Origin: a virus
Length of the DNA stretch: 29,785 bases
Virus record (IMG/VR): IMGVR_UViG_3300027710_000094
Coordinates: 1-29,785 of that record
Direction: 5' to 3' (one strand)
Below, in pieces: positions 1-29,785 of the stretch. The stretch's first letter is position 1, and each line of letters starts with the position of its first letter. Made by a program: the position numbers and the translations under genes. The notes below the pieces were generated by a model, which saw only the letters and a list, made by a program, of their open reading frames with translations, made no database searches and was not told where the DNA came from.

Positions 1-9
1 GGTGGGGGT

Positions 10-576
10 CTAGAAGACTCCCTGCCGCGGGGGGTTTAGGGGCTTGGTAGGTTTATTGGCGTCGATGTACGCCGTGATGTCAGCGCATAGGGCGATGAAC
101 TCATCGTGGGTCTTATTGTGTTTAACCCAATTGGCTTCAGCACAAACCCAATGAATGTTCGATGCATCATTGGTACCGCCACGACATACAGGTATCTTGT
201 GATCTACCTGTGCCGTCCTGTCTAACTTGCGTCCGGTGTATGCACAGCGTCCTCGCTGGTTATACCAAGCACGGGAGAAGACAGCACATAGAGCGGTGGC
301 CTCGGTGTTGTCGTTAAGACGAACAGAGTGATGCAATGCACGGACAAAGAAGAAACGGCGCTTGTTGTACTTCTTGTTGGATACCTGCTTTATCAACTGC
401 CACTTCCTTGGATTATCGGCACGGTACTTGGCATTGCGTAAGAGCTTTGCCTCCTTGTTGGCATAATACCTAACCTTAGCACGCTCGCGTAACTTAGCCC
501 TATTGGCCTCTAAGTTTCGGTAGTATGCTTTAAGTGCGCTTGAGCGCTTGTCTTCGGGTACTCGTAGGTTGCTCAT
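10..576 (-). CDS. HNH homing-type endonuclease
   Basis: Predicted 188-aa HNH nuclease that would cut double-stranded DNA using one metal ion. The C-terminal half holds the ββα-metal signature: a CAYTG turn at residues 111-115, the DH pair at 125-126 followed by a proline and a GG turn (133-134), Asn140 and Asn149. The N-terminal 80 residues are very basic and rich in Tyr, Lys and Arg, probably a DNA-binding arm. It is the last gene of the leftward run and starts 11 bp after the previous stop, with no visible Shine-Dalgarno sequence. It looks more AT-rich than its neighbours, as expected of a mobile gene. If the genome is circular it lies next to the terminase genes, a common place for HNH proteins that take part in cos cleavage. 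It could equally be a selfish endonuclease. Confidence 0.85.
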   Translation of the reverse strand: MSNLRVPEDKRSSALKAYYRNLEANRAKLRERAKVRYYANKEAKLLRNAKYRADNPRKWQLIKQVSNKKYNKRRFFFVRALHHSVRLNDNTEATALCAVFSRAWYNQRGRCAYTGRKLDRTAQVDHKIPVCRGGTNDASNIHWVCAEANWVKHNKTHDEFIALCADITAYIDANKPTKPLNPPRQGVF

Positions 577-587
577 TTAAGTAGGTT

Positions 588-1103
588 CTACTTTGCTACC
601 TTTGGAATACGGTTAACCTTATTCTTATCGCGGCGGACGTTGACGTGGGGGAACAGGCCGCAGGCGTCGGAGTTCACCAAGCGCATAATCTTTCTGGCTC
701 GATAACGCATGGTGAAGTGGCTGATGCCATGCATCTTCCCGATGGTGCGGGAGTCCAGGCATCCGGGCAGGGACAACGCCCACCGCACCAGCTCGACGTG
801 CCGGCGGAACTCAAAGTTGTTGGAGTAGGCGATGGCGTCGATGAAGGCCTTGAGCATAACGCCCACGTGATCGCGGGAGATGAACGAGTCCACCTCGGTC
901 CGCACCCCTTGCGTGTCGGTGTGCGCCCATGCGGGATGGTTGGGGTCGATGTCGAAGACGTGCTTGCTCGGCACCATCTCGCGGTAAGGCAACACGCCGT
1001 TCTCCCGCATCTTGTCCTGGGCTTTCTTCGGCTGCTTAAAGAACCAATCATCGAAGGTCTTGGCCTCCTTGGCCGGAGCCGTCATGTCATTCAGTCGAGC
1101 CAT
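588..1103 (-). CDS. hypothetical protein with C-terminal helix-turn-helix
   Basis: I do not recognise the family of this 171-aa protein. The C-terminal third contains a plausible helix-turn-helix around SRTIGKMHGISHFTMRYR followed by a basic stretch, so DNA binding is likely. The N-terminal part carries an FDDWFFKQPKKAQ segment rich in aromatic and charged residues. The frame is open further upstream to 1277, but the ATG at 1103 is preferred. It overlaps the stop of the preceding small gene (TAATG) and lies 13 nt after an AAGGAGG sequence embedded in that gene's last codons. It is a candidate regulator or replication accessory protein; the role is not known. Confidence 0.7.
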   Translation of the reverse strand: MARLNDMTAPAKEAKTFDDWFFKQPKKAQDKMRENGVLPYREMVPSKHVFDIDPNHPAWAHTDTQGVRTEVDSFISRDHVGVMLKAFIDAIAYSNNFEFRRHVELVRWALSLPGCLDSRTIGKMHGISHFTMRYRARKIMRLVNSDACGLFPHVNVRRDKNKVNRIPKVAK

Positions 1104-1249
1104 TAGGCGGTCTGCTCCTCCTTGTCCTGCATCGTCCGCCAGAGTTTGAGATACGCGTTGAAGCGCCGTTGACGCTCCTTGTCCAAGCGTGACGGCATGG
1201 CCCGAGATGGCTTGGGCATCGGCTTGCGAGGCTTGGACTTCTTGGACAC
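1103..1249 (-). CDS. small basic protein (48 aa), hand-found ORF
   Basis: A short frame found by reading the gap between two genes. From a GTG at 1249 it encodes 48 residues: a Lys/Arg/Pro-rich N terminus (KKSKPRKPMPKP) and an amphipathic segment near RRFNAYLKLW. Its tail, KEEQTA, resembles the KExQS tails of two other small genes in this genome. It ends in a TAATG overlap with the next gene, and its final codons contain the AAGGAGG that would serve that gene. Both points argue that it is translated. The start is uncertain because no Shine-Dalgarno precedes the GTG, and an internal ATG at 1219 is possible. Function unknown; the basic charge suggests nucleic-acid contact. Confidence 0.5.
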   Translation of the reverse strand: MSKKSKPRKPMPKPSRAMPSRLDKERQRRFNAYLKLWRTMQDKEEQTA

Positions 1250-1296
1250 AAGGGCAGTCTGTTGAGGACTTTAGCACAGCGTAAGGAAATTATGCT

Positions 1297-1674
1297 TTAG
1301 TCTTTGGAGTAGTCGTTATGCCAGTACCGCTTGTGCTTGATGAGGTATTTGTTGGCCTTTAGCCAATTGAAGAAAGACCTAGCCGTACACATCAGTTGAT
1401 CCGGATGCTGTGCTGTGGCACGATGGCAGAGTTCAAGAACCATGCCTTGTGGGATGCGCCTAGGCCACTCTCTGAGAATAGCTTCTCGGCGTGGGATGTA
1501 CTCGCTGTTCCACTTTAGGAATTGCTCGATGAAGTCTATGTCAATTCGCTCTGGCTTCATCTTCTCGATGTACCAAAGTCTCCGATATTCGCTGTAATCC
1601 TCGGGATATCTCTCGTACAGTTCGTCGAGGTACTCCCGCTGCTCTTCGGTCCAATCGTCGGTCTGGTCGCTCAT
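1297..1674 (-). CDS. hypothetical protein (125 aa)
   Basis: Unrecognised soluble protein. The N-terminal half is acidic and rich in Tyr and Glu (EEQREYLDELYERYPEDY), while the C-terminal half is basic and aromatic (FFNWLKANKYLIKHKRYW), giving a strongly polar charge layout. The last 40 residues could form a small winged-helix-like domain. The ATG at 1674 overlaps the stop of the upstream gene (ATGA) and is preferred to the upstream in-frame ATG at 1698. The N terminus reads MSDQ, one of several MSD starts at coupled junctions in this genome. Confidence 0.65.
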   Translation of the reverse strand: MSDQTDDWTEEQREYLDELYERYPEDYSEYRRLWYIEKMKPERIDIDFIEQFLKWNSEYIPRREAILREWPRRIPQGMVLELCHRATAQHPDQLMCTARSFFNWLKANKYLIKHKRYWHNDYSKD

Positions 1675-2030
1675 AGGTTTGAGAAGCAGTTGCGCCAAAG
1701 CATGGAGTCATCCTCGAACTTGATGTAGCCGTAGCGTATCATCGTCTTGATGTAGGACTCGGTCTTGGTCTGGTCGGCCGCGTTCTTGGATTTGTCGATG
1801 AGTTCCCGCAGCTGGGCACGGCTGAAATGGGAAGGCTTCTTGGCCAGCCATTCTCTCATCCAAAGACGATGCTGTTCGTGCCTGTCGGAGATGGCCTTGC
1901 GGCCTAGTTCGGCGAGCCTGAGCATCCTGGGTCGGTTGGCTTCCCACATCTGGCGATAGCGCTCCTTCGTTTCGATGATCTCGGCCTTCGTCAGCCTTCG
2001 CGGTTTTCTTTGCCTGTTTGTGTTGTTCAT
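1671..2030 (-). CDS. hypothetical basic protein, possible winged helix
   Basis: A 119-aa protein, strongly basic at its N terminus (NRQRKPRRLTKAE), followed by helical segments rich in Arg, Glu and Trp. The end, around YIKTMIRYGYIKFED, resembles the recognition wing of small winged-helix proteins. It is the first gene after the repeat-bearing spacer at 2031-2267, so it may bind or be controlled by those repeats; this rests on position only. The leader just before ATG is CTCTCCAACCC, an example of the A/C-rich early leader without Shine-Dalgarno. Confidence 0.65.
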   Translation of the reverse strand: MNNTNRQRKPRRLTKAEIIETKERYRQMWEANRPRMLRLAELGRKAISDRHEQHRLWMREWLAKKPSHFSRAQLRELIDKSKNAADQTKTESYIKTMIRYGYIKFEDDSMLWRNCFSNL

Positions 2031-2108
2031 GGGTTGGAGAGTTTACCCTGTATCTTGCATCTGACCCAGAGCCCGCCCGGCGTAAGCCAAGGGCTAGGGC
2101 TTCTGGGT

Positions 2109-2135
2109 GGGGGACTGCATTTGTATTTGTCCCCC
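2109..2135 (-). other. perfect 7-bp inverted repeat, hairpin candidate
   Basis: The arms are GGGGGAC and GTCCCCC around a 13-nt AT-rich loop. No T-run follows on either strand, so it is not a standard intrinsic terminator. It sits 8 bp from the 12-bp repeat block and may be part of the same control or origin element. Confidence 0.4.
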
Positions 2136-2142
2136 TAACGCT

Positions 2143-2190
2143 TTGATAAAGGAGTTGATAAAGGATTGTCTATTACCCTGTCTATTAGCC
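2143..2190. repeat. four tandem 12-bp units (iteron-like)
   Basis: On the plus strand the units run without gaps: TTGATAAAGGAG, TTGATAAAGGAT, TGTCTATTACCC and TGTCTATTAGCC. The first two differ at one base, and so do the last two, so this is two adjacent pairs with one common 12-bp period, slightly more than one DNA turn. A partial further unit beginning TGTCCTT follows. The block is AT-rich for this genome and noncoding. It is a candidate binding array for an initiator or repressor. Confidence 0.6.
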
Positions 2191-2267
2191 TGTCCTTGAA
2201 AGTCAAGAGATGGGTGCTATTTTGACCTGTAGGGCGTTTTGGGGTGGTTCGGCTATGTTGCCTTGTC

Positions 2268-3614
2268 CTACCCGACAAAACGCCTTGGCGACCCCTTGGC
2301 GGGGCTGGAATAGGCATCCTGCTGGACGGACAGGGTCGTGCTTCGGCGTTCCCAAGCGATGCGTCCCTGTTCGCGGGCGTGTCGGAGGGGGATGGCGGAC
2401 GTGAAATTGCCTTGGTCGTCCTTGAGTCCGGCACGGCCACCGCGCTTGGGGATGCGGAGGGTGTAGAAGGGCTGCTCTTCGGCCCCCTCGGCGGTCGGGT
2501 CTTTGGTCAGCACCATGACGGCACGATGCCAGTTGGCGAGCTCGGCGGAGCCAGAGCCAGCATAGGCGAGGTCGGCGAGGGACGTTGACTTGTCCTTGGC
2601 GGGCTTCGTCGTGTGGTGGACGGAGAAGAGGATGACCCCCGTGTCTTGGAGGACGGGCTGGATGATGTGGCGCAGGAAGTGGGACGCGGCTTCCTGATCG
2701 GAGAGGTCAACGCCGGCGAACCCGAGGATGGGGTCAATCCAGACGAGGTCGGCCTTGTGGCGGGTGACGAGCTCACGGAGCAGGACGCCGAAGGCCTCGC
2801 CAGTCCGCACGGCCTCGCGGTAATAGAAGACACGGTCGGCGAGTTGGTTCACGATCTGCGAGCCACGGGCGATGCCCATGCCGTCGAGCGTCCCTTGGAT
2901 GCCCTCCGCGACGTCCATCTCGTCATTCTCGGATTGGATGATGACCGAGGTCAGCGGACCCTTGCGGGACTTGATGCCGAAGAAGTCATGCCCAGGAGCG
3001 AGGGCGAGGGACAGGGCGGCGTGGGTGACGAGGGCGGACTTGCCGGCGCCCGTCTGGGAGACGAGGAGGCAGGAGCCACCGCGGCAAAGGAAGCGGTTGC
3101 CAAGGACGCAGGACGGGTCTTGTTCCTTGTCGGAGGCGACCATCGTGCGGAAGTCGAAGGCCTGTGAGGTTTCCTTCCCCTGCCCCTTGCGCCGTGCGAG
3201 GGACTTGGCAAGTTGCTCTTGGGCGAGGATGATGGCATCGGGGTCGGCCCCAGCCTGTTGGGTGACGCTCAGGACGGCCTTGGCATACTCCGCAAGTTTG
3301 CGTAGGTTAAGGGCTTTAATCACCGCATCCGTCCAAGCCTTGTTCGGCTGGATGAACTGCCCGGTCGTGGACAGGTCGGAGACGGTGAAGGCCTCGACGG
3401 GCGAACCGATTTGGCGGAGGCGTTGGCTGACCGTCAGTTCGTCTGGGGTCGTGCCTTCCTCGACGAGCGCCGTGATCGCGGAGGCGATGTCCTGATTGGT
3501 CGGCTCGAAGAAGTCGGATGGGATGAGGCCGTCGGGCAGCGGGAGCCCTTGGGCGATGGAGACGGCAAGGATATGCCGTTCCGCATCGAGGGCGGAAGGT
3601 GGAGGGAGTTCCAT
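2268..3614 (-). CDS. replicative helicase-like ATPase (DnaB N-domain plus RepA/AAA_25-type core)
   Basis: Predicted 448-aa ATPase that would unwind DNA at the fork or load on the phage origin. The N terminus resembles the DnaB N-terminal domain (ALDAERHIL, then SDFFEPTNQDIASAI). The core has a Walker A motif SQTGAGKS at residues 186-193, a Walker B strand LVWIDP at 290-295 and the SVHHTTK motif near 331-337 typical of RecA-fold RepA/AAA_25 helicases. The frame extends upstream to 3704, but that would overlap the previous gene by 62 bp. The ATG at 3614 leaves 28 bp and keeps the whole DnaB-like domain. No primase domain is visible. It lies beside the repeat-rich spacer, which fits an origin role. 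Confidence 0.8.
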   Translation of the reverse strand: MELPPPSALDAERHILAVSIAQGLPLPDGLIPSDFFEPTNQDIASAITALVEEGTTPDELTVSQRLRQIGSPVEAFTVSDLSTTGQFIQPNKAWTDAVIKALNLRKLAEYAKAVLSVTQQAGADPDAIILAQEQLAKSLARRKGQGKETSQAFDFRTMVASDKEQDPSCVLGNRFLCRGGSCLLVSQTGAGKSALVTHAALSLALAPGHDFFGIKSRKGPLTSVIIQSENDEMDVAEGIQGTLDGMGIARGSQIVNQLADRVFYYREAVRTGEAFGVLLRELVTRHKADLVWIDPILGFAGVDLSDQEAASHFLRHIIQPVLQDTGVILFSVHHTTKPAKDKSTSLADLAYAGSGSAELANWHRAVMVLTKDPTAEGAEEQPFYTLRIPKRGGRAGLKDDQGNFTSAIPLRHAREQGRIAWERRSTTLSVQQDAYSSPAKGSPRRFVG

Positions 3615-3642
3615 GGCTTGGAGTGGAGGGGGACTAAGGGGC

Positions 3643-3909
3643 TTAGGTTCGCCTGCGTCCAGCCTTTTCGCCGTAGTGGGCGGTCGGGTAGGGCTTGGCG
3701 TCACGGCGAAGGACGACGCGGTAGATGCGTTTCTCGATGAGTCCGAGCTTCATTCCCTTATGGATGGTGATGCGTGCGGCGGTGCGCTCCATATTCCAGA
3801 CCTTGGCCCAGCCGTTGATTGTGCGGAAGCCCTTCGGTGGGGTCTCGGCGGTCTGGTGGATGGCGGCCATCACCTTGACCAGGAGCGGGTCGGGTTGTCG
3901 GCGGCTCAT
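3643..3909 (-). CDS. small winged-helix-like DNA-binding protein
   Basis: An 88-aa basic protein upstream of the helicase gene. The segment GFRTINGWAKVWNMERTAAR followed by IHKGMKLGLIEKR looks like a helix-turn-helix with a wing. Its size and position fit a helicase loader, initiator or local regulator, but I cannot assign a family. The start is coupled by ATGA to the upstream gene. Confidence 0.65.
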   Translation of the reverse strand: MSRRQPDPLLVKVMAAIHQTAETPPKGFRTINGWAKVWNMERTAARITIHKGMKLGLIEKRIYRVVLRRDAKPYPTAHYGEKAGRRRT

Positions 3910-4130
3910 GGTAGTCGGTAGTCTTTGACGTTAAGGTCGCGGCAATACTCGATGGCGTCGTGGGCCTTCAGCTTGTAGTAGAAGTTGCGACCGACGTATA
4001 AAAGGATTGTGCCAATGACTTGCCCAGGCTGACGAAAGGGCGGGTCGGTGTCTTGGAAGTAATACCGCACCTGTCCGTCGTCGCCGTAACCGATGTAGAT
4101 TTGCCAGCGTGGTCGTGGATTGTCGCTCAT
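3906..4130 (-). CDS. hypothetical protein (74 aa)
   Basis: A short protein with alternating aromatic and charged residues (WQIYIGYGDDG, VRYYFQDTD), suggesting a small β-sheet fold, then an α-helical tail around YYKLKAHDAIEYCRD. The start at 4130 overlaps the phosphoesterase stop (ATGA) and gives an MSDN terminus; the longer frame to 4193 is unlikely. No family recognised. It lies between the phosphoesterase and the winged-helix protein, so a DNA-metabolism accessory role is possible but unproven. Confidence 0.6.
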   Translation of the reverse strand: MSDNPRPRWQIYIGYGDDGQVRYYFQDTDPPFRQPGQVIGTILLYVGRNFYYKLKAHDAIEYCRDLNVKDYRLP

Positions 4131-4882
4131 GGGGTAAATGTCTTTAGTTCGGTCTGCCAGATCCAGACGCCGCCCATCTTGTGGACGAGCCAAGCCTTAT
4201 AGTCACCGCCCTTGGTCACGAAGCCGGCGACGAAGCCGGAGCCCCAGCGGGATGTTGCGAGGCGGTGGGACGCGTAGTCCATCTCGTCCTTGCGGCAGAG
4301 GCAACCAGCGGAGAAGGCGTTCCCGCCCCCGTGCTTGGTCAAGGCGACGCTTGCGAGGTTGTGGGTGTGCCCGTGTATCAAAGCCCCGCCGTGGGGGCTG
4401 TAGTGGAGCCCCTGGACGACGGTGGCGTTGGCGCCGTGGGCGTAGCCGTGGACCATCGCAACAGGGCCGAGACGAAAGACGCCCTTATCTGCGTGGTAGG
4501 GCAGGATGACCTTGGCCCCGTTCTGCCGGGCGACGCGATTGATGCGGGCCTTTAGGTCGGTGCAGTAGTCGCGGACGATGGCCTGCCCGTGGCCCTGCAT
4601 CGAGTCGAGGCGGTGTTCGTGGTTGCCCCAAAGGTAGACGGTAGGCTTCCAATTGGCGAAGAAGTCCTCGCCGGCATAGACGTCCATGGTGAGGGACTCA
4701 GCACCTTCTCTGTCAGTTCCTACGCCCTTGCGGAGGGAGCGGAAGTCGTAGTGATCGCCACCAGCCACCTTGACGTCGGGCTTGAAGTCCTTCGTGAACT
4801 CGTAGAGGGCCGAGAGGGCTTCGGGGTCTGCCATGTCCCCGTGGCTGTCGGAGGCGAAGATGAACTTGGTCAGTCGGCTCAT
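4127..4882 (-). CDS. calcineurin-like metallophosphoesterase
   Basis: Predicted 251-aa two-metal phosphoesterase with the full family signature in order: D12-x-H14 (SDSHGD), GGDHYD at 41-46, GNHE at 86-89, a metal-site His in VHGYAHG (His145) and GHTH at 171-174. Relatives cut phosphomonoesters, phosphodiesters or DNA ends (SbcD/Mre11 branch). This one lacks room for the Mre11 capping domain, so a nucleotide or RNA/DNA end substrate is possible but not determined. It is coupled by ATGA to genes on both sides within the replication operon. GC content and codon use match the neighbours. Confidence 0.85.
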   Translation of the reverse strand: MSRLTKFIFASDSHGDMADPEALSALYEFTKDFKPDVKVAGGDHYDFRSLRKGVGTDREGAESLTMDVYAGEDFFANWKPTVYLWGNHEHRLDSMQGHGQAIVRDYCTDLKARINRVARQNGAKVILPYHADKGVFRLGPVAMVHGYAHGANATVVQGLHYSPHGGALIHGHTHNLASVALTKHGGGNAFSAGCLCRKDEMDYASHRLATSRWGSGFVAGFVTKGGDYKAWLVHKMGGVWIWQTELKTFTP

Positions 4883-5412
4883 ACGCTTGGCGTCTTTGGC
4901 AGTTCGGTGGGCTGGGCGTACTTGTCGTAGTGGCGCACGAAGCGGAGACCGAGGCGGTCGGCTGCGTGGTAAAGACCTGGCGTGCTGAAGTCGTACTTCT
5001 CGGAGGTCTCGCGTGCGGTCAGACCCTGCTCGATGCCGAGGCGGACGGCTTCCTTCATTGAGATTTTACCCTTGGCGAGGAGGTTCTCCTCTACGCCCCC
5101 GAAGGCCCGCTTGCCCGCCTTACGGCGCCGACAGCCCGCAGGCCAGATGATGCCGTGCCGGCAGATGAAGGCCTCCATCTCCTTGACGGCGACCTTCGCG
5201 ATCTTGGCGGCGTCGGCAGGAAGCCACGACGCACGGATGGCCTCGCGGATGGCCTTGGCGATGTGGCGGTCATAGGGGTCTTTAAATTGGTCAACCCTGA
5301 TATGCGGCTTGGAGTCGTAGTGGGGACAGGTGGCGAGGAAGCGGAGGCGGTCGATTGAAACCCCCCACGCTTTGGACATCTCGGCCAGTTCGTCGTCGGT
5401 GGGGGAAGGCAT
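4879..5412 (-). CDS. hypothetical protein with helix-turn-helix-like C terminus
   Basis: A 177-aa protein of unknown family. The middle is basic (CRRRKAGKRAFGG) and has Cys residues around CRHGIIWPAGC that could hold a metal, though only three Cys are close. The region GLTARETSEKYDFSTPGLY resembles a helix-turn-helix, so DNA binding is likely. The start lies 4 bp after the previous stop. It probably works with the adjacent phosphoesterase or as a regulator; this is inferred from position only. Confidence 0.6.
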   Translation of the reverse strand: MPSPTDDELAEMSKAWGVSIDRLRFLATCPHYDSKPHIRVDQFKDPYDRHIAKAIREAIRASWLPADAAKIAKVAVKEMEAFICRHGIIWPAGCRRRKAGKRAFGGVEENLLAKGKISMKEAVRLGIEQGLTARETSEKYDFSTPGLYHAADRLGLRFVRHYDKYAQPTELPKTPSV

Positions 5413-5416
5413 GGCG

Positions 5417-5701
5417 TCAGAACTTGTCGGACTCCTTGGCTTGCTTCCAGACTTGGCGGACGGCGAAACCGTTCTCGGTCGGGTCGAACTCGCCCAGGTG
5501 TTCGTCGAGGGCGTTCCCGGCCTTGATGAGGACGTCGATGCCGTTGCGGTAGCGGTTCAAGTCGATGGCGGAGATGACGACCCATTGACCGTCCTCGGTC
5601 ATCTTGAGGACTTGGGAGAGTTGAAGGTTCAGCGCGTTGACCTGAGCGAGTTGCCGTTCCAGCTCCTCGATGCGTTCCTGCTTGGTTGGCTTCTTGCTCA
5701 C
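5417..5701 (-). CDS. small coiled-coil protein (94 aa)
   Basis: The N-terminal 35 residues form a clear heptad-like coiled coil (QERIEELERQLAQVNALNLQ), followed by a mixed domain ending in basic/aromatic helices. It starts with GTG overlapping the stop of the 49-aa gene upstream (GTGA). An AAGGAG sequence within that gene's last codons lies 8 nt before the GTG, which supports this start. Family and function unknown; probably a multimer. Confidence 0.65.
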   Translation of the reverse strand: MSKKPTKQERIEELERQLAQVNALNLQLSQVLKMTEDGQWVVISAIDLNRYRNGIDVLIKAGNALDEHLGEFDPTENGFAVRQVWKQAKESDKF

Positions 5702-5847
5702 GACTGTTGCTCCTTCTCTGCTTTGGCTTTTTCTGCCAGTTCATCGATGCTCTTGCATCCGTGAATAGCCATAAGTTGCTCAAAGGCCTTGCGATGTATA
5801 GCAATCATTTCCTCTGCGGCTTGTTCGATTGGAGATTGGTCGCTCAC
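5698..5847 (-). CDS. small acidic/helical protein (49 aa), hand-found ORF
   Basis: A frame too short for routine calling. It starts with GTG at 5847 overlapping the kinase stop (GTGA) and ends overlapping the next GTG start. The product is almost wholly α-helical, with a single Cys and a KEQQS tail that matches tails of other small genes here. The double overlap fills the 142-bp gap exactly, strong evidence of a real gene. The final AAGGAG codons double as the ribosome site of the next gene. Function unknown. Confidence 0.7.
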   Translation of the reverse strand: MSDQSPIEQAAEEMIAIHRKAFEQLMAIHGCKSIDELAEKAKAEKEQQS

Positions 5848-6410
5848 AGTTGCAGATGCTTGGCTACGGACGCACCGACCTCGCGGATCGTCACGGCGGT
5901 GTTCGGCTTGAAGACATAGGTCTGGTCGGGGATGACGCCTTCAAGCATCTCGCGGATGCTGGTGGCCTCCTCGTCGTTAGCCGGGCCGACGCCTTCGGTC
6001 TCGATGTGCAGATGGACGACCCGCCAGCCACGGACCTCGCCCATCAGTTGCTTCGTCACGACCACCTCGTTGATGTAGCGGGTGTCGGGGATGACGACGT
6101 GGCCCCGCTCCTTCTTGGCGGACTCGGTGAGGTTGAAGATGAAGACGTCCTTGTGCATGGACCGGGCGAACCGACCCATGGCGACCAAGGTGTCGCGGTG
6201 TTCCTTTTTGAAGGTCTCGTCGAAGAAGTTTGCCGTCAGCCCGAGCTGATAGGCGAAGTCGTTGGCGGCGTCCTTGAGGGCGTCGGCGAAGGCGATGCGT
6301 TTGATGTCCACGCTGTAGCGGGTCATGCCTTCCGCGAAGGTGTCCTTCCCGCTGCGGGCGTACCCGGAGAGAAGGACGATGGTCTGCGGGGCTTGGAGGG
6401 TGCGGCGCAT
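5844..6410 (-). CDS. deoxynucleoside monophosphate kinase-like protein
   Basis: Predicted 188-aa P-loop kinase that would phosphorylate dNMPs to dNDPs for phage DNA synthesis. The Walker A motif GYARSGKD lies at residues 16-23. DTRYINEV in the C-terminal half matches the DxRxxNE element seen in phage dNMP kinases of the T4 gene 1 type. A lid-like basic region is present around FKKEHRDTL. The length fits the family. The start lies 3 bp after the previous stop (TAACCCATG). An adenylate-kinase-like substrate range cannot be excluded. Confidence 0.75.
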   Translation of the reverse strand: MRRTLQAPQTIVLLSGYARSGKDTFAEGMTRYSVDIKRIAFADALKDAANDFAYQLGLTANFFDETFKKEHRDTLVAMGRFARSMHKDVFIFNLTESAKKERGHVVIPDTRYINEVVVTKQLMGEVRGWRVVHLHIETEGVGPANDEEATSIREMLEGVIPDQTYVFKPNTAVTIREVGASVAKHLQL

Positions 6411-6413
6411 GGG

Positions 6414-6839
6414 TTACCAGTCGGTCGGGGTCGGGATGGTGGAGGCGGCAGAGCCTTTGCCCTTGGGGAAGTTCAGCTTGTACTTGAACTGCGGCTTGCC
6501 CTGCCATTCGCCGTCGGGGGTGACTTCCACCTCGACCTCGAAATAGATGCCGGTCGCGGGGCGGAGGTAGTCCAGGAACGCCGGCACGGAGAGGTCGGCC
6601 TTCGGTTCGGAGACGAACTTCCCGCTGATCTTGCCGACGAGCATGGCGAGGCTCTTGCCGTACTTCGTGCCGTAGGACTTGGAGAAGCACTGGCCTTCGG
6701 CGGTCTTGAAGAACAGGCGGGCGGAGACGCCGTCGTCGTAGACCTTGACCTTGTCCTCCTTGGGGAGGGACATCTTCAAGACATACTTGCCGGAGGCGTT
6801 GAGCGTGGTGAGGGGCGGGCGGTCGTTTTGGTTTTCCAT
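6414..6839 (-). CDS. hypothetical protein, possible single-strand DNA-binding role
   Basis: A 141-aa protein with a predicted β-rich body (YVLKMSLPKEDKVKVYDD, then YFEVEVEVTP) and a loose C-terminal tail ending PTPTDW. Size, β content and location between recombination and nucleotide genes recall phage single-strand DNA-binding proteins. The tail is not clearly acidic and I see no diagnostic motif, so this is a guess. The leader before ATG is the A/C-rich form (TAACCCACAACCAAC). Confidence 0.6.
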   Translation of the reverse strand: MENQNDRPPLTTLNASGKYVLKMSLPKEDKVKVYDDGVSARLFFKTAEGQCFSKSYGTKYGKSLAMLVGKISGKFVSEPKADLSVPAFLDYLRPATGIYFEVEVEVTPDGEWQGKPQFKYKLNFPKGKGSAASTIPTPTDW

Positions 6840-6859
6840 GTTGGTTGTGGGTTAGGAGA

Positions 6860-7072
6860 TTATTTTTTGTCGGAGAGTCTTTCGGCCATTCGGACTACTG
6901 CGGTTAGATACCCAATAGTCACCAAGCAAGTGGCGCCGATTGCCCAGAGTGCTACGGAAGCCCAAGGGACAGACGATAGGTAGGCATCACAGCAAAAACA
7001 AACAAGCACACCTGCGGAGTTCTGGAGGATGCGTGTTCCTGCCGTATGCCTTACTTCTTCTTCGCTGGTCAT
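6860..7072 (-). CDS. small membrane protein (70 aa)
   Basis: It has one or two hydrophobic segments between about residues 21 and 60 (a Cys-rich LVCFCCDAYL part, then VALWAIGATCLVTIGYL) and a charged tail ending SDKK. It probably sits in the host inner membrane. The gene is preceded by the same TAACCCACAACCCAC leader as its neighbour. Such early phage membrane peptides often act in host takeover or superinfection exclusion, but nothing here proves that. Confidence 0.6.
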   Translation of the reverse strand: MTSEEEVRHTAGTRILQNSAGVLVCFCCDAYLSSVPWASVALWAIGATCLVTIGYLTAVVRMAERLSDKK

Positions 7073-7084
7073 GTGGGTTGTGGG

Positions 7085-7918
7085 TTAGGCGAAGTTAATG
7101 GGAGGGAGGGCAGCCGTGGAGGTCGGGCGGGCGATGGTGATTACCTCGGTCGGATACGCTGGCCACTCATTGAAGGACTTGCAGACCTCGTAAGCCTTGA
7201 TGGCGGAGAGCATGAGGGCTTGTCCTTCGGCGATGAGGTCGGGATGCAGTTCAAAGACGGCGGTGAGGAACGGCGCCTCCTTCTCGACGACGAGGAAGCG
7301 GAAGCCCTTCGGACGGACGCCCCCGAAGTTGAGTTTGCAGAGTTCAAGGTACCAAGCGGCCTGCAGTTTGAAGTCGTCCGACCAGATGAGCTGACGACCG
7401 AAGCCCTTGGGCGTGGCCTCCTCGGCGGTGGTCTTGATGTCGTAGATGTAGCCGTCCTCGGCGATCAGGTCGATGGAGCCCTTGATGGGGACCATGTAGT
7501 CCGCCTTGAGCATCACCTCGGTGGCGACCGGGACGATGTTGTAGCGGGCCATCGCCTGCTTCACCGCGTCGGCGTAGGACAGCGCGTTATCGTACTCGTC
7601 CGCCTTGCAACGGATGTCGTCGGGCTGGAGGGTAGACGCCCAGTAGGCGTGGACCTCCTTGCCTTCCTTCGTGCGCTTGTCGGCTTCGGGTTCGGGCTTG
7701 AACTTGGCGAAGGCCTCGGGGTCGAGGACGGCGGCGTGGGTCATGATGCCTTCACGGAGGGCCTTGGAGTCCTTGCGTGGGTTGGCCTTGTCGTGGGCGT
7801 ACTTCGCGGGTGCCTTTAATAGCAACTTCGCTGAAGTCTGGTTAAGTGCGTCAATCGCGTCGTACTCTGCTCGGGTGCGGGCGGCGATGCGTTCGTTGAA
7901 CTGTGCGATGGTATACAT
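7085..7918 (-). CDS. PD-(D/E)XK exonuclease, RecE-like/exodeoxyribonuclease VIII type
   Basis: A 277-aa nuclease that would resect double-stranded DNA ends to give single strands for the annealing protein encoded nearby. Active-site elements: Glu134 in VATEVML, Asp150 in GSIDLI, the D160-I-K162 motif in YIYDIKTT, and Gln in FKLQAAWY. An upstream His in MTHAAVLDP is typical of this branch. The sequence resembles the C-terminal catalytic domain of RecE in size. With the Erf protein at 9293-9880 it forms a phage recombination pair. The start uses a long C/A-rich leader with no Shine-Dalgarno. Confidence 0.85.
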   Translation of the reverse strand: MYTIAQFNERIAARTRAEYDAIDALNQTSAKLLLKAPAKYAHDKANPRKDSKALREGIMTHAAVLDPEAFAKFKPEPEADKRTKEGKEVHAYWASTLQPDDIRCKADEYDNALSYADAVKQAMARYNIVPVATEVMLKADYMVPIKGSIDLIAEDGYIYDIKTTAEEATPKGFGRQLIWSDDFKLQAAWYLELCKLNFGGVRPKGFRFLVVEKEAPFLTAVFELHPDLIAEGQALMLSAIKAYEVCKSFNEWPAYPTEVITIARPTSTAALPPINFA

Positions 7919-7945
7919 GGCTTGTGGTGGGTTGGTGGGGAAGGG

Positions 7946-8281
7946 TTAGAGCACCTCGTCGGGATTGTCCACAAGGTTCTCGGCGTCGATTAGCGTCTTG
8001 TCCATGTCCTCGGCTTTCTCGTGGAGGTTCTGGACGCTGACCAGGAGCGAGGCGAGGTCTGCCCGGACGATGTTGAGCCGTTCCCGCAGCTCGACCAAGT
8101 CGGCGGGGTCGTCCACCTTCGCCGAGTCGGTGATCGCGAGGACGGAGAGGAGGCGGTCGGCGTCGATGCTGACCCGGTGGATATCGTGCTGGGTGACGAA
8201 GGTGGTCTGGTAGGCGGTGAGGCTGCGGGCCTCGTTCTGGAGCCGTCGGAGGGCGGCGGCAAGGCGGTCTTGGGAGGTCAT
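7946..8281 (-). CDS. helical/coiled-coil hypothetical protein (111 aa)
   Basis: Almost entirely helical with long heptad-like segments (DLVELRERLNIVRADLASLL) and an acidic C terminus. Its ATG overlaps the upstream stop (ATGA); the longer frame to 8392 is a readback into that gene. It lies between the exonuclease and the annealing protein, so it may be an accessory of that system. No family recognised. Confidence 0.6.
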   Translation of the reverse strand: MTSQDRLAAALRRLQNEARSLTAYQTTFVTQHDIHRVSIDADRLLSVLAITDSAKVDDPADLVELRERLNIVRADLASLLVSVQNLHEKAEDMDKTLIDAENLVDNPDEVL

Positions 8282-8547
8282 CGTTTGAGGGTCTTGGATT
8301 TGGAGAGGGTCACTTCCTTCACGATCGTCGGGGAGCAGATGAAGACCCGGACGTTGGAGCGGTAGAGGGTGGGGAGGGTTTCGGCGCTCCAAGCCTTGAG
8401 GGCCTTCTCGAAGGCGACGGCGGTCTTGGCGGTGGCCTCAACGTAAAGCATGGAGTCGAGCAGGATGACCAAGGCGAAAGGCTTGCCCTTATCTCGGAAG
8501 GCTTGGGTGGCCTTGTAGACGGAAGATGGGACGGTTTTCGGCGTCAT
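8278..8547 (-). CDS. hypothetical protein (89 aa)
   Basis: A basic protein with a central hydrophobic strand (FALVILLDSMLYVEA) and a second strand (VRVFICSPTIV), suggesting a small α/β fold. It is ATGA-coupled to genes on both sides. The frame runs open far upstream, but the coupled ATG at 8547 is the logical start. Family and function unknown. It may act together with the next gene upstream. Confidence 0.6.
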   Translation of the reverse strand: MTPKTVPSSVYKATQAFRDKGKPFALVILLDSMLYVEATAKTAVAFEKALKAWSAETLPTLYRSNVRVFICSPTIVKEVTLSKSKTLKR

Positions 8548-8882
8548 CTTGGGAAAAAGGAGCGTGCGGAGAGCCAAATGGGGGTCAGATAAACAGATTT
8601 TTTGTTTATCTTGTCGGCGACCGATTGGCTGACGGCGTCGATGATGTAGGCGTTTCCGTCCTTTTCGAAGGTCGCCCCGGCCATCTCGGGGATGTGGCGG
8701 GACTGCTTGGACAGGATAACCGCGTCGAAGTCGGCGAGCTCGACCTCGGCTTGCTTCATGTCCGAGATGGAGAATTGCCGGACGGCCTCGGTCTTGACGA
8801 TCCACATGAGGACGATGGTCGAGTCGGCGAGGATGACGTTGATGGGCTGACAGGCGCCGAGCTTGGATGTAGTGGAGGTCAC
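8544..8882 (-). CDS. hypothetical protein (112 aa)
   Basis: A mixed α/β protein with an N-terminal hydrophobic strand (NVILADSTIVLMWIV) that looks like a core strand more than a membrane span. It starts with GTG whose bases overlap the TGA of a 6-codon ORF, which in turn overlaps the stop of the gene before. No Shine-Dalgarno is present, so translation probably depends on coupling. No family recognised. Confidence 0.6.
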   Translation of the reverse strand: MTSTTSKLGACQPINVILADSTIVLMWIVKTEAVRQFSISDMKQAEVELADFDAVILSKQSRHIPEMAGATFEKDGNAYIIDAVSQSVADKINKKSVYLTPIWLSARSFFPR

Positions 8883-8899
8883 GGCTGGCGTTTGTTCAT
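8879..8899 (-). other. six-codon linking ORF between two genes
   Basis: It reads MNKRQP then TGA. Its ATG overlaps the stop of the 63-aa gene (ATGA) and its TGA overlaps the GTG of the 112-aa gene (GTGA). It would let a ribosome step from one gene to the next by two successive stop/start events. It could be chance, but both overlaps are exact. Confidence 0.35.
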
Positions 8900-9087
8900 A
8901 GAGATTTTAGGAACAGAAACATACCAACAAAGAACCCGACATAGGCAAAACACTCCAAGATGCAAAAACGAATACGCCAAGCCCTCTCAGCCTTAGCCTG
9001 CCTATCCATTTCGTCATACCACGCCTTGGGCGTGAAGTCAGAGGGATTGCGAACCGACACACCTGCGATGTATTTGATGTCGCTCAC
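8896..9087 (-). CDS. small membrane-anchored protein (63 aa)
   Basis: A soluble N terminus of about 40 residues rich in charge, then a C-terminal hydrophobic segment (ECFAYVGFFVGMFLFL) that should span the membrane once, giving a tail-anchored protein. The GTG start overlaps the previous stop (GTGA) and is preceded by a GGGGGTG sequence in the conserved junction GTGCAGTCGTGAG, also present at 11508. Function unknown. Confidence 0.65.
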   Translation of the reverse strand: MSDIKYIAGVSVRNPSDFTPKAWYDEMDRQAKAERAWRIRFCILECFAYVGFFVGMFLFLKSL

Positions 9088-9296
9088 GACTGCACCCCCT
9101 TCTTGGCGTGCTTCCAATAACTTTTGATGACTTGGTTGTCGCCGGACATCCGGCAAATCAAGTCTGCGGTCTTGGTCATACGCTCGACCTCGGCTTTTAG
9201 GCGGGCGACCTCGGCCCTCTCGCTTTCGAGCAGCGCCTCAAGGGTGATGACGCGGCCTTGCAGCCGGGCGTTCTCGAAGAGGAGGTCGGTGTTCAT
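9084..9296 (-). CDS. coiled-coil protein (70 aa), paralogue of the 11505-11858 product
   Basis: The N-terminal half is a coiled coil (ENARLQGRVITLEALLESE, ARLKAEVE) followed by an RMTKTADLI element and a tail WKHAKKGVQS. The elements ARLKAEVE, TKxxD and a WxxAKxVQS-like tail recur in the same order in the 117-aa protein at 11505-11858, so the two look like paralogues. The ATG start overlaps the Erf stop. The role is unknown; multimeric scaffolding of other proteins is possible. Confidence 0.65.
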   Translation of the reverse strand: MNTDLLFENARLQGRVITLEALLESERAEVARLKAEVERMTKTADLICRMSGDNQVIKSYWKHAKKGVQS

Positions 9297-9880
9297 TTGG
9301 CGGCGTTGCGGACGGCCTGCTCGAAGGCGTGGTTAGTGAGGACGGCGGCCTGTTCCGAGGACAGGTCTTTGAGGCCTTGTCCAGGCTTGAGCCAGCCCTT
9401 CGTGATCAGAATTTCCACGGCGGCCTTTTCGTACTTCAGCTCGCCCATGAAGACCTTGGGGGCTTGGGGCTTGGGTGCGGAGGCTTGATGGCCGTCGTCG
9501 TCGAGGTCGACCGAGATGCCGCAAGCGGTCTGGATAGACTGCCGGCGGATGTAGGTGATGGCACCGCCGACCTGTTGAGCCGTTAGGCCGTCAGCCTTGA
9601 CCATCAGTTTCCCGAAGGCGAAGAGGTGGCCCGAGGTGTGCAGCAGGGAGGTGGACACGCCCACTTTGCCTTCCTCGGTCTCGAGGACTTGGACGAGGGC
9701 GAGGTTGTTGGCTTGCAGGACAGGCTTCACCGCGTCGAGCAGAGCGTCGAGCGAGACGTAGCGGGCCTTGAAGGCGGGGTTCAGTCGGTTGGCCCCGACG
9801 TTCTCCATCTTGGCGAGGGCGCCGATCAGGTCGAAGTAGGGATTGGTCTGCTCCTGGGGAGCGGTTTCTTTTTTGCTCAT
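9293..9880 (-). CDS. erf: Erf-family single-strand annealing recombinase
   Basis: A 195-aa protein that would coat and anneal complementary single strands. Family hallmarks are NPAFKARYVSLDALLDAV near residue 34, then LQANNLALVQ, the ITYIRRQSIQTACGI block and an acidic DLDDDG turn that closes the conserved domain. The C-terminal 60 residues vary, as in other Erf proteins, and end in a basic helix. Its partner exonuclease is encoded 1.4 kb downstream. The leader is long and C/A-rich (ending CCCACACACAAGCC) with no Shine-Dalgarno. Confidence 0.88.
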   Translation of the reverse strand: MSKKETAPQEQTNPYFDLIGALAKMENVGANRLNPAFKARYVSLDALLDAVKPVLQANNLALVQVLETEEGKVGVSTSLLHTSGHLFAFGKLMVKADGLTAQQVGGAITYIRRQSIQTACGISVDLDDDGHQASAPKPQAPKVFMGELKYEKAAVEILITKGWLKPGQGLKDLSSEQAAVLTNHAFEQAVRNAAK

Positions 9881-9909
9881 GGCTTGTGTGTGGGTTGGGT
9901 GGGAAAGGA

Positions 9910-10128
9910 TTAGGGGAAGGTAGTCATCTCGTCCACCGTCTTCTGGGAGACGCAGCGGAGGCGGTTATCGTGGGAGAGGAACCAATAGCGGGTCTGCCCA
10001 GCGGGGCGGGGCTTCAGCTTGCGGGCCACCGTGCCGTCGGAGAGGACGATGTAGGACGAGCCGGAGAGTTCGCGGTAGGTCGCAGGGGCCTTGGCTTCGG
10101 GGATAGGGTTGGGTTGTTTCTTGAGCAT
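9910..10128 (-). CDS. small basic hypothetical protein (72 aa)
   Basis: The middle holds a compact β-hairpin-like pattern (SSYIVLSDGTVARKLKP) followed by a Tyr/Trp-Phe pair (TRYWFLSHDNRLRCVS). It might be a small DNA-binding domain of the type fused to HNH enzymes, but the nuclease part is absent. It is the first gene after the 155-bp spacer at 10129-10283 and precedes erf. Family not recognised. Confidence 0.55.
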   Translation of the reverse strand: MLKKQPNPIPEAKAPATYRELSGSSYIVLSDGTVARKLKPRPAGQTRYWFLSHDNRLRCVSQKTVDEMTTFP

Positions 10129-10283
10129 TGGAGTGGTGTTAAATTGGAGTTCCCGGCCGCTGCAAGACTCTCACTTGCTTCATCATTCGTCACGCACCTA
10201 TTTACTAGTATTGATGCGCTTCTTGTGATGCCGGGTTAAGACCCGGTGCTTCGTAGGTTTCAGCTCTATGCGGCTTGTCCGTT
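10129..10283. other. 155-bp spacer with a 6-bp hairpin
   Basis: It contains a perfect inverted repeat CCGGGT-TAAG-ACCCGG at 10231-10246 without a T-run. In the transcribed direction there is also a short ORF starting ATGATG (15 codons) and an overlapping GTG frame that runs into the next gene out of frame. The segment 10190-10230 is AT-rich for this genome. It may hold an internal promoter or attenuator for the erf operon, but no convincing -35/-10 pair is visible. Confidence 0.3.
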
Positions 10284-10595
10284 TTAGGGACTGGGAACGT
10301 AAGGGTTTATGTCGCTGATGCCGTGTCCAAGTTTGACCCTGGACTGGTATCTTTCAAGGATAAGACTTTGGACGAAGGATTGAAGGGTGCCACGAGAGAT
10401 GCAGACTTGTCCAATCTTATGTAGGTCAACATCGACGATGGCGTGTTGTTTGTAGCCCTTGTAAGTCGTCCAATCGATGCGATAACGGACGCACTGCATC
10501 TTGCGTTTGATTGAGGTAATCAGATGGGCGTAAATAGGAAGGTCAACGCCGTCTATGCGGATTGAACAATAAAGCTCTGGCCTCCTTGAAAGCAT
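10284..10595 (-). CDS. hypothetical protein (103 aa)
   Basis: A β-rich protein (SIRIDGVDLPIYAHLI, then MQCVRYRIDWTTYKGY and HAIVDVDLHKIG). The codons are more AT-rich than in neighbouring genes, hinting at separate acquisition. The start lies 2 bp after the resolvase stop, so translation is probably coupled. No recognisable family. Confidence 0.6.
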   Translation of the reverse strand: MLSRRPELYCSIRIDGVDLPIYAHLITSIKRKMQCVRYRIDWTTYKGYKQHAIVDVDLHKIGQVCISRGTLQSFVQSLILERYQSRVKLGHGISDINPYVPSP

Positions 10596-10597
10596 CG

Positions 10598-11068
10598 TCA
10601 GTTGATGGCGCCACGCTTGGCGGCGTCGAGGATTAAGAGGGCGTCGGCGTTCCAGAGGGTGACGTCAACGGAGGGGAAGAGTTCGGCCGCTCGGGCCTTC
10701 AGGACGTTCTTCCATTGGGTGCCGGTGCGGTCGCCCTTCGTGCCGACTGGGTGGGCCTTCATCCAGATCGCGGGCTTCACGCGGTGGACCTCCCAGCCCA
10801 TGCCGATGGCGGCGCCGTAGAGGATGCCCGTGTTCCACATCAGTTTGCCGATGGCCGAGCCCGGGATGGACTTGCCCGCGAAGAGCGGAGGCTCCTCAAG
10901 GTACAGGACCACGCGGCCTTTGGACAGGTGGATGTCCTTGATGAGGTTCACCACGTCCCAGTCGGTGCCGGGCATCTTGTGGAGTTCGGTGGTTCCTTCG
11001 GACGGGGTGAAGACGGCGATGCCTCCGTTTACTCCAGGATCGACGGCCACGATGGTTGGCTTGTTCAT
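10598..11068 (-). CDS. RuvC-like Holliday junction resolvase/RNase H-fold nuclease
   Basis: A 156-aa protein with a RuvC-type fold signature. It opens with VAVDPGVNGG, giving catalytic Asp10, then YLEEPP with acidic residues at 58-59, and near the C terminus NADALLILDAA with Asp142 and Asp148. This is the usual D-E-D-D set for two-metal cleavage of branched DNA. It would resolve junctions made by the Erf/exonuclease pair or debranch DNA before packaging. The start overlaps the transglycosylase stop by one base (TAATG). Confidence 0.8.
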   Translation of the reverse strand: MNKPTIVAVDPGVNGGIAVFTPSEGTTELHKMPGTDWDVVNLIKDIHLSKGRVVLYLEEPPLFAGKSIPGSAIGKLMWNTGILYGAAIGMGWEVHRVKPAIWMKAHPVGTKGDRTGTQWKNVLKARAAELFPSVDVTLWNADALLILDAAKRGAIN

Positions 11069-11508
11069 TATTTCGAGCGCGGGTCTCGGTTAATCCGAGC
11101 GACCACGATGCGAGTGATGGCGGGACATTTCCTTAGGTCAAACCCTTTAGACTTGAAGCCCGCGAAGCCGAGCTGGTGGGCGGCGTAGATTTCGCCGATC
11201 GTGGGCTTCCTGCCCAGCGCCTTGGTCAGCCGTTCCTCAAGGTAGGTCAGCCAAGAGGTGGCGTATTCCAGCCCGACCCCTTCGTCCGTGGACCAAGTGC
11301 TATACCCATAGGTCGGAAGGCCGTGGCGGGCACGCCAGAGGGTCGTATCGGCCCACGCAGCGGGGAAGAACTGAAGGAGGCCACGCTCGCCGAGACGCCC
11401 GATGGCCTTGGGGTTGCCGGATGACTCGACGAAGATGATGGCCTCGACCTGTCCAGGGGTGACGGCGTGGAGGGAGGTCGCCGCGAGGAGGAGGGTGAGG
11501 AACCTCAC
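11068..11508 (-). CDS. secreted lytic transglycosylase (SLT-like muramidase)
   Basis: A 146-aa cell-wall enzyme. The N terminus MRFLTLLLAATSLHA is a short Sec-type signal or release anchor. The mature part begins near VTPGQ. The catalytic Glu28 lies in IIFVESSGNP, followed by the GLLQFFPAAW motif typical of family 1 lytic transglycosylases, and YAAHQLGFAGF resembles the late substrate-groove motif. The GTG start at 11508 is preceded, 7 nt away, by AAGGAGG within the last codons of the upstream gene, the best ribosome site in the window. It could be an endolysin exported by Sec or an early wall-remodelling enzyme. It lies 1.4 kb downstream of the late lysis cassette. Confidence 0.8.
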   Translation of the reverse strand: MRFLTLLLAATSLHAVTPGQVEAIIFVESSGNPKAIGRLGERGLLQFFPAAWADTTLWRARHGLPTYGYSTWSTDEGVGLEYATSWLTYLEERLTKALGRKPTIGEIYAAHQLGFAGFKSKGFDLRKCPAITRIVVARINRDPRSK

Positions 11509-11858
11509 GACTGCACCTCCTTGGCTTTGTGCCACGCTTCGACTTCATCAATGCAAACATCTTCGACCTTCTCGTATTCAGACCAATAATTGCTGTATTC
11601 AAGACGGATGGCTTCTCCAGCGAGGGCATCCCCCGCCTTGGTCAGCCGCCGAATGTCGCTCGCCTGTCGATTAGACAAGGCAAGCAACTCGGTGTTGATG
11701 CGTTTGGAGTTCTCGACCTCGGCCTTGAGGCGGGCGTAGTCCTCCCAGCGGACGTAGTTGCCCCAAGCAACCTCTCTCACAATCGGTTCAATCATCTGGG
11801 CTTGGTATGATGGCTCAACGCATTGAGTTGAAGGCTCGTATCGCTTCGGCTCGCTCAT
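11505..11858 (-). CDS. coiled-coil protein (117 aa), paralogue of the 9084-9296 product
   Basis: A helical protein with ARLKAEVENSK, a middle RRLTKAGDAL element and a tail WHKAKEVQS. These match in order the elements of the 70-aa protein at 9084-9296. The codons for KE-V-Q in the tail contain AAGGAGGTG, which serves the next gene. The start is coupled by ATGA. The position directly before a signal-peptide muramidase could suggest a lysis link, but the paralogue sits before a tail-anchored membrane protein, so the shared context may be membrane-related. Confidence 0.65.
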   Translation of the reverse strand: MSEPKRYEPSTQCVEPSYQAQMIEPIVREVAWGNYVRWEDYARLKAEVENSKRINTELLALSNRQASDIRRLTKAGDALAGEAIRLEYSNYWSEYEKVEDVCIDEVEAWHKAKEVQS

Positions 11859-12169
11859 CGTCCGTCCATCGTCGGGTGAACCGAGCCGGCGTCCTTCTCG
11901 CCGTTGCGGTCAACGAAGGACCAAGTGAACAGGGCACGGCATCCCGTGGTTAGGTTGGCGTAGATCGTCACGGCCTTGCACCCGTGGGACATTCGGAGGT
12001 TGTCCTCGGCGACGGCGGCGCAGAGCTGGATACGCTCGCGGGCGAACTTCTCGGTCCAGTCGCCTTGGAGGACGCGGTCACGGGCGTAGGCGATTTGGTA
12101 GGACAGGCCTCGGATGACATGGGCGGGGGACGCCAGCATATCGGGGACGTGGGACATGGGGTCAGGCAT
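11855..12169 (-). CDS. hypothetical protein (104 aa)
   Basis: A soluble protein with helical N-terminal half (HVIRGLSYQIAYARDRVLQG, WTEKFARERIQLCAAVAED) and a β-strand-rich end. It overlaps the upstream gene by 8 bp and the downstream gene by 4 bp. No family recognised. Confidence 0.6.
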   Translation of the reverse strand: MPDPMSHVPDMLASPAHVIRGLSYQIAYARDRVLQGDWTEKFARERIQLCAAVAEDNLRMSHGCKAVTIYANLTTGCRALFTWSFVDRNGEKDAGSVHPTMDGR

Positions 12170-12380
12170 GGCGGCGGATGCGGTTGGGGTGGTTCTGCTT
12201 GCGGGCGTACTTGAACATGACGCCCATATTGAAGGCGGCCGTCCGCAGGGAATTGCGGGGGAGGCCGGTGAGGGCGGCGAGTTCGGGGAGGGTGGTCGTC
12301 GCGGGGTTTGATGCGAGGATGGCTTCCTTGCAAGCGCCGTGACGGCAGCGTGCCTTTTTGTCGGGTGTGGGTTGGTTCAT
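12162..12380 (-). CDS. small helix-turn-helix-like protein (72 aa)
   Basis: A basic protein with a probable helix-turn-helix at LPELAALTGLPRNSLRTAA and flanking Arg/Lys clusters. Two Cys and one His near the N terminus (CRHGAC) might bind a metal. It is likely a DNA-binding regulator of early genes; its place near the start of the early run supports this. The first codons (N-Q-P-T-P) repeat the C/A-rich bases seen in early leaders. Confidence 0.6.
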   Translation of the reverse strand: MNQPTPDKKARCRHGACKEAILASNPATTTLPELAALTGLPRNSLRTAAFNMGVMFKYARKQNHPNRIRRHA

Positions 12381-12387
12381 GGGGAGA

Positions 12388-12489
12388 TTAGTACTTGTTG
12401 ATGATGTCGATGAGGCTGGGGCCGTCGGCGAGGGCGAGGATGTAGGCCGCGAGGGCGAGGCCGGCGAGGAGGGCGAGGATGAGTTTCAT
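12388..12489 (-). CDS. 33-aa hydrophobic peptide, hand-found ORF
   Basis: The frame from ATG 12489 encodes a short basic start (MKL), about 20 hydrophobic residues (ILALLAGLALAAYILALA) and a polar tail ending INKY. This is a single membrane span or signal-anchor. It fills the gap between two genes almost exactly, ending 7 bp before the next start. It carries the full early leader (CTAACCCCCAACC...CAACCAC) before its ATG. Function unknown; candidates are a membrane-targeting toxin-like peptide or a lysis helper. Confidence 0.6.
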   Translation of the reverse strand: MKLILALLAGLALAAYILALADGPSLIDIINKY

Positions 12490-12512
12490 GTGGTTGGGTG
12501 GTTGGTTGGGGG

Positions 12513-12779
12513 TTAGGAGATAATGGCAAGTTTGCGGCAAACGCGGTGGATGGCTTGGTAGGCGACTTCGGCTTCTTCGTAGCGGGACAAGGCGTTGACT
12601 CGGACGCAGGAAGCGTCGTTGCGATCGCCGGCACAGGCAGAAGCATCGGCGAGGACGGACTGCAGTTCATGCTCTGCGGTGGCAACAGCGGCAGCGGCTT
12701 CCTTGAACTCGGCCTTAGCTGCGTAGAGGGCGCTGATGAGGTGGTGGATGGTGGCTTCCTTGTCGGTCTTGGTGGTCAT
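12513..12779 (-). CDS. helical hypothetical protein (88 aa), first early gene
   Basis: A strongly helical, Ala/Glu-rich coiled-coil-like protein (AAKAEFKEAAAAVATAEHELQ) with three Cys. It is the promoter-proximal gene of the early run. The ATG at 12779 is chosen because CCCAATACACCAC before it matches the early leader type; an in-frame ATG at 12800 would add seven residues. Function unknown. Confidence 0.6.
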   Translation of the reverse strand: MTTKTDKEATIHHLISALYAAKAEFKEAAAAVATAEHELQSVLADASACAGDRNDASCVRVNALSRYEEAEVAYQAIHRVCRKLAIIS

Positions 12780-12949
12780 GTGGTGTATTGGGTACGCCAT
12801 TGAGTTATGAGGTCTTTAGATTTAAATACAAGACCAATCTTCTAAAAAGTTTAGGGACGCCATTAAAGACGCTTTAGACCCCCAAAGTTTCCAAAGGACG
12901 CCACCTAGGACGGGTTATGGAAACCCCCATTTGACCCCCTTGGCTTGGC
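12780..12949 (-). promoter_or_regulatory. candidate early control region
   Basis: A spacer between the late and early gene runs, AT-rich close to the early genes. It contains the inverted repeat GGTCTT/AAGACC around an ATTTAAAT core (12811-12835), tandem TTARRGACGCY-like units (12851-12884 and 12893-12903), a GGGTT-TCCAT-AACCC hairpin near 12911-12926 and repeated GGGGGT runs. Sequences such as TTGTAT and CATAAC could form a weak promoter reading leftwards, but no consensus pair is present. The position fits an early promoter with operator sites. Confidence 0.4.
12811..12835. repeat. inverted repeat with AT core, operator-like
   Basis: GGTCTT and AAGACC arms flank a 13-nt spacer containing the palindrome ATTTAAAT. 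The total length of 25 bp suits a dimeric repressor site. It lies 32 bp upstream of the first early start. Confidence 0.4.
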
Positions 12950-13276
12950 TCAGGAGGCGTTTTGACGGCGAAAGCGTAGGAAGACCGCCACCCCCACCCC
13001 CACGCACCCGACCGCCAACGCCCACCCAAGGTCACGGCAAGCCTTCAGCCCCAAGGTCGCCGAGGTCAGTTGCCCTTCCAAGCGGGCGTCGTCGCTCTTC
13101 GTGCCCGCGTCCGTGATCAGCATGACCATCGCGTTCGTGTCCTGGAACGAGCTGAGGATGTAATCCGAGATGAAGGCCACGGCACAAGCAGCCATCCCAG
13201 CGCAAACGACCAAGGCCACCGTCGCCCACAGGAGGTTCGCCTCACTTCCTCCGCTTGGCTGGTTTCTTTTTGCCAT
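12950..13276 (-). CDS. two-span membrane protein of the lysis region
   Basis: A 108-aa protein with two clear membrane spans, about residues 15-37 (LLWATVALVVCAGMAACAVAF) and 83-101 (LGWALAVGCVGVGVAVFL), joined by a polar loop of about 45 residues. It has an R-rich end. It directly follows the holin gene, overlapping it by 35 bp, and may be an antiholin or second holin. The start is the only plausible one in frame. Confidence 0.6.
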   Translation of the reverse strand: MAKRNQPSGGSEANLLWATVALVVCAGMAACAVAFISDYILSSFQDTNAMVMLITDAGTKSDDARLEGQLTSATLGLKACRDLGWALAVGCVGVGVAVFLRFRRQNAS

Positions 13277-13616
13277 TGGGTTTCTTCGTCACCTTGGCGA
13301 CCTCAGCCTCGCCACGGGCTTTGACGTACAAAATTACAAAATCCGTTATTTCTGGTGCAGCGTATCCACACGCACCGATGGCGGCCATCCGTAGTCCTGG
13401 GGAAGTGATGTGGTCTTGGATGCCGTACCCGACGAGGGCGGCGGTGATCGCGGCGGCGGAGACCCGGCGAACCACCCAGCCAAAGGACACGGGTTCGGTC
13501 GAAAGGAGAAGGCGGGCCGTCATCGCCAAGCCCCCGAGGATGGAGGCGACCAAGCCGTCCTTGACCAAGGCCTGCGTCTGCTCGCTGTCGATGGATGGGG
13601 CAGGGGGCGGGCTCAT
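13242..13616 (-). CDS. holin (class III/LydA-like)
   Basis: A 124-aa membrane protein. Features: a short polar N terminus, then hydrophobic segments around ASILGGLAMTARLLL, VSAAAITAALVGYGI and MAAIGACGYAAPEITDFVI, and an extremely basic tail (KKPNGKKKPAKRRK) that would stay in the cytoplasm. The pattern GGLAxxAR, FGWVVRRV and GxxGYAAPE is like LydA/superfamily III phage holins. It would make the timed membrane holes. The start overlaps the HExxH gene stop (ATGA). Confidence 0.7.
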   Translation of the reverse strand: MSPPPAPSIDSEQTQALVKDGLVASILGGLAMTARLLLSTEPVSFGWVVRRVSAAAITAALVGYGIQDHITSPGLRMAAIGACGYAAPEITDFVILYVKARGEAEVAKVTKKPNGKKKPAKRRK

Positions 13617-13831
13617 TGTTTGACGCGGCGGTAGCCTTCCCGCCAGAGGACTTCGGTGACGACGGCGGTCAAGGAACGGACGTGGGCTTCCGTGAGGTCG
13701 AAGTCGCCGACGTGCAGGGCTTCATGCACCACCGTGTTGAGCCGTGACCTTTCCGTGCCGTGCTTGGCGTTGATGCGGATGGTGTAGGAGTCACCCTCCT
13801 TGATGGCCTGCCCGAGGAGACGCCCGCCCAT
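13613..13831 (-). CDS. very small HExxH metallopeptidase-like protein
   Basis: A 72-aa protein with a zincin signature HEALH (residues 36-40) in TVVHEALHVGDF. An acidic residue after the motif (Glu48 or nearby Asp) could be the third ligand. The start at 13831 is set by AAGGAGG ending 5 nt before the ATG, inside the preceding gene's last codons; the longer frame to 13927 would overlap the lipoprotein gene by about 95 bp. Most HExxH peptidases are larger, so it may be a minimal protease or a dead derivative. It lies in the lysis cassette. Confidence 0.65.
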   Translation of the reverse strand: MGGRLLGQAIKEGDSYTIRINAKHGTERSRLNTVVHEALHVGDFDLTEAHVRSLTAVVTEVLWREGYRRVKQ

Positions 13832-13832
13832 C

Positions 13833-14549
13833 TTAGCCTCCTTGATTTTTATCTTCTTCTTTAGGGGCATGGTCTTTCTTGAGGTGGTCGACAAAGAAAT
13901 GCCAAAACCCAAGGATGAGGGCGACAACCAATAGACCTCCGACGGTCGGCAGGAACCAAGCGGAGTCGAGGAGGAAGGGCACGGCCCCGATGCAGACGCC
14001 GGAGACGAGAAAGCCCGCCGCGATCATTAAGCGACCAAAGGCAAAGGCAACCCCACCGATAACCATCATCCCAGCGGCGACTAGGGTGTATAGGTTGCGC
14101 TGACCGTCTCGCTTTGCCTGTTCGAGTTGTTGCTTGAGGGCTTCGATATGCTTGGCCATCTCCGACATCACTTCCGCGTTGGCCTTTTGCTCGGCTTCCA
14201 TCTTCGACCACATGGCGTCGATGTCGGCCTTGGCCTTGGCGGCATTGGCGACGTTGGCCTCGTACTGCTTGGGGTCGGCCTTGGCGGCCCGGGCTTGGGC
14301 GTAGGCGAGGTCTTCGAGGGAGGGCTTCGGGAGGCCGGCCTCCGCAACCGTCAATTCGGAGCGGACGACTTCGGGCTTGTCGGCGTTCTCCTTGGCGACC
14401 GAGACGGCCGCGGCGGTGCGGGACTCCAGCTTGTCCTCCTTCTTGCCGACGACGTCGAGCGTCCCTTGGGCGGGTACGGGGTCGGGCGTCGGGGTGGGTG
14501 CCGTGGAGCAACCAGCCAGGAGAAGGGACATGACCAAAATGCGATGCAT
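13833..14549 (-). CDS. lipoprotein with coiled coil and C-terminal membrane spans (spanin-like)
   Basis: A 238-aa protein. The N terminus has a lipoprotein signal with lipobox LAGC, lipidated Cys14, followed by a Pro/Thr-rich linker. Residues about 45-150 are helical and Ala/Lys/Glu-rich, with a coiled coil (MAKHIEALKQQLEQAK). After this come three hydrophobic segments (about 157-178, 180-200 and 204-226) and a charged tail. A lipid anchor at one end and membrane spans at the other is the design of unimolecular spanins, which join outer and inner membranes at lysis, though those normally have one span. It could also be an unrelated envelope protein. Confidence 0.65.
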   Translation of the reverse strand: MHRILVMSLLLAGCSTAPTPTPDPVPAQGTLDVVGKKEDKLESRTAAAVSVAKENADKPEVVRSELTVAEAGLPKPSLEDLAYAQARAAKADPKQYEANVANAAKAKADIDAMWSKMEAEQKANAEVMSEMAKHIEALKQQLEQAKRDGQRNLYTLVAAGMMVIGGVAFAFGRLMIAAGFLVSGVCIGAVPFLLDSAWFLPTVGGLLVVALILGFWHFFVDHLKKDHAPKEEDKNQGG

Positions 14550-14577
14550 CGTAAATTGGTCTTTGCCGGATTGCGAC

Positions 14578-14718
14578 TTACTTGCCCTTGAGGGCGTCGA
14601 GGATGGTCTTGCCCTTGCCTTCGGCGGCCTTGAGCTTGTCGAGGTGCTTGCGGTAGACGAGGAGGCCGGCGACGAAGCCGATGAGCAGACCCGTGAGGAA
14701 GAGGAGAGCGATGTACAT
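14578..14718 (-). CDS. 46-aa single-span membrane protein
   Basis: A short protein with one N-terminal span (ALLFLTGLLIGFVAGLLVY) and a Lys-rich cytoplasmic tail. The ATG lies 2 bp after the previous stop in the context CTCTCCTAACC. The larger open frame upstream of 14718 is a readback into the neighbouring gene. It is likely part of the lysis cassette (pinholin-like or a regulator). Confidence 0.6.
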   Translation of the reverse strand: MYIALLFLTGLLIGFVAGLLVYRKHLDKLKAAEGKGKTILDALKGK

Positions 14719-14720
14719 GG

Positions 14721-14939
14721 TTAGGAGAGTTTGGAAAGGAGGGCTTGGACTTGGGCTTCGAGTTCCGCGATCCGCTCGGCGTCGGACTTGGCGGGCGTCT
14801 CGGCTTGGTAAGCGACTGAGACGAGATACTCGTCGGTCATCTCGGCGTTGCCAATTACTTGGCGGCCGTCTTCGCAAGTGATGCTGAGGAGGTCTTCGGA
14901 GCGGGTCCAGAGGAGTCCGTTTTGGTCGGTGTAGGGCAT
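14721..14939 (-). CDS. small hypothetical protein (72 aa)
   Basis: The N-terminal half is β-like (LLSITCEDGRQVIG), while the C-terminal 25 residues form a coiled coil (AERIAELEAQVQALLSKLS). This layout is common for small phage tail-fibre chaperones or structural clips, but I cannot confirm it. It begins 5 bp after the fibre gene stop, which supports a fibre-related role. Confidence 0.55.
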   Translation of the reverse strand: MPYTDQNGLLWTRSEDLLSITCEDGRQVIGNAEMTDEYLVSVAYQAETPAKSDAERIAELEAQVQALLSKLS

Positions 14940-14944
14940 AGGGT

Positions 14945-16390
14945 TTAGAAGTAGGTGATGATCATAGCAAAGCCGTTGGCGCCGTCTCCGCCCTTGCCTG
15001 ATGCGAAGCCGTTGTCGGAAGCACCGCCACCGCCACCGCCACCACCGGGCCAGCCCCCATTGCCGCCCGCACCACCAGCGGTTGCCGTTTTATAAAAGCC
15101 ACCACCACCGCCTGTTCCCCCAATGAAGTATTGAGTCGTCGCCGAGGTGCCAGCGGTTGCGGCTACGCCTGCGGTAGTTCCACCTGAGCCACCAGCGATG
15201 CTTGAAGATAAGCCTGCATAGTTAGACCCAGAAATCAACTGACCTCCTGCACCCCCAGCGGCTGCTGTCGTGCTTGCGGCCGAAGCTCCTGCACCGCCGC
15301 CACCGCCGGTAGGATTGAAGCTGAGACCAAAATATGCCGATCCATCATTCCCGGTCGTGGTAGTTCCTGCGGCACCTTGTCCAGATAAGACAAAATATCC
15401 ATTGGAGTAGATATAACTGCCCGTTGAAACAGCTCCGCCACCCGTAGAGGTTCCGGCCTTGCCGTTGACCGTAGAGCTTGCTGTTCTGTAAATCGAGAAT
15501 GACGACACGGAACCAGACGAACCATTGTTTCCGTTTGTGCTGTCAGTCGTGACTGATGCACCGCCCGCACCACCAGCGCCGACAGTAACGGTTTCCGTGC
15601 TTCCGAGATAACCAGCCGCGATGCGTCCATAGAAGGCATTTCCTCCGGCACCAGCAGAGCCACCGCCACGGATTGAGGAAGTGGCCTGACGGGCTCCAGA
15701 ACCACCGCCAGGAGCTCCGCCAACAAGGTAAATCTCCACCCACTTCGCACCTGTTGGCTTGGTCCAGGTGAAGGAACCAGACGTGGAGGATGAACCGTAG
15801 GTGTTCACCACGCAACCGCTCGGAGCGACCCAAGAGACATCGTAGTTGGTGCCGGAGTTCTTCGTCAGCACTTGCCCCGTAGCCCCAGCCGTAGGGATGC
15901 CGATGGCCGCCGTCGATTGGGTCGTGGCATCCGAGAAGGTCAGCACGCCGCCACCGCTGGCTTGAAGGGTGAGGTTCTGGGCGTTGATGGTAGACGCACC
16001 TTGAAGGGTCAGCGTGGAGACGTAAGCCGAGTTATCCTCGTTGTAGAGGTATCCAGAGTAGATGCTGATGCGGTCGCCAAGCCAAGTGCCGCCACCGCTA
16101 ACGGTCGTCCACTTGAGGTTCGTGCCGTCGAAGGTGAGGGCTTGACCCGTCGTCGGGACGGTCGAGTCGAGGGTCGAAGTGGCGCCGTTGGAGAGCGTGC
16201 TGATCGTCAGGCCACCGCCACCAGAGACGGTCGCCCACTTCAGTTCCGTGCCGTCATAGGTCAAAGCCTGCCCGGTCGTCGGGGCCGTGGCGTTCAAGGT
16301 CGTCGCCGCCGCGTTGGTCAGGGACGAGATGGAGAGCTTCGGCGACAGGAGGCTGTCAACGGAGGCTTTGCTGTAGAGGTTGATTGCCAT
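14945..16390 (-). CDS. tail fibre with glycine-rich C-terminal adhesin-like domain
   Basis: A 481-aa receptor-binding candidate. Residues about 24-100 hold two copies of a repeat containing PTTGQALTxDGTxLKW, with a more diverged third copy (GATGQVL...DVSW) near residue 185. Such repeats occur in trimeric fibre shafts. From about residue 215 the sequence begins with a WVEIYLVGG motif and becomes dominated by Gly, with runs of four to eight Gly separated by short polar loops. It ends GDGANGFAMIITYF, a terminal strand typical of glycine-rich phage adhesin domains. The domain may fold as packed polyglycine-II helices with variable loops at the tip. Confidence 0.75.
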   Translation of the reverse strand: MAINLYSKASVDSLLSPKLSISSLTNAAATTLNATAPTTGQALTYDGTELKWATVSGGGGLTISTLSNGATSTLDSTVPTTGQALTFDGTNLKWTTVSGGGTWLGDRISIYSGYLYNEDNSAYVSTLTLQGASTINAQNLTLQASGGGVLTFSDATTQSTAAIGIPTAGATGQVLTKNSGTNYDVSWVAPSGCVVNTYGSSSTSGSFTWTKPTGAKWVEIYLVGGAPGGGSGARQATSSIRGGGSAGAGGNAFYGRIAAGYLGSTETVTVGAGGAGGASVTTDSTNGNNGSSGSVSSFSIYRTASSTVNGKAGTSTGGGAVSTGSYIYSNGYFVLSGQGAAGTTTTGNDGSAYFGLSFNPTGGGGGAGASAASTTAAAGGAGGQLISGSNYAGLSSSIAGGSGGTTAGVAATAGTSATTQYFIGGTGGGGGFYKTATAGGAGGNGGWPGGGGGGGGASDNGFASGKGGDGANGFAMIITYF

Positions 16391-16399
16391 GCGGTTGTT

Positions 16400-17389
16400 T
16401 TAAGAGATGACGAGTTGTTCCCAAGCCCCGTTTTTGCGGACGTAGGGGGAGCCGTCGGAAGGGGCGTCGGTGAGGTAGGAGCCGATGGGCTGGTAGGTTG
16501 CGGCGGCGGTGGCCGTGGTCAAGTAGGCCGACATCCCCGAAAGGGTCTGATAGGTCGAGGCCGCCGAGGCAGTCGTGAGATAAGCCGACATCCCAGAGAG
16601 CGTCTGGTAGGTCGCGGCGGCGGCAGCGGAGGTCAGCAGCCCAAGGGTCGAGGCCGACTTGTTCTTCCAGAGGGAGGTCGCCGTCTCGTAGACCAGGAGG
16701 TCGCCGTTGGACGGAGTGAGCGCGCTTACGTCGTGAAGCTCTGACAGCTCAAAGCCATTGCTTATACGGACGAGGATGGTGCCTTGGTTGGCGTGTACCC
16801 GCTCCACGATGGCGACATAAACCATGTGGTAAGGAGCCGAGGGCTTCGTGGTCGTGAAGGCGCCGGCGGTCATCGGGCTGAGGTAGAGCTGCTGGCCTTC
16901 GGTGTAGGCCGAGGTGTTGAGGTTCTCGACCAAGCCAAGGACGCAGACATAACCGTTCTGGTTGTTCGTGATGTCCGAGATGACCACCCCGAAAGTCTGG
17001 GCGGAGGTCGCGTCCCCCGTGGCGAGGGCTTTCGTGACCGTGACCTTGTTGCCCGCCCCGCCGTTGATGTAGACCACCGTCCCCTTCGTGAGGGTCGCCC
17101 CCGTCTCGTTGCGGACTTGGGCACGGACTTGGGTCGTCGAACCAGAGGGGAAGCCGAAGTCGAACACCGCCGCGAGGGAGGTGCCGGAGTTGACCACCGT
17201 GGGGGTCGCATCGGGGGCGAGGGCCGTCACCGTGCCGACGGCGATGGTCGCCGCAGGGCCGGGCGTCCCGAGCTCCACCGACAGGACGGCAGGGGCCGTC
17301 GCAAGGACCGCGACCTCAAGCGTCCCCGTTGTCTCCGCCACCGTGACCGAGAGCGTCCCCAGGACTTGCGAAGAGATGGAGATGGGCAT
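16400..17389 (-). CDS. tail fibre/baseplate-attached protein
   Basis: A 329-aa virion protein. The N-terminal ~80 residues are β-rich, Val/Thr-rich and close with FDFGFPSGSTTQ. The middle holds a conserved-looking domain (RNETGATLTKGTVVYI through TILVRISNGFEL) found in tail fibres of many environmental phages. Residues about 255-305 carry near-identical repeats TYQTLSGMSAYLTTA, probably a trimeric shaft. The end, YVRKNGAWEQL, is a common fibre C terminus. The start lies 3 bp after the previous stop. It is probably the proximal fibre to which the glycine-rich protein attaches. Confidence 0.7.
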   Translation of the reverse strand: MPISISSQVLGTLSVTVAETTGTLEVAVLATAPAVLSVELGTPGPAATIAVGTVTALAPDATPTVVNSGTSLAAVFDFGFPSGSTTQVRAQVRNETGATLTKGTVVYINGGAGNKVTVTKALATGDATSAQTFGVVISDITNNQNGYVCVLGLVENLNTSAYTEGQQLYLSPMTAGAFTTTKPSAPYHMVYVAIVERVHANQGTILVRISNGFELSELHDVSALTPSNGDLLVYETATSLWKNKSASTLGLLTSAAAAATYQTLSGMSAYLTTASAASTYQTLSGMSAYLTTATAAATYQPIGSYLTDAPSDGSPYVRKNGAWEQLVIS

Positions 17390-17392
17390 CGG

Positions 17393-17746
17393 TTAGGCCG
17401 TCACTTGGTCGATGACGTTGAGGCGCATGGTCTCCGAGTAGAAGACCGTCGTGCCGTAGGCGAACTTGATGTCCCAGCGGGCCGAGCCCAGCGACCAATT
17501 GGCGGTCGGGCTGTAGGAGGCCACGAAGGAGAGGCCGTCCACCGCCATCGTGATCGTGCAGGGGTAGACCTGATTGGCGGCGTCGATGATGGACGAGGTG
17601 ACCGTGGTCGTCAGTAGGTTGGCGGGGCCACCCGTCTCGGGGGTATAGGTGACGGTCCCCGCGAAGGTCGTTCCGCGTTTGAAGGTGACTGAGGTCGAGC
17701 AGGTCATGGTTGATTGGCCTGAGCCATTTGCGGATGGTGAAGGCAT
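17393..17746 (-). CDS. β-rich virion protein (117 aa)
   Basis: The core reads SVTFKRGTTFAGTVTY, then TTTVTSSIIDAA and SLGSARWDIKFAYG, ending in a strand VFYSETMRLNVI. It looks like a small β-sandwich used in baseplates or fibre connectors. The ATG at 17746 is preferred because the shared late leader (TTCCAATCCCGGCAAC) ends 5 nt before it; an internal ATG at 17707 is an alternative. Confidence 0.65.
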   Translation of the reverse strand: MPSPSANGSGQSTMTCSTSVTFKRGTTFAGTVTYTPETGGPANLLTTTVTSSIIDAANQVYPCTITMAVDGLSFVASYSPTANWSLGSARWDIKFAYGTTVFYSETMRLNVIDQVTA

Positions 17747-17773
17747 CTAATGTTGCCGGGATTGGAAGGGGGG

Positions 17774-18655
17774 TCAGACCGAGATGGATTGGGTCGGGTT
17801 AAGGCCGCCAGACCACTTGGTAGAGTCCGAGTAGTTGCCCTCCCAAGCGATTTGCTCGGTCTCGTAGTCGGGGGTCGTCCACCATGAAGGCGGGGTGAAG
17901 CCGTCATCTTCCCATCGGTAGGGCCCCTCGTAGAAGATATTGAAGGGGATGGTGATTGGGCCGAGGAGGTGCTGGGTCAGCACCCATTTGCTGTTCGTAT
18001 TGTCCCAGGATACGGTGGCGATGCGGAGGCGCTGGCAGTTATAGTTCTTCAGCTTGTTTACCTGTCCAATCTCAAGGTTCCCATTCACCTCAAATGGGGC
18101 TTCAGGGATGGAGATTGAGACGGGGGCAATCTGGAAGGCGTTTGTCCAAGTCTGCAGATCGCATTGTGTCTCATTACCCCAAGGGGTCGTCTTCGTGTAG
18201 GCATCCCCCCCGACCTCCATCAAGGCCGCGTAAGGCACGCCGGCAGAGAGGACGCCGCTGGCGATGTTGTAATGGTTGAGGATGACGCAAAAGGCGTACT
18301 CCTTGGTAGTGGCGCCACCGCTCGGAGGGACCAGCGTGAAGGTCGCTCCATCGTCGAGTAGGTCGGTGTTTGGCGTCGTGGCCGCCGTTTTGGAGCCCGT
18401 GGGATAGACCGCCATTCCAACCATATTATATTCGCGCAAGCAACTGAGAAAGGAATTGGTCGCCGTCCGGCAGATGACCCGCATCTTCGAAAAGATGACC
18501 TTGTTCGGCGGGACTTGGTCGCCACCGCCGTCGCCACCATCCGGGATGGTACCAAAGGAATTAGGAACCAACTGAGACCAGACTGGATTGACCTCCAGCG
18601 TGGTCCCGTGACTCGACGCGGAGAAAGAATAACCGACTCCTGGTTGTAGGCTCAT
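17774..18655 (-). CDS. unknown virion protein, probable tail tip (293 aa)
   Basis: A β-rich protein with many Trp, Tyr, Asn and Gly residues and no transmembrane or coiled-coil segments. Trp-rich patches near the end (PSWWTTPDYE, IAWEGNY) look like surface or carbohydrate contacts. It lies between tail-tube/tape-measure genes and fibres, where lambda has its tail-tip genes. The start overlaps the previous stop by one base (TAATG). I do not recognise the family. Confidence 0.6.
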   Translation of the reverse strand: MSLQPGVGYSFSASSHGTTLEVNPVWSQLVPNSFGTIPDGGDGGGDQVPPNKVIFSKMRVICRTATNSFLSCLREYNMVGMAVYPTGSKTAATTPNTDLLDDGATFTLVPPSGGATTKEYAFCVILNHYNIASGVLSAGVPYAALMEVGGDAYTKTTPWGNETQCDLQTWTNAFQIAPVSISIPEAPFEVNGNLEIGQVNKLKNYNCQRLRIATVSWDNTNSKWVLTQHLLGPITIPFNIFYEGPYRWEDDGFTPPSWWTTPDYETEQIAWEGNYSDSTKWSGGLNPTQSISV

Positions 18656-19521
18656 TACGAAGGGGGGGCAAGGTTGACGTAGACGAAGGCGTCCCAGCCG
18701 TTCTTGGCGTAGCGGATCTCGTAGTTGATTTTATAGAGGGCGCCGAACTCCTCGACATTCACTTGCGACAGGAGATTGACATGGCCTACCCCAGCAACCG
18801 TTCCTTTAGGAGCCCAAGCGGGAAGGAGCTGGAAGACACCCCAAGAGTCCGTCGATGTCGCCGTGTTGAGCAGGCCGAGCAGCGCTTGGACGTTTGAGAG
18901 GGTTGAACTGTAGATGATGCCAGAGTAGGATGTGGTCGTGGCGAGATAGTTCGTCTTGCCGTAGAGGCTTGGGTAGGTCGGGTCAACGAAGCCGATGAAG
19001 CGGCCGCCATTAGCCGACTCAAAGCAAGAGCCATGGGCACCCATGTAGGAGCGTTCTGGCTTGGACGGTGTCGTCTTCGACATGACCATCGGTCCCGTGC
19101 TGCTTTGGGTGTAAGGTCCAGCGCCTGCGATGTCACCCGCGTATCCAGAGCCAGTTGGTTTGGTGAAAAAGGCAGGGTGCGAGGTGATGGGCTCGCTCGT
19201 AAGTCCGTTGGCCGATGAGATGTTCGGCTTGGTCATCGTGGCGGGGTCTTCGCCAGAGCCCGGCTCGATGCCTACGTAGTCCACCGTGATCGTGCAGATG
19301 TCCAGGGAGTCCCAGCTGATGCGCCACTTGTCGAGCTTGAGGTAGCCATATGCCTCGTCTGGGTGGGCTGTTCCCTTGACGAGGAAGGCGTCGACGTCGG
19401 TGGTCGTGTCGCCCTTGAAGACGGAAACGGAAGTGCTGAGACCGAAGCCGTCAGAGACAACGGTCCAGCCCGATTGGAGGATGGGGGCGACTAAGTCGTC
19501 GCCGTTGATGACGATTGCCAT
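18655..19521 (-). CDS. unknown virion protein, probable tail tip/distal tail (288 aa)
   Basis: A β-rich protein. Segments WRISWDSLDICTITVDY near residue 65 and LYKINYEIRYAKNGWDAF at the end suggest a double-sheet fold. It directly follows the tape-measure gene, the usual position of a distal tail or tip protein. No homology motif is certain. The N terminus MAIVINGDDL has no signal peptide. Confidence 0.6.
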   Translation of the reverse strand: MAIVINGDDLVAPILQSGWTVVSDGFGLSTSVSVFKGDTTTDVDAFLVKGTAHPDEAYGYLKLDKWRISWDSLDICTITVDYVGIEPGSGEDPATMTKPNISSANGLTSEPITSHPAFFTKPTGSGYAGDIAGAGPYTQSSTGPMVMSKTTPSKPERSYMGAHGSCFESANGGRFIGFVDPTYPSLYGKTNYLATTTSYSGIIYSSTLSNVQALLGLLNTATSTDSWGVFQLLPAWAPKGTVAGVGHVNLLSQVNVEEFGALYKINYEIRYAKNGWDAFVYVNLAPPS

Positions 19522-19527
19522 TGGAAA

Positions 19528-20325
19528 TTAGATGCTGCCACTTCGTGAAGCGGCGTTGAGTGGTTGGGGTTTGGTGAAGTCGGTCGGGACGCCGCCGCCG
19601 TTTCCGTTACGGATTTCCTCAAGGAGTTGGGTCTGCTTGCGGGACTCTTCAAGCTGCAGGGTCATGGCCTCCATCACCGGGTTTGCGCCGACGCCGACGA
19701 CGTTGCCGAAACCTTCGGGGCCCTTGAAGCCGGTCGGAGTGGTTGGTGTTGGTTCTGCCTTAACTCCAACTCCAAGAGACTCAGAAAGTCGTCTTCCTTC
19801 GTCCGTGTTGGTGAAATACTCAACTGCCATGCGTTGCACTTCCTTGTCCTTGGCAAGGCCTTCCATCGTGACGCTGCCTTCGCGGAGTTTGCGGACGTAC
19901 TGTTCGGGAAGGTTGAAGTCCTTGAACTGCCCTCCTTCGTTGGCGAGGATTTGACGCGTGATTTCAGCACGACCGGCCTCGACCAATTTGCGTTCGTCAT
20001 CGAGTTCCTTCTTCCGCTTGAAGAAAGCAGCCGCTCTGGCTTCTTCGGCAGACGCATATGCAGTCTTCCCTTGAGAGATTAGGTCGATACCTTCCTTGGC
20101 GTTCTGACGGGCCTCGGCCATCGCGGCGCTGATGTAACTGATCGCGGATTGAAGCAGGACCATCGGGGCGGTGAAGCCGAGGAAGATGTCCTTAAACGCG
20201 GTGCTGAACTTCTTCTGGATGTCCTCGACCTGTTTTCCGAAGGAGACGGTGGCCGACTTGGCCTTGTCCATCGCCTGCGGGACGTCGGAGGTGGTCTTGA
20301 TGTTTACTTCTAAGGATTGGGCCAT
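19528..20325 (-). CDS. short tape-measure-like protein (265 aa)
   Basis: A helical protein located right after the chaperone gene. The N-terminal part is amphipathic (KQVEDIQKKFSTAFKD) followed by a hydrophobic stretch (IFLGFTAPMVLLQSAISYI). Long charged helices follow (EEARAAAFFKRKKELDDERK), then a Pro/Gly-rich segment and a final helix. These are tape-measure features, but 265 residues is far below the usual 600-1500. At about 1.5 Å per residue it would set a tail near 40 nm. It could alternatively be a tail-tip initiator, with no true tape measure. Confidence 0.6.
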   Translation of the reverse strand: MAQSLEVNIKTTSDVPQAMDKAKSATVSFGKQVEDIQKKFSTAFKDIFLGFTAPMVLLQSAISYISAAMAEARQNAKEGIDLISQGKTAYASAEEARAAAFFKRKKELDDERKLVEAGRAEITRQILANEGGQFKDFNLPEQYVRKLREGSVTMEGLAKDKEVQRMAVEYFTNTDEGRRLSESLGVGVKAEPTPTTPTGFKGPEGFGNVVGVGANPVMEAMTLQLEESRKQTQLLEEIRNGNGGGVPTDFTKPQPLNAASRSGSI

Positions 20326-20326
20326 G

Positions 20327-20896
20327 TCAGTCGGTCTTCTCCTTTGCCGGATTGGAAGCAGACGCGGCCCTCTCGGCTTCCATGTAGGCCTCCTCCTCTG
20401 GGGTCATTATTTTGACCTCCGCCCCCTTGCGGATTGCCAGGGCCGAGTTCAGCCAGATGGCTTGGCACTCCGGCATTTCCCACGCCCGCTTCTCCTCGAT
20501 GCCCGACGCGATCAGGTTGGCGACAATAGCCAAGGGCCACGGGACGCCGTTGTCCCCGCCGCTTTTCTTCCCGTTCTGCTCCCAAAACTTGGGCCAATCG
20601 TGGATTAGGGCGTAGCCCGAGAAGGCCTTGACCAAAGCCTCAAACTTGGAGGGGTTGCGGTTGAGGCTGAGGATGCGCAGCTTGTCGAGCCAACCAATCT
20701 CCCCAAGCGGTTCCTCGGCGCATACTTGACAGGCGAAGATTAGGTCGGCTGGGGTGATGCCGCGCTCGCCCGTGATTAGGGGCGACTTAAAGGCCATCAG
20801 TCGCACGCGGTACTTGAGGCACCACGGATAAAGCGAACGACCCAGCAGCTTGAAGGGCGCCGGGTCGATGAAGGCAGAGAGGAAGCGGTCGTCCAT
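20327..20896 (-). CDS. tail assembly chaperone-like protein (189 aa)
   Basis: Mostly helical, with an acidic/Ala-rich end (TPEEEAYMEAERAASAS). It lies between the tail-tube and tape-measure genes, the place of lambda gpG. I see no slippery sequence or second frame for a gpG-T type fusion, and the tape-measure gene begins 1 bp after its stop. The last codons contain a copy of the late leader motif (20342-20357). The assignment rests on order and composition. Confidence 0.6.
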   Translation of the reverse strand: MDDRFLSAFIDPAPFKLLGRSLYPWCLKYRVRLMAFKSPLITGERGITPADLIFACQVCAEEPLGEIGWLDKLRILSLNRNPSKFEALVKAFSGYALIHDWPKFWEQNGKKSGGDNGVPWPLAIVANLIASGIEEKRAWEMPECQAIWLNSALAIRKGAEVKIMTPEEEAYMEAERAASASNPAKEKTD

Positions 20897-20930
20897 TCCT
20901 GGACTATGCCCCTGCCGTCCGCTGGGTCAA

Positions 20931-21323
20931 TTAGGTAGGAGGCGTAACGTCAACCTGCTCGTAGCAAATCGCCGTAACCGAGACCGAAGTGAAGTCCTTA
21001 TTGGAACCCTTCTCGGAAATCCCGGTGATCGTGCCTTCGTAAGACACCGTTGCCGTCGAGCCGCCCGAGTAGGCTGATGCCGCATTGAGCGTGAAAACCA
21101 AGTCAGCACCGAGGGTAGGAACGGCTGAGGTCTTGCAGATGCCGTCGACCGTGATCTCGGTCTTGCGGTCGTCGAAGCGGGTCGTCTTGGTCACGCCCGT
21201 CTCGTCTGCGACCGTGGCGGAGAGGTTAAAGGTCGAGCTGACCGAGTAGGACTGGACGAACAAATTGCTGACGGTACCAGCGACACCGAAGAGGCAAGTA
21301 ATTCCATTAGATACGGCGGCCAT
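20931..21323 (-). CDS. major tail tube protein
   Basis: A 130-aa β-rich protein (GVAGTVSNLFVQSYSVS, KTEITVDGI, SYEGTITGISEKGSN) with composition and length like small tail-tube or gpV-like proteins. It follows the tail terminator and precedes the chaperone, as in lambda-like tails. It should stack in rings around the tape measure. The late leader TTCCAAAACGGGCAAAG lies 4 nt before the ATG. A capsid-decoration role is less likely from gene order. Confidence 0.65.
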   Translation of the reverse strand: MAAVSNGITCLFGVAGTVSNLFVQSYSVSSTFNLSATVADETGVTKTTRFDDRKTEITVDGICKTSAVPTLGADLVFTLNAASAYSGGSTATVSYEGTITGISEKGSNKDFTSVSVTAICYEQVDVTPPT

Positions 21324-21347
21324 TTGTCTTTGCCCGTTTTGGAATAA

Positions 21348-21779
21348 TTACGGGGCCAGACAGGTCCAGACCGAGAAGGCGAAGGAGGTCGCCCAGGAGC
21401 GCTCGTCGATACCCTCGTCCTCGGACAGGATGCTGACGTCGTAACAGGTCGCGTCACCGCCGGAGACGAAGGCGGCCTTGATGCTGTCGAGGTCACGCAT
21501 ATTCCCGACCAAGGCGGCGCAGCGGGCACGGTGATCGGCGAGGGTCGTGTCGTCGGCGTTGGAGAAAAGGGTGATGCGGACGGAGCAGTCATAGTTCCCC
21601 TCCCCCTCTTGGAGGCTTGCCGGCGGGCGGGCGGAGTCGCAGAGGACGACGGCCTTGGGCAGGGTCTGGGTGACGGCGCTGTCGCCCGTGAGGAAGGTGA
21701 CCGAGGTCAGCCCCGTCTGGGTCGAGAGGTAGGTCGCAAGGGTGGACTCTACGATGTGGCGGATGGATTTGGTGCCCAT
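21348..21779 (-). CDS. tail terminator/tail completion protein (gpU-like)
   Basis: A 143-aa protein with the α/β layout of tail terminators. An N-terminal helix (SIRHIVESTLATYLS) is followed by a strand bearing KAVVLCDSA and later RITLFSNADD, the helix HRARCAALVGNM and a C-terminal strand SFAFSVWTCLAP. Position after the gpZ-like gene and before the tail tube matches lambda gpU. It would cap the tail and bind the head. It has an A/C-rich leader (CCAAACCTTT) and no Shine-Dalgarno. Confidence 0.65.
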   Translation of the reverse strand: MGTKSIRHIVESTLATYLSTQTGLTSVTFLTGDSAVTQTLPKAVVLCDSARPPASLQEGEGNYDCSVRITLFSNADDTTLADHRARCAALVGNMRDLDSIKAAFVSGGDATCYDVSILSEDEGIDERSWATSFAFSVWTCLAP

Positions 21780-21789
21780 AAAGGTTTGG

Positions 21790-22785
21790 TTATTTGCGGT
21801 TAAACTTGGCGACGTCGTCGGCGATTAGACGCTGGATTTTGGCGGGCATCTGTTTGACGCGGTTGCCGTAGACGAGGCCGAGGGTGTCCGCTTGGTCGGC
21901 GATGCCGTAGATGTTGCCCATCAGATTGCGGATGGTGACCTCGGCGAGCTTGTCGGTGAAGGTTGATGCGCTGTTGCCCGGCACGCTGCTGTGCTTCGTG
22001 ATCCATCCAGCCTTGCGGAGTTTCGAGCCCGCGTTCTTCTCCACGCCGTTGATGACGGGGCGGGGGAGGGACATCAGCGCCTTGTACCAGCCAGACTTGA
22101 TGGCGCCGACCGTCTCCTGGCGTTGGGCAATGTAGGTATCAAGGTCGGCCTTCTGCTCGACCACCCGCTTGTCGAAGGACTTCACCCCGCTGACGTTCCG
22201 TCCGTTCTTCCAGAGTCGTCCGTTGTTGCGCCGATAGATGGGCTTGTAGACCGCGTCGATGGCGGTCGTGCCTTGGAGGAAAGCCCCGTCCGAGCTGAGG
22301 GACTGGGCGGCCACGCGGTTGCCGATGCGGTTGAAATAGTTCTTGGCCTTCTTGAAGCCCTCTGGCGTGCCGAACCCCTTGTACTGCGGGGAGAGCATAC
22401 TGGCCACGAATGAGTTCGCCGAGATGATGGTCGATTGGCTGGAGGCCACCTTCCAGAAAAGGCCTTGGTTGTCGTTCAATGCCAAGGAGCCGAGTCGCTT
22501 GATGACGCGGGTGGCTTGCGTCCCTGCACCTCCGCCAGTCAATGGGGTGACGACCTTGCCCACGTCTCGGTCCACGGCCCGCTCGCCGGCCTTCTTGGCG
22601 GCGTTGGATAGGCCGTTGCCTCCGCCCTTGGTCAGGGGAGGGGTGAAGGTGGCGGCGTCTTGGCAGGCGAGGGCGGCCTGTTCCAAGGTGGCGTCGCGGA
22701 TGGTCTGCTTGGAGGCGGCGGCGAACTTCTGGATGGCGTCCACGAAGGCCTGCTGACTTGCGGGCGTTAGGGATACCTTGACCAC
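21790..22785 (-). CDS. minor tail/connector protein (gpZ or HK97-gp10-like by position)
   Basis: A 331-aa basic protein with an N-terminal helical domain (AFVDAIQKFAAASKQTIRDA) and a long C-terminal region rich in Lys, Arg and Asn. It is placed where lambda has gpZ and HK97-like phages have gp10, although it is longer than both. The GTG at 22785 starts one base after the previous stop (TAA-A-GTG); the frame is open further upstream to 22947 but that part is a readback. Confidence 0.65.
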   Translation of the reverse strand: MVKVSLTPASQQAFVDAIQKFAAASKQTIRDATLEQAALACQDAATFTPPLTKGGGNGLSNAAKKAGERAVDRDVGKVVTPLTGGGAGTQATRVIKRLGSLALNDNQGLFWKVASSQSTIISANSFVASMLSPQYKGFGTPEGFKKAKNYFNRIGNRVAAQSLSSDGAFLQGTTAIDAVYKPIYRRNNGRLWKNGRNVSGVKSFDKRVVEQKADLDTYIAQRQETVGAIKSGWYKALMSLPRPVINGVEKNAGSKLRKAGWITKHSSVPGNSASTFTDKLAEVTIRNLMGNIYGIADQADTLGLVYGNRVKQMPAKIQRLIADDVAKFNRK

Positions 22786-22786
22786 T

Positions 22787-23167
22787 TTACTGGTTGTCGT
22801 CGATGACGACGAGCGTGATCCAAGCCGACGCGGGCTTGTAAGTCTGGGTCGTGATGCGGACCGTCTTCCCGCCGGCCACGATTTTCTTCCCTTGGCCCAA
22901 GGAGGCGATGGGGACGCCCCCCGAGAGTAGGGCCGCCGATGCCCCATTAGACCCGTCTGGGAGGCTCCAGGAGGCCGTTACGGCGGGCACCCTTACCGTG
23001 TACTGGGTCCGCTCCATATACCCCCCTGCCTCGAGGACTGTCTGGACGGCAGGGTCGGAGATGAGGCATTGAAAGGTGATGGCCCCCGAGTTGGCGGAAC
23101 CAGCCACGCCGAAGTCGGCAATCATCTCCTTCGCGTCGTCCAAAAACTCGTTTCCGTAGAGGCTCAT
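22787..23167 (-). CDS. head-tail joining protein (gpFII-like by position)
   Basis: A 126-aa β-rich protein (SGAITFQCLISD, TQYTVRVPAVTASW, KTVRITTQTY, WITLVVID). Its small size, β-barrel pattern and position right after the capsid gene suggest a gpFII-type joiner. The ATG at 23167 follows the shared late leader (CGGGCAAAG) by 3 nt; a GTG one codon earlier (23170) is possible. It is transcribed across, or downstream of, a strong terminator, so its level should be far below that of the capsid protein. Confidence 0.6.
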   Translation of the reverse strand: MSLYGNEFLDDAKEMIADFGVAGSANSGAITFQCLISDPAVQTVLEAGGYMERTQYTVRVPAVTASWSLPDGSNGASAALLSGGVPIASLGQGKKIVAGGKTVRITTQTYKPASAWITLVVIDDNQ

Positions 23168-23187
23168 CACCTTTGCCCGATTTGGTA

Positions 23188-23226
23188 GAAAAACAAAAGA
23201 CCCCCAAGGTTGCCCAAGGGGGTCTG
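23188..23226 (-). terminator. intrinsic terminator after the major capsid gene
   Basis: In the transcribed direction an AGACCCCC arm, a 12-nt loop and a GGGGGTCT arm give an 8-bp perfect stem. It is followed at once by the T-rich tail TTTTGTTTTT. It begins about 26 bp after the capsid stop. This is the only canonical intrinsic terminator I see in the window. Confidence 0.9.
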
Positions 23227-23251
23227 GTTTATGCGGCTAAGGCCGCACCGC

Positions 23252-24118
23252 TTACGCGCTCTTGATACGCTTGAGGTTCGAACGGCCCTTGGCGGCACCG
23301 AAGCGAACTGCGGCGGTCAAGTAGAGGATGCCGCCCGTGTACTCGGACTCGACCAGGATGGAGAGACCACCCATGGTAGCGACGGCCGAGTTCGTGCCGG
23401 CGGACCAGACCGAGCCGGTGCCGATGGCGATGGCGTCCTTGGCGGCCGCGAAGCCGACGAGGTTTTCGCCGTTGTTCGGGAGACCAGCGTACTGCATGAT
23501 CTGCAGGGTGCCGATGTTGCCGACGATGCCGGTGCGGACCACGCTGTTGTCGCCCTGCGTGTTGAACGCGGAGGTCAGCTTGGCGTCCTTACGGAGAGCG
23601 CCGATGTAGGAGGAGTTGAGGACGAGACCGCGCTGCTCAGGGGCGAGGAGGTCGTCGAGGGCGATGTCGAGGTCGACCACGTCATTGTAGTCGAAGTCGG
23701 CGGCGGCGATGACCACGTTGCTGGAGTAGTTGGCGTTCGTGACGAGGGCGGCAACGGCGGCGTTGACCTTCTTCACGATCTTGGCCTGGACTTCTTCCTT
23801 GAAAGCGTTGATGACGCCTTCCGGGCCCCAAGCGGCGAGTTCCTGCGCGTCGAACGAGCGGGTCGCATGGTAGTGGACGAGGTTGACGGTGGCCTTGGTC
23901 ATGTCGGCGTCACCGGTCTGGTGGTAGCCGCCGGAAGCCTTGTCGAAGACGATGGCGTCGTCACCAGCGACGAACGGGACGTCGATGGAGATACCGCGAT
24001 CGGTAGGGGACTGCGCGAGGGTCGTGAAGACGTCGAGCATGGGGAGCTTCGGGCGGACGTCGGCGACGATGATGTCGGCGAGAGCGGCCGGAGCGAGGTC
24101 GAAACCAGAATTTGCCAT
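23252..24118 (-). CDS. major capsid protein (HK97 fold)
   Basis: A 288-aa coat protein. HK97-type signs include an N-terminal region SIDVPFVAGDD, the long spine-helix candidate AFKEEVQAKIVKKVNAAVAAL, a P-domain with LDIALDDLLAPEQRGLVL and YIGALRKD, and a C-terminal A-domain with NLVGFAAAKDAIAI. There is no long N-terminal delta domain, consistent with a separate scaffold gene upstream. It is followed by a strong terminator that would favour high, isolated expression. The leader is A/C-rich (CTAAATACTAAAACACACCT). Confidence 0.9.
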   Translation of the reverse strand: MANSGFDLAPAALADIIVADVRPKLPMLDVFTTLAQSPTDRGISIDVPFVAGDDAIVFDKASGGYHQTGDADMTKATVNLVHYHATRSFDAQELAAWGPEGVINAFKEEVQAKIVKKVNAAVAALVTNANYSSNVVIAAADFDYNDVVDLDIALDDLLAPEQRGLVLNSSYIGALRKDAKLTSAFNTQGDNSVVRTGIVGNIGTLQIMQYAGLPNNGENLVGFAAAKDAIAIGTGSVWSAGTNSAVATMGGLSILVESEYTGGILYLTAAVRFGAAKGRSNLKRIKSA

Positions 24119-24151
24119 AGGTGTGTTTTAGTATTTAGGGGTGAAGGGAAA

Positions 24152-24592
24152 TTATTTGGTGCGGCCGTAGAGGATGGCCGCTTGATGCTTCTTGAGGAAG
24201 GCGACGCGTTCGGCGCTGGGCTTCATCGTCGAGTACTCCTCGCGGATTTGCTCGACCGACTTCTCGGTCTGCACGGCGGGCTGTTCCGCAAGGACGGGCT
24301 GCGAGCCGGTCTTGGCGACGATGTTGGCGGCTTCCTTGGAAGCGGAGACCTTGGAGGCCTCGAGGTCGGAGACCAAAGCCTTGAGCGTTGCAATCTCGGC
24401 GGTGGCGGCCTCAAAGGCCACGGTCAGCTCGGAGATGCGGGCGTCCTTGGTGACGACTTCGGCCTTCACGGCGGTCAGTTCGTCAGCGGCGCCGACGGTG
24501 AGTTTCTCCACGGTGGAGCGGAGGTCGTCGCGTTCGGCGGTCAACGCCTGGGCGAGCGTTTCAACGGTCGAGAGCTGTTCTTCGATGGTCAT
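24152..24592 (-). CDS. scaffolding protein (coiled coil)
   Basis: A 146-aa protein, almost all α-helical, with long heptads (VETLAQALTAERDDLRSTV, KDARISELTVAFEAATAE), an acidic middle and a basic end (FLKKHQAAILYGRTK), as in phage scaffolds whose basic C terminus binds coat protein. It sits between protease and capsid genes. The ATG at 24592 follows TTCCAAACAAAGC, a shortened late leader; the frame open to 24667 is a readback. Confidence 0.8.
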   Translation of the reverse strand: MTIEEQLSTVETLAQALTAERDDLRSTVEKLTVGAADELTAVKAEVVTKDARISELTVAFEAATAEIATLKALVSDLEASKVSASKEAANIVAKTGSQPVLAEQPAVQTEKSVEQIREEYSTMKPSAERVAFLKKHQAAILYGRTK

Positions 24593-24626
24593 CTTGTAAT
24601 TGCTTTGTTTGGAATAAGCCGATGGG

Positions 24627-25424
24627 TTAAGCCCAAGTCTTGAGGGCTTCCTCAAGGGAGTCGGCAAGCCCGGTCACAAGACCAAGCTTCGCGGCTTCCT
24701 TGCCCGAGAAGGAACCACCCGTGAAGGCGGCGTCCTTGGCGTTCACGCGGGTCATCTTGATGGACTCGATGAAGTCCTCGTCGATGGCGTCGACTTGCTT
24801 CTGGAGGTCGGCAATCTGCTCGGCGGTCAAGGACGTGCCTTCGATGCCGGCGCCCTTCAGAGGGGAGCGGCTGGACTTGATGACCACCATCCGCACGCCA
24901 GCGTCGGCGTAGGCTTGGCTGTAATCTGGGATGACCATGTAGACGCCCACGGAACCGATGGAGCCCGAAGGCAGGGCCACGAAACTGTCCGCAGCCGCCG
25001 CGATCCATAGGGCGGCGCTGTTGGCTTCCTCGCCGAAAGCACGGGTCGGCTTGCTGATGCGGCGCATCTTGGAGGCGAGTTCGGGCACGCCCGTCACCGT
25101 ACCGCCGGGGGAGATGACGTGGAAGGCAATCCGCTTGGCCGCAGGGTCGGCTTCCATCGCGTCGATGTCGGCGGAAATCTGGTCGATGTCGGCGGCGCCC
25201 ATCATCCGCTCCAGGGGCGAGACGCCCTTGCCGATGACCCCCATCACGGGGATGACGCCGATGCCGTCCGCACGCACATAGGCTTGAGGGCGGTCGCCGA
25301 AGAGCTTGGCGAGTACATCCGTGAAGGCGTACTTCTCGGCCAATGCCTTGGCGTCGGTCGCCTTGGCTGGGTCGATGAGGAGGGCTTCGCGGCCTTGGAG
25401 ACCGTTGTTGAGAAAGCGTAGCAT
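24627..25424 (-). CDS. S49-family prohead protease (lambda gpC/SppA-like)
   Basis: A 265-aa serine protease that would remove the scaffold during head maturation. Key regions: SPGG at residues 105-108 (oxyanion region), the nucleophile Ser136 in EEANSAALW, then GSIGSVGVYMVIPDYS, typical of the SppA fold, and Lys183 or Lys190 as the general base in VIKSSRSPLKG. The length equals a single-domain phage S49 protease. Unlike some lambda-type genes, no in-frame scaffold extension is present; the scaffold is separate. Confidence 0.88.
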   Translation of the reverse strand: MLRFLNNGLQGREALLIDPAKATDAKALAEKYAFTDVLAKLFGDRPQAYVRADGIGVIPVMGVIGKGVSPLERMMGAADIDQISADIDAMEADPAAKRIAFHVISPGGTVTGVPELASKMRRISKPTRAFGEEANSAALWIAAAADSFVALPSGSIGSVGVYMVIPDYSQAYADAGVRMVVIKSSRSPLKGAGIEGTSLTAEQIADLQKQVDAIDEDFIESIKMTRVNAKDAAFTGGSFSGKEAAKLGLVTGLADSLEEALKTWA

Positions 25425-25433
25425 GGTATGAAG

Positions 25434-26990
25434 TTAGGCGGGTAAGGTGTCGTTGTTGCCGGGCATCTCAAGGCCAGAGGGGCCGTCTTCGGGGTCGTCG
25501 ACCGCTTCCGTTGCGTCCTCGGCCTCGTCCTCTGGAGACTCCTCCATCTCGGCCTTGGGTTGCATATTGGTGAAGCGCTGCATGGCCTCCTCAAAGGAGA
25601 CCTTGCCACCCGTCGCCGCTGTCACGTCCTTGGCGAAGACGATGTCCTCGACCAGTTCCTTGAAGGTCTTGCGGAAGTCGCCGCCCCGCTTCTTGGACAC
25701 GGCGGAGAAGGAGGTCAGTCCAGCCCGGAGGTCTTCGCGGTCGTTGGCCGAGTCACGGCCGTTGTCGATGGAGGGGGTCTGCGGGACGCTGAACTCGACG
25801 TCGGCCCAGTTCGGGTCGTCGGGCAGTTCACCCTTGGCGATGCCGTCGGCGATGCGCCATTGCCAGTCGGGCACGCAGTACTCGTCATGCACCATGCATT
25901 GGATTTGACCGACATATCGGTCAGCCTTGCCGAGGACCAGACGCACCAGAGCCGAGCCGGCCTTGCTGCCGTCGCCGACCACCTCGTAGGGTAGGCCGCC
26001 GCTCGCGATCATGCGGGCGAGGATGGTGTTGAACATATCCATCGACTGTCGAGGGAAGTTCGGGGTGACGCTCTTCAGGTCTTCTCCTGGTTCAAGGACC
26101 AGCAGTTTCCCGCCCATCTGCGAACTGATGTTCGACATATCGGAGGCGGTCACGCCGTTGAGGTCGGCGACGAGGCTGTTGTCGGCGAAGCCCCCATTCT
26201 TGGTCAGCACCGAAGGCACGTCCGTCACCTGTTTGACGGCCCGCTTCTCCAGCTCGATGATTTCCGTCTGGTCCTGCATCGAGTTCAAGGCCTGCTGCAT
26301 CGGGGGGATGCCATGCGCCGCCGAGATACGTTGCTGGTTGGCGATGTGCAGGACCGACTCGGCAGAGATGAAGGAGAAGGTCGTGTCCGTGTTCTGCACC
26401 CAGATGCCCTTAAGTTCGCCGTAGGGACCGAAGACGAAACCGTCCCAAGTGTCCGGGGTGATCTGCTTGGGGTCGGTCGGGCTGATGACGCGGTGGCCTT
26501 CGATGAGCTGGGTCTTCGCCTTGCCGGAGGCGTCACGGACCTTGAGGGCGAACATCTCGCCGTCGACCGCCCAAGTGTGGACGATAATCCGTTGCAGTTG
26601 CTCGCCCGTGAAGCGACCCGTGATGTCCGCCTTGCGGGTTTCGCGGTAGTAATAGTCCTCGTAAAGACGCGCCTTGAGCGGGTCTTGGGCGTGGCTCGTA
26701 GGCTTCATGCCATCGCCGACGACGTACATCACCATGTCGTTGACGTACTGCACCATCGAAGGGTAGTTCTTCTCGGCGTAGCGGGCTTTCTGGAGAAGCT
26801 GCAGTCGGTCGTAGGAGTTGACGTCCTTGCGGGCGTCTTGAGGCGCCGAGCCGTACCACGCACGGCGGGCGAACGACATCCCGGCGTTCTGGAAGTTGGA
26901 CGACCATGCCGACGCCTTGGGCGTTCCCTTCGTCGCCTTGACGGGAGGGGCGGGCTTCTTGATCGCGGGCTTCTTTTTGGGTAATGCCAT
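25434..26990 (-). CDS. portal protein (lambda gpB family)
   Basis: A 518-aa portal that forms the dodecameric DNA gate. The N terminus is very basic (PKKKPAIKKPAPPVK). Family motifs include VVGDGMKPTS near residue 91, GEQLQRIIVHTWAVDGEMFA, NPADPK-like SPTDPKQI and GGLPYEVVGDGSK, and the C terminus is acidic (SPEDEAEDATEAVDD). The length matches lambda gpB. It starts 2 bp after the gpW-like gene. Confidence 0.9.
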   Translation of the reverse strand: MALPKKKPAIKKPAPPVKATKGTPKASAWSSNFQNAGMSFARRAWYGSAPQDARKDVNSYDRLQLLQKARYAEKNYPSMVQYVNDMVMYVVGDGMKPTSHAQDPLKARLYEDYYYRETRKADITGRFTGEQLQRIIVHTWAVDGEMFALKVRDASGKAKTQLIEGHRVISPTDPKQITPDTWDGFVFGPYGELKGIWVQNTDTTFSFISAESVLHIANQQRISAAHGIPPMQQALNSMQDQTEIIELEKRAVKQVTDVPSVLTKNGGFADNSLVADLNGVTASDMSNISSQMGGKLLVLEPGEDLKSVTPNFPRQSMDMFNTILARMIASGGLPYEVVGDGSKAGSALVRLVLGKADRYVGQIQCMVHDEYCVPDWQWRIADGIAKGELPDDPNWADVEFSVPQTPSIDNGRDSANDREDLRAGLTSFSAVSKKRGGDFRKTFKELVEDIVFAKDVTAATGGKVSFEEAMQRFTNMQPKAEMEESPEDEAEDATEAVDDPEDGPSGLEMPGNNDTLPA

Positions 26991-26992
26991 GT

Positions 26993-27253
26993 TTAGATTT
27001 GTCGGTTGTCCCAGCGGACGGCGATGACGTTCTTGCGGACCGAGCCAGGATATTGCTTAGGGTCGAGGATGCCGAGGGCGTGCTGGGCTTCCGCAAGCAT
27101 CTCCTTGGCGGGCATGACCATGGACTTCGACGCCGACGACCCGCTGTCCGAGTACGACATGAGGGTCTTTCCCTCCGTGATAAGGGCCACCGCTTTGCTG
27201 CGGATTGCAAGGAGTTCGCACTCGGTGAGGCCGATGAAAATGCCGGAAGCCAT
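26993..27253 (-). CDS. gpW-like head-tail connector
   Basis: An 86-aa protein starting MASGIFIGLTECELLAIR with helices and a central KTLMSYSDSGSS segment, ending NVIAVRWDNR. The pattern of an N-terminal helix, a short β-hairpin and a helix, with position between large terminase and portal, fits lambda gpW, which closes the portal channel. The ATG at 27253 lies 6 nt after the late leader TTCCAATCGGAGCAAG; the frame is open back to 27334 but that part lies in a structured noncoding region. Confidence 0.7.
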   Translation of the reverse strand: MASGIFIGLTECELLAIRSKAVALITEGKTLMSYSDSGSSASKSMVMPAKEMLAEAQHALGILDPKQYPGSVRKNVIAVRWDNRQI

Positions 27254-27381
27254 GTTAAACTTGCTCCGATTGGAAGGAAAGGGGGCGTGCCGAGGGCCAA
27301 CGATCCGAACGTCCAAGCCATTGTACGTCCCCACAAACCCCCGGCACGCTTGCTATGATGTTTATGGGCTTGGGCATAAAG
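27254..27381 (-). promoter_or_regulatory. noncoding spacer with strong RNA hairpin between terminase and gpW-like genes
   Basis: In the transcribed strand, positions 27349-27336 can pair with 27285-27298 to give a 14-bp stem: eight Watson-Crick pairs GCGTGCCG/CGGCACGC, a G-U, three G-C and two more wobbles. A smaller GGACGT/ACGTTC hairpin nests inside. No T-run follows, so it is not an ordinary terminator. A TTGACT hexamer lies right at the terminase stop, without a convincing -10 at the usual distance. It may control or protect the mRNA for the head operon. Confidence 0.5.
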
Positions 27382-29175
27382 TCAACCAGCGGGTGCTTCC
27401 GTTTCCGTGGTCGTGGCCTCCCGACCGACGACGCCCCAGCGGACGGCGACGAGCATCGCCAGCACCTCGCAGTCGAGGGCGTGATTGTCCGAGACGCCTT
27501 GGGGGAGTATCCACATCGGCTTCCCCGTGCGCTTGTCCTTCACGCGGACCTCGGAGTTCAGCTGCTTGACGTAGTCCTCGGAGGCGTCACGGGGGTAGGT
27601 GTGCAGTTTGCGGACGCGGAGGCCGTGCAGGAGGTCTTTGCCGGCGGAGGCAGAGTGAACAATCAAAGAGACGCGGGTCGGCTGTCCAGGGACGACGATG
27701 GCCTGCGGGTCCGAGTAGAAACGGCGGGTCGTCTGGCCGTTCGATGAGGTGATCGCGAAGTCCTCGGCGCCCGAACCCTTGAAGGCTTTCCAGCCTCGGC
27801 GACAGCACTCGGCGTAGACGGTTTGCGTGTTGTCCCCTGAGTCCACCGCGACAAGGGCTTTGTGAACGCCCATTTTTCTGGCGAGGTCGTCGAGCCCAGA
27901 CCACGTCTCGACCCTCTCGAAAGCCATCAAGCGGCTGTTTCCGTTGCGGGACCACCGACGGACGATGACCCAGAACCAACCTCGTTGCACGTCCACGCCC
28001 ATCGTGCGGAAGGGTATGCTCCCGGCGGGGGCGTTCTCGCGGGTGGCGATTTGGGCCTTGGGCGTGATGACTGCTTCCTCCGCCCAGTCGTCGGCAAGGG
28101 CGTAGTCGGACGCGTTGACGGGTGCAGTCATTGAGCCGCCATCGTCCGACCATGCCATCGCCAATCTCTTCTGCTTGAATTGGCGACGCAAGTCATCGAG
28201 GCCGTAAGTGTCCGATGACTCCTTCGCCTTTAGCATCAGCACCCCAAGTTCTCCCCAGGACATCGTCGCAAGGCTGTTCCAATGCAGACCGATGTGGCCC
28301 TTGTTCGACGAGATGGCGGTCGGGACGAACATCCCGCCGGCATTCGCCTGCAGTCGGCTCGCGTTCGTGTCGGGCAGTCGCGTCTTGCAGCCAGCGCATT
28401 CGTAGGTCGTGCCGTCATTCACCTTCGCCAAGTCCCAAGTTCCGCTCACCTTGGCCTCCTCGGGGAAGCGGACTTGCTCCCAAATCCAAGGCTGGAGATG
28501 ACCGCACTCCGGGCATTTCATATGCCAGTCCCGCTGATCGGTGGACTCGTGCAGCTGATGGAACTCCTGCCCAGCCGTCCCGCCTTGCGACATGAAGATG
28601 CGTTTGCCCATCCACCCGAACGCCGTGACGCGTGCGCTCAGTTCGGCGAGGTGCCCGGGCGGGGCCATCCAACATTCGTCCGCAATCGTGTATCGGAGCG
28701 ATAGTCGTTGAAGGTTCGCCTCGTTCCAGATGCCACGGCAATAGACCGTCATGCGGTCGAAGTCCGCCGTCGTCGAGCGGTCGAGGTCGTCGGCAGATAG
28801 GCGGGACTTTACGGGCGGGCAGTTGTTCCAGACGGGGCGAAGGTAGCGGATGGAGAAGTCCTTCGCTTCCGCGTCGGTCGCCTGCAGCACCATCGTCGGC
28901 CCTGGAGCGTTCGCGACGATATGACAGGTTAACAGGCGGGCAAAGAGCGACTTGCCCGATTGGATGCTCGCGAGGACCGTCAGGAGTTTCGTCTCTGGGT
29001 CGGCGGCGATGCGCAAGGCCTCCGCGATCCACGGCGTGCGGTCCGAGCGGAAAGGCCCGGGCATCGGAGAGTCGGGGATGGCGAGGACGTTCTCCTCCAG
29101 CCAATCCACCACGTCGCCCGAGTCGGACGGACGCAGGACGTTGCGACCTACCGCCAAGAGGTCATCCTTCGTCAT
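27382..29175 (-). CDS. terL: terminase large subunit (GpA family)
   Basis: A 597-aa packaging motor and nuclease. The ATPase half has a Walker A-like SIQSGKS at residues 70-76 and Walker B with Asp166-Glu167 in YTIADECW. A zinc ribbon follows, with Cys221, Cys224, Cys260 and Cys263. The nuclease half has Asp395 in MGVDVQRG, Asp445 in LVAVDSGD and Asp568 in DNHALDCEVL, the usual acidic set. Length and layout match lambda gpA. It overlaps the small terminase gene by 14 bp. The GpA family is typical of cos-type packaging, so cohesive ends are likely. Confidence 0.93.
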   Translation of the reverse strand: MTKDDLLAVGRNVLRPSDSGDVVDWLEENVLAIPDSPMPGPFRSDRTPWIAEALRIAADPETKLLTVLASIQSGKSLFARLLTCHIVANAPGPTMVLQATDAEAKDFSIRYLRPVWNNCPPVKSRLSADDLDRSTTADFDRMTVYCRGIWNEANLQRLSLRYTIADECWMAPPGHLAELSARVTAFGWMGKRIFMSQGGTAGQEFHQLHESTDQRDWHMKCPECGHLQPWIWEQVRFPEEAKVSGTWDLAKVNDGTTYECAGCKTRLPDTNASRLQANAGGMFVPTAISSNKGHIGLHWNSLATMSWGELGVLMLKAKESSDTYGLDDLRRQFKQKRLAMAWSDDGGSMTAPVNASDYALADDWAEEAVITPKAQIATRENAPAGSIPFRTMGVDVQRGWFWVIVRRWSRNGNSRLMAFERVETWSGLDDLARKMGVHKALVAVDSGDNTQTVYAECCRRGWKAFKGSGAEDFAITSSNGQTTRRFYSDPQAIVVPGQPTRVSLIVHSASAGKDLLHGLRVRKLHTYPRDASEDYVKQLNSEVRVKDKRTGKPMWILPQGVSDNHALDCEVLAMLVAVRWGVVGREATTTETEAPAG

Positions 29176-29713
29176 TCGCGGAAAGGTCGGCCTTCGTTTT
29201 GCGGACCCAAGCCTCGATTGCCTTCACGGCCTTGGCTGGGTTCTCGGGGTTGCAAGACTCGGCGACATCGAGCGCCAATTTGTCGAGACGGTTGACGATT
29301 TCGCCCGTCATCTGACGCATGGCTTCGGTGGCCTCCTTCGAGCTGATGTATTCCTTCGCGAGGATGAGCCGACGCTCCTGCTCCTCTTCGAGGGCGACTA
29401 AAGTTTTGAGGGACTGGTTATAGGCCGTCTGGTACTTGCCTTGGTTTGGATCGCCGGAGTCCATCGCCCCAAGCCAGACGCCACGGGCTCGACCGACCAG
29501 TCGGCGGTGTTCGGCGATGGTGTCGGCGAGGGTGCCGTCGTCCAGTTGCGCCGGCGCCGCGATGGGTGCCCTGCGGACGCGGGCATCGTCCTGCGCTTGA
29601 CGCCACGCGACGGCCGCTTCGACCGAGTCGATGGGCATTCCCTTTTTGACCAGGACCGAGACGCGTTGGCGGGTCAAACCAAGGGCGTCGGCGATGTCGG
29701 TTTGGCTGGGCAT
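29162..29713 (-). CDS. terminase small subunit-like protein (Nu1-type)
   Basis: A 183-aa protein with an N-terminal helix-turn-helix (DIADALGLTRQRVSVLVKKG) that would recognise the packaging site. The central and C-terminal helices (LVALEEEQERRLILAKEYI, NRLDKLALDVAES) serve oligomerisation and large-subunit binding. It is the first gene of the late run and overlaps the large terminase gene. The ATG is preceded by CCCTGTATTTACA with no Shine-Dalgarno. Confidence 0.8.
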   Translation of the reverse strand: MPSQTDIADALGLTRQRVSVLVKKGMPIDSVEAAVAWRQAQDDARVRRAPIAAPAQLDDGTLADTIAEHRRLVGRARGVWLGAMDSGDPNQGKYQTAYNQSLKTLVALEEEQERRLILAKEYISSKEATEAMRQMTGEIVNRLDKLALDVAESCNPENPAKAVKAIEAWVRKTKADLSANDEG

Positions 29714-29785
29714 TGTAAATACAGGGTTTTCGGGGGTCTCTTTTGTAAAAAAGAGCCGGGGTGTCGGGCCACGCGAAGCGGGGGG
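29714..29785 (-). promoter_or_regulatory. upstream region of the late operon, inverted repeat
   Basis: The end of the window upstream of the small terminase gene contains the perfect inverted repeat CTCTTTT-GTAA-AAAAGAG (29738-29755) and a TGTATTTACA near-palindrome just before the start. TTTACA and TGTATT resemble -35/-10 elements but are 20 bp apart. If the genome is circular, this joins the HNH gene end at position 1 and may carry the late promoter and/or cos site. Confidence 0.35.

Follow-up and report, generated by a model that had tools for sequence, protein, structure and literature searches.

A tandem 12-bp repeat and hairpin element exchanged together with a winged-helix gene: a candidate replication origin in uncultured phages

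What is the role of a short tandem repeat in the longest noncoding stretch of a phage genome, next to the gene of its replicative helicase? We have investigated this question in a 29,785-base IMG/VR virus record with lambda-like head genes (the window, by which we mean the whole stretch of DNA analysed). The original prediction described four 12-bp units of two types, situated near a 7-bp hairpin, and interpreted them as a candidate origin in which the two unit types could be sites for two proteins. In our gene set the spacer (2031-2267, 237 nt) is indeed the longest noncoding stretch of the window. All recognised genes of the window lie on the minus strand, and the spacer is therefore downstream of the helicase stop codon and upstream of the small gene at 2030-1671. 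The helicase contains an AAA_25 domain (PF13481, match at 1.1e-14) and a DnaB N-terminal domain. In all loci that we read, a helicase gene directly precedes the element, even where the kind of helicase changes from a DnaB-like protein to a longer AAA_25 protein (L067, L089 and L099), and the element is followed by small genes and then by TerS and TerL, so that it adjoins the replication genes and opens the late operon. The predicted position beside the helicase is thus correct as far as adjacency goes, although, as shown below, the array goes with the downstream winged-helix gene and not with the helicase. In seven loci (L067, L089, L093, L094, L099, L105 and L108) the helicase upstream of the element is longer, about 640-660 aa, and the approximately 390 residues which precede AAA_25 in these proteins are possibly a primase part. 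No primase was recognised among the scanned proteins, which make up part of the proteome. We also noted an inverted repeat (GGCGTTTT / AAAACGCC, window 2233-2240 and 2277-2284) which spans the 3' end of the helicase gene and the start of the spacer and is partly retained in other lineages, for example in L055 and L061.

Both predicted pairs of tandem units are real. Tandem Repeats Finder reported them at 2143-2165 (TTGATAAAGGAG, 100%) and 2167-2194 (TGTCTATTACCC, 93%), each with period 12, and in the 237-nt spacer this period gave 25 of 36 matches as against 14.5 +/- 1.8 in shuffled sequences, a score reached by none of 500 shuffles; the second-best period was 6. Other 12-mers in two copies are present within genes of the window, but the shuffles, together with the 12-bp arrays that relatives have independently at this position, make it hardly credible that these are chance repeats with no function. 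The register of the array was fixed by three divergent relatives, L038-L040. Read on the minus strand, the window has five gap-free 12-bp units in one register (2195-2136; Table 1), so that the repeats stand but their predicted number does not. Five units are likewise present in L038, while L039 reads GGACAATCGTTT / ACACAGGGGTTT / ACACAGGGGTTT / ACCAAATCGTTT / GGACAATCGTTA and L040 has GACAATCTAATA and near-copies, four times, both on the coding strand. Unit 3 combines the head of one predicted type with the tail of the other. As judged from this sequence comparison, the two types are opposite ends of a single degenerate array, and the relatives show one degenerate iteron where sites for two proteins had been proposed. 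The array segment has 34% GC in a 60% GC genome and is among its four most AT-rich 50-nt stretches; the AT-rich part is the array itself, with no separate AT-rich block beside the repeats. The genome is richest in AT in another noncoding gap, at 12801-12949 (26% GC over 50 nt).

Table 1. Positions of the element, its neighbouring genes and the exchanged segment in the window
Feature	Position	Strand	Basis or remark
Helicase, DnaB-N + AAA_25, replicative, 478 aa	2268..3704	-	Pfam PF13481 + PF00772, PHROG 19; flanks the cassette, outside it
Unit 1, GGACAGGCTAAT	2184..2195	-	Sequence, periodicity; register from relatives L038-L040
Unit 2, AGACAGGGTAAT	2172..2183	-	TRF, periodicity, relatives L038-L040
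Unit 3, AGACAATCCTTT	2160..2171	-	TRF, periodicity, relatives; bridges the two predicted types
Unit 4, ATCAACTCCTTT	2148..2159	-	TRF, periodicity, relatives L038-L040
Unit 5, ATCAAAGCGTTA	2136..2147	-	Sequence; same position in L038, L039, L040; abuts hairpin 1
Hairpin 1, 7-bp stem GGGGGAC/GTCCCCC, 13-nt loop	2109..2135		Stem arms 2109-2115 / 2129-2135; equivalent in nearly all relatives
Hairpin 2, ACCCAGA..TCTGGGT, inner stems, + strand apex GGC-GTAA-GCC (GNNA loop)	2064..2108		Spacer fold, DNA energy, conserved layout
Candidate cognate protein gene, 119 aa	1671..2030	-	AlphaFold2, winged-helix matches, co-exchange with spacer
Second small protein gene, within exchanged cassette in window-type phages	1297..1698	-	Homology to L008/L011 resumes about 1302-1310
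Exchangeable cassette (approximate): spacer element + winged-helix gene + gene 1297-1698	1302..2276	-	blastn breakpoints against L008, L011

We compared about 80 related loci, which were fetched via the helicase and via the downstream protein. The layout is kept in these relatives: one to five units with a core of about ACANTCC are followed by hairpin 1, hairpin 2 and a start codon, and the sequences themselves are unrelated. Relatives other than those mentioned above have two to three units whose core is similar (GACAGTCC, GACATTCC, CAACTTCC, CTACTTCC, TTAAAATCC), which terminate almost always in TCCGTC or TCTGTC. In each of the genomes examined, tandem matches to the core on the sense strand occur at the element only. 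Do phages with the same helicase also keep the repeats? In part they do: of 30 non-redundant elements of relatives, about 19 have 12 as their best period, and some have 11. However, the helicases of L025, L026 and L028 are 92-96% identical to that of L027, yet their cassette is without a clear 12-bp array. The same holds for L032 and L110-L117, and in all of these loci at most one unit is recognisable. L025, L026, L028 and L032 represent a natural array-less variant, which has a single AAATCCGT unit and two hairpins, TATAC-TAAC-GTATA and GGGCG..CGCCC.

The 7-bp hairpin was found where it had been predicted (hairpin 1), but the larger hairpin 2 had been missed. The array, hairpin 1 (2135-2109) and hairpin 2 (2108-2064) follow each other without a gap, and relatives have the same order of array and hairpins with different stems. 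Within groups of relatives, double-sided pair changes were seen in 7 of 26 pairs (22 sequences) and in 6 of 20 pairs (7 sequences). Do the hairpins form in RNA or in DNA? The pair of hairpins could function in the late RNA while it is being made, either by antitermination or by controlling translation of the winged-helix gene as its leader; the 12-bp units would then be promoter parts or protein sites. The conserved pairing immediately 5' of an open reading frame would suit such an RNA element, as would the RNA fold of the window spacer, which is stronger than that of shuffled sequences (z -3.5); among six spacers tested, the z-scores of whole-spacer folding were strong for the window and L024 only. 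The loops point in the other direction. Among distinct triloop hairpins in the element, 19 of 30 have a T-N-C loop, compared with 51 of 792 elsewhere in these loci, which served as control DNA (Fisher 1e-14, a value that overstates independence, as close relatives are among the distinct hairpins, although about ten have unrelated stems), and none of the 30 has G-N-A on the sense strand. The middle base of the T-N-C loops may be any of the four letters and their closing pair varies. T-N-C on the sense strand is G-N-A on the other (+) strand, and the closing pairs on the sense strand (TTGT-TTC-ACAA, CTCA-TCC-TGAG, TTTG-TAC-CAAA) forbid UNCG loops, which fits a G-N-A loop in DNA of the other strand rather than an RNA structure. 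Exceptionally stable DNA mini-hairpins are those with GNA or GNNA loops and two or more G-C pairs (PMC4686876), and for extrusion by supercoiling the N4 promoter hairpins must have, on the template strand, a loop with 5'G and 3'A that is closed by a C:G pair (PMC4496689). Taken together with the T-N-C rule, these properties lead us to read the hairpins as DNA structures and not as RNA structures. In the window itself, the GTAA apex of hairpin 2 fits only the wider GNNA rule, and the 13-nt loop of hairpin 1 is not GNA. The energy of hairpin 2 with DNA parameters is about -16 kcal/mol; nearest-neighbour DNA energies hardly differ between the + and - strands, a comparison that is no test of the GNA point because the parameter set gave GNA loops no general benefit. 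An RNA element is also not favoured by the mixed G-U versus A-C departures (11 to 3 in G1, 0 to 5 in G3), and a search of Rfam gave nothing above chance for the element. Considering all this, we find an RNA function improbable. The use of the G-U and A-C counts for a decision between RNA and DNA was dropped, as they are mixed and biased by the folding program. The put RNA of HK022, which acts in antitermination, resembles the window only in its layout of two adjacent hairpins.

More can be said about the protein partner of the array, for which the products of 1671-2030 and 3643-3909 had been suggested. In pairwise comparisons, helicases which are 94-98% identical carry unrelated modules of element and winged-helix gene with sharp edges. 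For example, the helicases of L010 and L011 are 98% identical and nucleotide identity is 94% until 24 nt past the helicase stop codon; homology then vanishes across the array, the hairpins and the winged-helix gene and is back, at 89%, 19 nt before the winged-helix stop codon. Similar mosaicism is present in L024/L007, L018/L019, L027/L028 and L004/L011. Between the window and L008, homology ends 9 nt before the helicase stop codon and resumes at about 1310, and gene 1297-1698 is therefore included in the cassette of the window. In the opposite case, L038 has its cassette in common with the window (73% over 1 kb), with helicases that are only 35% identical. When 78 loci were compared, the distance between spacers showed a partial r of 0.67 with the downstream protein versus 0.40 with the helicase. 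By these sequence comparisons, the site and the winged-helix protein move together as a cassette. The mosaicism and the spacer distances point to the 119-aa protein as the most likely partner of the array, rather than the helicase or the 88-aa product of 3643-3909, so that of the two suggested candidates only 1671-2030 is the one co-exchanged with the array. The helicase, considered as a partner of the array, is ruled out by the mosaicism.

In the AlphaFold2 model of the 119-aa protein (33 relatives, pLDDT 90), a basic N-terminus precedes two long helices, and a winged helix forms the C-terminal part. Together with the exchange data, the model makes this protein a candidate iteron-binding initiator or regulator. 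The family had no match in Pfam or NCBIfam and no useful match in PHROG. A structure search with the model returned generic winged helices only, with Z about 6; in BFVD it matched one uncharacterised protein of an uncultured phage (E 8e-5). A sequence search of the PDB gave only chance matches of the calmodulin type. After the cassette gene there are more small proteins in the window (1297-1698 and 588-1277), for which C-terminal HTH folds are probable; by eye, the product of 1297-1698 looks like the C-terminal part of the 1671-2030 family.

The array, the hairpins with their loop rule, the conserved layout, the co-exchange and the predicted winged-helix fold are established in this analysis. 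How might they work together? We hypothesize that the element is a replication origin built of iterons and DNA hairpins, with a cognate winged-helix initiator, forming an exchangeable cis/trans cassette; we believe and doubt this in equal measure, and it remains the best single explanation, without the two proteins for two unit types of the original prediction. An origin is supported by the period-12 array beyond chance, the conserved layout, the loop rule, the co-exchange, the neighbouring helicase, the AT-richness of the array and the comparable layout in the isolate P8625, described below. As in iteron origins, tandem direct repeats lie in one register in noncoding DNA of the replication region (two to five units in relatives). 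The linked gene that is co-exchanged with them is a candidate for a cognate initiator, with a predicted binding to the repeats. The winged-helix protein (1671-2030) would bind the 12-bp iterons side by side and melt or bend the adjoining DNA, whereupon negative supercoiling might extrude both hairpins, whose loops are GNA or GNNA in most relatives, mainly on the template (+) strand. The extruded hairpins could then be loading or priming structures for the neighbouring helicase and a primase. Lineages would swap the cassette as a unit, since a site needs its matching protein, whereas nearly every helicase of the group would suffice. More tentatively still, and leaning towards doubt, we suggest a new class of phage origin, in which a small initiator of two helices and a winged helix reads a degenerate 12-bp array, two supercoil-extruded GNA-loop hairpins prime or load, and specificity is diversified by swapping of the cassette, in a manner like incompatibility, on a constant helicase background in many uncultured, probably verrucomicrobial, phages.

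Some observations count against an origin, namely the lineages without a clear array, the loop of hairpin 1 in the window, the lack of a recognised primase among the scanned proteins, the strong whole-spacer folding z-scores in only two of six spacers, and the place of the element at the junction of replication genes and late operon, where a promoter or operator is expected. Could the winged-helix protein instead be an autoregulator or a late-gene switch which acts on the array upstream of its own gene? That gene would then be the first of the late operon, the hairpins would shape a promoter or leader, and exchange of the cassette would change regulator/operator or immunity-type specificity. 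A repressor with its operators would predict equally tight co-exchange of site and protein, which is explained as well by an operator as by an origin; the element does lie immediately 5' of the winged-helix gene, where the replication genes give way to TerS-TerL, and GNA-loop hairpins are known from N4 promoters (PMC4496689). On the other hand, a sigma-70-like promoter near the array was no better than chance, though host promoters may differ, and a switch would often use more sites than the single place per genome at which the tandem core was found. The N4 case requires a giant virion RNA polymerase; the largest ORF of the window is TerL with 597 aa and no likely gene is longer. We regard an operator or promoter cassette as unlikely on balance, but as a serious alternative. 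The suggested turning point of GC skew does not help to decide: the sign of 4-fold GC skew changed at the element in none of nine genomes, cumulative and 4-fold skew were monotonic or noisy, and a small local step after the element looks gene-specific, so that skew is uninformative here.

Direct repeats of 12 bp with a winged-helix partner also call to mind a centromere- or packaging-like site, at which the protein would coat the repeats for segregation or packaging. TubR binds in this way to direct repeats of tubC as a winged-helix protein, a parallel to the 12-bp array. However, no gene for a cytomotive NTPase of the TubRC/ParRC type, nor for one of the ParM/TubZ/ParA type, was seen among the neighbours by ORF reading (the neighbours were partly profiled), TerS lies a few genes downstream and is not adjacent, and the genomes appear to be of phages and not of plasmids. 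Such a site seems to us very improbable.

Returning to the origin hypothesis, how does the cassette compare with known systems? In lambdoid modules (repressor/operators and O/ori), as here, a binding protein's gene and its DNA site are replaced together by recombination; the lambda iterons are inside gene O, whereas the site in the window is intergenic and has DNA hairpins. The oriV of IncQ plasmid RSF1010 has iterons, the initiator RepC, the helicase RepA and ssi hairpins for the primase RepB'. It resembles the window in its iterons and hairpins and a hexameric helicase, and would do so in a separate initiator if the winged-helix protein is one, but its iterons are 20 bp long. RepA belongs to AAA_25, the type to which the helicase of the window also belongs. 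No RepC-like match was found for the winged-helix proteins in Pfam, NCBIfam or PHROG, and no relatives of RepC or RepB' were recognised in the window, whose proteome was partly scanned for a primase. We know of no recombined RSF1010-type cassette. The hairpin promoters of N4 are formed by short DNA stems whose template-strand loops run 5'G..A3' and are closed by C:G, and which supercoiling extrudes (PMC4496689), as we propose for the hairpins described here; most hairpins of the relatives fit the N4 triloop with its closing pair, the window having only the GTAA apex. N4 promoters are, however, read by a giant virion RNA polymerase, none of which fits in the 30-kb genome of the window, and have neither a 12-bp array nor a cognate winged-helix gene. 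In archaeal plasmids of the pRN family, the origin is a stem-loop that lies 3' to the replication gene, and an origin of this kind was proposed in the same work for phage BIP-1 (PMC4234260). It is the nearest described origin in this position with conserved structure and variable sequence, and involves DNA binding by a winged helix, as we propose for our candidate. It differs in consisting of one stem-loop of about 100 nt without a 12-bp array, and in having initiator, primase and SF3 helicase in one protein; we found no exchangeable cassette of site and protein described for it (PMC4234260). The window has a DnaB-N/AAA_25 helicase upstream of the element and no Prim-pol/SF3 protein, and with a replication protein of another kind it is not a pRN1-type member. 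In the literature we found no described system just like the repeat-hairpin cassette.

If the element is an origin, it would allow origins to be recognised in a large group of uncultured phages without a studied member, name the initiator gene and bring into the start of replication a step with DNA hairpins like that of N4. The naturally swapped cassette pairs on a common backbone make the specificity of site and protein directly testable, and even if the sites are operators, nature offers in these pairs a clean series of sites matched to their proteins. Protein searches gave no cultured relatives of the window helicase or of the L013-type winged-helix protein. A search of host genomes with the helicase alignment gave none, and the winged-helix alignment gave one 5-kb contig, from an Opitutae MAG. 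The phages probably form an uncultured, lake-type group with verrucomicrobial hosts. As a host hint for the group, the uncultured Opitutae MAG contig CAIYEN010000062.1 (L120) encodes a protein 93% related to the L013-type winged-helix protein.

A similar arrangement is present in the Verrucomicrobia phage P8625 (NC_029047), where an array of short repeats and a hairpin lie directly between the primase/helicase gene and the gene of a small HTH-like protein, with TATCGGC occurring eight times within 220 nt. It differs from the window in its 7-8-bp core, irregular spacing, unrelated sequence and other HTH protein. Its TerL is 25.6% identical, and layout and TerL suggest a relation, which we take as a parallel in layout without claiming homology. 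As far as a word search shows, the P8625 paper does not discuss the TATCGGC array, and repeats of this type gave one unrelated match in viral contigs. The array is an origin candidate in an isolate. It lies at 32780-32894 plus 1-105 of the record (L137), between primase/helicase and gp01, with the hairpin ATCGGCACTCTCTTATAGAGTGCCGAT; the ends of the published record fall inside the array, and the layout was joined across them.
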